A stretch of 64,000 nt of DNA from Magnetospirillum sp. ME-1 (GTDB taxonomy: Bacteria > Pseudomonadota > Alphaproteobacteria > Rhodospirillales > Magnetospirillaceae), in NCBI RefSeq assembly GCF_002105535.1, contig NZ_CP015848.1, forward strand, positions 1,946,856 through 2,010,855. Direction: 5' to 3'. Shown one piece after another: positions 1-64,000 of the stretch. The first letter of the stretch is position 1. Every line of letters begins with the position of its first letter. A program made the position numbers and the translations under genes. The notes beneath the pieces were generated by a model. The model searched no databases and was not told where the DNA came from. It was given only the letters and a program-made list of their open reading frames with translations.

Positions 1-1
1 G

Positions 2-523
2 CTGGGGCCCCAGGGCTTCGGGCTGTCGCCGGGCATGGGCGCCCACATGGCCATGGGCACCTTCTCCAAGGGCATGGGCAGCTTCGGCGCCTATGTGGCC
101 TGCTCGGCCCGCCTGCGGGACTTGCTGATCAACCGCGCCTCGGGGTTGATCTACGCCACCGGCCTGCCGCCGGCCACCCTGGGCGCCATCGACGCCGCCC
201 TGGATCTGGTGCCGCGCCTGGAAGGCGAGCGCACCCGCCTGCAGCTGATGGCCCGGCATCTGCGCGAGGGGTTGCGGGCGGCGGGGTTGGATACCGGCCC
301 CTCGGCCTGCCAGATCGTGCCGTTGATCCTCGGCGACGAGCAGCGCACCCTTGGCGTTGCCAAGGCGCTCGAGGCGCGCGGCCTGCTGGGCATCGCCATC
401 CGTCCGCCCACCGTGCCGCCGGGCACCAGCCGCATCCGCTTCGCCCTGTCGGCGGTCCATTCCGATGCCGACATCGAGCGGCTGCTGGCCGCCATCGTCG
501 AATGCGTGGAGGCGGCACGGTGA
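2..523 (+). CDS. bioF: 8-amino-7-oxononanoate synthase, C-terminal part (BioF)
   Basis: PLP-dependent enzyme that condenses pimeloyl-ACP (or CoA) with L-alanine to 8-amino-7-oxononanoate, the first step of biotin ring assembly in the cytoplasm. Only the C-terminal portion is present because the gene enters from the left edge. The frame is open from base 2 and contains GTFSKGMGSFGAYV, whose lysine (codon 68-70) is the expected Schiff-base lysine of alpha-oxoamine synthases. The end TIVECVEAAR-like tail has normal family length. The stop overlaps the GTG start of the next gene (GTGA), and bioC, bioD and bioA follow, which fixes the assignment against the related KBL and ALAS enzymes. Confidence 0.9.
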   Translation: MGPQGFGLSPGMGAHMAMGTFSKGMGSFGAYVACSARLRDLLINRASGLIYATGLPPATLGAIDAALDLVPRLEGERTRLQLMARHLREGLRAAGLDTGPSACQIVPLILGDEQRTLGVAKALEARGLLGIAIRPPTVPPGTSRIRFALSAVHSDADIERLLAAIVECVEAAR

Positions 524-1158
524 GCCCGCCGCTGTTGGCCGTCCACGGCTGGGGCTTCGACGCCGGCTTCTGGATGCCGGTCTTGGAGCGCCTGCCCGAT
601 TTCCGGGGCGATTGCGTCGATATGGGCTTTTACGGCCGCCCCAAACGCCCCAAGGTGCCGCGCCCGCTGATCCTGGCCCATTCCATGGGGCTGGCGTGGG
701 CGCTGGCCAACATTCCCAGGCCCTGGGCCGGGGTGCTGGCGGTCAACGCCTTTCCCCGCTTCACCCGCTCGCCCAACTTCGTCGATGGGGTGCCGCCGCG
801 TCTGGTGGAGCGCATGCTGGCCCGCTTCGACGAAGCGCCCCGGCAGGTGACCGCCGATTTCCTCGTCCGCTGCGGCATCGAGTCTCCCGACACCTCGGCC
901 ATCGCGCCGGAACCGCTGAAAGAGACGCTGTCCTGGCTGGGCCAGTGCGACGAGCGCACCACGCTCCGCATGCTGCCCTGCCCCGTGCTGGCCCTGGCCG
1001 GCACCAATGATCCCATCGTGCCCCAGGGAATGAGTCTGGCCAGCTTCGCGGCCGAGACCCTGGTGCTGGCCGAGGGCGCGGGGCACCTGCTGCCGCTGAC
1101 CCATCCCGACTGGGTGGCGTCCCAGGTCCGCCTGTTCGCCGCGAGGCTGGAGGCATGA
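520..1158 (+). CDS. alpha/beta hydrolase, probable pimeloyl-ACP methyl ester esterase (BioH/BioG-like)
   Basis: A 212-residue alpha/beta hydrolase. It starts with LLAVHGWGFD (oxyanion-hole region) and has the nucleophile elbow AHSMG with Ser55, then Asp164 in GTNDPIV and His189 in GAGHLLP as the probable triad. Set between bioF and bioC, it most likely removes the methyl group from pimeloyl-ACP methyl ester, ending the BioC-initiated pimelate synthesis. I chose the GTG at 520, which overlaps the bioF stop, rather than the ATG at 502 that would lie inside bioF. The gene stop overlaps the bioC start by 4 bp (ATGA). Whether it belongs to BioH, BioG or another of the non-orthologous esterase groups cannot be settled by eye. 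Confidence 0.78.
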   Translation: MSPPLLAVHGWGFDAGFWMPVLERLPDFRGDCVDMGFYGRPKRPKVPRPLILAHSMGLAWALANIPRPWAGVLAVNAFPRFTRSPNFVDGVPPRLVERMLARFDEAPRQVTADFLVRCGIESPDTSAIAPEPLKETLSWLGQCDERTTLRMLPCPVLALAGTNDPIVPQGMSLASFAAETLVLAEGAGHLLPLTHPDWVASQVRLFAARLEA

Positions 1159-1889
1159 GCCGCAAGAAGGCCATCGCCGGGGCGTTTTCCGCCGCCGCCG
1201 CCACCTATGAGTCCGCCGCCCGCGCCCAGGTCTGGGCCGCCGACGCCCTGGTGGAGCGGCTGGGGGGGCTTTCGGCCCCGATCAGCGTGCTGGAGCTGGG
1301 CTGCGGCACCGGCCTGCTCACCCGCCGCCTGGCCGCCGTCCTGCCCAAGGGCTCGCGCATTCTCGCCACCGACCTCAGCCCGGCCATGGTCGAGACGGCC
1401 CGCAACGCCCTCCCCGACCTTTCCTTCGCGGTAATGGACGCCGAGGCCCCCCATGTGGCCGGGCCGTTCGACCTGATCGTTTCCTCCCTGGCGGCCCAGT
1501 GGTTCGCCGATCTGCCCGCCACCCTGGGGCGACTGTCCGCCCTGCTGGCCCCCGGCGGGCGGCTGCTGCTCGCCACCTTAGGCGCCGGCACCTTCGCCCA
1601 GTGGAAGGACGCGCACCGGGCGCTGGGCCTGGACTCCGGCGTGCCCGACTACCCCACGGCGGACGGACCGGCCGCCTGGCTGCCCGGCGTACGGGTGGAG
1701 TCGGCTCCTTTGACCCTGGACTATGCCGACGGGCGGGATTTCCTCCAATCGCTGGAGGCGCTGGGGGCCCAGACCCCAAAACCCGGCCATCGCCCGTTGC
1801 CGCCGGGGCAACTCCGGCGCATCATCAGGGCCATGGGCAATCCCTGCAAAATCACCTGGGACATCCTGCTGCTGGACTACCGCGCATGA
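1155..1889 (+). CDS. bioC: malonyl-ACP O-methyltransferase (BioC)
   Basis: SAM-dependent methyltransferase of 244 residues, expected to methylate malonyl-ACP so that the fatty-acid synthase can elongate it to pimeloyl-ACP methyl ester. The N-terminus has the BioC-like AFSAAAATYESAAR pattern, followed by SAM motif I LELGCGTG at residues 46-53 and a class I Rossmann fold. Length fits BioC. It overlaps the esterase gene before it and the bioD gene after it by 4 bp each, so translation is probably coupled along the operon. Confidence 0.9.
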   Translation: MSRKKAIAGAFSAAAATYESAARAQVWAADALVERLGGLSAPISVLELGCGTGLLTRRLAAVLPKGSRILATDLSPAMVETARNALPDLSFAVMDAEAPHVAGPFDLIVSSLAAQWFADLPATLGRLSALLAPGGRLLLATLGAGTFAQWKDAHRALGLDSGVPDYPTADGPAAWLPGVRVESAPLTLDYADGRDFLQSLEALGAQTPKPGHRPLPPGQLRRIIRAMGNPCKITWDILLLDYRA

Positions 1890-2503
1890 GGGGCGTCTTC
1901 GTTACCGGCACCGACACCGACGTGGGCAAGACCCTGGTCTCGGCCTGGCTGGCCCAGCACTGGGCCGCCGATTACTGGAAGCCCGTCCAGACCGGCTCGA
2001 CCCAGGGCAGCGATTTCGACTCCGTCGCCCGGCTGGCGCCCGCCGCCCGCATCCATCCCTCGGGCGTCGTGCTGGCCGCGCCCCTGTCGCCCCACGAGGC
2101 GGCGCGGCGCGAGAAGACCCGCATCGATCTCACCTCCCTGGTGCCGCCCGCCACCGATCGGCCCCTGGTGGTAGAAGGCGCCGGCGGCGTCATGGTGCCC
2201 ATCAACGAGGTGGCGCTGATGATCGACCTGATGGAGCGCCTCGCCCTGCCCGCCATCGTGGTGGCGCGGTCTGGCTTAGGGACCATCAACCACACCCTGA
2301 TGACGCTGGAGATGCTTCGCCGTCGCCGGGTTCCCATCCTGGGCGTGGTGATGAACGGCCAGAAGAATCCCGCCAACCGCGAGGCTATCGAGCATTTCGG
2401 CGCCATCCGCGTGCTGGCCGAGATCGAGGCCCTGCCCGCCGTCACCGCCGCCACCATCGCCGGCCTGCCCCCGCCCACCTTTTGCTGTCCGGGTGAACCA
2501 TGA
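1886..2503 (+). CDS. bioD: dethiobiotin synthetase (BioD)
   Basis: ATP-dependent carboxylation and ring closure of 7,8-diaminononanoate to dethiobiotin. The 205-residue protein opens with MRGVFVTGTDTDVGKT, a P-loop of the BioD type (GTDTDVGKT at residues 8-16), followed by KPVQTG and VEGAGGVMVPI, which are classic BioD active-site segments. The frame is open much further upstream, but the ATG at 1886 overlaps the bioC stop and puts the P-loop at the N-terminus as in the family. The stop overlaps the bioA start. Confidence 0.95.
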   Translation: MRGVFVTGTDTDVGKTLVSAWLAQHWAADYWKPVQTGSTQGSDFDSVARLAPAARIHPSGVVLAAPLSPHEAARREKTRIDLTSLVPPATDRPLVVEGAGGVMVPINEVALMIDLMERLALPAIVVARSGLGTINHTLMTLEMLRRRRVPILGVVMNGQKNPANREAIEHFGAIRVLAEIEALPAVTAATIAGLPPPTFCCPGEP

Positions 2504-3819
2504 CCTTGTCCTATGACGATCTTCGGGCGCTGGACGCCCGCCATGTCTGGCATCCCTTCACCCAGGCCGGCACCGCCAAGCCGGCCATCCTGGCCCTGGG
2601 CGCCAAGGGTGCCTCCATCTTCGCCGCCGACGGGCGGGAATATCTCGACATGGTGTCGTCGTGGTGGGTCAACCTGCACGGCCACGCCAACCCGGCCATC
2701 GCCCAGGCCGTCGCCGACCAGGCCGGACGGCTGGAGCAGGTGATCTTCGCCGACTTCACCCACGAGCCCGCCGCCCGCCTCGCCGCCCGGGTCTGCCAGC
2801 GCCTGCCCGGCGATCTCAACCGGGTGTTCTATTCCGACGACGGTTCCACCGCCGTGGAAGTGGCGCTGAAGCTGGCGCATCAGTACTGGCGCAACAAGGG
2901 CCAGCACCGTTCCATCTACATCGCCTTCGAGGGCGGCTACCACGGAGACACCGCCGGCGCCATGTCGGCCGGGCATTCCTCGGGCTATTTCAGCGCCTGG
3001 AAGGAGATGCTGTTCCCGGTCCAGACCGCCCCCTTCCCCGCCACCTGGGACGGCGACGAGGAGGTGGAGGCCAAGGAGGCGGCGGCGCTGGACGCGCTGG
3101 ACATGATGTTCTCCACCAATCCGGACCGCGTCTCCGCCGTGATCGTCGAGCCGCTGATCCAAGGCGCCAGCGGCATGCGCATGTGCCGCCCCGAGTTCCT
3201 GGTCAAGCTGGAGGCCAAGGTGCGCGAGCACGGCTCGCTCCTGATCCTCGACGAGGTGATGACCGGCTTCGGACGTACCGGCGACATCTTCGCCTGCGTG
3301 AAATCGGGCATCACCCCCGACCTGGTCTGCCTGTCCAAGGGACTGACCGGCGGCTTCCTGGCCCTGTCCATGACCGTGGCCCGCGACGGCATCTTCGAGG
3401 CCTTCCTGGGCCAGGACCTGTCGAAGGCCTTCCTGCACGGCCATTCCTACACCGCCAACCCCATCGGCTGCGCCGCCGGCCTGGCCTCGCTCGACCTGCT
3501 GGAAGGCCCCGCTTGCCAGCAGCGCATCAAGGAGATCGAGGCCACCCACCGGGAGCGCCTGGACGGCCTGAAAGCCCTTGCCAACGTCGCCCATACAAGG
3601 CTGACCGGCACGGTGGCGGCGCTGGACGTCATCGGCGGCGGCAAGGGGTATCAGGCCGGCATCGGACCGAAGATGAAGGCCGCCTTCCTGGAGCGCGGCC
3701 TGCTGCTGCGCCCCTTGGGCAACGTCCTTTACCTGCTGCCGCCCTACTGCATCACCGATGCCGAATTGCATCGCGCCTGGGACGGGGTGGAGGACGTTCT
3801 GCGGATTCTGGTGAAATGA
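2500..3819 (+). CDS. bioA: adenosylmethionine-8-amino-7-oxononanoate aminotransferase (BioA)
   Basis: Class III PLP aminotransferase of 439 residues that converts 8-amino-7-oxononanoate to 7,8-diaminononanoate with S-adenosylmethionine as amino donor. It shows the BioA N-terminus with HVWHPFTQ, SSWWVNLHGHANP, the FYSDDGSTAVEVALK region, LILDEVMTGFGRTG and the PLP lysine 280 in LSKGLTGG. Gene length is normal. No bioB is seen in the visible part of the operon; it may lie to the left of the window. The ATGA overlap at 3816 joins it to the following export genes, so they may be co-transcribed with biotin synthesis. Confidence 0.95.
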   Translation: MTLSYDDLRALDARHVWHPFTQAGTAKPAILALGAKGASIFAADGREYLDMVSSWWVNLHGHANPAIAQAVADQAGRLEQVIFADFTHEPAARLAARVCQRLPGDLNRVFYSDDGSTAVEVALKLAHQYWRNKGQHRSIYIAFEGGYHGDTAGAMSAGHSSGYFSAWKEMLFPVQTAPFPATWDGDEEVEAKEAAALDALDMMFSTNPDRVSAVIVEPLIQGASGMRMCRPEFLVKLEAKVREHGSLLILDEVMTGFGRTGDIFACVKSGITPDLVCLSKGLTGGFLALSMTVARDGIFEAFLGQDLSKAFLHGHSYTANPIGCAAGLASLDLLEGPACQQRIKEIEATHRERLDGLKALANVAHTRLTGTVAALDVIGGGKGYQAGIGPKMKAAFLERGLLLRPLGNVLYLLPPYCITDAELHRAWDGVEDVLRILVK

Positions 3820-4823
3820 CCAGACGCCTGCTCCGCCAAATCCCGCTGCTGCTGATCCTTCTGGGCATCGCCGCCGCCGGTGTCTGGTGGTGGTGGCGAA
3901 TGTCGGCGCCCGAGGTGGCTCTGGCATTGCCCAGGCGCGGCCCGGCGGTGGAGGCCATCTACGCCACCGGCACGGTGGAGGCCGAGAAATGGGCGCGCAT
4001 CGCCCCCGTCTCGCCCGGGCGCATCGCCGAGATTCTGGCCTTGGAGGGCGACAGCGTGAAGGAGGGCCAGCCCCTGGCCCGCCTGGACGACCGCGAGGCC
4101 CGGGCCAGGATCGCCGAACTGGAGGCCAAGGCCGCCTATTGGCGGGAAGAGATGAACCGCTCGGCGGCGCTGACCGAACGGGGCTACCGCTCCACCGAAG
4201 CGACCCAGAAGGCGCGCAGCGAATTCAACCAGATCACCGCCGCCATCAACGCCGCGCGCCAGAAGCGCTCGGACCTGCTGGTCACCTCGCCCATGGACGG
4301 CGTGGTCCTGAAGCGCGACGGCGAAGTGGGCGAACTGGCCGAGGTCAAGGATGCCCTGTTCTGGGTCGGCGCGCCCCACCCCCTTCGCATCACCGCCGAG
4401 GTGGACGAGGAGGACATCGCCCGGGTCAGGATCGGCCAGAAGGTGCTGATCAAGGCCGACGCCTTCGCCGAGCGGGTGCTGGAAGCCCGGGTCGACCGCA
4501 TCACGCCCAAGGGCGATCCGGTCAACAAGACCTTCCGCGTCCGGGTAATGCTGCCCGACGACACGCCCCTGCTGGTGGGCATGACCACCGAGATCAACAT
4601 CATCACCGCCGAGCACACCGACGCCCTGCTGATCCCGGTCACCGCGCTGCGGGACGGCACCGCGCTGATCGCGGAGGACGGCCGCGTCGCCGCCCTTGCC
4701 CTTTCCATCGGTATCCGCGGCCGCACCATGGTCGAGGTGACCGGCGGCCTGGCACCCGACCGGCCGGTGATCGCCTCGCCCCCCGCCGGCTTAAAGCCCG
4801 GCGACCGCGTCCGGGTGAAATAG
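3816..4823 (+). CDS. periplasmic membrane-fusion protein of an ABC exporter (HlyD/MacA family)
   Basis: A 335-residue adaptor with an N-terminal membrane anchor (about residues 8-28, rich in L, I and W), a biotinyl-lipoyl-like half (APVSPGRIAEI...EGQPLARLDDRE), a short alpha-hairpin at about residues 92-145, the second lipoyl half (VTSPMDGVVLKRDGEVGE) and beta-barrel/C-terminal domains. Such proteins link an inner-membrane transporter to an outer-membrane channel. It is the first gene of a trio with a permease and an ATPase. Start: the ATG at 3816 overlaps the bioA stop. The substrate is unknown, and no outer-membrane channel gene is nearby. Confidence 0.85.
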   Translation: MTRRLLRQIPLLLILLGIAAAGVWWWWRMSAPEVALALPRRGPAVEAIYATGTVEAEKWARIAPVSPGRIAEILALEGDSVKEGQPLARLDDREARARIAELEAKAAYWREEMNRSAALTERGYRSTEATQKARSEFNQITAAINAARQKRSDLLVTSPMDGVVLKRDGEVGELAEVKDALFWVGAPHPLRITAEVDEEDIARVRIGQKVLIKADAFAERVLEARVDRITPKGDPVNKTFRVRVMLPDDTPLLVGMTTEINIITAEHTDALLIPVTALRDGTALIAEDGRVAALALSIGIRGRTMVEVTGGLAPDRPVIASPPAGLKPGDRVRVK

Positions 4824-4835
4824 GGAGGGCCGGAG

Positions 4836-6083
4836 GTGCTGCCGCTCGGCCTCGCCATCGCGCTCCAGCACCTGCGCCACCGGCGGCGCCAGACCCTGGT
4901 GTCGCTGCTGGGCGTGTCGCTGGGCGTCGCCTTCTTCATCGGCATCTCGGCCATGATGCAGGGCTTCCAGCGCGACTTCATCGCGCGGATCATCGACGTC
5001 CAGCCCCACATCATCGTCAAGGACGAGGTGCGCGCCGCGCCCCGCCAGGCGGTGGAGCGGGCCTATCCCGACGGCGCCGTCTCCTTGCGCGGACTCAAAC
5101 CCCGCGAAGAGGTGCGCGGCATAAGGGGCGCGCGCAACATGCTGGCCACCCTCGAGGAAATGCCGGGCGTCCACGTGGCCCCGGCGCTGTCCGGCAATCT
5201 GCTGCTGCGCTTCGGCGGCAAGGACGTCTCGGTCAACGTCACCGGCATCCAGCCCGAACGCGAACGCCACGTCACCCATCTGGAAAAGGACCTGCTGTCG
5301 GGCAGCCTCGACGCCCTTTACACCACCTCCAACGGCATCATCCTGGGCGAGGGCGTGGCGGCCAAGGCCGGCATCCGCAAGGACGACCTGATCTCGGCGG
5401 TATCGCCCCAGGGCGTGATGCTGAAGATGAAGGTCGTCGGAATCTTCCGCAGCAACATCACCCTGATGGACAATTTCGAGGTCTATACCCTGCTGAAGAA
5501 GGCGCAGATCCTCCAGAACCGTCCCAACGTCATCAACCGCCTCAACCTCAGGCTCGACGACGTGGAGCAGGCCGGGCCGCTGGCCGCCGAGATCGAACGC
5601 CGCTTCGGCTACCGCTCGGAACCCTGGATGGAGCAGTCGCGCAACGTGCTGGGCATCTTCGTCATCCAAAACGCCATCATGTATTCCACGGTCAGCGCCA
5701 TCCTGATCGTCGCCTGCTTCGGCATCTTCAACGTCATCTCCACCGTGGTGTTCGAGAAGACCAGGGACATCGGCATCCTGAAATCCATGGGATTTCGGGA
5801 TCGAGACATCCGCCGCATCTTCGTCATGGAGGGCCTGATCGTCGGCCTGATCGGCACGGTGATCGGCTGGCTGATGGGCTGGGGCCTGATCGAGTTCATG
5901 GCCTCGCTCGACTTCCAGATGGAGGGCTTCATCAAGGCCCAGGGCTTCGTGCTCTACCGCACGCCGCGCCACTACGCCATCAGCGCCGCCATGGCCATCG
6001 CCTCGGCCACCCTGGCCGCCTGGGTGCCGGCAAGGCGCGCCTCGCGCCTCAATCCGGTGGATATCGTCAGAGGAGCCGGCTGA
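4836..6083 (+). CDS. ABC transporter permease, MacB/LolC-FtsX type
   Basis: A 415-residue permease with the FtsX-family layout: one transmembrane helix near residues 20-45, a large periplasmic domain of about 220 residues, then three helices at the C-terminus with the typical VFEKTRDIGILKSMGFRDRDI coupling segment (in two pieces) and the closing ARRASRLNPVDIVRG. It sits 12 bp after the membrane-fusion gene and shares its last base with the start of the ATPase gene. MacB/LolCE-type transporters work as mechanotransmitters that extract or push substrates in the periplasm; the substrate here cannot be read from sequence. Confidence 0.85.
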   Translation: MLPLGLAIALQHLRHRRRQTLVSLLGVSLGVAFFIGISAMMQGFQRDFIARIIDVQPHIIVKDEVRAAPRQAVERAYPDGAVSLRGLKPREEVRGIRGARNMLATLEEMPGVHVAPALSGNLLLRFGGKDVSVNVTGIQPERERHVTHLEKDLLSGSLDALYTTSNGIILGEGVAAKAGIRKDDLISAVSPQGVMLKMKVVGIFRSNITLMDNFEVYTLLKKAQILQNRPNVINRLNLRLDDVEQAGPLAAEIERRFGYRSEPWMEQSRNVLGIFVIQNAIMYSTVSAILIVACFGIFNVISTVVFEKTRDIGILKSMGFRDRDIRRIFVMEGLIVGLIGTVIGWLMGWGLIEFMASLDFQMEGFIKAQGFVLYRTPRHYAISAAMAIASATLAAWVPARRASRLNPVDIVRGAG

Positions 6084-6757
6084 TGGACGCGGCCATCCAA
6101 GCCCGGGGCGTCACCCGCGAACTGCCCGGCCCCGTGCCGGTGACCCTGGTGCGCGACATCGACCTCACCATCGGACAGGGCGAGTTCGTGGCGGTGACCG
6201 GACCGTCCGGCTCGGGTAAGTCGTCGCTGCTTTATCTGCTGGGGCTGCTCGATGTCCCCACCGCCGGGGCTATCAGCCTGCTGGGCCGGCAAACCGGCGG
6301 GCTTACGCCCGACGCCATGGCCGAACTGCGCCTGGCCTCCATCGGCTTCGTCTTCCAGTTCCACTTCCTGCTGCCGGAATTCACCTGCCAGGCCAATGTG
6401 GAGATTCCCATCCGCCGCCTGGGCAATCTAAGCGATTCCCAGGCCCGTAAGCGGGCGGAGCTCCTGCTGGATTCGCTGGAACTGGCCGATCACCGGCGCA
6501 AGTATCCCGACCAGCTGTCGGGTGGCCAGCGCCAGCGCGTCGCCATCGCCCGCGCGCTGGCCAACGACCCGCCGCTGATCCTGGCCGACGAGCCCACCGG
6601 CAATCTGGATACCCGCACCGCCCATCTGGTGTTCGAACTGTTCCGCGACCTCGCCCACCGGCAGAACCGCACGGTGGTGGTGGTCACCCATGATGCCGAA
6701 CTGGCGCAAACCGCCGACCGCCGCATCCATCTGGTGGACGGGCGCATCGTCGATTGA
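6083..6757 (+). CDS. ABC transporter ATP-binding protein (LolD/MacB-ATPase type)
   Basis: A 224-residue nucleotide-binding protein with Walker A GPSGSGKSS, Q-loop FVFQFHFLLPEF, signature LSGGQRQR, Walker B LILADEPTGNLD and the H-loop VVVTHD. It partners the permease encoded just upstream (the genes share one base) and the membrane-fusion protein. The Walker B extension ADEPTGNLD is typical of the LolD/MacB/FtsE group. The gene ends 25 bp before a large inverted repeat and a dispersed palindromic element. Confidence 0.9.
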   Translation: MDAAIQARGVTRELPGPVPVTLVRDIDLTIGQGEFVAVTGPSGSGKSSLLYLLGLLDVPTAGAISLLGRQTGGLTPDAMAELRLASIGFVFQFHFLLPEFTCQANVEIPIRRLGNLSDSQARKRAELLLDSLELADHRRKYPDQLSGGQRQRVAIARALANDPPLILADEPTGNLDTRTAHLVFELFRDLAHRQNRTVVVVTHDAELAQTADRRIHLVDGRIVD

Positions 6758-6781
6758 CCGGACCGAGAGGGCGGGCTCAGG

Positions 6782-6936
6782 CCGGTCGGTGTTTGAAATG
6801 ATCCGTCATCCCGACGCCCTTGGGCGGAGGGATCTCCGCCTGGGACGCTGTTTCCCAATTGGAAATGCCGTTCCAAAGTTGAGATCCCTCGCTTGCGCTC
6901 GGGATGACATGACGAGTCTGATCAAACGCCGACCGG
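6782..6936. repeat. inverted repeat enclosing a dispersed palindromic element
   Basis: CCGGTCGGTGTTTG at 6782-6795 is matched by CAAACGCCGACCGG at 6923-6936, complementary at 13 of 14 positions with the remaining pair a G-T. It brackets repeat copy 1 and lies exactly between two convergent genes, which suggests a former bidirectional terminator stem into whose loop the element was placed. The arms are seen directly; the insertion history is inference. Confidence 0.6.
6805..6908 (+). repeat. dispersed ~104-bp palindromic element, copy 1
   Basis: Starts GTCATCCCGA and ends TCGGGATGAC, with an inner pair GAGGGATCTC and GAGATCCCTC. Three more copies lie at 32872, 42122 and 55969 in this window, all between genes. 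I use this copy to define the forward orientation. It sits between convergent genes (ABC ATPase and response regulator). It has no coding content and looks like a REP/MITE-like intergenic unit able to fold into a long hairpin. Confidence 0.75.
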
Positions 6937-6938
6937 TA

Positions 6939-7574
6939 TCAGACGCCCATCTTGGCGGCAAGGATGGCCGCCTGGGTGCGGTTCTCGCAGCCCAGCGCCC
7001 GCAGGATGGCGGTCACGTGCAGCTTGACGGTGATCTCGGCCAGGCTGAGATCGCGGGCGATTTCCTTGTTGGACTTGCCCTGGCGCAGCATGGCCAGCAC
7101 GTCGCGCTGGCGCGGCGTCAGCAGCGAGTGCAGCTGCTCGCCGTTGATGTCGCCGCCGGCGGGAGAGAGCGCGTCGGGCACGATGATGTGCGGGCTGACG
7201 AAGGTGTCACCCGCCAGAACCGAGCGGATGCCCGCCATCATGGAGGCGCTGCCGGCGGACTTGCAGATATAGCCGTGGGCGCCGCTGTCCAGCGCCTTTC
7301 GGACCGTCTGCGGTTCTTCCGACGCGGAGACCACCACCAGGTAGATGTCGGGAGCCGAACGCCGCACGGCCCCGATGGCGGAAAACCCATCCATGCCGGG
7401 CATGGACAGATCCATCAGCGCCACATCGATATCGCCGCCATTGCGCACCAGACCGAGCATCTGGTTGAAATCGCTGGCCTCGATGATGTCGAGCGGTTCG
7501 TCGGACAGGCTTTCCAGAACCATGCGCACTCCTTCACGGAACAACGCATGATCGTCGGCAAGAAGAACCTTCAT
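6939..7574 (-). CDS. NarL/FixJ-type response regulator
   Basis: A 211-residue two-component regulator. It has a receiver domain (MKVLLADDH acidic pocket, phospho-acceptor Asp55 in MDLSMPGMDG, and the conserved Lys in the GYICKSAG segment) followed by a LuxR-type helix-turn-helix (LTPRQRDVLAMLRQGKSNKEIA, two segments, about residues 146-200). The frame stays open 48 codons further upstream, but MKVLLADDH at 7574 is the natural start of the receiver fold. No sensor kinase is adjacent, so its partner and targets are unknown. The upstream gap is AT-rich and probably carries its promoter. Confidence 0.88.
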   Translation of the reverse strand: MKVLLADDHALFREGVRMVLESLSDEPLDIIEASDFNQMLGLVRNGGDIDVALMDLSMPGMDGFSAIGAVRRSAPDIYLVVVSASEEPQTVRKALDSGAHGYICKSAGSASMMAGIRSVLAGDTFVSPHIIVPDALSPAGGDINGEQLHSLLTPRQRDVLAMLRQGKSNKEIARDLSLAEITVKLHVTAILRALGCENRTQAAILAAKMGV

Positions 7575-7997
7575 TGCACAAAATCCCCAAAAAAGTTCAG
7601 CCGCAAGGCCAGCCCGAACCCCTTCGGCCTGCCCAGGCGGGTACCGCGCCACACAGTTGACGCGAAACGTACCTTCCCTCCGGCAACCGCGCCCGCCCCC
7701 AATGGCAAGCCCGGCCAACCGGTAACCCCAGAACCCATAATACTTTAATCATGCTTTGCCCCATGGAGCAACGCCAGATATGCAAGAGCATGACAGATAT
7801 TCGCGAGTTTAAAATATCACTCACGGGTGTAATCCAGATTTATCAGCATAAGTTGAAATCTATCGGAATGCATAAGCACCCTCCATCAGGCCGATACCCG
7901 ATGCAAGAGCAGGCTTCCCACATTTTTTCTGGGAGTTCCCTTGTCCTTACGCCTTATTCTTATGGATAGAACTTAAATTGCCACAAATAATCACAAC
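7575..7997. other. 423-bp intergenic gap, AT-rich in its left-to-middle part
   Basis: From about 7740 to 8010 the sequence is visibly richer in A and T than anything else in the window. It holds the upstream region of the response regulator and the 3' end of mobB. An inverted repeat ATTGCCA (7977-7983)/TGGCAAT (8005-8011) spans the mobB stop. A 72-codon open frame on the plus strand (7751-7969) has no recognisable domain and no clear ribosome binding site, so I do not call it a gene. A promoter or a small RNA is possible but cannot be shown. Confidence 0.5.
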
Positions 7998-8489
7998 TCA
8001 AATTTGGCAATACTGGCAAATATAAGCCGCTATCCCTTCGACATCATCACGATGAAACCGCGGCAGCGGAACGGCGTTGACCGGCTCGTCAGAAGCTAGA
8101 GCGACAATGCTTTTTTCCTCAGGCGCCAACATGGACTTGCCCAAAGACGGGTTCCACACTTCCAGTTTGGGATGGGAGGCCCATTTGTAGCCTTCGATCA
8201 ACAACAGATCGATTCCGGCGAAGCGGTTCATCAGCCAGTCGAGGGGCGGCTCGGTCTCGCCCGGATGAATCTCGTGAATCAGGGCGAAGCGATGCGGCGA
8301 GGCGACGATGGTCTCCACCGCGCCGGCGCGGGCCAGAGCCCGGCACTCCTCGTCGCCCACGGCCGGGTCGTGATGGGTGTGCTTGACGGTGGCGACCTTG
8401 ATTCCGGCCGCGACCAGGGCCGGGATCAGCCGGATCAGCAAGGTGGTCTTGCCGCTGCCACTCCAGCCGGCGATTCCGAAGACTTTCAT
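7998..8489 (-). CDS. mobB: molybdopterin-guanine dinucleotide biosynthesis adaptor protein MobB
   Basis: A 163-residue GTP-binding protein with the P-loop GWSGSGKTT near residue 8, the KHTHHD segment, the HEIHPGE region and LLIEGYKW, all characteristic of MobB. It assists MobA in attaching GMP to molybdopterin to give the bis-MGD cofactor of molybdoenzymes. It is a stand-alone gene here; mobA and moe genes are not in the window. It lies 39 bp downstream of the chemoreceptor gene on the same strand, so read-through is possible. Confidence 0.92.
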   Translation of the reverse strand: MKVFGIAGWSGSGKTTLLIRLIPALVAAGIKVATVKHTHHDPAVGDEECRALARAGAVETIVASPHRFALIHEIHPGETEPPLDWLMNRFAGIDLLLIEGYKWASHPKLEVWNPSLGKSMLAPEEKSIVALASDEPVNAVPLPRFHRDDVEGIAAYICQYCQI

Positions 8490-8528
8490 GGCGGCCAGCC
8501 TACCAAACCGGCCGCCATGGGCAAATGT

Positions 8529-10586
8529 CTATCTCCGGACCGTGGACAGGAAGGAATCCACCTCGTGGTTGAGCGCGGTGGCGGGCCGCGCCAGATCCTT
8601 GGCCGCCCAGATCACCCGGATGGCCGCCGCGCAGTAGCGAACCGCCGCCTGGGTCACCGAGGCGACGCCGTCGCCCACCACGGCGGCGTCCGTGTCCATC
8701 GCCTCGACGCATCGCTCGATCCGGCCGGTGATCTCGCGCTGGCGCACCACCGCGCCCGCCACTTCGCCGGCGATGCGGTCCATGTGCAGGATGGCCTCGC
8801 CGATGCCGTCGATGGCCATGGCGGTGTCAGCGGTCGCCCCCTGGATCTCCGCCACCTGGGCGGCGATCTCGCGGGTGGAGCGGGCGGTCTGGTGGGCCAG
8901 ATGCTTGACCTCGCCCGCCACCACGGCGAAGCCCTTGCCGGCCTCGCCCGCCCGCTGGGCCTCGATGGTGGCGTTGAGCGCCAGCATGTTGGTGCGCTGG
9001 GCGATCTCCTCGATCATGGTCACCACCCGGCCGATGCGGCCGGCCACCTCGGACAGGCTCTGGATGCGGCCGGTGGTGGCGGCAAGCCGGGTCACCGCAT
9101 CCCGGGCGATGGCGGCGGCCCCTTCGGCCCCGGAGGAGATTTCCCGCACCGAGCCCCCCAGTTCGGTGGTGGCCTCGGCCACCGAACGCACCGTCGCCCG
9201 GCACTGGCGGGCGGCCTCGGCCACCGCCAGGGCGCTGCTCTTGCCGCTGTCGGCCCCCGACGTCATGCGCTCGGCGGTGTCGCGGATCCCCACCGCGTTG
9301 GAGGCGACCAGATCGGCGGTGCTCTTCACCGCCTGTTCGAAGCCTTCGGCCAGGGACAGCAGGTGGGCGCGGTTGGCGGCCTCGGCCCTGGCGCGGATGG
9401 AGTGCTGCTCGTCTTGCAGCCGCACCATGGCGATGGCGTTCTCCTTGAACACGCCGACGGCGCGGGCCATGTCGCCGATTTCGTCGCGGCGCCCGGTGCC
9501 GGGCACGGCGATGGCGTGGTCGCCATGGGATAGGCGCTCCATGGCGTCCTGGATGAGACGCACCGGCCGGGTGATGGAATGGGCGATGACCAGGCAGGCG
9601 GCCAGGAAGGAGAGGCCCGCCAGCATGCCCACCAGGGCGACCTGACGGCCGGTGGCGCGGCGCTCGGCCTCCTGGGCGGCGATGGCCTGGGCCATGCCTT
9701 CGCGGGCGAAGGCCAGCACCCGCTGCATCACCGGCTGCAGGGCCTGGAACCCGGCGCGGACCTCGGCCAGCTCGCCCTTGACCGACTGCGCCCCGGCGGC
9801 GAAGGCCTGGAAATCCTGGCCGTAGACGATGCTGAGGCGCCGCAGATCGTCGCGGGTGGAATTGGGCAGGGTCGAGGAATCCAGCGCCATGTCCAACTGG
9901 CCGAGAGCGGCCTGATGCCGCCCCAGGGCGCCCGCCTGCCCGTCCAGCATGAAATCGCGCTCGGCCAGGCGCAGCTTGGTCACCGCCAGCGACAAGGGCG
10001 CCGAGGCCGGCCACATGGCCAGTTCCTGCTCGACGGCGCGGGCCGATTCGGTCAGACGGGCCCGCAACCCCGACTGCGCCGTCAGACCCAGGCGGGTCAT
10101 CTCGGCCTCGAGACGGGCGAAAGAGAGGGCGATGGTCTCGACCCCCACCTGGGCCTCACCCACCGCCTCGGCCATGGGGCCGCCGGCCGACAGTTCGGCC
10201 ACCGCGTCCAGCCGCTCGCGGATCTGTCCCAGATCGTGGTGAAGGGCCTGGGCGGTAGCGGCCTCGTGATCGCGGGCGAACACCTCCATCAGGTTCTGGG
10301 CCACCGCCGAGCGGGCCCGCACGTCGGCGGCCAGATCGTTGAGCCGGCGATAGGAATCCTGGGCCTGGAGCATGGCTTCGATGCGCTGCCCGGCCGCCAT
10401 GTAGACACTGCCGAACACCACGGCGGCGGCCAGGGCCAGCACCACCAGAAGGATGAAGCGGCCCCGGATGGGAAGGTCGGCCAGAAACGGCACCTCGCCG
10501 GCCCGAAGGCCATCGCGCGCCCAGGCCAGGGAAAAGGGGCGAAGGCCGAAGGCATCGGCGGTAACGGCATCCTGCTTCACGATCAT
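8529..10586 (-). CDS. methyl-accepting chemotaxis protein with a large periplasmic sensor
   Basis: A 685-residue transmembrane chemoreceptor. It has a cytoplasmic N-tail of about 40 residues, TM1 at about 42-65, an all-helical periplasmic region at about 66-312, TM2 at about 314-337, HAMP at about 338-392 and a signalling domain to the end. The hairpin tip is [22 protein letters not shown] at about residues 527-548 (given as the conserved core), where CheA and CheW bind. The sensor, about 245 residues with an RLAERDFML motif, resembles the helical bimodular type in size, but that is inference. There is no CheB/CheR-docking pentapeptide at the C-terminus. The ligand is unknown. Confidence 0.9.
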   Translation of the reverse strand: MIVKQDAVTADAFGLRPFSLAWARDGLRAGEVPFLADLPIRGRFILLVVLALAAAVVFGSVYMAAGQRIEAMLQAQDSYRRLNDLAADVRARSAVAQNLMEVFARDHEAATAQALHHDLGQIRERLDAVAELSAGGPMAEAVGEAQVGVETIALSFARLEAEMTRLGLTAQSGLRARLTESARAVEQELAMWPASAPLSLAVTKLRLAERDFMLDGQAGALGRHQAALGQLDMALDSSTLPNSTRDDLRRLSIVYGQDFQAFAAGAQSVKGELAEVRAGFQALQPVMQRVLAFAREGMAQAIAAQEAERRATGRQVALVGMLAGLSFLAACLVIAHSITRPVRLIQDAMERLSHGDHAIAVPGTGRRDEIGDMARAVGVFKENAIAMVRLQDEQHSIRARAEAANRAHLLSLAEGFEQAVKSTADLVASNAVGIRDTAERMTSGADSGKSSALAVAEAARQCRATVRSVAEATTELGGSVREISSGAEGAAAIARDAVTRLAATTGRIQSLSEVAGRIGRVVTMIEEIAQRTNMLALNATIEAQRAGEAGKGFAVVAGEVKHLAHQTARSTREIAAQVAEIQGATADTAMAIDGIGEAILHMDRIAGEVAGAVVRQREITGRIERCVEAMDTDAAVVGDGVASVTQAAVRYCAAAIRVIWAAKDLARPATALNHEVDSFLSTVRR

Positions 10587-10678
10587 GTCCTCAAGGCTCG
10601 ATGATCCCCCTTCCCCCGGGCGGGATCATAGGCCTTAAGCGGGACTCTTCCGTGTCGGCGCGATGACGGTTTGGTGAC

Positions 10679-12328
10679 TCAGACCCGAACCAGATGCACG
10701 TCGGTGATGGGCTTCTTGCCGTGGGTATCCTTGAGCGACCGGCGCACCGCCAGGCGGGCGGTTTCGCGCACCACGCCGTCGTCGCGGCGGACCTTCAAGG
10801 GCAGTTCCTCGATGGCGTCCCTCACCGCCTCGACCACCGCGTCGTGCTCTTCCGCCTCGTGGCCGGCGTCGAGCAGGCCGAGAGCCGTCAGCTGCGGGTC
10901 GCCCAGCAGCTTGCCCGCCTTGTCCAGCACCACGGTGACCACGGCCGAGCCGTTGAACACCATGCGCCGCCGATTGCGCAGGATCTCGGAATCGAGCCGC
11001 ACGATGCGCGGCCCATCGACGCAGAGCTTGCCGGTGGGCACATGGTCGACCACTTCCACCGGGCCGGGGGCCAGACGCAGCATGGTGCCGTTGCTGGTCT
11101 CGACGGCCTCCTCCACCCCGCAGGCCCGCGCCAGCCGGGCGTGCTCCTGCAGGTGGCGGGCCTCGCCATGCACCGGCACGGCGATGCGCGGGCGCAACAG
11201 GCGGTACATCTCCTCCATCTCCTCGCGGGCCGGATGGCCGGAGACGTGGACGAACTCGTCCTTCTCGGTCACCACCTCGACGCCCAAGCGGACCAGATCG
11301 TTCTGCAGCCTGAAGATGTCCTTCTCGTTGCCGGGAATGATGCGCGACGAGAAGATGCAGACGTCGCCCTTGCCCAGTTTGACGTGGGGATGGTCGCCCG
11401 ACGCGATGCGGGCCAGGGCGGCACGGGGCTCGCCCTGGCTGCCGGTGCAGATGTAGACCACCTTGTCCTTGGGCAGGTAGCCGGCGTCGTGCTCGGTGAG
11501 GAAGGGCGGCAGATCGGCAAGATAGCCGTTCTCGCGCGCCGCCTTGTCGATGCGCCACAGAGAGCGGCCCACCAGGGCGACGTTGCGGTCGTTGGCCATG
11601 GCGGCAACAGCGATGCTTTCCAGCCGCGCCACGTTGGTGGCGAAGCACGACACCGCGATACGGCCCGAAAAGCGGCCCAGCAGCTCGATCAGGCTGCCGC
11701 GCACCTGGGATTCCGAGCCTGAATGGCCCTTGGTGAAGACGTTGGTGGAATCGCCGATCAGGGCAAGGACGCCGTCCTTGCCCACCCGGCGCAGCGCCTC
11801 GGCATCGGTGGGCAGGCCCAGCAGCGGATCGGGATCGAACTTCCAGTCGCCGGTATGGACGATGGTCCCCAGCGGCGTGCGGATGGCCAGCACATTCGGC
11901 TCGGGAATGGAATGAGTGATCGAGATCATTTCGACCTCGAACGGACCCACCGAAAAACGCGAGCCCAGTTCAACTACATTGAGAGGCACCTGGGTGTGCA
12001 GCCCGGTCTCGTGCAGCTTGTTCTTCAGGATGGAAGCCGAGAACGGCGTCGCCCACACCGGGCAGCGCAGCCGGTCCCACAGGTACTGGACGGCGCCCAG
12101 GTGGTCCTCGTGGCCGTGGGTCAGCACGATGCCCACCAGCTTGTCCCGGCGTTCCTCGATCCAGGCGGGATCGGCCATCACCACGTCGACCATGGGCATG
12201 GTCTCGTCGCCGAACGACACGCCGCAATCGACCATCAGCCACTTGCCGCCGTAGCCGTACAGCGCGAGATTCATGCCGATCTCGCCGACACCCCCCAGCG
12301 GCAGGAAGACGAGTTCGCCCTGGCTCAT
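10679..12328 (-). CDS. rnj: ribonuclease J family protein
   Basis: A 549-residue metallo-beta-lactamase/beta-CASP nuclease with the metal-binding motif [12 protein letters not shown], then GDWKFD, the beta-CASP segment and the distal HVSGHP and VPVHGE histidine motifs. RNase J has 5'-3' exo- and endonucleolytic activity on RNA and acts in rRNA maturation and mRNA decay in alphaproteobacteria. The ATG at 12328 overlaps the coaX stop (ATGA); the open frame extends further upstream only inside coaX. It is the last gene of the nuo-birA-coaX-rnj string. Confidence 0.93.
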
Positions 12329-13107
12329 CCCCGCACCGGGGCGGTATTGCGGCGGTTGATCTCGAGGAGGCCGCGGAGCGTCAGGTCGGCGTCCAGCGCA
12401 TTGATCACCTTGGTGGCCTCGGCGAACAGCGGCGCCAGTCCACCGGTGGCCACCACCAGCATGTCCGAGCCGAACTCGTCCTTGATGCGCTTCACCAGGC
12501 CTTCGATCAGGCCCACATAGCCCCAGAAGATGCCCGATTGCATGGCCGGCACCGTGGCCCGCCCGATCACCTGGCGGGGCCGCCCGATGGCGACGCGGGG
12601 CAGCTTGGCGGCGGCCATGTGCAGCGCCTCGAGCGACAGGTTGATGCCGGGCGAGATGGCGCCGCCGCAGTAATTGCCGGCCTCGTCCACCACGTCGAAG
12701 GTGGTGGCGGTGCCGAAATCGATGACGATCAGCGGCCCCTTGTAGTACTTGTGCGCCGCCACGGCGTTGACCAGACGGTCGGCGCCCACTTCCTCGGGCC
12801 GGTCCAGCAGGATCGACAGGCCGAGATCGACGCCCTCGTCGCCCACCACCAGCGGCTCGCACTTGAAATAGCGGCGGCACAGCGTCTTGAGACCGAACAC
12901 CATGGCCGGCACCACCGAGGCGATGATCGCCGACTTGATGTCCAGGCGGTTCAGCCCCTCGATGGTCAGCAATTGGGTGAGCCAGACGCCCAGCTCGTCG
13001 GCGGTGCGCTCGGAATCGGTCGAGGCGCGCCACTCGCCGCGCAGGGTGTCGCCGTCATAGACGGCGAAGACGATGTTGGTGTTGCCCGAATCGATGGCCA
13101 ACAGCAT
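12325..13107 (-). CDS. coaX: type III pantothenate kinase (CoaX)
   Basis: A 260-residue ASKHA-fold kinase that phosphorylates pantothenate, the first step of coenzyme A synthesis. It opens with [11 protein letters not shown] (phosphate-1 motif), has [10 protein letters not shown] and [11 protein letters not shown] (phosphate-2), and GGAISPG. CoaX differs from CoaA in having no P-loop, which fits. It lies 12 bp after birA and overlaps rnj by 4 bp. Confidence 0.95.
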
Positions 13108-13119
13108 GGTTGAGCTCCG

Positions 13120-13866
13120 TCACAATCCCGGAAAAAACACGTCGCCGGCCAGTACCCGGCGAATACCCGCGTCACCCTGGTCGAGCAGCATTCCGCCCTC
13201 CTCGTCCAGGCCGGCGAACACGCCGGTCAGCGTCTCGGCCTCGAGACGAACCACCGCCGCCTCGCCCAGTCCCCGCGCCCGGCCCAGCCAGGCGGACCGG
13301 ATGGGCGCGAAGCCCTCGGCCCGCCAGCGGGCCAGCCAGGGGCCGAAATGCCGGCAAAGCCCGCTCAACACATCGGCAGTATCGCCGCCATAGCCCAGTT
13401 CCGCCAGCGACAAGGTCGCATACAGGGTCTCCCCCGGCGCGGGCCGCGTCGCCACGTCCACGCCGATGCCCAGCACCAGCCAGCCGTCGCCGGCGCTTTC
13501 CAGCAGCATGCCCGCCACCTTGCGGCCGTCCATCAGCACGTCGTTGGGCCACTTGCACCGCACATCGTGACCGGGGACCAGTTCGTCAAGGGCCTCGGCC
13601 AGGCTGAGGGCCGCCACGAAGCCGATCTGGGCCGCCTCACTCAACGGAGGGCGGATGCGCAGGGTGAAGGAGGCGTGCAGGTTGCCCTCGGGGCTTTCCC
13701 ACGTCCGGCCGCGGCGGCCGCGTCCCGCGCTCTGGCGCTTGGCCGTCACCACCAAAAGATCGGCGGCGGTGCCGTCCTCGACCCGCCGCCGCGCCTCGTC
13801 GTTGGTGCTGCCGACACTGTCCAGGCCCACATGGCTGAACGGCGCCGGCAGGTGAATGGTGGTCAT
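13120..13866 (-). CDS. birA: biotin--[acetyl-CoA-carboxylase] ligase (BirA, catalytic type)
   Basis: A 248-residue biotin protein ligase with the biotinyl-AMP loop GRGRRGRTW at residues 48-56 and the CKWPNDVL motif. It attaches biotin to the BCCP subunit of acetyl-CoA carboxylase and other carboxylases. It lacks the N-terminal DNA-binding domain of E. coli BirA, so it should not repress the bio operon at the left of this window directly. The start overlaps the nuoN stop by 4 bp, which places it in the nuo transcription unit. Confidence 0.95.
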
Positions 13867-15326
13867 CCCGCCGCCGGGAACAGCACCTGGGCCGCCGCCT
13901 TGGCGCTGGTCACCAGCGGCGCCGGGATCAGGGTGAAGGCCAGGATCACCAGGGTGGAAACCGCCATCACCAGGGTCATGGAGGCGCCCACCGGCTTGTC
14001 GAAGGCTTCCACCGGCTCATCGAAGTACATGACCTTGATGATGCGCAGGTAGTAGTAGGCGCTCACCACCGAGGACAGCAGGCCGATGATGGCCAGGGTG
14101 TAGAGGCCGGACTCGACGGCGGCCATGAACACGTAGAACTTGCCCCAGAAGCCCGCCAGCGGCGGCACGCCCGCCATGGAGAACATCAGCACCGCCATGA
14201 CGAAGGCCATCATGGGGTGGGTCTTGGACAGGCCGGCCAGATCGTCGATGCCTTCCACCATGCGGCCCTTCTGGCGCATGGACAGGATCACCGCGAAGGT
14301 GCCCACGTTCATGAACAGGTAGATGGCCAGATAGATCAGCACGCCCTGGATGCCCAGCGTCGAGCCGGCGGCGATGCCGACCAGCACGAAGCCAACATGG
14401 CCGATGGAGGAATACGCCATCAGACGCTTGATGTTGGTCTGGACCACGGCGGCGAAGGCGCCCACGAACATGGAGCCGATGGCCACGAAGGTCACCACCT
14501 GGCGCCACTGCTCCACCAGATCGGCGAAGGGGCCGGTCATGACACGGACCAGCAGGCACAAAGCGGCGATCTTGGGGGCCACGGCGAAGAACGAGGTCAC
14601 CGGAGTGGGCGCGCCCTCGTAGACGTCGGGGGCCCACATGTGGAACGGCACCGCCGAAACCTTGAAGCACAGGCCGGCCATGACGAAGACCAGACCGGCG
14701 ATGACGCCCATATTGGGCTTCACCGGGTGATCGTGGCCGCCCGCGAACAGGTTGGCCAGGGTCTCGAACGAGGTGGAGCCGGCGAAGCCGTAGATCAGCG
14801 AGACGCCATAGAGCAGCAGGCCCGAGGCCAGCGCGCCCAGCACGAAGTACTTGAGGCCCGCCTCGGTGGCCCGGGCGTTGTCGCGGTTATAGGCGGCCAG
14901 CACGTAGAGCGACAGGCTTTGCAGCTCCAGACCCAGGTAGAGGGCGAGGAAGTCGTTGGCCGAGATCATCATCAGCATGCCCAGCGTGGCGAACAGTACC
15001 AGCACCGGATATTCGAAGCGGCCGATCTTCTCGCGCTCGAGATAGGGCAGCGACATGGCGATGGAGATGGCCGAGGCCACCAGCACCATGCCCTTGGCGA
15101 AGCCGGCGAAGCGGTCGGCCACGAACAGGCCGTTGAAGGCCGTCAGCCGTTCGCCGCCCAGGCTGGAGACCAGCACCATGGCGGCGCCGAGAGCCAGGAT
15201 CACCAGGACGGACACCGCCTTGGTGCTGTCCTCCTTGCGGAACACGCCCAGCATCAGCAGGGCCAGGCCAGCCACCGCCAGGAAGATTTCCGGCAGGACC
15301 GGGACGAGGTCGAGAGTCTTGATCAC
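13863..15326 (-). CDS. nuoN: NADH-quinone oxidoreductase subunit N
   Basis: A 487-residue antiporter-like membrane subunit of complex I with about 14 transmembrane helices. It carries the proton_antipo_M signature region around [19 protein letters not shown] and the lysine-bearing helix [16 protein letters not shown]. It conducts protons across the cytoplasmic membrane during NADH oxidation. It lies 14 bp after nuoM and overlaps birA. Confidence 0.97.
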
Positions 15327-15340
15327 GTCTTAGGTCCCCC

Positions 15341-16855
15341 TTAGCGGGCAGCCAGCGTCAGGCCGTCATGGGCGGCCCGAGCAAGCTCGTAATTGGAGAT
15401 CAGCTTGGTCACCGACGCATGCATCGGCTCGAGGAAGGTGCCGGGAGCGACACCCATCCAGATGGTCATGACGATCAGCGGCGCGAACACCGCGATCTCG
15501 CGCGGGCTCATGTCGAGAATCCCCTTGAGATCCTCGCGGGTGAGCCGGCCGAACACCACCCGGCGATAGAGGTACAGCATGTAGGCCGCCCCCAGCACCA
15601 GACCGGTGGCGGCGAAGAACGCCACCCAGGTGTTGACCTGGAACACGCCCATCAGCACCAGGAACTCGCCGACGAAGCCGGCGGTGCCGGGCAGGCCGAC
15701 CGAAGCCATGGTGAACAGCATGAACACCGCCGCATACTTGGGCATGCGGGTGGCGAGGCCGCCGTAGCGGGCGATCTCGCGGGTGTGCATGCGGTCGTAG
15801 ATCACGCCGACGCACAGGAACAGCGCGCCCGAGACGATGCCGTGCGACAGCATCTGGAACAGCGCGCCCTCGACGCCCTGGGTGGTCATGGCGAAGATGC
15901 CGATGGTGACGTAACCCATGTGGGCGACGGAGGAATAGGCGATCAGCTTCTTCATGTCCTCCTGCACCAGGGCCACCAGCGAGGTGTAGATCACCGCGAC
16001 GATGGACAGGGTGTAGATCAGCGGCGTGAAGTAGACCGACGCGTCCGGCAGCATGGGGATGGAGAAGCGGATGAAGCCGTAGGCCCCCATCTTCAGCAGC
16101 ACGCCGGCCAGGATCACCGAACCGCCGGTGGGCGCTTCCACGTGGGCGTCGGGCAGCCAGGTGTGCACCGGCCACATGGGAACCTTCACGGCGAAGGAGG
16201 CGAAGAAGGCCAGCCACAGCCACAGCTGCATCTTGAAGGGGAACGAGTGGGCCATCAGCGACGGGATGTCGGTGGTGTGGGCGTCGAAATACATGGCCAG
16301 CATGGCGACCAGCATCAGCACCGAACCCAGCAGGGTATAGAGGAAGAACTTGAACGCCGCGTACACCCGGCGCTGCCCGCCCCACACGCCGATGATGATG
16401 AACATCGGGATCAGGACGGCCTCGAAGAAGATGTAGAACAGCACCAGATCGAGCGCGCAGAACATGCCGATCATCATGGTCTCGAGGATCATGAAGGCCA
16501 CCATGTACTCCTTGACCCGCTTCTCCACCGAGCCGAAGGCGGCCAGGATGCAGATGGGGCACAGGAAGGTGGACAACAGCACGAACCACACCGAGATGCC
16601 GTCAACGCCCATGGAATAGGCGATGGTGGTTCCGGGGAACCACAGCGCGGTCTCCTTCAGCTGGAAGTCCGGCGAGGCGCCGTTGAACTTCGCCAGGATG
16701 AACAGCGACACCACGAAGGTGGCGATGGAGGTCAGCAGCGCCACGTTGCGGGCATTGCGGGCCACCACCTCGGTTTCGCCGCGGATGGTGAGGATGAACA
16801 GCGCTCCGGCCAGGGGCAGGAACGTGGTCAGCGAGAGAAGGGGCCAGTCGTTCAT
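15341..16855 (-). CDS. nuoM: NADH-quinone oxidoreductase subunit M
   Basis: A 504-residue antiporter-like subunit of complex I, about 14 helices, with [21 protein letters not shown], the [15 protein letters not shown] lysine helix and the conserved Glu helix near [13 protein letters not shown]. It forms one of the three antiporter-like proton channels in the membrane arm. Downstream of nuoL by 18 bp. Confidence 0.97.
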
Positions 16856-16873
16856 GGGGCGTCTTCCTCGTCC

Positions 16874-18802
16874 TCAGCGCGCGTTGAAAATGTACCAGGT
16901 GACGAACGCCGCCACGCCGATCAGCATGGCGTAGGCGTAGTGGTAGAGGTAGCCGCTCTGGGCGCGAGCCACCTTCTGGGCGACCGCACGGGTCGCCGCC
17001 GCCACGCCGTCCGGCCCCACTCCGTCGATCAGCGCGCCGTCGCCGCCCTGCCACAGACCGCGGCCGAGCTTGAAGGCGGGCTTTACGAAGATCAGGTCGT
17101 ACAGCTCGTCGAAGTACCACTTGTTCAGCAGGAACCGGTGCACACCCTTGAAGGTGTTGGCCAGCGCCACCGGCAGACCCGGAGCGAACACGTAGAAGAG
17201 ATAGGCCAGCGCGATGCCCGACACCGCCACCACCGTGGGCAGCAGGGCCACCCAGGAGGGAACGTGATGGGCATTCTCCAGGCTGGGATGCGCCGGGGTG
17301 ACCAGGATGGCGGAGCGCCAGAAATCATGGTTGTGATGACCGACGAACATCTCGTAGCCCGCCCAGCCGGCGAACAGGGCGCCCAGCGACAGGAACAGCA
17401 GCGGGATCAGCATCACCGCCGGGCTTTCATGGACATGGGCCATGACATGCTCGTCGGCGCGCGGACGGCCGTGGAAGGTCAGCAGCAGCAGACGCCACGA
17501 GTAGAAGGCGGTCAGGAAGGCGGCGAGGCAGCCGATCCAGTAGGCGCCCTGGCCGGCGATGGTGTGCGAGCCCCAGGCGGCTTCCAGGATGGTGTCCTTG
17601 GAGTAGTAGCCGGCGAAGAAGGGAATTCCGGCCAGCGCCAGGGAACCGATCCACATCAGGACCCAGGTGACCTTGACGTGCTTCCAGATGCCGCCCATGC
17701 GGCGGATGTCCTGCTCGTCGCTCATGGCGTGGATCACCGAACCGGCGCCCAGGAACAGCAGGGCCTTGAAGAAGGCGTGGGTCATCAGGTGGAAGATGGC
17801 GGCCTGGTAGGCCGACACGCCGATGGCGAAGAACATGTAGCCCAGCTGCGAGCAGGTAGAATACGCGATCACCCGCTTGATGTCGTTCTGCACGCAGCCC
17901 ACCGTCGCCGCGAAGATGGCGGTGGCGGCGCCGACCACGGTCACCACGGTGAGAGCGGTGTCCGAGAACTCGAACAGCGGGCTCATGCGGGCGACCATGA
18001 AGACACCGGCGGTGACCATGGTGGCGGCATGGATCAGGGCCGACACCGGGGTCGGGCCCTCCATGGCGTCGGGCAGCCAGGTGTGCAGGCCCAGCTGGGC
18101 CGACTTGCCCATGGCGCCGACGAACAGCAGCAGGCAGCAGATGGTGATGGCGTGCCACTCGACGCCGAAGAAATTGACGGTGGCGTTGGCCTTGTCGGCG
18201 GCGGCGGCGAAGATGGGATCGAAGCCCACCGAGCCGAACAGGAAGTAGACGCCGAAGATGCCGAGCGCGAAACCGAAATCGCCGACGCGGTTGACCACGA
18301 AGGCCTTGATGGCGGCGGCCGAGGCCGAGGGCTTCTCGTACCAGAAGCCGATCAGCAGGTAGGAGGCGACACCGACGCCTTCCCAGCCGAAGAACATCTG
18401 CACCAGATTGTCGGACGTCACCAGCATCAGCATGGCGAAGGTGAACAGCGACAGGTAGCTCTGGAACCGCCAGATGGACGGATCGTGGCTCATGTAGCCG
18501 ACCGAGTAGATGTGCACGGCCGCCGACACCCAGGTGACGACGATCAGCATCACGGCGGTGAGCGTATCGACCTTCAGCGACCAGTTGACGGCCATGGTGC
18601 CCGAGCGGATCCACTCGGCGACCACCACGGTCTGGGCCTCGCCGCCGATGGCGACCTTCTGGAAGATCAGCCCGGCCATCACGGCGGACGCCACCAGCAG
18701 GGTGCAGGTGACGATCTGCGCGCCCCTGTCGCCGATGAAGCGGCCGAACAGGCCGGCCACCACGGCGCCAAGGAGCGGCAGGAATACGGTTGCAGTGATC
18801 AT
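16874..18802 (-). CDS. nuoL: NADH-quinone oxidoreductase subunit L
   Basis: A 642-residue distal antiporter-like subunit. The segment QLGLHTWLPDAMEGPTPVSA and the following HAATMVTAGVF are the NuoL signature. The long C-terminal part (about residues 500-642) contains the lateral helix that runs along the membrane arm and a final membrane anchor. It lies 4 bp after nuoK. Confidence 0.97.
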   Translation of the reverse strand: MITATVFLPLLGAVVAGLFGRFIGDRGAQIVTCTLLVASAVMAGLIFQKVAIGGEAQTVVVAEWIRSGTMAVNWSLKVDTLTAVMLIVVTWVSAAVHIYSVGYMSHDPSIWRFQSYLSLFTFAMLMLVTSDNLVQMFFGWEGVGVASYLLIGFWYEKPSASAAAIKAFVVNRVGDFGFALGIFGVYFLFGSVGFDPIFAAAADKANATVNFFGVEWHAITICCLLLFVGAMGKSAQLGLHTWLPDAMEGPTPVSALIHAATMVTAGVFMVARMSPLFEFSDTALTVVTVVGAATAIFAATVGCVQNDIKRVIAYSTCSQLGYMFFAIGVSAYQAAIFHLMTHAFFKALLFLGAGSVIHAMSDEQDIRRMGGIWKHVKVTWVLMWIGSLALAGIPFFAGYYSKDTILEAAWGSHTIAGQGAYWIGCLAAFLTAFYSWRLLLLTFHGRPRADEHVMAHVHESPAVMLIPLLFLSLGALFAGWAGYEMFVGHHNHDFWRSAILVTPAHPSLENAHHVPSWVALLPTVVAVSGIALAYLFYVFAPGLPVALANTFKGVHRFLLNKWYFDELYDLIFVKPAFKLGRGLWQGGDGALIDGVGPDGVAAATRAVAQKVARAQSGYLYHYAYAMLIGVAAFVTWYIFNAR

Positions 18803-18806
18803 CCGC

Positions 18807-19118
18807 TTACCCCTTGAGCTGGCTGATTTCTTCCACCGCGATGGTGCCGCGGTTACGGAAGAAGACGACGACGATGGCCAGGCCGATGGCGGCCTCGGCG
18901 GCGGCCACGGTCAGGATGAACATGGCGAACACCTGGCCGACCAGATCGTTCAGATAGGACGAGAAGGCCACCATGTTGATGTTGACGGCCAGAAGCATGA
19001 GCTCGATGGACATCATGATGATGATGACGTTCTTCCGGTTCAGGAAGATGCCCATCACGCCCAGCGTGAACAGGATGGCGGCTACCGTCAGGTAGTGGGA
19101 CAGACCGATCTCGAGCAT
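18807..19118 (-). CDS. nuoK: NADH-quinone oxidoreductase subunit K
   Basis: A 103-residue subunit with three transmembrane helices, including the conserved buried glutamate in [18 protein letters not shown] and a second in the [13 protein letters not shown] helix. Both belong to the proton relay next to the quinone site. Its start overlaps the nuoJ stop by one base. Confidence 0.97.
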
Positions 19119-19726
19119 CAGATGCCCCTCCCCGACTGGACCTTCTTGAGTTCCACGTTATCGCGCGAGCGGCTGACCTGATCGGCGATGACCTGCTTGC
19201 GCACGCCGGTGCGCTTGCGGTGGGTCAGCAGGATGGTGCCGATCATGGCGACCAGCAGCACCAGACCCGACGCCTGGAACAGGTAGACGTAGTTGGTGTA
19301 GATCAGCTTGCCCAGCGCCACGGTGTTGGACGCCTGATCCAGAGTGGGCGTCGGCGCCTTGACCATGGCCTCGACGTCGGGCGCGAAGGCCCAGCCGCCG
19401 AACATGGCCAGCAATTCGACGAGGAGCACCACACCGATCAGCGCGCCGGTGGGCAGGTACTGCAGGAAGCCTTCCTTCATCTCCACCATGTTGATGTCGA
19501 GCATCATCACGACGAACAGGAACAGCACCGCGACGGCGCCCACATAGACCACCACCAGCACCATGGCCAGGAATTCGGCGCCCAGCAGCAGGAACAGGCC
19601 CGCCGCGTTGAAGAACGCCAGGATCAGCCAGAGCACCGAATGCACCGGATTGCGCGATGAGATCACCATCACACCGCTCGCCACCGCGATGGCGGCGAAC
19701 ATGTAGAAGATCAGAGCCGTGAACAT
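19118..19726 (-). CDS. nuoJ: NADH-quinone oxidoreductase subunit J
   Basis: A 202-residue membrane subunit with five predicted helices. The core [20 protein letters not shown] and the [17 protein letters not shown] helix (with the pi-bulge region) are typical. The C-terminal tail after the last helix is basic and cytoplasmic. It belongs with nuoK, nuoL, nuoM and nuoN to the membrane arm cluster. Confidence 0.96.
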
Positions 19727-19739
19727 GGATGGTCTCCCG

Positions 19740-20228
19740 TCACCGGTAGGGCGCGTCGGCGGCGATGCGGTAGGCCAGCTCGGCCTCCCAGCGGTCGCCG
19801 TTGGCGAGCAACTTGGACTTGTTGTACATGAGTTCCGCCCGCGTCTCGGTGGCGTACTCGAAGTTCGGACCCTCGACGATGGCGTCCACCGGGCAGGCCT
19901 CCTGGCACAGGCCGCAATAGATGCACTTGGTCATGTCGAGGTCGTAGCGGCGCGCCCGGCGCGAGCCGTCGGGCCGGGGCTCGGCCTCGATGGTGATCGC
20001 CTGGGCGGGGCAGATGGCCTCGCACAGCTTGCAGGCGATGCAGCGCTCTTCGCCGTTGGGATAACGGCGCAGGCAGTGCTCGCCGCGGAAGCGGACCGAC
20101 AGCGGCCCCTTTTCATAGGGGTAGTTGATGGTCACCTTGGGCTTGAACATGTAGCGCAGCGTCAGCGCCAAGCCCTGGACGAGCTCGGTCAGCAGAAAGG
20201 CGCGCGCGGTGCGGTCGAGGAACGACAT
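19740..20228 (-). CDS. nuoI: NADH-quinone oxidoreductase subunit I (2x[4Fe-4S])
   Basis: A 162-residue ferredoxin-like subunit with two complete 4Fe-4S motifs, [12 protein letters not shown] and [12 protein letters not shown], which hold clusters N6a and N6b and pass electrons towards N2. The N-terminal amphipathic stretch anchors it to the membrane arm. Length is normal. It lies 13 bp after nuoH and 13 bp before nuoJ. Confidence 0.97.
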
Positions 20229-20241
20229 CGCTTTTCTCTCC

Positions 20242-21267
20242 TTAACCCTGGTTCGGCAGCCAGCCGAAAGCGGTCAGCACGCTTGCGGTCAGCACCAGCC
20301 AGAACAGCGAGAACGGCAGGAACACCTTCCAGCCCAGGCGCATCAGCTGGTCGTAGCGATAGCGCGGGAAGGTGGCGCGAACCCACAGGAAGACGAACAT
20401 CACCAGGCAGATCTTGATGACGAACCACAGCACGCCGGGAATGGGCAGCCAGCCCAGGCCGAACGGAGCCATCCAGCCGCCCAGGAAGAGGATGGAGGTC
20501 ATCGCCCCCATCATCAGCATGTTGGCGTACTCGCCCAGGAAGAACAGGGCGAAGGTCATGGCCGAGTATTCGACGTTGTAGCCGGCCACCAGCTCGGCTT
20601 CCGCTTCGGGAAGGTCGAAGGGGGCGCGGTTGGTTTCGGCGAGGCCCGAGATGATGAACAGGATGAACAGCGGGAAGTGCGGAATGATGAACCACATCTT
20701 CGACTGCGCCATCACCACGTCCGACAGGTTCAGCGACCCCACGGTCAGCAGCACCGAAATCAGGATGAAGCCGATGGAGACCTCATAGGACACCATCTGC
20801 GCCGCCGAGCGAAGGCCGCCCAGGAAGGCGTACTTCGAGTTGGACGCCCAACCCGCCATGATGATGCCGTAGACGCCCAAGCTGGAGATGGCGAACAGGT
20901 ACAGCACGCCGACATTGATGTCGGCCAGCACCCAGCCCTTGTCGAAGGGGATCACCGCCCAGGCCACCAGGGCGAGGAAGAAGGTCAGCATCGGCGCGCC
21001 GACGAACACCGCGCGGTTGGCCGAGGTCGGCAGCACCGTTTCCTTGACGAACAGCTTGAGGCCGTCCGCCATGGGCTGCAGCAGGCCCAGCGGGCCGACC
21101 ACGTTGGGGCCCTTGCGCAGCTGCATGGCGCCGATCACCTTGCGCTCGGCATAGGTGAGGTAAGCCACGGCGATCAGCAGCGGCAGGACGATGGCGACGA
21201 TCTGCAGAACGATGATCAGCAGACGCCACACGAAGGGGGGCAGCAGCCCGGTCAGAAGGTCAACCAT
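20242..21267 (-). CDS. nuoH: NADH-quinone oxidoreductase subunit H
   Basis: A 341-residue subunit with about eight helices that forms much of the quinone chamber. The conserved cytoplasmic loops are present: [20 protein letters not shown] and the acidic [20 protein letters not shown] segment. I start at the ATG at 21267 (MVDLL), 8 bp inside the end of nuoG. The frame is open 12 codons further, but these encode a basic stretch not expected here. Confidence 0.95.
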
Positions 21268-23332
21268 GGGTCCCCGTCTTCTTGTGCTTGTGGTTGCAAC
21301 CACCGCCGAAGGCTGCCGTGCATTCCGCCATGGTCTTGGAGGCGCGGCTGATCGGGTCGGTCTGATAGAAGTTGTCGATGTTGCTCACCAGGGCGCCGCC
21401 CTCCAGGCTGCCCTCGGCGCCGAACGCGGCGCCCCAGGCGGCGGGGGTGACGGAACCGATTGCGGCGAACACCGGGTTGGCCTTGGCGAGGCGCTCACGC
21501 ACGGCCTTGAGGCTGTCGTAAGGCAGGGCCTTGCCCAGCACCTCGGACAGCGCGCGCACGATGCGCCAGTCTTCCTTGGCCTCGCCCGGCGGGAACACCG
21601 CGAGGCGGGTCGCTTGAGCGCGGCCTTCCAGATTGACGAAGGTGGCGCTCTTCTCGGTGTAGGCGGCACCCGGCAGGATGACGTCGGCGCGGTGAGCGCC
21701 GGCATCGCCGTGCGAGCCCTGGTACACCACGAAGGCCTCGCCCAGGCCCTTCATGTCCACCTCGTCGGCGCCGATCAGGAACACCACCTGGATGTCACCC
21801 TTGTGGGCGCCGTCCAGGATGTGGTCCACGTCGCGCCAGCCCTGGCCCGGCACGAAGCCGAGATCCAGGCCGCCGACGCGGGCGGCGGCGGTGTGCAGCA
21901 CGTTGAAGCCGTTCCAGCCGTCCTTGATCAGACCGGCGGCGTCGGCCAGCTTGCGGGCCAGACCCAGGATCACGGCGCCGTCCTTGCGGGAAAGCGCCCC
22001 CTGACCGACGATCAGGGCCGGCTTCTTGGCGTTCTTCAACACCTCGAAGAAGGGATGGCTGCCGTCGGCGATGGCCTTGAGGATAGAGGCGTCGTCGCCC
22101 AGGTGCTCGTACTTGTAGGTCAGGTCGCCCCTGTGGCCGATGCGGGCCACCTTGAAGCCGCCCTTCTGCCAGCGCTTGCGGATGCGGGCGTTGAGGACCG
22201 GGTTCTCCTTGCGGGGGTTCGAGCCGACGATCAGCAGGGCGTCGGCCTCTTCGATGCCGGCGGCCGTGCTGTTGAACAGGTACGAGGCGCGGACCGAGGC
22301 GTCCAGCTTGGCGCCGTCCTGGCGGCAGTCGATGGCCTGGGAGCCCAGCGCGGCCAGCAGATCCTTGTAGGCCACCATGGTCTCGGCATCGGCCTGATCG
22401 CCGGCGATGGCGGCGATCTTGGTGCCGGCGGCCTTCACCTTGGCGGCGATGGCGGCGAACGCCTCGTTCCAGGTGGCGGGGACCAGCTTGCCGTCCTTCT
22501 TCACATAGGGCTTGTCGAGGCGCTGGCGCTTCAACCCGTCGCAGGCGAAGCGCGAGCGGTCCGACAGCCATTCCTCGTTCACGTCCTCGGCGACGCGCGG
22601 CAGGATGCGGATGACCTCGTTGCCACGGGTGTCGACCCGGATGGCCGAGCCCAGGGCGTCCATGGCGTCGATGCTCTCGGTCTTCTTCAGTTCCCACGAG
22701 CGGTAGGTGTAGCTGGCCGGCTTGTTGGTCAGCGCGCCCACCGGGCACAGGTCGATCAGGTTGCCCGACAGTTCCGACGACACCGCCGCGTTGACATAGC
22801 GGCTGATCTCCAGATGCTCGCCGCGGCCCAGGCCGCCCAGCACCGGGGTGCCGGCGATTTCCGAGATGAAGCGGACGCAGCGGGTGCACTGGATGCACCG
22901 GGTCATCATGGTCTGGACCAGCGGGCCGTAATCCTTGTCCGGCACGGCGCGCTTGCCTTCCTGGCAGCGGTTCTTGTCGGACCCGTAGGCCATGGCCTGG
23001 TCCTGCAGGTCGCACTCGCCGCCCTGGTCGCAGATGGGGCAGTCCAGCGGGTGGTTGAGCAGCAGGAATTCCATCACGCCCTGGCGCGCCTTGCGCACCG
23101 CCGGGGTGTTGGTCTTCACCACCATGCCTTCGCCCACCGGCATGGCGCAGGAGGCCGCCGGCTTGGGCATCTTTTCCACTTCCACCAGGCACATGCGGCA
23201 ATTGCCGGCGATGGCCAGGCGCTCGTGGTAGCAGAAACGGGGAATCTCGATGCCGAGCAGGTCGGCGGCCTGGATGATGGTCGTCCCGGCCTCGACTTCG
23301 ATTTCCCTGCCGTCAATGGTCAGTTTGGGCAT
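21260..23332 (-). CDS. nuoG: NADH-quinone oxidoreductase subunit G
   Basis: A 690-residue iron-sulfur subunit. The N-terminal 2Fe-2S ferredoxin domain (cysteines in [22 protein letters not shown], cited as core), the His-ligated N5 segment [17 protein letters not shown] and the [18 protein letters not shown]4 motif are all present. A molybdopterin-oxidoreductase-like domain without cofactor follows. The length matches the alphaproteobacterial/mitochondrial form (about 690) rather than the longer E. coli NuoG. Confidence 0.97.
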
Positions 23333-23348
23333 TGGGGCTTCTCTCTTC

Positions 23349-24632
23349 TCAGGCCGCGTTGGTCTTGGCTTGGCGTTCGATGATCCGGCGCTCCATCTCG
23401 GGACGGAAGGCGCGGATCAGGCCCTGGATCGGCCACGCGGCGGCGTCGCCCAGCGCGCAGATGGTGTGGCCTTCGATCTGGCGGGAAATCTCTTCCAGCA
23501 GATCGATTTCCGACAACTCGGCGTCGCCGGTGACCATGCGGCCCATCATGCGGCTCATCCAGCCGGTGCCTTCGCGGCACGGCGTGCACTGGCCGCAGCT
23601 CTCGTGCCAGTAGAAGCGCGACAGGCGGTGGATGGCGCGCACCAGATCGGTGGACTTGTCCATCACCATCACGGCGGCGGTGCCGAGGCCCGAACGCATG
23701 GCGCGCAGGGCGTCGAAGTCCATGGTGACTTCCTCGCACTGGCTCTTGGTCAGCATGGGGACCGAGGAGCCGCCGGGAATGATGGCCAGCAGGTTGTCCC
23801 AGCCGCCCCGCACGCCGCCGGCATGCTTCTCGATGAGCTCCTTCAGGGGGATGCCCATCTCCTCTTCCACGTTGCACGGAGTGTTCACGTGGCCGGAGAT
23901 GCAGAACACCTTGGTGCCGGTGTTGTTGGGCTTGCCCAGGCCGGCGAACCAGGCGCCGCCGCGACGCAGGATGGTCGGGGCGACGGCGATGGATTCCACG
24001 TTGTTCACGGTGGTGGGGCAGCCATAGAGGCCCACGCCGGCCGGGAACGGCGGCTTGAGGCGCGGCTGGCCCTTCTTGCCTTCCAGGCTTTCGATCAGCG
24101 CCGATTCCTCGCCGCAGACATAGGCGCCGGCGCCGCGATGGACGTAGCACTCGAAATCCCAGCCCGAACCGCAGGCGTTGGGGCCGATGAAACCGGCGGC
24201 CCGCGCCTCGTCGATGGCGATGTTGAGATGCTCGGCTTCACGAACGAACTCGCCGCGGATGTAGATGTAGGCGGCGTGCGCGCCGATGGCGAACGAGGCG
24301 ATCAGGGCGCCCTCGATCAGCTTATGCGGATCGAAGCGCATCATCTCGCGGTCCTTGCAGGTCCCCGGCTCGCCTTCGTCGGCGTTGATCACCAGGTAGT
24401 GCGGACGCGGACCCTCGGTCTTGGGCATGAACGACCACTTGACGCCGGTGGGGAAGCCCGCACCGCCGCGGCCGCGCAGACCCGAGGTCTTCATCTCCTC
24501 GATGATCCAGTCGCGGCCCTTGGCCAGAATGTCCTTGGTGCCGTTCCAGTCGCCACGCGACATGGCGCCCTTCAGACGCCAGTCGTGGAAACCGTAGAGG
24601 TTGGTGAAAATCCTGTCTTGATCGCGAAGCAT
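23349..24632 (-). CDS. nuoF: NADH-quinone oxidoreductase subunit F
   Basis: A 427-residue flavoprotein subunit that binds NADH and FMN. The glycine-rich NADH/FMN loop [25 protein letters not shown]-like [16 protein letters not shown] and the N3 ligands [15 protein letters not shown] with a downstream Cys are all visible. The start MLRDQDRIF at 24632 shares a base with the nuoE stop. The longer open frame upstream lies inside nuoE. Confidence 0.97.
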
Positions 24633-25240
24633 CAGGCCTTCCCCCCCTCGAACTTCAACTCGGCGAGGCTGGTGGGACCACCGGCCGGGCACGAGAACTG
24701 ACGACCGTTCTGGGGACCGGGCTTCGGCGTCTCGCCGCGCTTCAGGGCTTCGAGCACCGCCTTGGTGGTCTCGGCCGTCAGGTCCTCGTAGTAATCGTCG
24801 TTGATCTGCATCATGGGCGCGTTGACGCAGGCGCCCAGGCATTCCACCTCGGACAGGGTGAACTTGCCATCAGAGGTCATGTCGCCGAACTCGACGCCCA
24901 ACGCCGCCTTGGCGGCGGCCACCACGTCGTCGGAGCCCCGCAGCATGCACGGCAGGTTGGTGCAGACCTGCACGTGGAACTGCCCCACCGGCTTGCGGTT
25001 GTACATGGTGTAGAAGGTGGCCACCTCCTCCACCCGGATGGGGGCCATGTCCAGCATCTCGGCGATGACTTCCATGGCGGCGCGGCTGACCCAGCCTTCC
25101 TGGCGCTGGGCCAGGTCGAGCAGCGGCATCACCGCGCTCTGCTGGCGACCAGCGGGATACTTGGCGATGAAGGCCTTGGCCTTCTCCAGGTATTCGGGGG
25201 TGAAAGCGAAGCTTTCCGGTTCGTAGGAGTGATTGCTCAT
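24632..25240 (-). CDS. nuoE: NADH-quinone oxidoreductase subunit E
   Basis: A 202-residue thioredoxin-fold 2Fe-2S subunit (cluster N1a). Ligand pairs appear as VCTNLPCML and [10 protein letters not shown]. The N-terminal helical part [14 protein letters not shown] is typical. A C-terminal extension of about 35 residues, rich in G and P, ends the protein. The start ATG at 25240 overlaps the nuoD stop by 4 bp. Confidence 0.96.
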
Positions 25241-26415
25241 CGGTCGATCTCGCCGAAAACGATGTCGATGGAGCCGATATTGGACACCACGTCGGCCAGC
25301 ATGTGTCCCTTGGACATCATGTCGAGCGCCTGCAGGTGAACGTATCCCGGCGGACGGATCTTGCAGCGATAGGGCTTGCCGGTGCCGTCCGAGATCAGAT
25401 AGACGGCGAACTCGCCCTTGGGGGCCTCGATGGCGGTGTAGGTCTCGCCCGCCGGCACCCGGAAGCCCTCGGTGAACAGCTTGAAGTGATGGATCAGCGA
25501 TTCCATCGAGGTCTTCATCTCGGAACGCCGGGGCGGCGTGATCTTGTTGTCCTGCACCTTGACCGGACCGCCCGGCATCTTGGCCAGGCACTGCTTCATG
25601 ATCTTCACGGATTCGCGCATCTCGAGGACGCGGACCAGATAGCGCTCCCAGCCGTCGCCGTTCTTGCCGACGGGAATGTCGAAATCCAGATCGGCATAGG
25701 CCTCGTAGGGCTGGGCCTTGCGCAGGTCCCAGGCGATGCCCGAGGCGCGCAGGTTGGGGCCGGTGAAGCCCCAGTCCAGGGCCTGCTCGGCACTCACCAC
25801 GCCGATATCGACGGTGCGCTGCTTGAAGATGCGGTTCTCGGTGGCCAGGGTCTCGATGTCGTCGAGGACCTTGGGGAAGGTCTCGCACCACTCGCCGATA
25901 TCGTCCAGCAGGCCCTGCGACACGTCGGCGGAGACGCCGCCCGGACGGTAGTAGTTGGCATGCAGACGGGCGCCGCAGGCGCGCTCGTAGAACTCCATCA
26001 GCTTCTCGCGCTCTTCGAAGCCGTAGAGCAGCGGAGTCATGCCGCCCACGTCGAAGATGAACGCGGTGACGTTCAGCAGATGGTTCAGGATGCGGCCGAT
26101 CTCATCGTACAGGGTGCGGATGTACTTGGCCCGCGCCGGCACCTCGATGCCCAGCAGACGCTCCGTGGCCAGCACGAAGACATGCTCCTGGTTCATGGTG
26201 CCGACATAGTCGAGACGGTCGAAATAGGGGACCGCCTGGACGTAGGTCTTGTGCTCGATCAGCTTCTCGGTGCCGCGGTGCAGCAGGCCCACATGGGGGT
26301 CGGCGCGGTCGACCACCTCGCCCGACATCTCGAGGATGAGGCGCAGCACGCCGTGCGCCGCAGGGTGCTGCGGGCCGAAGTTGATGGTGTAGCTCTGGAT
26401 CTGGGATTCGGCCAT
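25237..26415 (-). CDS. nuoD: NADH-quinone oxidoreductase subunit D
   Basis: A 392-residue 49-kDa-type subunit that lines the quinone site next to cluster N2. The N-terminal [13 protein letters not shown] with the quinone-contacting His, then [14 protein letters not shown] and the closing DIVFGEIDR are diagnostic. I use the ATG at 26415 (MAESQI), which follows the nuoC stop directly; six further codons are open upstream. nuoC and nuoD are separate genes here, unlike the fused nuoCD of E. coli. Confidence 0.97.
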
Positions 26416-26416
26416 G

Positions 26417-27016
26417 TCAGTTCGCCTTCTCATCGCCGGGCAGCATCCCCGGCCCTTCCCAGGGCGACAGGAAATCGAAGCTGCGGAAATCCTGGGTCAG
26501 CTTCACCGGCTCGTAGACCACGCGCTTGGTCTCGTCGTCGTAGCGCATCTCCACATAGCCGGTCAGCGGGAAGTCCTTGCGCAACGGATGGCCCTCGAAA
26601 CCGTAATCGGTGAGGATGCGGCGCAGATCCGGATGATCCGAGAACAGCACGCCGAACATGTCCCAGACCTCGCGCTCGAACCAGTTGGCCGAGTTGAACA
26701 CGCCGGTCACGGACGGGACGGCGGTCTCCTCGTCGGTGGCGACCTTCACGCGGACCCGCTGGTTATGCTTCATGGAGAGCAGGTGGTAGACCACGTCGAA
26801 GCGCTGTTCGCGCCCCGGCCAGTCCACGCCGCACACGTCCACCAGCTGCTTGAACAGGCAGCCCGCGTCGTCGCGCAGGAAGCTCAGCACCTTGACGATG
26901 GAGGCGGTCTTGACGGTGAGCGACAGCTCGCCGCAGCGGTTGACCTCGGTTCCCAGCACATCCTGGGGCAGGGCTTGGGCGATGTACTCGCCAAGATCCT
27001 TCAGCGCTTGCGTCAT
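26417..27016 (-). CDS. nuoC: NADH-quinone oxidoreductase subunit C
   Basis: A 199-residue 30-kDa-type subunit of the peripheral arm. The signature [38 protein letters not shown] region (here given in part, EREVWDMFG and [10 protein letters not shown]) is complete. It lies 21 bp after nuoB and directly before nuoD. Confidence 0.97.
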
Positions 27017-27037
27017 CTTGAGGGTCCCTCTTCGGCG

Positions 27038-27604
27038 CTATCGGAGGATGGAGCCGGTGCGGCGGATCTTCTTCTGCAGCTGCAGGATGCCGTACATCAG
27101 CGCTTCCGCCGAGGGCGGGCAGCCCGGCACATAGATGTCCACCGGCACGATGCGGTCGCAACCGCGCACCACCGAGTAGGAATAGTGATAATAGCCGCCG
27201 CCATTGGCGCACGAGCCCATGGAGATCACCCAGCGGGGCTCGGCCATCTGGTCGTAGACGCGGCGCAGCGCCGGGGCCATCTTGTTGGTCAGCGTGCCGG
27301 CGACGATCATCAGGTCCGACTGGCGCGGGCTGGGACGGAAGACCACGCCGAAGCGGTCCATGTCATAGCGCGAACAGCCGGCATGCATCATTTCCACGGC
27401 GCAGCAGGCCAGACCGAAGGTCATGGGCCACAGCGAGCCGGTGCGGGCCCAGTTGACCACCGCGTCGACGCTGGCCAGAACGAAGCCCTTGTCGGAAATC
27501 TCGGTGGTAACGGCCTTCAGCAGCGCGTCCTGGGCCGGGCCAGGAGGCAGCGCTGCCGCGTGATCGGGCGACATGATGCCGCCGGTGGACGGGGTCACTC
27601 CCAT
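27038..27604 (-). CDS. nuoB: NADH-quinone oxidoreductase subunit B
   Basis: A 188-residue PSST-type subunit that holds cluster N2, the last iron-sulfur centre before quinone. The cysteines are in [22 protein letters not shown] and [11 protein letters not shown]. The start at 27604 (MGVTPS) overlaps the nuoA stop by 10 bp, which suggests translational coupling. Confidence 0.97.
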
Positions 27605-27960
27605 TCCAGGGCTCCCTTTCGCCATTCGTAGATGAAGCCGATGGTCAGAACACCCAGAAACACCATCATGGACCAGAAGCCGAACATGCCGATCTTGCCC
27701 AGGGCGACCGCCCACGGGAACAGGAAGGCCACTTCCAGGTCGAAGATGATGAACAGGATGGCGACGAGGTAGAACCGGACCTCGAACTTGGAACGGGCGT
27801 CGCCGAAGGCGTCGAAGCCGCATTCATAGGCCGTGGCCTTTTCGGTGTCGGGTTTCTGGCGCGCCACGATCCACGACGCCCCGACGCAGATCGCCGAAAT
27901 GACGATCGCGATGCCGAGGAAAATCAGGATCGGCAGATATTCGAGCAGCCAAGCTTCCAT
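27595..27960 (-). CDS. nuoA: NADH-quinone oxidoreductase subunit A
   Basis: A 121-residue membrane subunit with three helices. It has the conserved loop [25 protein letters not shown] (in part, [12 protein letters not shown]) between helices 1 and 2, and [12 protein letters not shown] with its acidic residues. It is the first gene of the 14-gene nuo operon. The 247 bp upstream, up to the tRNA gene, must contain the operon promoter, but I could not pick a convincing -35/-10 pair. Confidence 0.97.
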
Positions 27961-28207
27961 CGTCCCTGCCCTACCAAGAGGTGTCCGATCGGAGGAAGCC
28001 CCGGCGCCTCGTGTCGTCGCACGTCCGTCACCGGCCGGATTTCATAGCTGCAAAGCGAAGAGATCGACCTATTGGGATCGGACGGATGAGCGACTGTTAG
28101 CGAACGCGCCGAACGGGTACCCCCTCCTGCAACATACCAATAGACCGCAGACAATCCCGCCCGCGACCGCACCAGCCCCTCGCTTAGGCGATCGGTATCA
28201 GGCGGGA

Positions 28208-28284
<77 letters not shown>

Positions 28285-28419
28285 TCCGCAGCCACCCGCG
28301 TGGGTAGGCGTGGTGTAATCCACCCCCCATGGCCTGTCAAGCAAACAAGGCCGCATTGCAGCGAAATTTGCCCCTTGCGCCGGGGCGTGAAACAGGCATT
28401 CCGGCCGGCGGCGCCCATG

Positions 28420-28444
28420 AAAAAGGGGGCCCGCAGGCCCCCTT
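28420..28444 (-). terminator. rho-independent terminator of eno
   Basis: Read on the minus strand, a perfect 9-bp stem AAGGGGGCC/GGCCCCCTT with loop TGCG (28423-28431 and 28436-28444) is followed by a run of T (A run 28420-28424 on the plus strand). It lies 24 bp past the enolase stop. Confidence 0.88.
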
Positions 28445-28467
28445 CCCCATTCGTCGTGTAATAAAGC

Positions 28468-29772
<1,305 letters not shown>

Positions 29773-30624
29773 TCAGTCTATGGAAACGGGAAACGACTTG
29801 GCGGTGGCGTCGAGCTTCATCAGAACCTCGATCAGCGCCGGCATGTCCTTCATGGCGATCATGTTGGGGCCGTCGGACGGCGCATGATCGGGATCGGGAT
29901 GGCATTCCACGAACACGCCGGCAATGCCGATGGCGACGGCGGCCCGCGCCAGCACGGGCGCGAAGCGGCGGTCGCCGCCCGACGAATTGCCCTGGCCGCC
30001 CGGCGCCTGCACCGCGTGGGTGGCGTCCATGATCACCGGCCAGCCGGTCCGCGCCATGATGGGAAAGGCCCGCATGTCGGTGACCAGGGTGTTGTAGCCG
30101 AAGCTGGCGCCGCGCTCGGTCAGGGCGATGCGCGAATTGCCGGTGCTTTCGATCTTGGCGGCCACGTTGGCCATGTCCCAGGGGGCCAGGAACTGGCCCT
30201 TCTTGACGTTGATGACCGCGCCGGTGCGACCGGCGGCGACCAGCAGGTCGGTCTGGCGGCACAGGAAGGCGGGAATCTGCAGCACGTCGGCCACCTTGGC
30301 GGCCTGGACGCATTGGTCCTCGGTGTGGACGTCGGTCAGCACGGGAAGGCCGAACCTGGCCTTGATCTCGGCGAACACCGGAATGGCCTTGTCCAGGCCG
30401 ATGCCGCGCTTGCCCGCCAGCGAGGTGCGGTTGGCCTTGTCGAAGGACGACTTGTAGATCAGGGCGATGCCCGCCTCGACCGCCATGGTCTTCAGCGCCT
30501 CGGCGCATTCCAGGGCGTGGTCGCGGCTTTCCATCTGACAGGGACCGGCGATCAGCACCAAAGGCAGATCATTGCCGAGAATGACATCGTCATTGACGGC
30601 AACGTGATGGCGGGTCTGGGTCAT
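29773..30624 (-). CDS. kdsA: 3-deoxy-8-phosphooctulonate synthase (KDO-8-P synthase)
   Basis: A 283-residue aldolase of the DAHP/KDO8P family that condenses phosphoenolpyruvate with arabinose 5-phosphate, giving the precursor of lipopolysaccharide core KDO. The motifs IAGPCQMESRDHAL, KSSFDKANRTS, GLPVLTDVH, QIPAFLCRQTDL and DATHAVQAPGG are diagnostic. The Cys in AGPCQ is the residue used as metal ligand in metal-dependent forms. Placement between pyrG and eno is a common gram-negative arrangement. Confidence 0.96.
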   Translation of the reverse strand: MTQTRHHVAVNDDVILGNDLPLVLIAGPCQMESRDHALECAEALKTMAVEAGIALIYKSSFDKANRTSLAGKRGIGLDKAIPVFAEIKARFGLPVLTDVHTEDQCVQAAKVADVLQIPAFLCRQTDLLVAAGRTGAVINVKKGQFLAPWDMANVAAKIESTGNSRIALTERGASFGYNTLVTDMRAFPIMARTGWPVIMDATHAVQAPGGQGNSSGGDRRFAPVLARAAVAIGIAGVFVECHPDPDHAPSDGPNMIAMKDMPALIEVLMKLDATAKSFPVSID

Positions 30625-30651
30625 GGCAAAAGCCTTTAGACGAGTCGGGAA

Positions 30652-32373
<1,722 letters not shown>

Positions 32374-32709
32374 CTAGCGCGCCAGCGGCGCGCTGGGCGC
32401 GGCGGGCTCGGCCGGAGCGGCGGGAGCCGCCGCGGCGGGAACGTCATTCAGCTTCTCGAACGGCGAGCTGCCCCCGGTCCGCGAATTGGCCAGCAGGGCC
32501 AGGACCAGGCTGGTGACGAAGAACGAGGTCGCCAGGATGGCGGTGGTCCGCGTCAGCAGGTTGCCCGCCGCCCGGCCGGTCATCAGCCCGCCGCCACTTC
32601 CGCCGCCGATGCCCAGCGCGCCCCCCTCGCTCCGCTGCAGCAGGATCACGCCCACCAGCGCAATGGCGAGGATCAGGTGAATGACGAGGATGATCGGAAA
32701 GACGTCCAT
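32374..32709 (-). CDS. secG: preprotein translocase subunit SecG
   Basis: A 111-residue small Sec translocon subunit with two transmembrane helices (about residues 3-22 and 55-75) and the conserved loop LLQRSEGGALGIGGGSGGG. The C-terminus is an A/P-rich tail, as in many alphaproteobacterial SecG. I start at the ATG at 32709 (MDVFPIILV), which begins helix 1 directly; the frame is open 19 codons further without family resemblance. Confidence 0.92.
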   Translation of the reverse strand: MDVFPIILVIHLILAIALVGVILLQRSEGGALGIGGGSGGGLMTGRAAGNLLTRTTAILATSFFVTSLVLALLANSRTGGSSPFEKLNDVPAAAAPAAPAEPAAPSAPLAR

Positions 32710-32871
32710 GGATGAGCCACCGGAAAATTGGCCGCCCGCGACCGGGTCCCATACGGAACCGGCCACGGGCGCGAAGGATTTGTTGCAGGCGTTTTTAGCC
32801 TCCGGGAGGCAGGAAGGCTAGTGCAAAGTTCCTTCCCCGCACCTCTTATCCTCAGCTTTCGCACACATCAT

Positions 32872-32974
32872 GTCATCCCGGGCGAAGCCGAGGGATCTCA
32901 TCCTGATGCGGCATTCCCGATCCGGCGCCGCACCGTCAGGCGGAGATCCCTCCGCCCAAAGGCGTCGGGATGAC
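32872..32974 (-). repeat. dispersed ~104-bp palindromic element, copy 2 (inverted)
   Basis: It starts GTCATCCCGG and ends GTCGGGATGAC. Its right half, GGAGATCCCTCCGCCC followed by GGCGTCGGGATGAC, is nearly the exact complement of the left half of copy 1, so the element lies in the opposite orientation. It sits between tpiA and secG, both on the minus strand. Confidence 0.75.
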
Positions 32975-32986
32975 AGATGGAAAATC

Positions 32987-33742
<756 letters not shown>

Positions 33743-33814
33743 GGCGGAATCTCCCCTTGCCTGACGGAAAACGCTGCGGGCCATATACCACCAGAAAGCC
33801 TATGGCTACAGGCC

Positions 33815-33852
33815 AAAAAACAGGGCGGAGCCGTTTCGCGGCCCCGCCCCTG
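33815..33852 (-). terminator. rho-independent terminator of the sulfur cluster
   Basis: On the minus strand the arms CAGGGGCGGGGCCG and CGGCTCCGCCCTG pair around a CGAAA loop with one bulge and one G-T, directly followed by TTTTTT. It lies 22 bp beyond the DUF1641 gene stop, so the cluster appears to end here. Confidence 0.88.
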
Positions 33853-33874
33853 AAATGTCGCCTTGGCCCGCTGC

Positions 33875-34420
33875 TCAAACCTGAGGGCTTTTGGCCAGGT
33901 AGACGGCGCGTTTTTTCAGCGAGCACGAGAAGGACAGCATGAAGCGCAGCGCTTCCTGGGTCTCCTTCTGGGACAGCATGCGGATGGTGCCGAACAGGCC
34001 GCCGCCGCCGCCGGGGATGTTGCAGGAATCGATGGCGTCCTCCATGGCGCCCTTGGCCTCGTGGGCCAGGGTGGCAAGGTCCTCAGTTCCCAGATTGTTG
34101 GCCATGTGCTCGATGAAGGAGAAGGCGCGGTCCACCATGGAATCGGTAGCCGCCGAGCGCATGGCGTGCAGCATGAACAAAGCGTCGATCACCGTCTGCA
34201 GCGCGCCGGTCCGCTGGAGCGTGCCGACAGCGTCGAGCAGGGAGATGATGCCGTCCTTGACGTCGGGTTCGTTGAGCTTGTCCACCACTTCCAGCGCGTT
34301 GCCGGCGGTGCTGGTCAGGCGCTCGACCATGGAATCCGACAGGGCGTCGCGGACCCCCTGGGCCAGACGGGCCATTTCGGCGGCGGAGGAGTCGACCTCG
34401 ATCTTCGGGATCTCGTTCAT
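33875..34420 (-). CDS. DUF1641 family protein linked to sulfide:quinone oxidoreductase
   Basis: A 181-residue, mostly helical protein without signal peptide or membrane segment. It is recognisable as DUF1641 from the DALFMLHAMRSAATDSMVDRAF-like helical core (partly cited) and its position after an SQR-like gene, a pairing seen in many bacteria and archaea. A glycine run PGGGGGLFG around residue 138 breaks the helices, and it has two cysteines (DSCNIPG and FSCSLKKR). It probably docks to or assists the oxidoreductase encoded 10 bp upstream, but no activity is established. It ends at a strong terminator. Confidence 0.75.
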   Translation of the reverse strand: MNEIPKIEVDSSAAEMARLAQGVRDALSDSMVERLTSTAGNALEVVDKLNEPDVKDGIISLLDAVGTLQRTGALQTVIDALFMLHAMRSAATDSMVDRAFSFIEHMANNLGTEDLATLAHEAKGAMEDAIDSCNIPGGGGGLFGTIRMLSQKETQEALRFMLSFSCSLKKRAVYLAKSPQV

Positions 34421-34430
34421 GGCGCCCCTC

Positions 34431-35570
34431 CTAGAGCAGGCCGCGGGCCGACAGCCAGTACAGCCGGTTATAGGCCAGCTTGAACCAGTGGATCATCTGC
34501 GACGGCGGCCCGGGATTGGGCGGCGTGGTGTAGTTGAACCACACATAGGTGCCGCTGCCCAGCCCGGTCTCGACGAAGCAGAACACCTTGCCGTCGTATT
34601 CACGGGCGAAGGTGTTCTCCTGGCACAGCGACACCAGGTTGTCGATGGTGACGTCGGCCTCGAAATGGGCGGTGGAGCCGGCCTTGGAGATGGGAATGTT
34701 GGTGGTGTCGCCCACCACGAAGACGTTGGTCGAGCCCTCGCGGTGCAGCGTCTTGGTATTGGTCGGCACCCAGCCGCCCTTGCCCAGACCGGATTCGTCG
34801 ATCACCTGGGCGCCCTGGTGGGGCGGCACGGTGATCAAGAGGTCGTAGGGCAGTTCCGAGCCTTCCATGGACTTGATGGTCTTCTTCTCGGGATCGACGC
34901 TTTCCGTGTTGAAGAAAGTCTCATACTTGATGCCCAGCTTCTCGAATTCCGGCTTGGCCCAATGGGCGACGGGCTCGAGCGCGTGCAGGCGGCCGATGGG
35001 ATAGGTGTAGGTCAGCTCGGTCTTGTCCCACAACCCCTTGGCCTTGAGGAAGTCGTGCAGCATGAACGCCACTTCCAGCGGCGCCACCGGGCACTTGTGG
35101 GGGGCGTTGACGTTGACCACGATCTTGCCGCCCTGGAACTCGTTCAGGGCCTTGCGCAAGCGTCGGGCGCCATCCAGGTCATAGAACCAGTGGCCGCCCT
35201 CGACCATGCCGGGAATGGTCTGCGGCATGATGCGCGAGCCGGTGGCCAGCACCAGGTAATCGTACTTGAAGGTGCGGCCCGCCTCGGTGGTGACCTGGTT
35301 CTTCTCCACGTCGATGTTCTTGGCGGGATCGACGAAGAAGTTGACGCGCTTGTCCAGCACCTTGCGCTGGTCGCGGAACAGCTCCGCCTCGCGCATGCGG
35401 CCGAAGGGGATGTACAGCAGACCCGGCTGGTACATATGGGTCTCGCTGGTTCCCAGCATGGTGATGTTGAGGGCGCCGGACCGCAGTTCCGGCCCCATCT
35501 GGCGGCAGATACCATTGGCGACGATGGTGCCCGCAAGCCCACCGCCGACGATCAGAATCGTCTTGGACAT
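34431..35570 (-). CDS. sulfide:quinone oxidoreductase-like FAD flavoprotein
   Basis: A 379-residue FAD-dependent pyridine-nucleotide-disulfide family protein: Rossmann motif ILIVGGGLAGTIVANG, second motif YDYLVLATGSRIMP, FAD-binding VFVVGDTTNIP and a C-terminal membrane-association segment. Of the SQR redox cysteines, Cys160 in NAPHKCPVAPLE and Cys331 in KVFCFVETG match the conserved pair that binds sulfide and polysulfide. It likely oxidises sulfide, or a persulfide carried by the neighbouring TusA/DsrE-like proteins, and reduces quinone. A strong GGGAGGGA ribosome site precedes the ATG at 35570, and an AT-rich 104-bp gap upstream suggests its own promoter. The exact SQR subtype is undecided. 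Confidence 0.8.
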   Translation of the reverse strand: MSKTILIVGGGLAGTIVANGICRQMGPELRSGALNITMLGTSETHMYQPGLLYIPFGRMREAELFRDQRKVLDKRVNFFVDPAKNIDVEKNQVTTEAGRTFKYDYLVLATGSRIMPQTIPGMVEGGHWFYDLDGARRLRKALNEFQGGKIVVNVNAPHKCPVAPLEVAFMLHDFLKAKGLWDKTELTYTYPIGRLHALEPVAHWAKPEFEKLGIKYETFFNTESVDPEKKTIKSMEGSELPYDLLITVPPHQGAQVIDESGLGKGGWVPTNTKTLHREGSTNVFVVGDTTNIPISKAGSTAHFEADVTIDNLVSLCQENTFAREYDGKVFCFVETGLGSGTYVWFNYTTPPNPGPPSQMIHWFKLAYNRLYWLSARGLL

Positions 35571-35650
35571 GAACTCCCTCCCTACGAGAGTATTGGTGTA
35601 TATTTATTTTATCAATGCCGTCTTCGCGGCACTTGTTCCGCCATTTTAGC

Positions 35651-35663
35651 GGTTGTCATAAGC
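35651..35663 (-). promoter_or_regulatory. shared 13-bp motif upstream of the SQR-like gene
   Basis: GCTTATGACAACC on the minus strand, 81 bp before the ATG of the SQR-like gene and inside the 104-bp gap after the TusA-like gene. It matches 12 of 13 bases of a motif upstream of the DsrE-like gene (36365-36377). The role as operator is inference. Confidence 0.4.
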
Positions 35664-35674
35664 GGACTATACGC

Positions 35675-35905
35675 CTATTTGGCCTTGCGGACCACGACGC
35701 TCCAGTAGCCGTCATGCTCGGAGGTCTCGACCACGGCATGGCCCACCTTGGCGCACCAGGCGGGAATGTCCGAGGCGGAGCCCTTGTCCGACGACCACAC
35801 GTCCACCTCGTCGCCGATGGAGGCCAGCTTGAGGGCGGCAATCAGCTCCATCAGCGGCCCGGGGCAAAAGGCGCCGCGGGCATCGATCTTCTGGCGTTCA
35901 GCCAT
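35675..35905 (-). CDS. TusA/SirA-family sulfur carrier protein
   Basis: A 76-residue TusA-like protein with the hallmark persulfide-carrying cysteine in FCPGPLMEL (Cys14, CPxP motif) and a second Cys51. TusA proteins relay sulfane sulfur between cytoplasmic partners in tRNA thiolation or in sulfur oxidation. Between a DsrE-like gene (26 bp away) and an SQR-like gene, this copy probably serves sulfur trafficking during sulfide or polysulfide oxidation rather than tRNA modification. The protein begins at the ATG at 35905; the longer frame upstream is an antisense-free shadow of the DsrE-like gene. Confidence 0.85.
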   Translation of the reverse strand: MAERQKIDARGAFCPGPLMELIAALKLASIGDEVDVWSSDKGSASDIPAWCAKVGHAVVETSEHDGYWSVVVRKAK

Positions 35906-35931
35906 GGTGTTCTTCCTTCCTAAGAGAGACG

Positions 35932-36333
35932 TCAGATGGTGATGAGCTCGCCCGACTCGGCGTCGGCGAGGAACTTGGCCAGCCCCATGGGACCGTCGAA
36001 CAGGTCTTCGGTCAGGTGCTTGTCGCAATCCCAGTGCTTGAGGTCGAGCACCATGGAACAGGCCCACATCTTCATCTCGCCCAGCATCTTGCCCTGGCCG
36101 AACAGCTCGATGGCGTCGGGGACGTTCTGGGTCTTGAACATCTCGTGGAAGTGGCCGCCGGAATAGCGTTCGGCCGGGCTCTTGCCCCGCTCGAAGGCCA
36201 GGACGGCGTTCATGGTGACGAAGACCTCGACCGGCCGGTCGGAGACGGCGGCCACCGAGGCCACCATGGCGGCCAGCTGAATCTTCTCGTGCTCGCCTGA
36301 GCACAGCATCACGTAGAGCGGCTTGGACGACAT
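35932..36333 (-). CDS. DsrE/DsrF-like sulfurtransferase
   Basis: A 133-residue alpha/beta protein of the DsrE fold. It begins MSSKPLYVMLCSGEHEKIQLA and has FVTMNAVLAFERGKS and KMWACSMVLDLKHWDCDKH. The last resembles the cysteine segment of DsrE2-type proteins; Cys11, Cys92 and Cys103 are candidates for persulfide binding. DsrE-like and TusA-like proteins commonly form a sulfur relay. It is the first gene of the minus-strand cluster, and the divergent ppiD gene starts 269 bp away. Confidence 0.8.
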   Translation of the reverse strand: MSSKPLYVMLCSGEHEKIQLAAMVASVAAVSDRPVEVFVTMNAVLAFERGKSPAERYSGGHFHEMFKTQNVPDAIELFGQGKMLGEMKMWACSMVLDLKHWDCDKHLTEDLFDGPMGLAKFLADAESGELITI

Positions 36334-36364
36334 TGGCTCCCCTGCGTTCTTATGGTTGGCGCCG

Positions 36365-36377
36365 GCTTATGAGAACC
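36365..36377 (+). promoter_or_regulatory. shared 13-bp motif upstream of the DsrE-like gene
   Basis: GCTTATGAGAACC on the plus strand, 32 bp before the DsrE-like start (which is on the minus strand). It is the right arm of an imperfect palindrome (36347-36375) whose left arm is TTCTTATGG and whose centre is GGCGCC. The same motif with one change, in the opposite orientation, lies upstream of the SQR-like gene. Confidence 0.4.
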
Positions 36378-36601
36378 AGCTTACCTTCGCTTTTTATTAT
36401 ATACACAGATTCCAGGGTTTTTCCGCAACAACATTTCGCCTCCTCGCCGACGAATATGCCGTTCGGGGGACGGCGCGAACAGGTATGGAGGGAGCCACTT
36501 CCATGTTGCGGCCCCCCTCCCCCCTCCTTATTATGCGCCCAGCCCAGGACGGCCGGACTTTCGGCGCGTCGTCACACCCATTATCGGATTCAGGCGATTC
36601 C

Positions 36602-38473
36602 ATGCTCGACGTATTCCGCTCCGCTTCGAAGACCTGGATCGTCAGGTTGCTGTTCGCCCTGCTGGCCCTGAGCTTCGTGGCCTGGGGCGCCGGCGACGTG
36701 GTGCGCGGCGGCGTGGGCCGCAGCCCGGCCATCGAGATCGGCAAGACCACCATGTCCGCCGCCGAGGTGATGGCCGAGTTCAAGCGCGAGGTGGAACGTC
36801 TGCAGCCGCTGTTCGGCGGCAAGCTGACGCCCGAGGATGCCCGCAAGATGGGCATGCTGGACCGCACCATCGATTCGCTGATCGCGCGGACCCTGATCGA
36901 CGAGGCGGCGCGCTCGCTGGGGCTGGCCGCCACCGACGAGACCATCCTGCGCCGGGTGGCCTCCAACCCGGCCTTCAAGGGCCCCACCGGCCAGTTCGAC
37001 CGCGACGTCTTCCGCTCGCGCCTGGCCCGTCTCGGCTTCACCGAGGACAGCTTCATGAAGACCGAGCGCACCAACATGGTGCGCAACCAGATGGTGGAGA
37101 CCGTCGCCGCCGGCATCGGCGCGCCCGTGGCGCTGACCAACCCGCTGCTGGCCTGGCGCGAGGAGCGCCGGGTGGCCGAAACCTTCGTGATCAAGGACGA
37201 GTCCATCCCGCTGCCGCCCGCCCCCGACGCGGCCCAGCTGGACGCCTATTACAAGGATAACGTCAGCCGCTTCATGGCGCCGGAATACCGGGCGCTGACC
37301 GTGCTGCTGCTGCGCCCGGCCGACGTGGCCGGCGGCATCGACATCGACGAGGCCATGCTGCAGGAGGTGTACCAGCAGCGCATGGAGGAATTCTCCACGC
37401 CGGAACGCCGCGCCGTGTCGCAGATCGTCTTCGACGAGCAGTCGGCGGCGGCCAAGGCCACCGACCTGGTGACCCAGGGCAAGGATCTGGCGGCCGTCGC
37501 CAAGGCGCTGGGCGCCGAGATCATCGAGCTGGGCATCATCGAGAAGGGCGACCTGCCCGAGGGGCTGGCCGAGGCGGTGTTCAAGCTGTCGGCCGGCGCC
37601 ACCGGCCAGCCGGTCAAGTCGGCGCTGGGCTGGCACGTGGTCAAGGTGACCCAGGTGCAGCCCGGCCGCACCCGCGGCTTCGACGAGGTCAGGAAGCAGC
37701 TGGAGCAGGACCTGCGCAAGGAAAAGTCCATGGACGGCCTGGCCGAACTGGCCAACAAGGTGGAAGACGCGCTGGGCGGCGGCGCCACCCTGGAGGAGGC
37801 GGCCAAGCGCCACAACCTCAAGACCGTCAAGATCGCGGCGCTGGACGCCCAGGGGCGCGGCCTGAACGGCAAGCCGGTGGCCGACCTGCCCAAGTCGGAC
37901 CAGTTCCTCGACGTGGCCTTCCACACCGAGCAGAGCACGGAAAGCCCGCTGACCGAAGTGCCCAACAACGGCTACTTCCTGCTGCGCGTCGATGGCGTCA
38001 CGCCGCCTTCCCCCAAGCCCCTGGCCGACATCAAGGCCGAGGTGGTCGCCACCTGGCAGGCCGAACGCCGCCAGGAGCAGGCCCGCGACAAGGCCCAGAA
38101 ACTGGCCGACCGCATCAAGGCGGGCGAAAGCGCCGCCCAGGTGGCCCAGTCCATCGGCGCCAAGCTGGAAAGCTCCAAGCCATTCGTCCGCGAGCCGGGC
38201 GAAGGCAGCACCCTGCCGGCCAGCGTGATCGCCGAACTGTTCAAGGTCCAGCCGGGCGGCGTCGCCATCGCGCCGGTCCAGGGCGGCACCCTGGTGGCCC
38301 GCCTGACCAGTGTGGTGCCCTTCGACGTCAACGCCAACCCGGCTGTGACCAATGCCGCCCGCCAGCGCGTCTCGCAGGCGGTGGCCACCGACATCGCCGA
38401 CCAGTACATCGCCGCGCTGAACGCCTCCATCGGCGTCAAGGTCGACCGGCCCCAGCTGACCCGCGAAGAGTAG
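36602..38473 (+). CDS. ppiD: PpiD-like periplasmic peptidyl-prolyl isomerase/chaperone
   Basis: A 623-residue inner-membrane-anchored foldase. It has a short cytoplasmic N-terminus, one transmembrane helix at about residues 14-35 (LLFALLALSFVAWGAGDVV), a SurA-like N-terminal chaperone region, a parvulin domain at about 240-365 (VSQIVFDEQSAAAKATDLV ... SALGWHVVKV) and a long helical C-terminal region. The arrangement is that of PpiD, which helps newly secreted proteins leaving the Sec translocon. The frame is open 93 codons upstream of 36602, but MLDVFRSASKTW at 36602 is the normal PpiD start. trpE follows after 18 bp. Confidence 0.88.
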   Translation: MLDVFRSASKTWIVRLLFALLALSFVAWGAGDVVRGGVGRSPAIEIGKTTMSAAEVMAEFKREVERLQPLFGGKLTPEDARKMGMLDRTIDSLIARTLIDEAARSLGLAATDETILRRVASNPAFKGPTGQFDRDVFRSRLARLGFTEDSFMKTERTNMVRNQMVETVAAGIGAPVALTNPLLAWREERRVAETFVIKDESIPLPPAPDAAQLDAYYKDNVSRFMAPEYRALTVLLLRPADVAGGIDIDEAMLQEVYQQRMEEFSTPERRAVSQIVFDEQSAAAKATDLVTQGKDLAAVAKALGAEIIELGIIEKGDLPEGLAEAVFKLSAGATGQPVKSALGWHVVKVTQVQPGRTRGFDEVRKQLEQDLRKEKSMDGLAELANKVEDALGGGATLEEAAKRHNLKTVKIAALDAQGRGLNGKPVADLPKSDQFLDVAFHTEQSTESPLTEVPNNGYFLLRVDGVTPPSPKPLADIKAEVVATWQAERRQEQARDKAQKLADRIKAGESAAQVAQSIGAKLESSKPFVREPGEGSTLPASVIAELFKVQPGGVAIAPVQGGTLVARLTSVVPFDVNANPAVTNAARQRVSQAVATDIADQYIAALNASIGVKVDRPQLTREE

Positions 38474-38491
38474 AAGAGCAATCGTCCCATC

Positions 38492-40012
38492 ATGACCCAT
38501 CAGCCCGACTTCCCCGCCTTTGCCGAAGCCTATGACAGCGGCAGGCCCCAGGTGGTCTGGCGGGTCCTGGTGGCCGATCTGGAGACGCCGGTTTCCGCCT
38601 TCCTGAAGCTGGCCAACGGCCAGCCCAACGCCTTCCTGCTGGAATCGGTGGAAGGCGGCGCGGTGCGCGGGCGCTACTCCATCCTCGGCATGAAGCCCGA
38701 CCTGTTGTGGAAGTGCGTGGGCAACGAGGCGTGGATCAACCGCAACGCCCGTTCCAAGACCGGGTCGTACCAGCCCTGCCCCGTGGCCGCCAAGTCCGGC
38801 GCCCTGGACAGCTTGCGCGCCCTGGTGGCCGAGTGCGGCATCGAGACACCGCCCCATCTGCCCCCCATGTCGGCCGGCCTGATCGGCTATATGAGCTACG
38901 ACATGGTGCGGCTGGCGGAAAAGCTGCCCGACAACAATCCGGACCCTATCAAGGTGCCCGACGGCATCTTCATGCGCCCCACCATCATGGCGGTGTTCGA
39001 CAACGTCAACGGCACGCTGACCGCCGTCGCTCCCGTCTGGCCGCGCCCCGGCATGGACGCCCAGGCCGCCTGGGACCTGGCCTGGGAGCGGCTCGAGCAC
39101 GTGGTGGAATCCCTGGAATCCCCCCTGCCCCACACCTATCTGGGCTTCCCCAGGAACGAGCACCAGCCCATCCCGGTGCCCAGCGTCTCGCCCGAGCATT
39201 ACTGCCGCATGGTGGAGAAGGCCCAGGAATACATCGCCGCCGGCGACATCTTTCAGGTGGTGCTGTCCCAGCGCCTGGCGGTGCCCTTCCGGCTGCCGCC
39301 ATTTTCGCTGTACCGCTCGCTGCGCCGGCTCAATCCCAGCCCGTTCCTGTTCTTCCTGGATCTGGGCGAGTTCCAGCTGGTGGGCTCCAGCCCGGAAATC
39401 CTGGTCCGCCTCAGGGACGAGAAGGTCACCATCCGCCCCATCGCCGGCACGCGCCGCCGGGGCAAGACCCCCGCCGAGGACGAGGAACTGGCCGCCGACC
39501 TGCTGGCCGATCCCAAGGAACTGGCCGAGCACCTGATGCTGCTCGATCTCGGCCGCAACGACGTGGGCCGGGTGGCCTCCATCGGCTCGGTCGAGGTCAC
39601 CAAGAAGATGGCGGTGGAATACTATTCCCACGTCATGCACATCGTCTCCAACGTCGAAGGCCGGATCCGCGAGGGCTGCGACGCCATGGACGCCCTGATG
39701 GCCGGCTTTCCGGCGGGCACCACCTCGGGTGCGCCCAAGATCCGCGCCATGGAGATCATCGACGAGTTGGAGACCGAGCGGCGCTCGTTCTATGCCGGCG
39801 CCATCGGTTATTTCGACGGCAACGGCAACATGGACACCTGCATCGCGCTCAGGACCACCCTGGTCAAGGACGGCACCATGTACGTCCAGGCGGGTGCGGG
39901 CATCGTCGCCGATTCGGTGCCGCTGTCCGAGCACGAGGAATGCATGAACAAGGCCCGCGCCCTGGTGCGCGCCGCCGAGGACGCCATCGACTACACCCTG
40001 GTCAAGCAGTAG
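38492..40012 (+). CDS. trpE: anthranilate synthase component I
   Basis: A 506-residue chorismate-utilising enzyme that forms anthranilate for tryptophan synthesis with the TrpG amidotransferase. The N-terminal ESVEGGAVRGRYSILG segment carries the tryptophan feedback site. The catalytic half has the QVVLSQR, SPEILVRL, RPIAGTRRRGKT, LMLLDLGRNDVGRV, HIVSNVEG, GTTSGAPKIRAMEIIDELE and AGAGIVADS motifs. It lies 18 bp after ppiD, probably co-transcribed. trpG, trpD and trpC do not follow directly, so they must be elsewhere. Confidence 0.95.
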   Translation: MTHQPDFPAFAEAYDSGRPQVVWRVLVADLETPVSAFLKLANGQPNAFLLESVEGGAVRGRYSILGMKPDLLWKCVGNEAWINRNARSKTGSYQPCPVAAKSGALDSLRALVAECGIETPPHLPPMSAGLIGYMSYDMVRLAEKLPDNNPDPIKVPDGIFMRPTIMAVFDNVNGTLTAVAPVWPRPGMDAQAAWDLAWERLEHVVESLESPLPHTYLGFPRNEHQPIPVPSVSPEHYCRMVEKAQEYIAAGDIFQVVLSQRLAVPFRLPPFSLYRSLRRLNPSPFLFFLDLGEFQLVGSSPEILVRLRDEKVTIRPIAGTRRRGKTPAEDEELAADLLADPKELAEHLMLLDLGRNDVGRVASIGSVEVTKKMAVEYYSHVMHIVSNVEGRIREGCDAMDALMAGFPAGTTSGAPKIRAMEIIDELETERRSFYAGAIGYFDGNGNMDTCIALRTTLVKDGTMYVQAGAGIVADSVPLSEHEECMNKARALVRAAEDAIDYTLVKQ

Positions 40013-40063
40013 GGTCCCCTTTTCCAAAGAAGGGGTTGCAATCCATTTCCGCCTCCCGCATAT

Positions 40064-40078
40064 TGCGAGTCATTCGCA
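40064..40078 (+). promoter_or_regulatory. Fur-like palindrome upstream of the PadR-like gene
   Basis: TGCGA-GTCAT-TCGCA (40064-40078), in the wider context TTGCGAGTCATTCGCATTTGC, 20 bp before the ATG at 40098. The inverted arms and the GTCATTCGCA-type core resemble iron-responsive Fur boxes of alphaproteobacteria. This is based on pattern only; which regulator binds is not shown. Confidence 0.4.
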
Positions 40079-40097
40079 TTTGCATTTGGAGGGTGTG

Positions 40098-40667
40098 ATG
40101 GGGTTCATCGAAGGCCGGACGATCCAGAACCGGCGGGCCATGACCGCCAGGGACTATATCTGGCTGGCGGTGCTGGGCGCCGTCGAGCGTGCGCCCCTGT
40201 CCGTGGACGACGCCATCCAGGCGGTGGCCGCCCTGACCGGTCCGGCCTGGGCGCCGGTGTCGCAGCTGATATTCGACGCCATGGACGACATGCTGGCGGA
40301 CGGCCTGCTCAATCCGGTGGAGCGCTCCACCCGCCTGGCCATCACCGGCGACGGGCGGCGGCGGCTGCATGATCTGATCGCCCAGCCGCTGACCGCTCCG
40401 CTGTCCACCTTCGGCCAGGTGGGCATCCGCCTCAAGCTGGCCTTCCTCGACCTGGTCCCGCCGGCGGTGCGCCGTCGCCAGATCGATGCCCTGTTGCGTT
40501 CGTGCGATTGCGAGTTGTCCACCCGCACGTCGACCTGCCCGGCCTGGGCCCTGAACGGCGCACTCGGCCGGGTGTGGCTGGACCATCAGGTGGACGCGCT
40601 GGAAGAAACCGCCGAGGTTCTGCGCCGTCTGGCGCGGGCCGAGGGAACGGCCCTGTCGGAGGACTAG
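40098..40667 (+). CDS. PadR-like winged-helix transcriptional regulator
   Basis: A 189-residue protein whose first 95 residues look like a winged helix (DYIWLAVLGAVERAPLSVDDAI ... MLADGLLNPVERSTRLAITGDGRRRL, cited in pieces), the PadR layout in which the wing ends in the ITGDGRRRL segment. The C-terminal helical part contains three close cysteines, Cys136, Cys138 and Cys147 (SCDCELSTRTSTCP), a possible metal or redox site. The start at 40098 has GGAGG 5 bp upstream; an ATG at 40080 without such a site is less likely. A Fur-like palindrome precedes it. Its stop overlaps the convergent copZ stop by 4 bp (CTAG). Confidence 0.65.
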   Translation: MGFIEGRTIQNRRAMTARDYIWLAVLGAVERAPLSVDDAIQAVAALTGPAWAPVSQLIFDAMDDMLADGLLNPVERSTRLAITGDGRRRLHDLIAQPLTAPLSTFGQVGIRLKLAFLDLVPPAVRRRQIDALLRSCDCELSTRTSTCPAWALNGALGRVWLDHQVDALEETAEVLRRLARAEGTALSED

Positions 40668-40864
40668 ATCCGCCCTTCGAACCCGAAGCCCGCCGCATCG
40701 ACGGCCTGGCGGACCTGCGCCTCGTCGGCACCGTCCACGGTCACCGCCTTGTTGCCCAGATCGACCTCGACCTTGGCGCCGGGGGCGATTTCCTGAATGG
40801 CCGAGGTCACCGACTTGGAACAGCCGCCGCAGCTCATGCCGGTGACGCGGTAGGTGGTGGACAT
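40664..40864 (-). CDS. copZ: copper chaperone, heavy-metal-associated domain (CopZ-like)
   Basis: A 66-residue single HMA-domain protein with the metal-binding loop GMSCGGC at the N-terminus and the ferredoxin-like beta-alpha-beta order. It would carry Cu(I) to the CopA ATPase encoded at 42616-44790. It starts at the ATG at 40864, preceded by GGAGAG; an ATG five codons upstream overlaps that ribosome site and is less likely. The upstream operator (40905-40925) is the same type as that of copA, so both should respond to CueR. Confidence 0.88.
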   Translation of the reverse strand: MSTTYRVTGMSCGGCSKSVTSAIQEIAPGAKVEVDLGNKAVTVDGADEAQVRQAVDAAGFGFEGRI

Positions 40865-40904
40865 GGTGTGTCTCTCCATGACGATTGCGTTGGGAGAAGT
40901 GTGA

Positions 40905-40925
40905 ACCTTCCAGCACCTGGAAGGT
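40905..40925 (-). promoter_or_regulatory. CueR/MerR-type operator-promoter of copZ
   Basis: Palindrome ACCTTCCAG-3-CTGGAAGGT between -35 TTGACC and a -10-like CACACT with a 19-bp spacer, the long spacing typical of MerR-family activated promoters. The core equals the known CueR site of enteric copA promoters. Confidence 0.85.
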
Positions 40926-40936
40926 CAAGCGCTGTT

Positions 40937-42049
40937 TCAGCCGCCGTTGCCCATGCGGATGACGGTGCTGACCGGCACCAGCACGAAGCCTCGGGCTTCC
41001 AGGCCGGGCAGCCAGCCGGCCAGGGCCTCGATGGTGCCGTCGTGGGGATGGCCGATGGCGATGGCGGCACCGTGCTTGCGGGCATAGGCCTCGGTCTTGG
41101 CCAGCTGCCCCCGCACATGGGCGACGCCCTGATCATTGTCGAGGAAGACGTGACGGGCGGCGAAGGGCACGCCGAAATGCCGGGCCACCTCGGCCCCCAC
41201 CGTACGCTCCGAGGTCACCGAATCGATGAAGGCCAGGCCGCGCCGGCGCAATTCCCCCATCACCACCCGCATGCCCGCCGCATCCGAGGTGAAGCGCGAG
41301 CCCATGTGGTTGTTGATGCCCACATAGCCGTCGAAGCGCGACAGCCCCCAATCCAGGCGGCGGCGGATCTCCTCGGCCGAAAGGCCCACCTCCAGCACTT
41401 CCGGTCCGGGATCGTAGCTGTGGCTTTGCGGCTGCATGGGGACGTGGACCATCAGTTCGTGGCCGCGCGCCCTGGCGTCGTGGGCCTGGCGCGCCACGTC
41501 GTCGGCATAGGTCATGTAGGACAGCGTCAGCGGCCCCTTGAGCTGGGCCATGCGCTCGCTGCGGCGGCGGTCGATGCCGAGATCGTCGATGACGATGGCG
41601 ATCACCGGCCGCCCGCCGGTCTTCGGAACCGGCAGGGCGTTCTTCAGCCATACCGCCGCCCCGGCCGGGGGCAGCTTGACCTCGGGGCTCGGCGGCGGCG
41701 GCGCGGGCGCCAGCGACACCACGTCGGAGGCATGGCCGAATTCCAGGGCCTCGGACGAGCCGGGATCGGGGCGCGGCGGCGGCGGGGCCAGCAGCGGCCG
41801 GCCCTCGTCCTCGTCGGGTGCGGCGGACGGAGACGGCGGCGGCGGGGGAGCGGCGGCGATCACCGGGGCGGGGGCCTGTTCGGCGCCGGGCGGAGGCTTG
41901 GACGACTTGCCCGACCACAGGCCCAGGGCCATGCCGATGGCGACGCCGATGGCCAGCACGCCGACCATCAGGGCGACCAGCACGGCGGGCCGCTCCCACA
42001 GGGGCGTCTTGTTGCCCATCAGCATGCGCCTGACGTCTCGCCGACCCAC
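40937..42049 (-). CDS. divergent polysaccharide deacetylase family protein (YibQ type)
   Basis: A protein of up to 370 residues with a single membrane anchor (about residues 23-45), a proline-rich linker (about 50-125) and a C-terminal deacetylase-like NodB-type fold beginning PVIAIVIDDLGIDRRRSERM and including LMVHVPMQPQSHSYDPGPE and the GINNHMGSRFTSD segment with the His pair. Family members are periplasmic and usually lie near murein hydrolase activator genes. Here it sits inside the copper region between copZ and cueR, on the same strand. Starts at 42025 or 42019 are also possible. Substrate unknown. Confidence 0.85.
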   Translation of the reverse strand: MGRRDVRRMLMGNKTPLWERPAVLVALMVGVLAIGVAIGMALGLWSGKSSKPPPGAEQAPAPVIAAAPPPPPSPSAAPDEDEGRPLLAPPPPRPDPGSSEALEFGHASDVVSLAPAPPPPSPEVKLPPAGAAVWLKNALPVPKTGGRPVIAIVIDDLGIDRRRSERMAQLKGPLTLSYMTYADDVARQAHDARARGHELMVHVPMQPQSHSYDPGPEVLEVGLSAEEIRRRLDWGLSRFDGYVGINNHMGSRFTSDAAGMRVVMGELRRRGLAFIDSVTSERTVGAEVARHFGVPFAARHVFLDNDQGVAHVRGQLAKTEAYARKHGAAIAIGHPHDGTIEALAGWLPGLEARGFVLVPVSTVIRMGNGG

Positions 42050-42121
42050 GTCTCATCACCCCAGTTGAAGCCGTCATCCTTGTAAGGCCAAACGGCCGGG
42101 GGCGCAAAGGCTATGCCGCCT

Positions 42122-42225
42122 GTCATCCTGACGACCTGCGGGAGGAAGGATCCCCTCCTGCTCCGCCCGTTCAGAATCGGCACCGCACCAGCAGGCGGAG
42201 ATCCCTCGCCGTGGCTCGGGATGAC
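42122..42225 (+). repeat. dispersed ~104-bp palindromic element, copy 3
   Basis: It begins GTCATCCTGA and ends CTCGGGATGAC with the inner GGCGGAGATCCCTCG. Same orientation as copies 1 and 4. It lies 7 bp from the 3' end of cueR and 72 bp upstream of the deacetylase gene, so it may end cueR transcription as a hairpin. Confidence 0.75.
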
Positions 42226-42232
42226 ACTCCAT

Positions 42233-42619
42233 TCATGTCGCCAACTCGTCCAGAATGGGGCATTCCGGGTGGTCGTCACCGCAGCACCGGGTGGTCAGGT
42301 CCAGCAGCGTGCGGCGGATGGTGTCCAGTTCGGCAATCTTGCGTTCGATGTCGGCCACGTGCTTCAGGGCGATGGCCTTGACGTCGGCGCTGGCCCGCGA
42401 GCGGTCGCGCCACAATTCCAGCAGCCCGGCCACATCAGCCACCGAAAAGCCCAGGGATCGCGAGCGGTGAATGAAGCGCAGGGTCTCCACCTCGTTGGCG
42501 GTATAGGCCCGGTAGCCCGAACTGGTGCGCCCGGCGGCCGGAATCAGCCCGACGGATTCGTAATAGCGGATGGTCTTGGCCGAGACGCCGGAACGCCGCG
42601 CCGCCTCGCCGATGTTCAT
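42233..42619 (-). CDS. cueR: Cu(I)-responsive transcriptional regulator CueR (MerR family)
   Basis: A 128-residue MerR-family activator: N-terminal helix-turn-helix MNIGEAARRSGVSAKTIRYYE, wing GYRAYTANEVETL, dimerisation helix and a C-terminal metal loop CCGDDHPECPI whose two separated cysteines match the CueR Cu(I) site. On binding Cu(I) it should activate the copA and copZ promoters, which both carry its palindromic operator. The start at 42619 overlaps the copA stop (ATGA), so the regulator is encoded downstream of its target in one unit. The open frame extends upstream inside copA only. Confidence 0.92.
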   Translation of the reverse strand: MNIGEAARRSGVSAKTIRYYESVGLIPAAGRTSSGYRAYTANEVETLRFIHRSRSLGFSVADVAGLLELWRDRSRASADVKAIALKHVADIERKIAELDTIRRTLLDLTTRCCGDDHPECPILDELAT

Positions 42620-44790
42620 TTCATCCTCCAGCGGCGCAGCAGCAGCGAGTTGCTCACCACCGACACCGACGACATGGCCATGGCCGCGCCGGCGATGACG
42701 GGGGTAAGCCATCCCAGGGCGGCGGCCGGAATGGCCACCACGTTGTAGGCGAAGGCCCAGAACAGGTTCTGGCGGATCTTGGCGGTGGTGGCGCGCGAGA
42801 TGCCGATGGCCTCGGGCAGCCGGGCGGGGTCGCCCTTGACCAGGGTGATGCCCGCCGCCTGCATGGCCACGTCGGTGCCGGTACCCATGGCGATGCCGAT
42901 ATGGGCGGCGGCAAGCGCCGGGGCGTCGTTGATGCCGTCGCCCACCATGGCCACCACCTTGCCCTCGCCCTTCAGGCGGCGGATTTCAGCCTCCTTGTCC
43001 TCGGGCAGCACCTCGGCCAGCACCCGGTCCACTCCGGCGGCTTTGGCCACGGCCGCCGCCGCCCGCCCGTTGTCGCCGGTCAGCATCACCGTCTCGAGGC
43101 CCAAAGCCTTCAGCCGCGCCACCGCCTGGGCCGCGCTGGGCTTGACCGGGTCGGCCACCGCGACGAAGCCCAGCATGGCGGGGCCTTCCGCCACCCACAT
43201 CAAGGTGCGGCCCAGTGCCTGCTGCGCCTCGGCGTCCTGGGCCAGCGAACCGGGATCGATGCCGCGCTCGGCCATCAGGCGATTGCTGCCGATCAAGAGG
43301 GTGCGGCCCTCCACCTCGGCCTCCAGCCCCCGGCCGGGCAGCGAGCGGAAGGCGCCGAGCGGCGCGAGGCCGTCGCCGGCGGCGGCCAGCAGGGCGCGGG
43401 CCAGGGGATGCTCGCTGCCCTGCTGGGCCGAGGCGCCCAGACGCAGTAGACCGGCCTCGTCACCATCGGCGGATTTGATGGCGGCCACCGCCGGACGGCC
43501 CTCGGTCAGGGTGCCGGTCTTGTCGAACACCACCACCTGGACCTTGTGGGCCAGTTCCAGCGCCTCGGCGTCCTTGATGAGAATACCGTGCCGCGCCGCC
43601 AGCCCGGTGCCGACCATGATGCCGGTGGGGGTGGCGAGACCCAGGGCGCAAGGGCACGCGATGACCAGCACCGACACCGCCGCCACGAAGGCGGTCTGCA
43701 GGTCGCCAACCATCAGCCACCAGCCGAGGAAGGAGAGCGCGGCGATCGCCGTCACCACCGGCACGAAGACGTTGGAGATGCGGTCCACCAGCTTCTGTAC
43801 CGGCGCCTTGGCGGCCTGGGCCCCCTGGACCATGCGGATGATGCGGCTGATGGTGGATTGCGCGCCCACCCGCGTCGCCTCGACACGGAGCAGCCCCTCG
43901 CCGTTGACCGCGCCGGCCACCACCTCGTCACCGGCGCCCTTGGCCACCGGAAGGCTTTCCCCGGTGATCAGGGATTCATCCATCTGGGAGGCCCCGTCCA
44001 CCACCTTGCCGTCCACCGGGGCGCGCTCGCCGGGGCGGACCAGCACCACCTCGCCCACCGCCACCAGGGCGGCGGGAACCTCGATGACCAGCCCGTCGCG
44101 CTCCACCCGGGCGGTGTCGGGCTTCAGCCGCATCAGGGCGCGGATGGCGCCTGCCGCCGAGCGCTTGGCTCGGCCTTCCAGAAGCTTGCCCAGCAGCACC
44201 AGGGTGATGACCACGGCGGCGCCCTCGAAATAGAGATTGCCGTGATGGGCATCGCCGGCCAGCACATGCCAGGCCGACAGGCCGAAGGCGGCCGAGGTGC
44301 CCAGCACCACCAGCACGTCCATGTTGCCCGCGCCGCCCTTGAGCGAGGCCCAGGCACCGGTATAGAACCGCGCCCCGATCCAGAACTGGACGGGCGCGGC
44401 CAGCAGCAGCTGAATCTCGGCCGGAATCATGACGTGCAGCCCCGCCATGTCGAGCGCCATCTGGCCGACCAGCGGCAGGGTCAGCAGGGTGGAAAGCACC
44501 AGAAGGCGCAGGTGGCGGGCGGATTCAGCGGCATGCTCCGCCTCTTCCCGGTCCAGATCCTCGTCGCCGCTCTGGGCGAGGTCGGCCTGGAACCCGGCCT
44601 TGACGATGGCCGACACCAGGTCCTCTGGCCGTGCCTGGTCGGCGTCGAAACGGATGTCGGCCCGTTCGGCCGCCAGGCTGACCAGCGCCTGCTCGACGCC
44701 CGCCACCTTGCCCAGCACCCGCTCCAGCCGGGTGGAACAGGCGGCGCAGGTCATCCCCTTGACGGGCAGGGACAGGCTTTGGCTGGTCAT
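42616..44790 (-). CDS. copA: Cu(I)-translocating P1B-type ATPase (CopA)
   Basis: A 724-residue copper-export ATPase of the cytoplasmic membrane with one N-terminal HMA domain (GMTCAAC, Cys15 and Cys18), the membrane CPC motif in VIACPCALGLATP, actuator GES loop (ITGESLPV), phosphorylation site VFDKTGTLTEG, HP motif SEHPLARA and hinge MVGDGINDAPAL. I use the ATG at 44790, preceded by GAAGGTG; an in-frame ATG at 44811 is possible. The farther start at 44856 is excluded because it would lie upstream of the CueR operator. It is co-transcribed with cueR. Confidence 0.95.
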   Translation of the reverse strand: MTSQSLSLPVKGMTCAACSTRLERVLGKVAGVEQALVSLAAERADIRFDADQARPEDLVSAIVKAGFQADLAQSGDEDLDREEAEHAAESARHLRLLVLSTLLTLPLVGQMALDMAGLHVMIPAEIQLLLAAPVQFWIGARFYTGAWASLKGGAGNMDVLVVLGTSAAFGLSAWHVLAGDAHHGNLYFEGAAVVITLVLLGKLLEGRAKRSAAGAIRALMRLKPDTARVERDGLVIEVPAALVAVGEVVLVRPGERAPVDGKVVDGASQMDESLITGESLPVAKGAGDEVVAGAVNGEGLLRVEATRVGAQSTISRIIRMVQGAQAAKAPVQKLVDRISNVFVPVVTAIAALSFLGWWLMVGDLQTAFVAAVSVLVIACPCALGLATPTGIMVGTGLAARHGILIKDAEALELAHKVQVVVFDKTGTLTEGRPAVAAIKSADGDEAGLLRLGASAQQGSEHPLARALLAAAGDGLAPLGAFRSLPGRGLEAEVEGRTLLIGSNRLMAERGIDPGSLAQDAEAQQALGRTLMWVAEGPAMLGFVAVADPVKPSAAQAVARLKALGLETVMLTGDNGRAAAAVAKAAGVDRVLAEVLPEDKEAEIRRLKGEGKVVAMVGDGINDAPALAAAHIGIAMGTGTDVAMQAAGITLVKGDPARLPEAIGISRATTAKIRQNLFWAFAYNVVAIPAAALGWLTPVIAGAAMAMSSVSVVSNSLLLRRWRMK

Positions 44791-44826
44791 GGCGGCACCT
44801 TCGCAATTCATAGGGTGCCCCCAGTG

Positions 44827-44855
44827 TTGACCTTCCAGCAACTGGAAGGTCAACA
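44827..44855 (-). promoter_or_regulatory. CueR/MerR-type operator-promoter of copA
   Basis: Perfect 13-bp arms GTTGACCTTCCAG and CTGGAAGGTCAAC separated by 3 bp, holding the -35 TTGACC, with a -10-like AACACT 19 bp downstream on the minus strand. The core is the same as that upstream of copZ at 40905-40925. Confidence 0.88.
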
Positions 44856-44871
44856 CCTGTTTTCATCCGCC

Positions 44872-46551
44872 TCAGGCCGACTTGACGTTGCCCAGGAACG
44901 TGGCCACCACGCCGCGCAGGGACTCGGCCAGACGGTTCAGCGTCTGCACCGAGGACAGCACCGAGGTCGCCACCGCGCCGGTTTCCTCGGCCGCCTGGGT
45001 GACGCCGCTGATATTGGCCGACACTTCCTGGGTGCCGGACGCCGCCTGCTGGACGTTGCGGGCGATCTCGGCGGTGGCGGCGCTCTGCTCCTCGACGGCC
45101 GAGGCGATGGCCGCCGAAATCTGGTTGATCTCCTCGATACGCTTGACGATGCCGCCGATGGCGTCCACCGCCTGCCGGGTGGCGTCCTGCACGGCGGAGA
45201 TCTGCTGGCTGATCTCCTCGGTGGCGCGGCCGGTCTGGTTGGCGAGGTTCTTCACCTCGCCCGCCACCACGGCGAAGCCCTTGCCGGCATCGCCGGCCCG
45301 GGCCGCCTCGATGGTGGCGTTCAAGGCCAGCAGGTTGGTCTGGGACGCGATGTCGTTGATCAGGCTGACCACGTCGCCGATCGTGGCCGAGCTTTCCGCC
45401 AGGCCGGTGACCGTCTGGTTGGTCTTCGAAGCTTCCTCGGCGGCCATCCGGGCCACATGCGAGGATTGGGTGACCTGACGGCCGATCTCGTGGATGGAGG
45501 ACGCCAGTTCCTCGGCGGCGGCGGCCACGGTCTGGACGCTGGACGAGGCCTCCTCGGTGGCGGCGGCGACCAGCACCGTCTGGCGGCTGGTCTGTTGCGC
45601 CGTGGCGCTCATGCTCTGAGCCGCCTCCTCCATGCTGTGCGAGGCGGTGGAGACCTCGCCCAGCATGCGCGTCACCGCCTGGTCGAAATCACCGGTAAGA
45701 GCCTCGATGGCGCGGCCGCGCACCAGGTTGCGCTCCTGCGCCGTCCGCTGCTCCGCTTCCAGCTGCTCGGAGCGGATCATGTTCTCCTTGAAGGTCTGCA
45801 TGGCCGCGGCCATGCGCCCCACCTCGTCGGCCCGCCCCTGGGCCGGAATGACCACCGACATGTCCTTGTCCGCCAGACGGTTCATGGCGGCGGTCATGGC
45901 GATGACGGGAGTGGCGATGCTGTTGCGCAGCATCAGGCCGAAAGCCACCACCAGGGCGAGCACGACGGCCACCGAGCCGATCAGAACGGCCCTGGACCAG
46001 GTGTACAACGCCTCGGCCGTCTGGGTCGCCCCTTTCGCGCCATCCTCGTTGATCTGCACCGCCTTGGCGGCATGCATCTGGGAATCGGCATAGAGCTTGA
46101 GATTGGCCAGCACCAGATCGCGGGCCTCGTTGTTCTGATTCTTGCGCGACAGCTCCAGCACCTTGGCCACCATGGCGTCATACTCGCCCATCACCTTGAC
46201 CCAGGCCTCGTAATTGGCCCGCTCCTCGGGGGTGGCGATTAAAGCGGCGTAGCGCTCTTTGGATGCCAGGAACTCCTTGTTCTGCCCCTCCAGAATCCGC
46301 TCGACCTCGGCCATCTGCGCATCGTCGGTGGTCAGGATGTGGCGATACATGGTGGCCCGCTGCTTGGCCTGCAATCCCTCCACTTTCCTGGCTTCACCGA
46401 CGCCTGGAAGCCAGTTCTCCGCTATATCCAAGGCCGCCATATTCATGGCCGCCATGCGGTTGATGGTGAACACCGACAGGCAGACAACGACTAAAAGAAT
46501 AAAACCAAAAGCAATGAGCAGCTTTTGAGCAACATTGAAGCGATCAAGCAT
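44872..46551 (-). CDS. methyl-accepting chemotaxis protein with a four-helix-bundle sensor
   Basis: A 559-residue chemoreceptor: TM1 at about 9-31, a periplasmic four-helix bundle of about 155 residues ([21 protein letters not shown] is typical of the 4HB_MCP type), TM2 at about 188-210, HAMP, and a signalling domain with the tip [22 protein letters not shown]. No C-terminal pentapeptide. It lies upstream of copA on the same strand, but the copA operator in the 15-bp gap separates their control. The ligand is unknown; involvement in metal taxis would be speculation. Confidence 0.92.
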
Positions 46552-46711
46552 GGCTCAGCCCCTTGAAATCAAAGGCTCTGACAGGCTGCCCTCGCCCCGC
46601 CCGACCTTAGGAATACTCCACCCAGGAATTGGGTATGGCTTATGGAATTACAACCCCCCACCGATCCGCGATGAAAAGCGCCATCGGCCAGCCTTCGGAC
46701 CGCCTTGGCAG

Positions 46712-46739
46712 TTGACACGCCCGCCCGTCCGAGTAGGTT
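46712..46739 (+). promoter_or_regulatory. possible sigma-70 promoter of the liv operon
   Basis: TTGACA at 46712-46717 and TAGGTT at 46734-46739 with a 16-bp spacer, 45 bp before the livH ATG. The -35 is a consensus match and the -10 is weak. Confidence 0.4.
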
Positions 46740-46783
46740 TCTTGCGACTCGATTGAATTGAATTCATCGGCCAGGGTGGGGGC

Positions 46784-47698
46784 ATGGAGTATTTTCTCCA
46801 GCAATTGATAAATGGATTAACTCTGGGCGCCATCTATGGCCTGGTGGCGCTTGGCTACACCATGGTTTACGGCGTGCTGGGCATGATCAATTTCGCCCAC
46901 GGCACCATCTACATGGTGGGCGCGTTCATTTCGCTGATCACCTTCCTGGCCTGTACCACGGTTCTGGGCACCTCGGTGCCGCTGGCCCTGGTGGTGACCC
47001 TGTTCGCCGCCATGGGGCTGACCGCGCTGTGGGGCTGGACGGCCGAGCGGGTGGCCTATCGGCCCTTGCGCGCCGCCCCCAGGCTGGCGCCGCTGATCTC
47101 GGCCATCGGCGTCTCGATCATCTTGCAGAACTTCGTCGCCCAGGCTCAAGGAGCGCGGGCCAAGCCGCTGCCCCCCGTCTTCAGGGGCGGCGTCACCCTG
47201 ATGGAGGGCGGCGACTTCTCGGTCAGCCTCAGCTGGATGCAGATCGTCATCATGGCGCTGACCCTGGGCCTGATGGCGGTGTTCACCTGGGTGATCACGC
47301 GGACCGCCCTGGGCCGCGCCCAGCGGGCCTGCGAGCAGGACATGAAGATGGCGTCGCTGCTGGGCATCGACGTGGACCGGGTGATTTCCACCACCTTCGT
47401 CATCGGCGCCGGACTGGCCGGCGTGGCCGGCATGATGGTGACCCTCTATTACGGGGTGATCGACTTCTATATCGGCTTTCTGGCCGGGATCAAGGCGTTC
47501 ACGGCAGCCGTTCTGGGCGGCATCGGCTCGCTGCCCGGCGCCATGCTGGGCGGGCTGCTGATCGGCCTGATCGAGGCCTTCTGGTCCGCCTATTTCTCCA
47601 TCGAGTACAAGGACGTCGCCACCTTCACCATCCTGGTGGCGGTGCTGGTCTTCCGCCCCACCGGCCTGTTGGGCAAGCCCGACGTGGAGAAGATCTGA
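46784..47698 (+). CDS. livH: branched-chain amino-acid ABC transporter permease LivH
   Basis: A 304-residue membrane permease of the LivH type: LINGLTLGAIYGLVALGYTMVYGVLGMINFAHG at the N-terminus (cited in pieces) and GIGSLPGAMLGGLLIGLIE near the C-terminus, about eight helices. It takes up leucine, isoleucine, valine or related substrates with LivM, LivG and LivF. A GGTGGGGG ribosome site precedes the ATG. It is the first gene of the operon. Confidence 0.93.
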   Translation: MEYFLQQLINGLTLGAIYGLVALGYTMVYGVLGMINFAHGTIYMVGAFISLITFLACTTVLGTSVPLALVVTLFAAMGLTALWGWTAERVAYRPLRAAPRLAPLISAIGVSIILQNFVAQAQGARAKPLPPVFRGGVTLMEGGDFSVSLSWMQIVIMALTLGLMAVFTWVITRTALGRAQRACEQDMKMASLLGIDVDRVISTTFVIGAGLAGVAGMMVTLYYGVIDFYIGFLAGIKAFTAAVLGGIGSLPGAMLGGLLIGLIEAFWSAYFSIEYKDVATFTILVAVLVFRPTGLLGKPDVEKI

Positions 47699-47699
47699 G

Positions 47700-48943
47700 A
47701 TGCGGGGCGGCGAGCTTCGCGCGGCTCTCGTGGATGCCGTCCTGGGCGGGCTGGTGGCCGCCGCCATGGCGTTACCCATGCTGGGCGTGCGCCTGGAGGA
47801 TTCGGCCAGCGGGCTCAGCCTGTCCAACCGCCTGGACTGGGTTGCGTGGTCGGCGGCCATCGTGGCCGGCGGACGCCTGCTGATCGGCTTTGTCCGCCAT
47901 TCCCTGGCCGGAAAAATTCCCGGCACGCCCGCTCCGCCGCGACAGGTGATGGTCTATGTGGGCTGGGCCATGGTGGCCTTCGCCCTGGTTCTGCCCTTCC
48001 TGCCGTTCGCCGGGCGCAACGTGGTGGACAAGGCCACCCTGGTGCTGATCTACGTCATGCTGGGCTGGGGCCTCAACATCGTGGTGGGGCTGGCCGGGCT
48101 TCTGGACCTGGGCTTCGTCGCCTTCTATGCCGTGGGGGCCTATTCCTACGCCCTGCTCTCCCAGACCTTCGGCCTGTCGTTCTGGGTCTGCCTGCCGCTG
48201 GCCGGCGTTCTGGCCGCCCTGTTCGGCATGATCCTGGGCTTTCCCGTGCTCCGCCTTCGAGGCGATTACATCGCCATCGTCACCATGGGCCTGGGCGAGA
48301 TCATCCGGGTGGTGCTGCAGAACTGGCAGGACGTCACCGGCGGCCCCAACGGCATCTCCGGCATCGAGCGGCCGTCGTTCTTCGGCCTGTCGTTCAAGAT
48401 GGTCCCGCCCGAAGGCCAGAAGGGCTTCGCCGAGTTCTTCGGCCTGGACTATTCCGCCGACCACCGGGTGATCTTCCTGTATTTCCTGATCCTGGTTCTG
48501 GCGCTGCTCACCAACCTGTTTACACTGCGCATCCGCCGCCTGCCGGTGGGCCGTGCCTGGGAGGCGTTGCGCGAAGACGAGATCGCCTGCCGCTCGCTCG
48601 GCATCAACCCCACCACGGTCAAGCTGTCGGCCTTCGCCACGGGGGCCATGTTCGCCGGTTTCGCCGGGTCGTTCTTCGCGACGAGGCAGGGCTTCATCAG
48701 CCCGGAAAGCTTCACCTTCATCGAATCGGCGGTGATCCTGGCCATCGTGGTTCTGGGCGGCATGGGCAGCCAGATCGGCATCGTGCTGGCCGCCCTGCTG
48801 CTGGTCGGCCTGCCCGAATGGTTCCGCGAGCTGCAGCAATTCCGCATGCTGGCCTTCGGCGCCGCCATGGTGCTGATCATGCTGTGGAAGCCCAGCGGCC
48901 TGATGTCGACGCGCGAGCCCACCATTCGCCTGGGAGAGGCGAA

Positions 48944-48947
<4 letters not shown>
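47700..48947 (+). CDS. livM: branched-chain amino-acid ABC transporter permease LivM
   Basis: A 415-residue permease with about ten helices. It contains the LivM segment LGWGLNIVVGLAGLLDLGFVAFYAVGAY and the coupling loop ALREDEIACRSLGINPTTVKL. The N-terminal extension of about 90 residues before the core is a known LivM feature. It follows livH with a 1-bp gap and overlaps livG by 4 bp. Confidence 0.93.
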
Positions 48948-49752
<805 letters not shown>

Positions 49753-49753
<1 letters not shown>

Positions 49754-50466
49754 TGCTGCGCATCGAGGGCCTTCACTCGGGCTACGGCCGCATCCAGGCG
49801 CTGCACGGCGTCGACATCAACGTGGCCGAGGGCGAGATCGTCGCCCTGGTGGGCGCCAACGGGGCGGGCAAGACCACCCTTCTGATGACCATCTGCGGTA
49901 ATCCCCGGGCCACTTCGGGCCGGGTCGTCCTGGCGGACGAGGACATCACCGCGCTTCCCACCCACCACATCATGCGCCGGGGCCTCGCCCACTCGCCGGA
50001 GGGGCGGCGCATCTTCCCGCGCATGAGCGTGCTGGAAAACCTGCAGATGGGCGCCGCCATGGCCAACCCCGCCCATTTCGACCAGGATCTGGAGCGGGTG
50101 CTGGGCCTGTTCCCCCGCCTCAAGGAGCGTCTGGCCCAGCGCGGCGGCACCCTGTCGGGGGGCGAGCAGCAGATGCTGGCCATCGGCCGCGCCCTGATGA
50201 GCCGCCCCAAGATCCTGCTGCTGGACGAGCCGTCCCTGGGGCTGGCCCCCCTGGTGGTGCGTCAGATCTTCGAGATCGTCGCCGAGATCAACCGCGAGCA
50301 GGGCGTCACCGTCTTCCTGGTGGAGCAGAACGCCTTCCACGCCCTGAAACTGGCCCATCGCGGCTATGTCATGGTCAACGGCAAGGTCACCATGAGCGGC
50401 ACGGGGGCCGAATTGCTGGCCAACGAGGAAATCCGCGCCCATTACCTGGGGGGAGGTCACGGATGA
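49753..50466 (+). CDS. livF: branched-chain amino-acid ABC transporter ATPase LivF
   Basis: A 237-residue ATPase with Walker A GANGAGKTT, the LivF phrase LAHSPEGRRIFPRMSVLENLQMG, signature LSGGEQQMLAIGRALM, Walker B LLLDEPSLGLAP and H-loop VEQNAFHAL. It works as a heterodimer with LivG. It overlaps the following small membrane-protein gene by 4 bp. Confidence 0.93.
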
Positions 50467-50789
50467 TCACCTCGGTCCCCGTCTTCATCGGCTTGACCCT
50501 GATCCTGTTCGGCGGCTGCGCCTTCATGACCGGCCAGGCCCTGGCCTCCACCTGGCGGCCGGTCTGGCAGGTGATCCCCTATGCCCTGCTGCTGGGCGCC
50601 GCCGACCGTTTCCTCGGCTTCGCCCTGTTCGGCGGCCAATTGCTGTCCCTTACCGGCTGGCTGCTGGACAGCGCCGTCCTGGTGGCCATCGGGCTGTTGT
50701 CGTGGCGGCTGACCCAGGTGCGGCGCATGGCCGACCAGTATCCCTGGCTCTACGTGCGCACCGGGCCGTTCTCCTTGCGCAAGCTCTGA
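50463..50789 (+). CDS. small membrane protein encoded with the liv genes
   Basis: A 108-residue protein with three hydrophobic segments (about residues 5-25, 38-58 and 62-82) and a hydrophilic C-terminus ending TGPFSLRKL. The 4-bp overlap with livF shows it belongs to the operon. I recall similar small proteins after livF in related alphaproteobacteria (DUF6867 may be the family), but I cannot verify that. It might be an accessory membrane subunit of the transporter; no function is established. It is convergent with the next gene, with one base between them. Confidence 0.7.
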   Translation: MITSVPVFIGLTLILFGGCAFMTGQALASTWRPVWQVIPYALLLGAADRFLGFALFGGQLLSLTGWLLDSAVLVAIGLLSWRLTQVRRMADQYPWLYVRTGPFSLRKL

Positions 50790-50790
50790 G

Positions 50791-52113
50791 CTACTCGGCC
50801 GGTTCCACCCGGTTGCGGCCCATGGCCTTGGCGCGGTAGAGCGCCGCGTCGGCGCGGCCCAGGCAGGCCTCCAGCCCCTCGCCCGCCCCCACCCTGCACT
50901 CGGCGACGCCGAAGCTGGCGCTGAGCGTGATGGGCTCGCCGCCGCCTACCGGCACCTGCAGCCCGGCCAGCCGGATACGCAGGCGCTCGGCCACCACCAG
51001 GGCGGGATTGAGCGAGGTTTCCGGGAGCGCGATGGCGAATTCCTCGCCCCCCATGCGGCCGATGATGTCCTGGTCGCGCAGCAGGTCGCGGGCCATGACC
51101 ACGAAGGCCTTCAGCGCCTCGTCGCCGGCGGCGTGACCCCGCTCGTCGTTGATGCGCTTGAAATGGTCGAGATCGATCATCAGCAGCGACATGGGACGGC
51201 CATAGCGGCCGGCGCGCTGGATCTCCGACGCCGTCGACTGCATGAAGTGCCGCCGGTTGCAGGCGTCGGTGAGGAAGTCGGTGGTCGCCAGCTGCACCAG
51301 TTCCTTCTGGACGCAGGCGCGCTCGAGGGCCAGGCCGATTCGCCGCGCCAGTTCGCGCACCAGTTCCCGTTCCGAGGTGGAAAAGGCCTCATCGCCCTCG
51401 GCCGGCGGGGTTTCGGTCCAGCAGATCTCGATGCGTCCGGCCGGGCGAGAGCCGGCGAACACCTGCGCCTCCAGGCGGCAGGCGGTCTCGACGAAGCCGG
51501 GGGTCTGGACGATGCCGCTGGGCAGCAGGCCGGGCAGGCAGCTCAAGCGGACACAGATGGTCTCCGGCTTCAGCCAGGCGGTGGGAGCCTTGGCCACCAC
51601 CTGCTCCAGCGCCACCTGCAACGGCAGTTCCGGCGATTCCAGGATGCGCGACACGCCGTACATGCAGTCGATCTGGCGCATGCGCCGTTCCAGCTGGCGA
51701 TTGGCCTCCAGCGCGGCGTCGCGGGCCTCGCGCACCAGAATTTCGGCGCGCTTCCTGTGAATGGCGTAGCGGAACGACCGCGACAGCGATTCCGCGTCGA
51801 TCTTGGCCTTCAGCAGGTAGTCCTGGGCGCCGTGCTCGAGCGCCATCAGCGCCTGCTGGTCGTCGTCGTGGTTGGTGAGCACCACCACCGCCAGTTCCGG
51901 CGCCGCGCCGCAAAAGCGCCGCACCGTCTCGTCCCCCACGGAATCGGGAAGCGTCAGGTCGAGGAAAATGACGTGGTAGCGCTTGCGCTGGATGAATTCC
52001 AGGGCCGAGGCCAGCGATACGGCGTGATCCACCTTGACGTTGGGGACCTTTTCCAGCTCGGCCAGCGTCAACAGGGCCTGGGTCGGAGAATCCTCGACCA
52101 GCAGTGCGAACAT
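50791..52113 (-). CDS. response regulator with diguanylate cyclase output (REC-GGDEF)
   Basis: A 440-residue protein. A receiver domain occupies about residues 2-118 (LLVEDSPTQ, phospho-acceptor Asp52 in FLDLTLPDS), a linker helix and a GAF-like middle region follow, and a GGDEF domain occupies about 270-440. The active-site motif is GGEEF (RMGGEEFAIALPE), a functional variant, and the allosteric c-di-GMP inhibition site RDQD lies exactly five residues before it. It should make c-di-GMP when phosphorylated. I start at the ATG at 52113, where the receiver fold begins; 16 more codons are open upstream. No kinase is adjacent. Confidence 0.88.
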   Translation of the reverse strand: MFALLVEDSPTQALLTLAELEKVPNVKVDHAVSLASALEFIQRKRYHVIFLDLTLPDSVGDETVRRFCGAAPELAVVVLTNHDDDQQALMALEHGAQDYLLKAKIDAESLSRSFRYAIHRKRAEILVREARDAALEANRQLERRMRQIDCMYGVSRILESPELPLQVALEQVVAKAPTAWLKPETICVRLSCLPGLLPSGIVQTPGFVETACRLEAQVFAGSRPAGRIEICWTETPPAEGDEAFSTSERELVRELARRIGLALERACVQKELVQLATTDFLTDACNRRHFMQSTASEIQRAGRYGRPMSLLMIDLDHFKRINDERGHAAGDEALKAFVVMARDLLRDQDIIGRMGGEEFAIALPETSLNPALVVAERLRIRLAGLQVPVGGGEPITLSASFGVAECRVGAGEGLEACLGRADAALYRAKAMGRNRVEPAE

Positions 52114-52293
52114 GGTTTCCGACAAGGTCCAGCCATCCCCTCGAACATCGGGCTCGCCCAAGCCCGTCCTGGCAATACTAGCGGCCTGCGCAGGTTTACG
52201 AAAGCGTGATGCGTGGTCTCGACGAATGCCATATCATCGCCCCAATTCCGCGCGATTCTATCGTCGGTTCACCTGCGTTCGAGGATGTCGATC

Positions 52294-52923
52294 ATGCGCC
52301 GCCTGCCCGCCCTTGCTTTTGTGACTTTCGCAGGCCTGGCGCTCGCCGCCTGCCAGAGCGTAGACAACACCGCCGGCAGCCCCAGCGTCTATATCGATCC
52401 GGGCAGCGTCGGCCCGGTGAAGGGTGTGGGCATCGAATCCCAGGACATCATCGGCATGACCGACCAGATGATGCGCGACATGCTGAGCCAGCCGCGCCTG
52501 GCCAACGCCCAGGTGCCGCCCAACGTCATCATCGATTCCGAATACTTCTACAACGAGAGCTCGTCGCGCCTGAACAAGAACTCCATCACCGACCGCCTGC
52601 GGGTGGGGCTGAACCGCGCCGCCTCGGGGCGCATGCAGTTCGTCGGGCGCAACTACGCCGATATGGTGGCCAAGGAGCGCGAGCTGAAGCGCCAGGGCGT
52701 GGTGGACAAGGCGACGCTTCCCGCCGCCCGCGCGCCGAAGGGCGGCGATTACCGTCTGGGCGGGCGCATCACCTCGCTGGATTCCCGCGATCCCAAGACC
52801 GGCATGATGCAGCGCTACAACCAGATCGTCTTCGAGATGGTCGACCTGGAAACCTCGGAAATCGTCTGGAGCGGCATCTACGAATTCGCCAAGGCCGCCC
52901 AGGACGACATCATCTACCGCTAG
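52294..52923 (+). CDS. LpoB-like outer-membrane lipoprotein
   Basis: A 209-residue lipoprotein with signal peptide MRRLPALAFVTFAGLALAAC (lipidated Cys20) and an LpoB-like domain: VGPVKGVGIESQDIIGMTDQMMRDML, VIIDSEYFYNESSSRLNKN and the YRLGGRITSLD strand (in pieces). LpoB activates penicillin-binding protein 1B from the outer membrane in enterics. The match is to the family fold, and a peptidoglycan role here is inference. GAGG lies 8 bp upstream of the ATG at 52294; an ATG at 52285 is possible. It heads a four-gene envelope operon. Confidence 0.78.
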   Translation: MRRLPALAFVTFAGLALAACQSVDNTAGSPSVYIDPGSVGPVKGVGIESQDIIGMTDQMMRDMLSQPRLANAQVPPNVIIDSEYFYNESSSRLNKNSITDRLRVGLNRAASGRMQFVGRNYADMVAKERELKRQGVVDKATLPAARAPKGGDYRLGGRITSLDSRDPKTGMMQRYNQIVFEMVDLETSEIVWSGIYEFAKAAQDDIIYR

Positions 52924-52941
52924 CCCAAGGGGAACACTCCC

Positions 52942-54312
52942 ATGGCCGCCCGGCCTTCCTGGTTGAGTGTGGTGGTGATCGCCGGACTGGCGTCGGGCTG
53001 CGTGACCACGCGCGAACGGGAAGTCAGCCCGGCGCCCGCGGTGGTCCAGGCCTATCTGGAGGACAAGCCGACCGAGCTTCGCCGCCACTTCTTCATTGCC
53101 CAGGCCCAAGGTGACCGCAACCGGGTGCTCAACCACATGCGCCTGGGGCTGGCCAGCTTCGCCATGGGCCGCGACCGGCTGGCCGAACAGCTGTTCGACG
53201 ACGCCCTGGTCGGCATCGAGGCCATCTACGCCGACAACGAGGAAGCCCGCAAGGCCCGCGGCCTGTGGGTCAAGGAAGGCATCAAGGATTTCAAGGGCGA
53301 GCCCTACGAGCGCGCCATGGCCTATTACTATCGCGGCCTGCTCTACCTCAAGGCCGGCGATTACGAGAATGCCCGGGCCAGCTTCAAGGGCGGCATGCTG
53401 CAGGACGCCTTCGCCGAGGAAGAGCAGTACCGCGCCGATTTCGCCCTGATGCCCTTCCTCCAGGGCTGGGCGGCCCATTGCTCGGGCAACGAATCGCTGG
53501 CCGCCGAGGACTTCAAGGAATTCCGCGCCATCAACAAGGACGCCCCCCTGCCGCGCGATCACGACAACGTGCTGGTGCTGGTGGAGACCGGCACCGCCCC
53601 GGTGAAGATCTCCGACGGGCCACGCCTGAAGATCAAGCGCAGCGGCTCGACCGAGACGGTCAGCATCGCCTGGACCGATCCCGACCGGCCCAAGGACCAT
53701 CCCACGGGAAATGCCGTACTGCTGGAGGACATCTTCCGCCAGGCCTCGACCCGGGGCGGGCGGCCCTTCGATTCCATTCTGGAAGGCAAGGCGGAGTACA
53801 AGGACACCGCCGACACCGTGGGCAACGTCGCCCTGATCGGCGCGGCGGTGGCCGCCAAGGTGGCGACCGATCGCCCCCGCTATCGCGAGACCAAGGAACA
53901 GCGCGAAGCCCGCCAGCAGGCCCAGGCCGGTGCGGCCCTGGTCGGCGCCGGACTGGCGGTGATCGGCGGCCTGTCCAAGCTGTTCGCCAGCACCATCGAA
54001 TCCCAGGCCGACACCCGCTACTGGGACAACCTCTCCGACCGGGTGCAGGGGCTGACCCTGGCCCTGCCCGACAAGGTCGCCACCATCGACGTCTCGTTCC
54101 AGTCGCCCGGCGGCGCGCCGCTGGAAACGGTGGCGCGCCCCATTCAGCGGGCCGGCAAGTGCGGCCTGGTCTGGGCCCGGCACGGCTCGGCCGTTCCCCG
54201 CAACCCGCGCGCCCCCAATTCTGTTCCCGCCGAGGTGATGGCGTCCCCCGTCGTCATTCCGGCGGCAGAGCCTAAAGCCCCGGAGTCCAAATCCAAGGAG
54301 TCATCGCCATGA
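52942..54312 (+). CDS. TPR-containing lipoprotein (COG3014-like)
   Basis: A 456-residue lipoprotein with signal peptide and lipobox LASGC (Cys20). Residues 30-200 contain TPR-like helices (RLGLASFAMGRDRLAEQLFDDAL and AMAYYYRGLLYLKAGDYENARASF, cited in part), the middle is beta-rich, residues 292-345 are alanine/glycine-rich and the C-terminus is proline-rich. Such proteins are found beside LpoB-like genes. It lies 18 bp after the LpoB-like gene and overlaps the YcfL-like gene by 4 bp. Function unknown; it is likely periplasmic and attached to the outer membrane. Confidence 0.75.
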   Translation: MAARPSWLSVVVIAGLASGCVTTREREVSPAPAVVQAYLEDKPTELRRHFFIAQAQGDRNRVLNHMRLGLASFAMGRDRLAEQLFDDALVGIEAIYADNEEARKARGLWVKEGIKDFKGEPYERAMAYYYRGLLYLKAGDYENARASFKGGMLQDAFAEEEQYRADFALMPFLQGWAAHCSGNESLAAEDFKEFRAINKDAPLPRDHDNVLVLVETGTAPVKISDGPRLKIKRSGSTETVSIAWTDPDRPKDHPTGNAVLLEDIFRQASTRGGRPFDSILEGKAEYKDTADTVGNVALIGAAVAAKVATDRPRYRETKEQREARQQAQAGAALVGAGLAVIGGLSKLFASTIESQADTRYWDNLSDRVQGLTLALPDKVATIDVSFQSPGGAPLETVARPIQRAGKCGLVWARHGSAVPRNPRAPNSVPAEVMASPVVIPAAEPKAPESKSKESSP

Positions 54313-54776
54313 AGCGCCTGCTCGTTCCCGCCTTCGGCCTGTTGCTGCTGGGCGGCTGCGCCTCGCTGGACCCCGCGCCCCAGTGCGACATGAGCCGCGT
54401 CGCCAGCCAGCGCGATCTGGTCGCCGGCCCCGCCATGGTCGAGGGCTCGTCCTCGCCCCTGAAGGAAATGCCCATGAATTCGGTGAGCATCACCGATCCC
54501 AGCATCATCCGGAAGCTCTACGTGCGCTCCATCGCCGCAAGGCGAACCGAGACGGGAACGGTCGAGGTGCTGGCCCAGGTGGTCAACTGCACCGACTTCC
54601 CGCAGAACGCCGAGGCCCGCACCCAGTTCTACGCCGCCGACGGCGCGGCGTCCGAGCCGGTCAGCGCCTGGCGCCGGATGCAGTTCGGGCCGCGCACGTC
54701 GGTCACCTACCGCGAGCTGTCCTTGGGCGACAAGGCCGTGGACGGCTACATGATCGAGATGAGGGAAGGCAAATGA
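54309..54776 (+). CDS. YcfL-like lipoprotein (DUF1425)
   Basis: A 155-residue lipoprotein: signal MKRLLVPAFGLLLLGGC with Cys17 and a C-terminal beta-sandwich with VEVLAQVVNCTDFPQNAEARTQFYAADG and WRRMQFGPRTSVTYREL (in part), the pattern of YcfL. In E. coli ycfL is next to lpoB, and here the same two gene types share an operon, which supports a common envelope role. It overlaps the next gene by 4 bp. Confidence 0.7.
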   Translation: MKRLLVPAFGLLLLGGCASLDPAPQCDMSRVASQRDLVAGPAMVEGSSSPLKEMPMNSVSITDPSIIRKLYVRSIAARRTETGTVEVLAQVVNCTDFPQNAEARTQFYAADGAASEPVSAWRRMQFGPRTSVTYRELSLGDKAVDGYMIEMREGK

Positions 54777-55933
54777 TCACCCGTCTCCTGGCCGTATCGG
54801 CCCTCGCCTTGCTGGTTCCCCTGGTGGCCGAGGCCCAGACCGTCGGGCCCAAGGTGCCGCCCTATCAGGCCCCGACCAAGGTCGCTCCGCCCGCCCGCGA
54901 CGGTGCCGATTCCCTGGACGCCGCCGCGGCCAGGCCCAACCCGTTCAAGCCCCAGGACGACGTCATCGCCCGCTTCAGGGATGCCTACGCCCAGGGCGGA
55001 CGGCCGCGCCTGGCCTTCTGGTGGAACCGGCAACTGTCGGACACCCTGGCCCAGTGGTATTCCGAGACCCGCACCGTCACCGCCGACAAGAGCCGCAATT
55101 CCACCGAGGGCGACCTGACCCTCAAGCAGTCGGGCGGAAAGCAAAGCGTCACCGAGACCCAGCGCCGCGCCGGCGATGCGGCCGAGCGTCCGGCGCGGGC
55201 CGAGACCTGGGAATGGGAGTTCCAGGACGGCTTCCTTGCCCCCTTCCTGCAGGCCGACGCGAGCGTGGTCGACCGCACCATGATCACCCGCATCATGGGG
55301 GCGGGCGCCGAGGAGATCGATCCCAAGACGGTGGAAGTGATGGCCATGCAGACCATGGCCGACCTGATGGTCGAGGTCCTGGTGGCCGATTCGGCCCAGT
55401 CCACCACCGGCTACGAACTGCGCGCCCGCATCCTGGACGTCAAGACCGGACGGGTGCTGGCCATGGTCAACAGCCGGGCGCTGAAGGAATGGCAGAAGAC
55501 CGACAAGGTCACCGCCAGCTCCAAGGGCTTCGACCTGCCCGACGAGGACGACGAAAGCTTCGGCCCCGAGCGCGCCGACCAGCGCTACAAGGCCACGCCG
55601 TCAGGCTTCGAAAGGAAGCGCAAGCCGCCCAAGCTTGCGGCCGTCGCCCACAACCTGGCCACCAACGTGATGAGCGCCATGCTGCCGCGCCTGGAAGGCG
55701 GAGCCGGTCCGGTGGCGAAGAGTGAACCCGGCGCGCCCACATCCATCACGCCGCCCCCAGCCGCTCCCGCGGCCACGGCCAAGCCCGTGCCCAACGACAG
55801 CGCCGTGCCGCTGCCCGAGGTGGAGGCCAAACCCCTGCCCGCCCCCGAGAAGGCGGCGAAAGTGGAACCGCAGAAAGCCGAAACGGGGCCTGGAGCGGAA
55901 GAACCGCCCATGCCCCGCCCGACCAAACAGTAA
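54773..55933 (+). CDS. conserved exported protein of the LpoB/YcfL operon
   Basis: A 386-residue protein with a Sec signal peptide (MITRLLAVSALALLVPLVAEAQ; cleavage after AEA) and no lipobox. A globular central part (about residues 60-300) shows FRDAYAQGGRPRLAFWWNRQLSD, WEWEFQDGFLAPFLQADA and ARILDVKTGRVLAMVNS (cited in pieces), reminiscent of CsgG/LpoB-type folds. The last 80 residues are rich in A, P and K/E, suggesting a disordered wall-crossing tail. I do not recognise a family. It is the last gene of the operon, with a hairpin right after the stop. Confidence 0.7.
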   Translation: MITRLLAVSALALLVPLVAEAQTVGPKVPPYQAPTKVAPPARDGADSLDAAAARPNPFKPQDDVIARFRDAYAQGGRPRLAFWWNRQLSDTLAQWYSETRTVTADKSRNSTEGDLTLKQSGGKQSVTETQRRAGDAAERPARAETWEWEFQDGFLAPFLQADASVVDRTMITRIMGAGAEEIDPKTVEVMAMQTMADLMVEVLVADSAQSTTGYELRARILDVKTGRVLAMVNSRALKEWQKTDKVTASSKGFDLPDEDDESFGPERADQRYKATPSGFERKRKPPKLAAVAHNLATNVMSAMLPRLEGGAGPVAKSEPGAPTSITPPPAAPAATAKPVPNDSAVPLPEVEAKPLPAPEKAAKVEPQKAETGPGAEEPPMPRPTKQ

Positions 55934-55952
55934 CCGGGAGTCGGACTCCCGG
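55934..55952 (+). terminator. hairpin directly after the lipoprotein operon
   Basis: CCGGGAG (55934-55940) and CTCCCGG (55946-55952) form a perfect 7-bp stem with loop TCGGA, starting at the base after the stop codon. There is no T run after it, so termination may need Rho or the palindromic element that follows at 55969. Confidence 0.5.
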
Positions 55953-55968
55953 GCACTGAAAACAGCCT

Positions 55969-56073
55969 GTCATCCCGACGACCATCGGGAGGAGGGATCT
56001 CGTCCTGGCCCGGCTTGCCGGAATCGGCACCAATGGTCCAGGCGGAGATCCCTCGACTTCGCTCGGGATGACG
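55969..56073 (+). repeat. dispersed ~104-bp palindromic element, copy 4
   Basis: It starts GTCATCCCGACG and ends GCTCGGGATGAC, with inner GGAGGGATCTCG and GGCGGAGATCCCTCG. Same orientation as copies 1 and 3; it shares the segment GAATCGGCACC with copy 3. It lies between two convergent genes. Confidence 0.75.
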
Positions 56074-56090
56074 GGACGTCGTTGCCGCTC

Positions 56091-56447
56091 CTACTGGCAG
56101 TCGGAAACCGCCACCTTACAGCCCTTGCCGCAGGCTTCCAGGGCGTTGGCCTTGGCCTCGCCCTCGGTGCTGCCCCAGCCCACGCCGGTGTAGTCCCGGG
56201 AGGTGGCGTAGGCGCCGCAGGTGTCGTAGCGCACCGCCACCTTGCAGCTGCTGTTGCCGGCCTTCTTGCACTCACGCACCGCGTCGATGCCTGCCTCCTC
56301 GCGGGTGGAGCCGCTGCCGACACCGAAACCCACCTCGCTGGCCTTGGTCGCGTCGGCGTCATCGACGGCGATGGCGCCCGCCGCCCAGGCGGAACCGGTC
56401 AGAGCAATTCCCGCCGCCATCACCGCGGCCATGATCATCTTCTTCAT
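56091..56447 (-). CDS. exported DUF4189-like cysteine-rich protein
   Basis: A 118-residue protein with a signal peptide (MKKMIMAAVMAAGIALTGSAWA; cleavage after SAWA). The mature part has two similar halves, each with a G-x-G-x-G-S-T strand, an EA-x(4-6)-A-x-x-C helix and a CKVAV strand ending in Cys; six cysteines in total could form disulfides. This layout matches DUF4189 proteins, which are secreted or periplasmic and of unknown function. AGGAGGGG lies before the ATG at 56447; the ATG seven codons upstream is rejected because the ribosome site would fall inside it. It is downstream of cbpB on the same strand, 150 bp away. Confidence 0.75.
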   Translation of the reverse strand: MKKMIMAAVMAAGIALTGSAWAAGAIAVDDADATKASEVGFGVGSGSTREEAGIDAVRECKKAGNSSCKVAVRYDTCGAYATSRDYTGVGWGSTEGEAKANALEACGKGCKVAVSDCQ

Positions 56448-56597
56448 CGTCAACCCCTCCTGAGGCATTTATTCAGCCTCTGGAAGCCTACCCCCCCAGG
56501 CAGATTCCAACCATTCCAAAATTGTTGCGGTTTCTTACATCCGCCGGATGCCCGGGCCGGGACGGCAGGATTCCCGCCGCCCCGGTCGGCGAGGAAA

Positions 56598-57977
56598 CTA
56601 GCAGCCGAAGGCGAAGGCGGTCTCGGTGCCGTCGTCCCAGCCGTCCCACATGTAATCCTCGGCGATGCCGTCGGCGATCAGGCGGAAGGCGTACCGGGCC
56701 TGATCCAGATAGAAGCCGCAATAGGCCCCGATCCTGTCCATGCCGCCATTGGCCTCATGCGCCTCGGCCGGACAGGGCGAGCCGCAGAAATGCCGTACCG
56801 GACAGGTGGAGCAGGCCTTGATGTCTTCCACCTTGCGCCCGGTCACCAGCTTGAAGGCCGGGCTGTCCAGCACGTCCTCTATCCGGTCGGTGAACAGGTT
56901 GCCGCCGGCGAATGACGGCAGGCCGATGAATTCCGAGCACGGGAACAGCGAACCGTCGGGGGCCAGCGCGAAGAACGACCGCCCGCCGCCGCAGGGCGAG
57001 ATGTCGCACATCAGCCGCCTTGCCGTCGGCGCCAGGATGGAGATCAGGATGTTGACGAAATTGGCCACCACCAGCTTGCGGCCCGTCTGGCGGTAAAGCT
57101 GGTGGGTACGGTCCAAGGCCGCCAGATAGGCCTTGGACACCGCTTCGTCCTCGGCCCACGCCCCTTGCCCGCCCGGCTGGGTGCAGCGGACCACGTTCAG
57201 CATGCAGGCGGGCACCTCCTCGGCATGAAGGAACTCCACCATCTCGGTCAGCTGGCCCAGATTCTCGCGGTTCATGGTGCAGATGACGTTGAAGCCGGCA
57301 TAGCCCCGAAGGCGGCGGATGGCGTCCACCGTCGAGGCGAACACCCCGTCGCCGGTCCAGCGCTTGCGCGAGCGGTCGGCCACCTCGGGCTTGGGCGCGT
57401 CCAGCGACAGGCCGATGCCGCAGCCCCGAGACGTCAGGAACTCCACCGCCTTGTCGTCCAGCAGGGTGGCGTTGGTCTGCACCCCGAAGCGGAAACGGTC
57501 CGAATAGCGGTCGATGGCCTCGAACATGGCGTCACGGTTGAGCAGCGGCTCGGCGCCATGGAAGATGATCTGCGGCTTCCTGCCTTCCGGCACGGTGCGG
57601 GCGAAGTACTCGTCGAGGCGCGCCATGGCCTCCATCAGCTTCTCGCGGCTCATATGCTCGCCGGTACGCCGCATTTTCTGCGGGATATAGCAGTAGGTGC
57701 AATCCAGATTGCAGCGTTCGGTAGGGTTGAAATAGACCGCCGAGGGCTTGAGATGGAAGCGCAGCATGTCCATCTCGCGGGCGAAATCGTCGCGCTTGGC
57801 GCGCCAGTCGCGCTCCAAGGCCCCGTCGTCGAGGACCGCGTCCATCTCGTCCTTGCGCACCAGCGCCCAGAAGGCGTTGTCGGCGTCGATCAGGGCGGTG
57901 TAATCGGCGTGGCCGATCTCGAAATTCTGGAGGCCGTCGGGAAGACGGCCCCCACGGAGGGGGGCCGCGACGTTCAC
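56598..57977 (-). CDS. radical SAM/SPASM peptide-modifying enzyme (CbpB-like)
   Basis: A 459-residue radical SAM enzyme. About 85 N-terminal residues precede the core, where the SAM-cluster motif ERCNLDCTYCY gives Cys89, Cys93 and Cys96. The C-terminal SPASM-like region has Cys324, 329, 347, 389, 392, 398, 402 and 420, enough for two auxiliary 4Fe-4S clusters as in peptide maturases. GAEPLL and the PDGSLFPCSEF and CPVRHFCGSPC segments are typical of this group. It starts with GTG at 57977, which overlaps the stop of a 43-codon gene by 4 bp (GTGA). A cobalamin riboswitch precedes both. I recall a family named CbpB with a small partner CbpA in this context; the name is from memory, while the peptide-maturase role follows from domain and context. 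Confidence 0.82.
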   Translation of the reverse strand: MNVAAPLRGGRLPDGLQNFEIGHADYTALIDADNAFWALVRKDEMDAVLDDGALERDWRAKRDDFAREMDMLRFHLKPSAVYFNPTERCNLDCTYCYIPQKMRRTGEHMSREKLMEAMARLDEYFARTVPEGRKPQIIFHGAEPLLNRDAMFEAIDRYSDRFRFGVQTNATLLDDKAVEFLTSRGCGIGLSLDAPKPEVADRSRKRWTGDGVFASTVDAIRRLRGYAGFNVICTMNRENLGQLTEMVEFLHAEEVPACMLNVVRCTQPGGQGAWAEDEAVSKAYLAALDRTHQLYRQTGRKLVVANFVNILISILAPTARRLMCDISPCGGGRSFFALAPDGSLFPCSEFIGLPSFAGGNLFTDRIEDVLDSPAFKLVTGRKVEDIKACSTCPVRHFCGSPCPAEAHEANGGMDRIGAYCGFYLDQARYAFRLIADGIAEDYMWDGWDDGTETAFAFGC

Positions 57978-58105
57978 CGCTTCACCTGCCCATGCTTAAC
58001 ATGAGTGTCCATCAGGACGTAATGGGACAGGCCGGTGCCCTCGGCGTCGCAGGTCTTGCGAACGGCGATGACGGGGGGGCGCGGTTTGGTCTGAGTTTTG
58101 GTCAT
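57974..58105 (-). CDS. short precursor-peptide gene (CbpA-like) upstream of the radical SAM enzyme
   Basis: A 43-codon gene with ATG at 58105, AAGGA 9 bp upstream and a stop overlapping the GTG of the radical SAM gene. The peptide starts MTKTQTKPRP, has a single cysteine (Cys19) in RKTCDAEGTG, then SHYVLMDTHVKHGQ and ends VKR. It contains no signal peptide or membrane segment. It is basic at both ends, with a central acidic/glycine stretch. Size, position and coupling to a SPASM enzyme are what is expected of a RiPP precursor; the modified residue is unknown. It is too short for normal gene-calling limits, so it is easily missed. Confidence 0.8.
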   Translation of the reverse strand: MTKTQTKPRPPVIAVRKTCDAEGTGLSHYVLMDTHVKHGQVKR

Positions 58106-58207
58106 GGCGTTAATCCTTGCGTCAGCCAAAGGGGCTTTCCGGCCGGGGCGCGGACGCGCACCAGCCGAAACCCTTTGCCATCGGATTTCGCCCCTCGTTC
58201 AACCTAT

Positions 58208-58361
58208 GTCCGTGCAGGTCTTCTGGCTCTCGGATCAGCCACGAGACCACGCCTTCCCGGCTGTTCGCCAGTGGCTGGGGCCTGAGCGCCCCTGTGGTCC
58301 GTGTCCCCGATTACAGCGGCGGGACCGCCACGGACTTTCACCGTGTTCCGGGATGCAGGAC
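58208..58361 (-). ncRNA. cobalamin (adenosylcobalamin-type) riboswitch
   Basis: On the minus strand P1 pairs GTCCTGCA (58354-58361) with TGCACGGAC (58208-58216). Between them are GGTGAAAGTCCGTGGCGG, CGCCGCTGTAATCGGGGA, AGCCACTGGCGAACA, GGGAAGGCG and the B12-box GAGAGCCAGAAGACCTGCA, all in the canonical order of the class. It sits 102 bp upstream of the 43-codon gene. I see no U-tract terminator in that gap, so control is probably at translation or by Rho. A riboswitch of this class usually lowers expression when B12 is abundant. Confidence 0.93.
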
Positions 58362-58368
58362 GAACATG

Positions 58369-58397
58369 GCTCTACAATACCGCAATGGAGACGTCAA
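58369..58397 (-). promoter_or_regulatory. promoter of the riboswitch-peptide-radical SAM unit
   Basis: TTGACG (58392-58397 complement) and TAGAGC (58369-58374 complement) with a 17-bp spacer on the minus strand. A start site about 7 bp after the -10 would fall at about 58362, which is the 5' end of the aptamer P1 stem. The agreement supports both calls. Confidence 0.65.
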
Positions 58398-58467
58398 GTT
58401 CCGGCGGTTGTCGCGCCGAATGGGGCCTGCTATCGTCCGCTCCCCAATTGCCAAGGGAGCAGGGATC

Positions 58468-59508
58468 ATGAAGGACGTTTCCGTCGCCATCTTGGGAGCC
58501 AGCGGCTATACCGGCGCCGAGCTTGTGCGCCTGCTGGCGCTGCATCCGGCTTTCAAGATCAAGGTGATGACCGGCGACCGCAAGGCGGGCCAGTCCATGG
58601 ACTCCGTGTTCCCCCATCTGGGCGGGCTGAAGCTTCCCGATCTGGTCGCCATCGATCAGGTGGATTTCAAGACCGTCGACGCGGTGTTCTGCTGCCTGCC
58701 CCACGGCACCACCCAGGAGGTGATCGCCGCCCTGCCCGCTTCGGTCAAGGTGGTGGACCTGTCGGCCGATTTCCGGCTGTTCAATGTGGACACCTACGCC
58801 CAGTGGTACGGCCACGAGCACCGGGCGCCCGACTTGCAGAAGCAGGCGGTCTACGGCCTGACCGAGCTGGCCCGCGGCGCGGTGGCCAAGGCCCGGCTGG
58901 TGGCCAATCCCGGCTGCTATCCCACCTCGGTGCAGCTGCCGCTGATCCCGCTGCTGAAAGCCGGGCTGATCGAGGCCAGCGACATCGTCATCGACGCCAA
59001 GTCGGGTGTGTCGGGCGCCGGGCGGGCCGCCAAGGAGGCCAACCTCTATACCGAGGTGACCGAGGGCATGCACGCCTATGGCGTCGCCAGCCACCGGCAT
59101 TCCCCCGAGATCGAGCAGGGCCTGTCGGAAGCCGCCGGCGCTCCGGTGCTGGTGACCTTCACCCCCCACCTGATCCCCATGAGCCGGGGCATGCTGTCGA
59201 CCATCTACGTCAAGACCAGGGGGGGCGCCAAGGCCGCCGACCTGCTTGCCCGGCTGGCCGCCACCTACAAGGACGAGCCCTTCGTCCGCGTGTGTCCCGA
59301 GGGCGTGGTGCCCCACACCCGGCATGTGCGCGGCTCCAACCACTGCCTGATGAGCGTGTTCGACGACCGGGTGCCCGGGCGGATCATCATCACCTCGGTG
59401 ATCGACAATCTGGTCAAGGGCGCCTCGGGCCAGGCGCTGCAGAACATGAACCTGATGTTCGGCCTGCCCGAGACCCTGGGTCTCGAACAGCAACCCCTGT
59501 TCCCGTGA
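58468..59508 (+). CDS. argC: N-acetyl-gamma-glutamyl-phosphate reductase
   Basis: A 346-residue NADPH-dependent reductase of arginine synthesis. Nucleotide-binding VAILGASGYTGAELVRLL lies at the N-terminus, the catalytic cysteine 150 is in NPGCYPTS, and the HRHSPEIEQ and GSNHCLMSVF motifs follow. The frame is open well upstream, but the ATG at 58468 with GGGAGCAGGG before it starts the Rossmann fold. It is transcribed divergently from the riboswitch unit, so both promoters share about 100 bp. The gamma-carbonic-anhydrase-like gene follows 9 bp later. Confidence 0.96.
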   Translation: MKDVSVAILGASGYTGAELVRLLALHPAFKIKVMTGDRKAGQSMDSVFPHLGGLKLPDLVAIDQVDFKTVDAVFCCLPHGTTQEVIAALPASVKVVDLSADFRLFNVDTYAQWYGHEHRAPDLQKQAVYGLTELARGAVAKARLVANPGCYPTSVQLPLIPLLKAGLIEASDIVIDAKSGVSGAGRAAKEANLYTEVTEGMHAYGVASHRHSPEIEQGLSEAAGAPVLVTFTPHLIPMSRGMLSTIYVKTRGGAKAADLLARLAATYKDEPFVRVCPEGVVPHTRHVRGSNHCLMSVFDDRVPGRIIITSVIDNLVKGASGQALQNMNLMFGLPETLGLEQQPLFP

Positions 59509-59517
59509 GGATTTGAG

Positions 59518-60036
59518 ATGAGCGGCAACGTCATGCCCTTCCAGGGCGTCAGCCCGACCATCGGCGAAAACGTCTTCATCGCGCCCACCGCTGTGGTGAT
59601 CGGCGACACGGTGATCGGCGCCGGCACCTCGGTGTGGTTCAACTGCGTCATCCGCGGCGACGTCCACGAGATCCGCATCGGCGAACGCACCAACATCCAG
59701 GACGGCACCATCGTCCACGTCACCGGCGGCAAGCTGGGCACCTATATCGGCTCGGACATCACCATCGGCCACGGCGCCATCCTGCACGCCTGCACCCTGG
59801 AGGACGCCTGCTTCGTCGGCATGGGCGCCGTGGTGCTGGACGGCGCGGTGGTGGAATCGGGCGCCATGGTCGCCGCCGGCGCGGTGGTGACGCCGGGCAA
59901 GCGGGTCAAGGCGGGCGAACTGTGGGGCGGCAATCCGGCCAAGATGCTGCGCCGCCTGTCGGACGAGGAAATCGCCTTCTTCCCGGTTTCGGCCGAGAAG
60001 TACGTGGAACTGGCCGCCAAATACATCAAAGGCTGA
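59518..60036 (+). CDS. gamma-carbonic anhydrase family protein
   Basis: A 172-residue left-handed beta-helix protein built of hexapeptide repeats (VIGDTVIGAGTSVWFNCVIRGD is cited in part), with the three family metal-ligand histidines in IVHVTGG and IGHGAILHAC. Members bind zinc or iron and may hydrate CO2 or act in other reactions; several alphaproteobacterial ones are of unproven activity. It follows argC by 9 bp and may be co-transcribed with it. Confidence 0.88.
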   Translation: MSGNVMPFQGVSPTIGENVFIAPTAVVIGDTVIGAGTSVWFNCVIRGDVHEIRIGERTNIQDGTIVHVTGGKLGTYIGSDITIGHGAILHACTLEDACFVGMGAVVLDGAVVESGAMVAAGAVVTPGKRVKAGELWGGNPAKMLRRLSDEEIAFFPVSAEKYVELAAKYIKG

Positions 60037-60113
60037 GCCTAGCCCGGTGCCATACTTGCACGGGGACTTACGCCCCCCTACTCTTTCCGGCCAGGGGATA
60101 AGACGGGGTAAGC

Positions 60114-61682
60114 ATGGCTGACAAGGGGAAGAAGGGCGGTCTGAAGACGGCGCTGGCCCGTCCTCTGGCGCTCATCGGCCGGCTGATGGGCGGCGCCAAG
60201 GCGGATGCTCCCGCCGCCCAGCCGAAAGAGGCCGCCTCCACCTCCCTGGTGGACGATTCCTTCACCCTGGCGCTGGAAGGGCTGCTGGCCGAGGATGACG
60301 GCCAGTACCAGACCAAGCTGCACCTGATCTCCCTGGTGGAGTTCCACGAGGCGGTGGGCGACAAATGGGCCCGCATCGCCGAAAAGGTCATGCTGATCGC
60401 CGAAGGTGTCATCAACCTGCACCTGGGCGCCGGCAACGTCTTCGGCCGCAAGGGCCCCGATCTGTTCGTCCTGGTGTTCCGCAACACCCCCGCCCCCGAG
60501 GCGCGCCGCCGCGCCGTGCGCATCGCCCAGGACTTAGGGACAAGACTGGTGGGCAGCCAGTTCGCCGGCCACGACCGCCCCCTGGCCCTGGCGGCGGAAA
60601 TCTCGCTGGCCGACGCCCTGGACGACAACGGGGAGCTCAACCTGGCGGCCCTGGCGGCGGCCGTGACCGAGACCCGGGCGGTGATCGCCGAACAGCCCCC
60701 CGCGCCCCCGCCCATCGCTCCGCCCGATGACGTCGCCCCCCGGCGCGACCGGGGCCCGCAATGGGAGGCCATGAGCGTGGCCGAACGCAACAGGCTCGAT
60801 CCCAATTGGCGCGAAGCGCCCGTGGACGGCGTCGCGCGGAGCAAGGCCGACCCCAACTGGCAATCGGTGGCCGCCGAGCGTCCGGCCGGCGACATGGCGC
60901 CGGGCCTGGACGCCGCGCCGCCGCTTCCCGGCGACGCCGCCCTGTCCCTGGTCTGGCGCCCCACCTGGATGGCCGACGGCGAGGTGATCGGCGCCTACCG
61001 GGCAAACGTCCAGCGGGTGGACGAGCCGGGCCAACCCGCCTATGAAGGCAGCCGCGCCTATCCCGCCTCGGATGGGGAATCCATCGTCAGGCTGGACAAA
61101 TTCGTTGCCGGCGCGGCGGTGCGCGGCATCAAGGCGGCCATCGCCGACGGCAGTTCCGCCCGTCTGGTGGTGCCGCTGCACTGGGGCTCGCTCGGCACCT
61201 CGGCCCGCATGTCGGTGCTGGTCCCCTTCGCCGACATCCCCGAGGCGGTGCGCGCCCAGAGCCTGATCATCGACCTGTTCGGCCTGCCGGCCAATCTTGC
61301 CCCCGTGGCCCTGTCCGAAACCATCAGCGCCATCCGCCCCCTGTGCCGCGAGATCATGATCCGCGAGCCGCTGGGCCATCCCGCCCTGAACCGCGTGGCC
61401 CTGGCCGGCGTCAATCTGGTCAGCATCGACCTGGCCGAACTGCCCAATACCGACAAGACCGACGACGACCACCTGCTGGCCGGACTGCAACAGCTTCGCC
61501 GTCAGGCCGGGCCCCTGGGCCTCGAGGTCTGCGTCTGGGGCGTCCGGCGGCGCAAGGTGGTGGTGGGAACGGTGCTGGGCGGCTTCGCCATGATGAACGG
61601 GCCCGGCCTGATGAAGGACCTGCCCCGCCCGGCCAAGGTCTTGCCCGCGCCGCGCTCGCGCTTCAGCGCCGGACCGTCGTGA
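60114..61682 (+). CDS. protein with degenerate GGDEF- and EAL-like domains
   Basis: A 522-residue cytoplasmic protein. At about residues 65-175 is a GGDEF-like fold in which the active-site motif is replaced (FGRKGPDLFVLVF at 110-122). A proline/arginine-rich linker follows (about 195-290), then an EAL-like C-terminal barrel (about 300-505) whose last segment LEVCVWGVRRRKVVVG ... GFAMMNGPGLMKDLP replaces the normal C-terminal EAL motif. Neither domain keeps catalytic residues, so it might bind c-di-GMP or serve as a scaffold; this assignment is by eye and uncertain. It overlaps the next gene by 4 bp (GTGA), so they are coupled. Confidence 0.6.
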   Translation: MADKGKKGGLKTALARPLALIGRLMGGAKADAPAAQPKEAASTSLVDDSFTLALEGLLAEDDGQYQTKLHLISLVEFHEAVGDKWARIAEKVMLIAEGVINLHLGAGNVFGRKGPDLFVLVFRNTPAPEARRRAVRIAQDLGTRLVGSQFAGHDRPLALAAEISLADALDDNGELNLAALAAAVTETRAVIAEQPPAPPPIAPPDDVAPRRDRGPQWEAMSVAERNRLDPNWREAPVDGVARSKADPNWQSVAAERPAGDMAPGLDAAPPLPGDAALSLVWRPTWMADGEVIGAYRANVQRVDEPGQPAYEGSRAYPASDGESIVRLDKFVAGAAVRGIKAAIADGSSARLVVPLHWGSLGTSARMSVLVPFADIPEAVRAQSLIIDLFGLPANLAPVALSETISAIRPLCREIMIREPLGHPALNRVALAGVNLVSIDLAELPNTDKTDDDHLLAGLQQLRRQAGPLGLEVCVWGVRRRKVVVGTVLGGFAMMNGPGLMKDLPRPAKVLPAPRSRFSAGPS

Positions 61683-63088
61683 CCGGACCGCAGATCAGGG
61701 CGGCGCTGTCCACCCTGGCCATGGTCGCGGTGATCGGCGGCGCCATCGGCTGGGCGCTGTTCCACCGACCTTGGGCCAGCGACGGAGCCGGGGCCGCCCT
61801 TTTGCTCTATGTGGCGCTGGAATGGAGCGCCATCTCGGCCGGCGGACGGCGCATGCTGGCCGCCGCCCTGCTGGCCGGGCTGGCCGCCGCCCTGGTCCTG
61901 CCCCAGCCCCTCCAGACGCTGCGCCACGGCATGGCGGAATCCGTCTTCCTGGTCGGGCTGTTCACCACGCTGGGGATGCTGCGCGACAGCGCCCGCACCT
62001 CGCGCCTGATCCGCCGCTGCGGCGAGCAGATGGTGCGCCAGGGCCCCGGACGCCGCTATGCCGCGCTGTCGCTGGGCAGCCACCTGATCGCGCTGGTGCT
62101 CAATTTCGGCGTCCTGGCCCTGTTGGGCATGATGGTCGCCAAGGGCAACACCTTAAGTGCCGCCAACGGCGACGAGGTCGTCAAGGGCATCCGCAAGCGC
62201 CGCATGATGACCGCCATCCTGCGCGGCTTCGCCATGATGACGGTCTGGTCGCCGCTGGCGGTGTCCTTCGCCGTGATCCAGCAGGTGGTGCCCAATCTGG
62301 CATGGTGGCGCCTGGTGTGCCTGCAGGTCGTCCTGGCCCTGATCCTGATGGGCTGGGGCTGGGTGCTGGACCGCCTGGACTTTCCCCCCCATACCCGCCG
62401 CCTGCCCCCCCACCGGCACAAGACCGCGTTCCGCCCCATCCTCGGCCTGATCGCCCTGGTGGCCGCCATCGTGGTTGGAGCCGTCGCCCTGGCCGAAGTG
62501 CTGGGGGTGCGTCTGGTGGTGGGCGCCATGATCGTGGTGCCCGTGGCGGCGGTCGTCTGGCTGTTCGCCCAGCAATCGGGCGCGCCGGTTCCCCGCACGC
62601 TGCTGACGGTTCGATTGTTTGTCGGCCATCTGGGCGACAGCCTGCCCGGCTTCCGCTCGGAAGTGGCCATGCTGGGCGGCGCCATGTTCCTGGGCAGCGT
62701 GGTGGCGACCTTCATCACGCCCGCAGATACCGCCCGCGCCGTCGCCCTGATCCCCCTGCCGCCCGTGGCCGTGGCGGTGCTGCTGGCCTGGGGCGTGATG
62801 GCGGCCGCCCATGTGGGCATCCCGCAACTGGTCACCATCACCTTGCTGGGCAGCGCCCTGGGCAGCCTTGCGGCGGCCGGCATCGATCCCCTGGTCCTGG
62901 CCAGCGGCATGCTGGGCGCCTGGGCGCTGTCCATCTGCACCACTCCGGTCGGCGCGGCGGTGATGTCGGTGGCCCGGGTGGCGGAAGTGCCGGTCAGAAC
63001 GGTGTCGCATAGCTGGAACCGACGGTTCGTTGTGGTCGGAGCCCTGCTTCTCGGGGTATGGATGGTGGCCCTGTCCCTGATTCTGTGA
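61679..63088 (+). CDS. polytopic inner-membrane protein, possible transporter
   Basis: A 469-residue hydrophobic protein with about 11-13 transmembrane helices and few long loops. The GTG at 61679 overlaps the previous stop (GTGA). Cytoplasmic basic segments such as GIRKRRMMT and PPHTRRLPPHRHK alternate with helices. The general look (two halves, helices broken by glycine, an ATFITPADTARA segment) is that of an ion-transporter-superfamily permease, but I cannot name a family or substrate. The next gene starts at an overlapping GTG. Confidence 0.65.
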   Translation: MTGPQIRAALSTLAMVAVIGGAIGWALFHRPWASDGAGAALLLYVALEWSAISAGGRRMLAAALLAGLAAALVLPQPLQTLRHGMAESVFLVGLFTTLGMLRDSARTSRLIRRCGEQMVRQGPGRRYAALSLGSHLIALVLNFGVLALLGMMVAKGNTLSAANGDEVVKGIRKRRMMTAILRGFAMMTVWSPLAVSFAVIQQVVPNLAWWRLVCLQVVLALILMGWGWVLDRLDFPPHTRRLPPHRHKTAFRPILGLIALVAAIVVGAVALAEVLGVRLVVGAMIVVPVAAVVWLFAQQSGAPVPRTLLTVRLFVGHLGDSLPGFRSEVAMLGGAMFLGSVVATFITPADTARAVALIPLPPVAVAVLLAWGVMAAAHVGIPQLVTITLLGSALGSLAAAGIDPLVLASGMLGAWALSICTTPVGAAVMSVARVAEVPVRTVSHSWNRRFVVVGALLLGVWMVALSLIL

Positions 63089-64000
63089 GGCCGCCCTTGC
63101 CCCGCCTGCCGGTCGCCAAGCCCGTCGCCATCGCCGCCGCAATCGCGGCCGGCGGGCTGGCCCTCGTTCTCGCCGCCCCGGTTCTGATGGACGGCAATGT
63201 CTGGCGCGGGCGCATCGAGGCAGAGGCCTCGGCCCTGATGGGCCGCAAGGTCACCGTGGCCGGTCCCATCACCCTTCGCATTCTGCCCAGCCCGGCGGTG
63301 ACCCTGGCGGCGGTGGGCGTGGAAAACGTCGTCGCCCTGGACCGGGTGCGCCTGGGCCTGTCGCTGGGCGCCTTGCTGGCCGGACGGCCGGAACTCTCGG
63401 ACGTGAGCGTCGAAGGCGGGCGTGCCGGTCCCGTCGATGGATTAAATCTTCGCGCCTCGGCGGTGAAGGACAGCTTCACCGTCAGCGGCAACGGCCGCCT
63501 GTGGGGCAAGCCCATCACCCTGGAGGCGAGCGGATCGCGCCCCACCGCCAACGAGACGGCACCGCTGAAGGCCGCTTTGGCCATGCCCTCGCTGGAAAGC
63601 GCGGCCGGCTTCGAGGGACGCTTCGGCAAGGGCGGGCTGGACGGCAAGATCGAGGTGTCGCTGGCCTCTCTGGCCCGGGCCGCCGGATCGGCCCAGTTGC
63701 CCGATTCGCCTTTGTCGGCCCAGGCCGGACTGCGCCTGACTCCCGACGAAGTGGAGGTCTCCGACCTAGGGGTGATCCTGGGCGAGTCCACCATCACCGG
63801 CAGCGTGGTGGCCAGCCGGAGCGGCAGTCCCGCCCTGATGGACGTCACCCTTCGGGCCGACAGCTTCGACCTGGACGCCCGCAAGACGCCCGCCGCCCCC
63901 CGTCCGGCGGCTTCCCAGGCCCCGGCCACCTCGGCCGCCCCGCCCCCCGCCGGCACACCGCAACCGCCATCGGCCGCCCCTGCCCCCGCCGCCTCGCAGC
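63085..64000 (+). CDS. AsmA-family protein, N-terminal part
   Basis: It starts with GTG at 63085, overlapping the previous stop (GTGA), and stays open to the right edge of the window (305 codons seen). A membrane anchor lies at about residues 13-35 (IAAAIAAGGLALVLAAPVL), followed by the AsmA N-terminal phrase IEAEASALMGRKVTVAGPI and TLRILPSPAVTLAAVGVEN, then beta-rich repeats and, at about residue 270, an A/P-rich linker. AsmA-like proteins span the periplasm and bridge inner and outer membrane, with roles in lipid transport or envelope assembly. It is truncated by the window, so total length is unknown. Confidence 0.8.
   Translation, partial: MRPPLPRLPVAKPVAIAAAIAAGGLALVLAAPVLMDGNVWRGRIEAEASALMGRKVTVAGPITLRILPSPAVTLAAVGVENVVALDRVRLGLSLGALLAGRPELSDVSVEGGRAGPVDGLNLRASAVKDSFTVSGNGRLWGKPITLEASGSRPTANETAPLKAALAMPSLESAAGFEGRFGKGGLDGKIEVSLASLARAAGSAQLPDSPLSAQAGLRLTPDEVEVSDLGVILGESTITGSVVASRSGSPALMDVTLRADSFDLDARKTPAAPRPAASQAPATSAAPPPAGTPQPPSAAPAPAASQ

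Follow-up and report, generated by a model that had tools for sequence, protein, structure and literature searches.

On its minus strand, the window, a stretch of 64,000 nucleotides from the genome of Magnetospirillum sp. ME-1, carries two genes, cbpA and cbpB, which form an operon downstream of a cobalamin (B12) riboswitch. Read 5′ to 3′, the order is the cobalamin aptamer, a leader of ~110 bases, cbpA, and cbpB. The first gene (57974 to 58105) encodes a 43-residue precursor peptide with the core VIAVRKTCDAEGTGLSHYVLMD, and the second (56598 to 57977) a radical SAM/SPASM peptide-modifying enzyme of 459 amino acids, whose GTG start overlaps the cbpA stop by four bases. An earlier note on this DNA had proposed a short precursor gene followed by a radical SAM/SPASM gene, and the two open reading frames (58105 to 57974 and 57977 to 56598) indeed scored over the curated cut-offs of NCBIfam families TIGR04164 and TIGR04163, respectively. 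The short frame, directly upstream of cbpB, reached 54 bits against the CbpA model (cut-off 35), and the long one reached 767 bits against the CbpB model (cut-off 375), aligning to model positions 1 to 428 of 428. The same note had placed a promoter with a −10 element before the aptamer, a claim that was not confirmed: a consensus scan of 56400 to 58520 gave no sigma-70-type site, and a scan of the same interval found no terminator. By eye, an unproven and weak promoter-like sequence (TTGACG, 16 nt, TGTAGA) lies at 58370 to 58397 on the minus strand, its TTGACG (58397 to 58392) being a fair −35 element and the following TGTAGA matching just three of six bases.

The aptamer matched the Rfam Cobalamin family (RF00174) at 58349 to 58218 on the minus strand with 75.5 bits (E = 8.8e-17), well over the gathering score of 31.5 bits, and covered model positions 47 to 167 of 189. 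P1 arms, placed by eye and from the fold (58361 to 58354 with 58216 to 58208), widen it to 58208 to 58361, the very interval in which an adenosylcobalamin-type aptamer had been claimed; the covariance-model search thus bears out that reading. On the 3′ side of the aptamer lies a P13-like stem-loop, CGAAATCC-loop-GGGTTTCG (58166 to 58190, minus strand), whose eight pairs were unbroken in all 21 leaders that we aligned from the alphaproteobacterial clade (the window and 20 of the best 80 loci described below). The stem-loop is enclosed by an outer leader helix of five predicted pairs, GAGGG (58196 to 58192) with CCCTT (58133 to 58129), spanning 58129 to 58196 on the minus strand. Among the 21 leaders, three of its five pairs changed on both sides with pairing kept, and each of the five was broken or gapped in 1 to 5 leaders. 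The stem-loop carries UCCGAU, which resembles an anti-Shine–Dalgarno sequence and is by eye complementary to the AUCGGAG region of many such leaders. The stem-loop, for which the name P13 and a switching role are putative, would be part of the expression platform, and, as no terminator was found, translational control is the likelier mode. Going by the riboswitch class, plentiful cobamide would lead to riboswitch binding and less expression, most likely at translation, and under scarce cobamide both cbpA and cbpB would be made.

In Pfam, CbpB matched Radical_SAM (PF04055) and SPASM (PF13186) over cut-off and Fer4_12 below threshold. No cobalamin-binding domain appeared among the Pfam matches up to an E value of 1, in agreement with the earlier description of an enzyme without a visible domain of this kind, and CbpB does not fall among the cobalamin-dependent radical SAM enzymes as defined by an N-terminal cobalamin-binding domain. 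An alignment of 48 CbpB sequences, consisting of the window and 47 of the best 80 loci and leaving out L065 and L078, showed 59 to 94% identity to the window protein. Invariant in all 48 were the cysteines of the radical SAM motif CxxxCxxC (C89-x3-C93-x2-C96) and those of the SPASM domain (C389-x2-C392-x5-C398-x3-C402-x17-C420), the combination by which radical SAM/SPASM maturases are recognised. A structure model computed from this alignment had a pLDDT of 87.8, and its nearest folds in the PDB were 5why/5wgg, 9gm3, and 4k36 to 4k39, a group that includes ChlB and the anaerobic sulfatase-maturating enzymes; a profile search of PDB sequences returned the same group.

One contig scan for homologues gave 423 relatives, of which we analysed the best 80 (numbered with an L; L040 and L048 come from one genome). 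By their titles these span 13 phyla, with 42 loci from Pseudomonadota and 4 without a phylum, and the hosts include named isolates of Magnetospirillum, Rhodoblastus, and Aromatoleum. The sole row titled "Acidobacteria" (L029) groups with Telmatospirillum-like rows, and its contig may have been misplaced. The spread is patchy: in one draw of 241 genomes from the class, CbpB was present in a single genome, the window's own, which means that B12 synthesis does not in general depend on the peptide.

In each of the best 80 of 423 loci, cbpB either overlaps a CbpA-like peptide or has one upstream that ends no more than 375 bases away; the precursor peptide and modifying enzyme of a putative RiPP system are found together in the window and in all 80. 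The peptides share a C-terminal core, V-I-A-x-R-K-x-C-x-A-x-G-T-G-L-S-H-Y-[IV]-L-M-D, in which the two glycines, leucine, serine, and histidine of G-x-G-L-S-H were each present in 80 of 80 cases. The arginine and the cysteine were conserved in 79 each, the one core without an aligned cysteine (L025) having an inserted residue that shifts it, and the tyrosine was found in 75 and replaced by phenylalanine in 5 of these best 80. The core has only one conserved cysteine and one histidine. One precursor (L079) has two core copies in tandem. Codon heterozygosity within the core, at 0.194, 0.098, and 0.474 for the first, second, and third positions, lies mostly in the third, and the far greater variability of third than of second positions indicates that the peptide is under selection. 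The presence of the peptide in each of the 80 relatives and the third-position codon variation make the pairing of CbpA with CbpB more than chance, and a core that is near-invariant across phyla fits one conserved product. CbpB would act on this near-invariant C-terminal core (VIAxRKxCxAxGTGLSHYILMD), where the probable modification is a crosslink or an oxidation in the Cys…Gly-Leu-Ser-His-Tyr stretch.

The link to cobalamin is conserved as well. An nhmmer aptamer profile, for which 27 aptamers of this very set had served as input, placed a cobalamin riboswitch directly upstream of cbpA in 69 of the best 80 of 423 loci. When 41 of the 80 were searched with Rfam itself, one was found directly upstream in 27 of 32 and in 3 of a further 9, 6 of the latter being loci without a profile match upstream. 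In three more loci (L051, L060, and L075), a more distant riboswitch, upstream on the same strand, heads a gene run that includes cbpAB, for a total of 72 of 80; cobalamin control of a peptide-maturation pair, suggested earlier from the window, is accordingly conserved among these loci. Four of the loci without a riboswitch (L044, L062, L074, and L082) are in or beside cobamide clusters, although the upstream sequence of L074 ends after 236 bases, and another, L049, has a gene for a RACo/AcsV-like corrinoid activator upstream. Of the remaining three, which show no B12 link, L046 is truncated where its contig stops; the other two are L078 and L080. Loci without a riboswitch of their own were more often located in a cob cluster (6 of 9 versus 11 of 69, P = 0.0026), but a tree-aware test of riboswitch loss against cob linkage was not significant (median P = 0.25).

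The earlier note had raised the question of whether homologues adjoin corrinoid genes, and a good number of them do. Cobamide-synthesis genes were present within ~8 kb of cbpAB in 18 of the 80 loci (1.05 Mb; best 80 of 423) and in none of 40 control stretches (0.52 Mb), which were convenience picks from the same set of genomes and of which 28 measured 10 kb or more; the difference is significant by Fisher's test (P = 6e-4), a statistic that ignores kinship. The neighbours were searched for by tblastn at 80 bits or more, using as queries the cobamide proteins of L060, L058, L082, and L085 as identified by NCBIfam. The CbiM-like and CbiX queries from L060 fell below the NCBIfam cut-offs, CbiX being over the Pfam cut-off, and one query was called CbiG by position alone. 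The count excludes L034 (a HisC-like match at 28% identity) and L066 (BtuF-like only), and L088 had one sub-threshold tblastn match (74 bits). With this query set no cobamide-synthesis gene was found in the window itself, and 62 of the 80 loci had no recognised one in reach, many contigs being short. On a quick CbpB tree, from which unlinked loci with short flanks were dropped to leave 65 of 81 rows, cob linkage needed 11 changes, indicating that it arose or was lost repeatedly.

In L060 and L075, the pair is embedded in a run of the order (cobA)-cobB-cbiM-like-cbiF-cbpAB-cbiX-cbiC-cbiD-cbiET-cbiL-(cbiG)-cbiH, with cobA present in L060, and in L051 in cbiM-cbiQ-cbiO-cbpAB-cbiX-cbiC-cbiD, so that cbpAB precedes the cobalt chelatase gene cbiX in all three. 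It is followed by cobT in L055 and L072, and in L058, L061, L070, and L071 it is divergent from cobC-cobU-cobT-cobS-cobDQ, and both sides have a riboswitch (by Rfam for L058, L070, and L071, and by the profile for all four, including L061), the run of L058 going on to cbiB. The gene cbiB is a neighbour in L044 and L054, cbpAB standing in L044 at the end of a run with a CobD-like aminotransferase gene and cbiB, and cobA and/or cobB are neighbours in L053, L067, L073, L079, and L082. The last of these also has btuF- and btuB-like neighbour genes, the latter resembling B12 receptors; in L060, a TonB-type receptor gene follows the riboswitch, and the RACo/AcsV-like gene of L049 is the next long open reading frame upstream, ~0.9 kb away. 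Neighbour proteins picked by hand, 58 in number, were annotated for 27 of the 80 loci, the neighbours of the remaining 53 being clustered only. Beside CbiX, the identified recurrent clusters were generic: histidine kinase, GGDEF/EAL, chemoreceptor, AMP-binding enzyme, ferredoxin-type reductase, MMPL, UvrA, and lactamase-fold proteins; in one batch, four of nine proteins had no Pfam match. Exporter-like neighbours consisted of an MMPL-type membrane protein (a cluster of five loci, of which L011 was scanned) and assorted ABC ATPases, those of L051 and L074 being the cobalt-import ones. Among the identified recurrent clusters, with most loci clustered only, we saw neither a protease nor a widely recurring exporter beside cbpAB.

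To relate the pair to the cobamide pathways of its hosts, we scanned the genomes of 50 of the best 80 loci, picked for breadth, for marker proteins. CobN, a subunit of the late cobalt chelatase, was over cut-off in 13 genomes, which are exactly the 13 alphaproteobacteria and include close kin of the window; none of the 37 other genomes had it over cut-off and 5 had weaker matches. CbiD was found in 34, CbiC/CobH in 41, and CobS in 48 of the 50 CbpB genomes. Nine genomes had neither CbiC nor CbiD; of these, six keep cobyric acid synthase (CobQ) over cut-off and three (those of L026, L055, and L084) do not, according to a scan of 13 genomes. Such genomes, many of them metagenome bins of unstated completeness, are either incomplete or those of salvagers without cobalt insertion. 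In the genome of L055, the single cobalamin riboswitch match has coordinates consistent with the riboswitch that precedes cbpAB. CbiC/CobH is present in the window's own genome, which has three cobalamin riboswitches, those of cbpAB, before cbiM, and before an OprB-family porin. As a marker of cobalt need, CbiM was uninformative, with sub-threshold matches only in 11 of 13 genomes, one over cut-off, and none in the other.

The near-invariant core, the broad but patchy spread, the cobamide-dependent expression, and the repeated placement among cob genes together point to a fixed role in cobamide supply. We consider the chances even that modified CbpA, made at low B12, has an intracellular role in cobamide supply, which may consist in the handling of cobalt or a corrinoid. 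The product would have one conserved job in the cobamide pathway, and an intracellular site is suggested by the lack of a protease or widely recurring exporter among the neighbours. The neighbouring genes act in steps as different as the uptake and chelation of cobalt, adenosylation, amidation, nucleotide-loop assembly, and the activation of corrinoids, and this range of steps favours the handling of cobalt or corrinoid over one dedicated catalytic step. The step that we rank first is that of a small carrier or redox partner, which would bring cobalt to a corrinoid intermediate or hold and reduce one. An exclusive tie to early cobalt insertion is weakened by CobN in all 13 alphaproteobacteria of the 50 genomes, and one to corrin-ring synthesis by the nine genomes without CbiC and CbiD, six of which keep cobyric acid synthase.

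A rival reading, in which modified CbpA is a cobalt metallochaperone that hands Co(II) to the early chelatase (CbiX/CbiK) as CobW does for the late one, is an unlikely possibility. It would explain the location between cbiM-cbiQ-cbiO and cbiX or just before cbiX, and is in line with the riboswitch before cbiM in the window's genome and with the lack of CobN over cut-off, five weaker matches aside, in the 37 nonalphaproteobacterial genomes. The late chelatase is described as receiving its cobalt from CobW, and most class II chelatases as having no metal specificity (PMC7689651); an early-pathway donor would thus have a place. However, with CobN in all 13 alphaproteobacteria and cobalt supplied to the late chelatase by CobW (PMC7689651), a donor dedicated to the early chelatase cannot be the whole story. 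Nor can it be the whole answer given the CbpB genomes without ring-synthesis markers, three of them without CbiC, CbiD, and CobQ; CbiM presence did not discriminate, and the core's having only one conserved cysteine and one histidine also counts against it. That the product is instead a corrinoid carrier or a Co(II)/Co(I) redox partner, acting in adenosylation, amidation, nucleotide-loop assembly, salvage, or reactivation, we hold to be fairly unlikely. The conserved histidine could then be an axial ligand, and the reading draws on the cobA/cobB, cbiB, cobT, and cobC-cobU-cobT-cobS neighbours, on the btuF- and btuB-like genes of L082 and the activator gene of L049, and would also fit genomes without ring synthesis; the change of tyrosine to phenylalanine in 5 of 80 cores speaks against it, and the diverse neighbours single out no one step.

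Two further explanations move the product away from cobamide supply inside the cell. A secreted peptide scavenging cobalt or corrinoid, that is, a cobalt metallophore, would be controlled by a riboswitch like uptake genes, and the receptor genes after the riboswitch in L060 and near cbpAB in L082 are in line with it, but the missing protease, the absence of a widely recurring export gene among the identified clusters, and a core invariant across phyla, which would be unlike diversified secreted products, make it improbable. A B12-sparing cofactor-like molecule, the idea of the earlier note, or a signal, either of which would stand in for a B12-dependent function during B12 shortage, would be permitted by the riboswitch logic alone. 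Yet the hosts are probable B12 makers by their CbiC/CobH and CobS counts, cbpAB sits inside B12 synthesis gene runs, and we recognised no B12-independent isozyme among the 58 hand-picked neighbours from 27 of the 80 loci. As the identified linked genes are cobamide genes, we rejected this as the main reading and regard it as very improbable.

The B12 pathway is among the best studied of all cofactor pathways, and to our knowledge no ribosomal peptide is among its parts. Intracellular service to cobamide supply, our preferred reading, would add one: with somewhat less than an even chance, a radical-SAM-modified ribosomal peptide with a near-invariant core, induced by B12 shortage in some 13 phyla, is an unrecognised part of the pathway, being a carrier of cobalt or corrinoid or a redox cofactor. 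A CbpA product that carried cobalt or a corrinoid, or passed electrons to the latter, would be a new type of component; it would also give the CbpA family its first function and be relevant to the way in which bacteria provide B12 synthesis with cobalt or low-potential electrons. With a riboswitch, defined gene runs, and named isolates among the hosts, the question is directly testable.

By its profile scores, the locus belongs to a family that NCBIfam has already named, as TIGR04164 ("modified peptide precursor CbpA") and TIGR04163 ("peptide-modifying radical SAM enzyme CbpB"), from which we found no difference in the window pair. Their short names, cobo_pep and rSAM_cobopep, agree with a link to cobalamin and were presumably based by their authors on the riboswitch, in which case the link had been noticed there. 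In the literature searched, where subscription papers were mostly outside the scope, we recognised no functional study of CbpA/CbpB, going by titles and opening lines of abstracts, among the matches listed; new here are the measured riboswitch linkage, the placement within cobamide gene runs of several phyla, and the conservation of the core. The nearest structures by both sequence and fold, 5wgg/5why (which we take to be CteB) and the anaerobic sulfatase-maturating enzymes (4k36 to 4k39), are likewise radical SAM enzymes with a SPASM domain whose substrates are peptides or proteins, but CbpB is only ~20% identical to them, and the substrates and chemistry differ. The next best NCBIfam models are those of the dynobactin maturase DynA and the ranthipeptide maturase PapB, for which CbpB, with 133.1 and 122.1 bits, is far under the cut-offs of 450 and 340 and whose precursors are presumably unlike CbpA. 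In design, the pair resembles the PQQ and mycofactocin systems, in which a short ribosomal precursor with a fixed core and a radical SAM/SPASM enzyme give a fixed product with a patchy spread. Unlike those, cbpAB has no further recognised maturation genes and is B12-regulated, and with the model of the mycofactocin maturase (cut-off 265) CbpB reached 58.2 bits. In its possible role in cobalt supply, the CbpA product may be analogous to CobW (PMC7689651), although CobW is a G3E GTPase and CbpA a peptide of 43 residues.

Some homologous loci carry genes of predicted redox or corrinoid function close to cbpAB, the pair encoding the short precursor peptide and its radical SAM/SPASM enzyme. In locus L032, a reductase gene (9411-10514) adjoins cbpB on the opposite strand and encodes a protein with FAD-, NAD- and 2Fe-2S-binding domains according to Pfam. 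The same arrangement is found in the related loci L034 and L040. A possible role for this reductase is that of an electron source for cobalt reduction, but clustering of the neighbouring genes showed it in no loci other than the Aromatoleum/Azoarcus kin and, at greater distance, locus L033. One member of this group, Azoarcus sp. Aa7, has two cbpAB copies in the same genome (L040 and L048). In locus L049, the gene upstream of cbpAB (3287-5524) encodes a protein that has Fer2 and CBS domains and resembles the corrinoid activators RACo/AcsV, and no riboswitch was found upstream of that pair.

In the window itself, the gene of a DUF4189 protein (56091-56447; PF13827), the start of which resembles a signal peptide, follows cbpB on the same strand after approximately 150 bases. 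The CbpA precursor of locus L079 (2300-2479) contains two tandem copies of the nearly invariant C-terminal core, and cbpB is there followed by a second cobalamin riboswitch (3963-4139) and then cobB. Locus L019 contains a fluoride riboswitch (9038-9098; RF01734, 54 bits).

The window's own genome has two further cobalamin riboswitches. The third (3041303-3041529 of the contig) lies upstream of cbiM, a cobalt ECF transporter gene, and the second (near 193745-193991) precedes a porin gene of the OprB family (PF04966, 268.6 bits in Pfam). The latter pairing might hint at passage of corrinoid or cobalt through the porin, an OprB-family protein being an unusual target for a cobalamin riboswitch.
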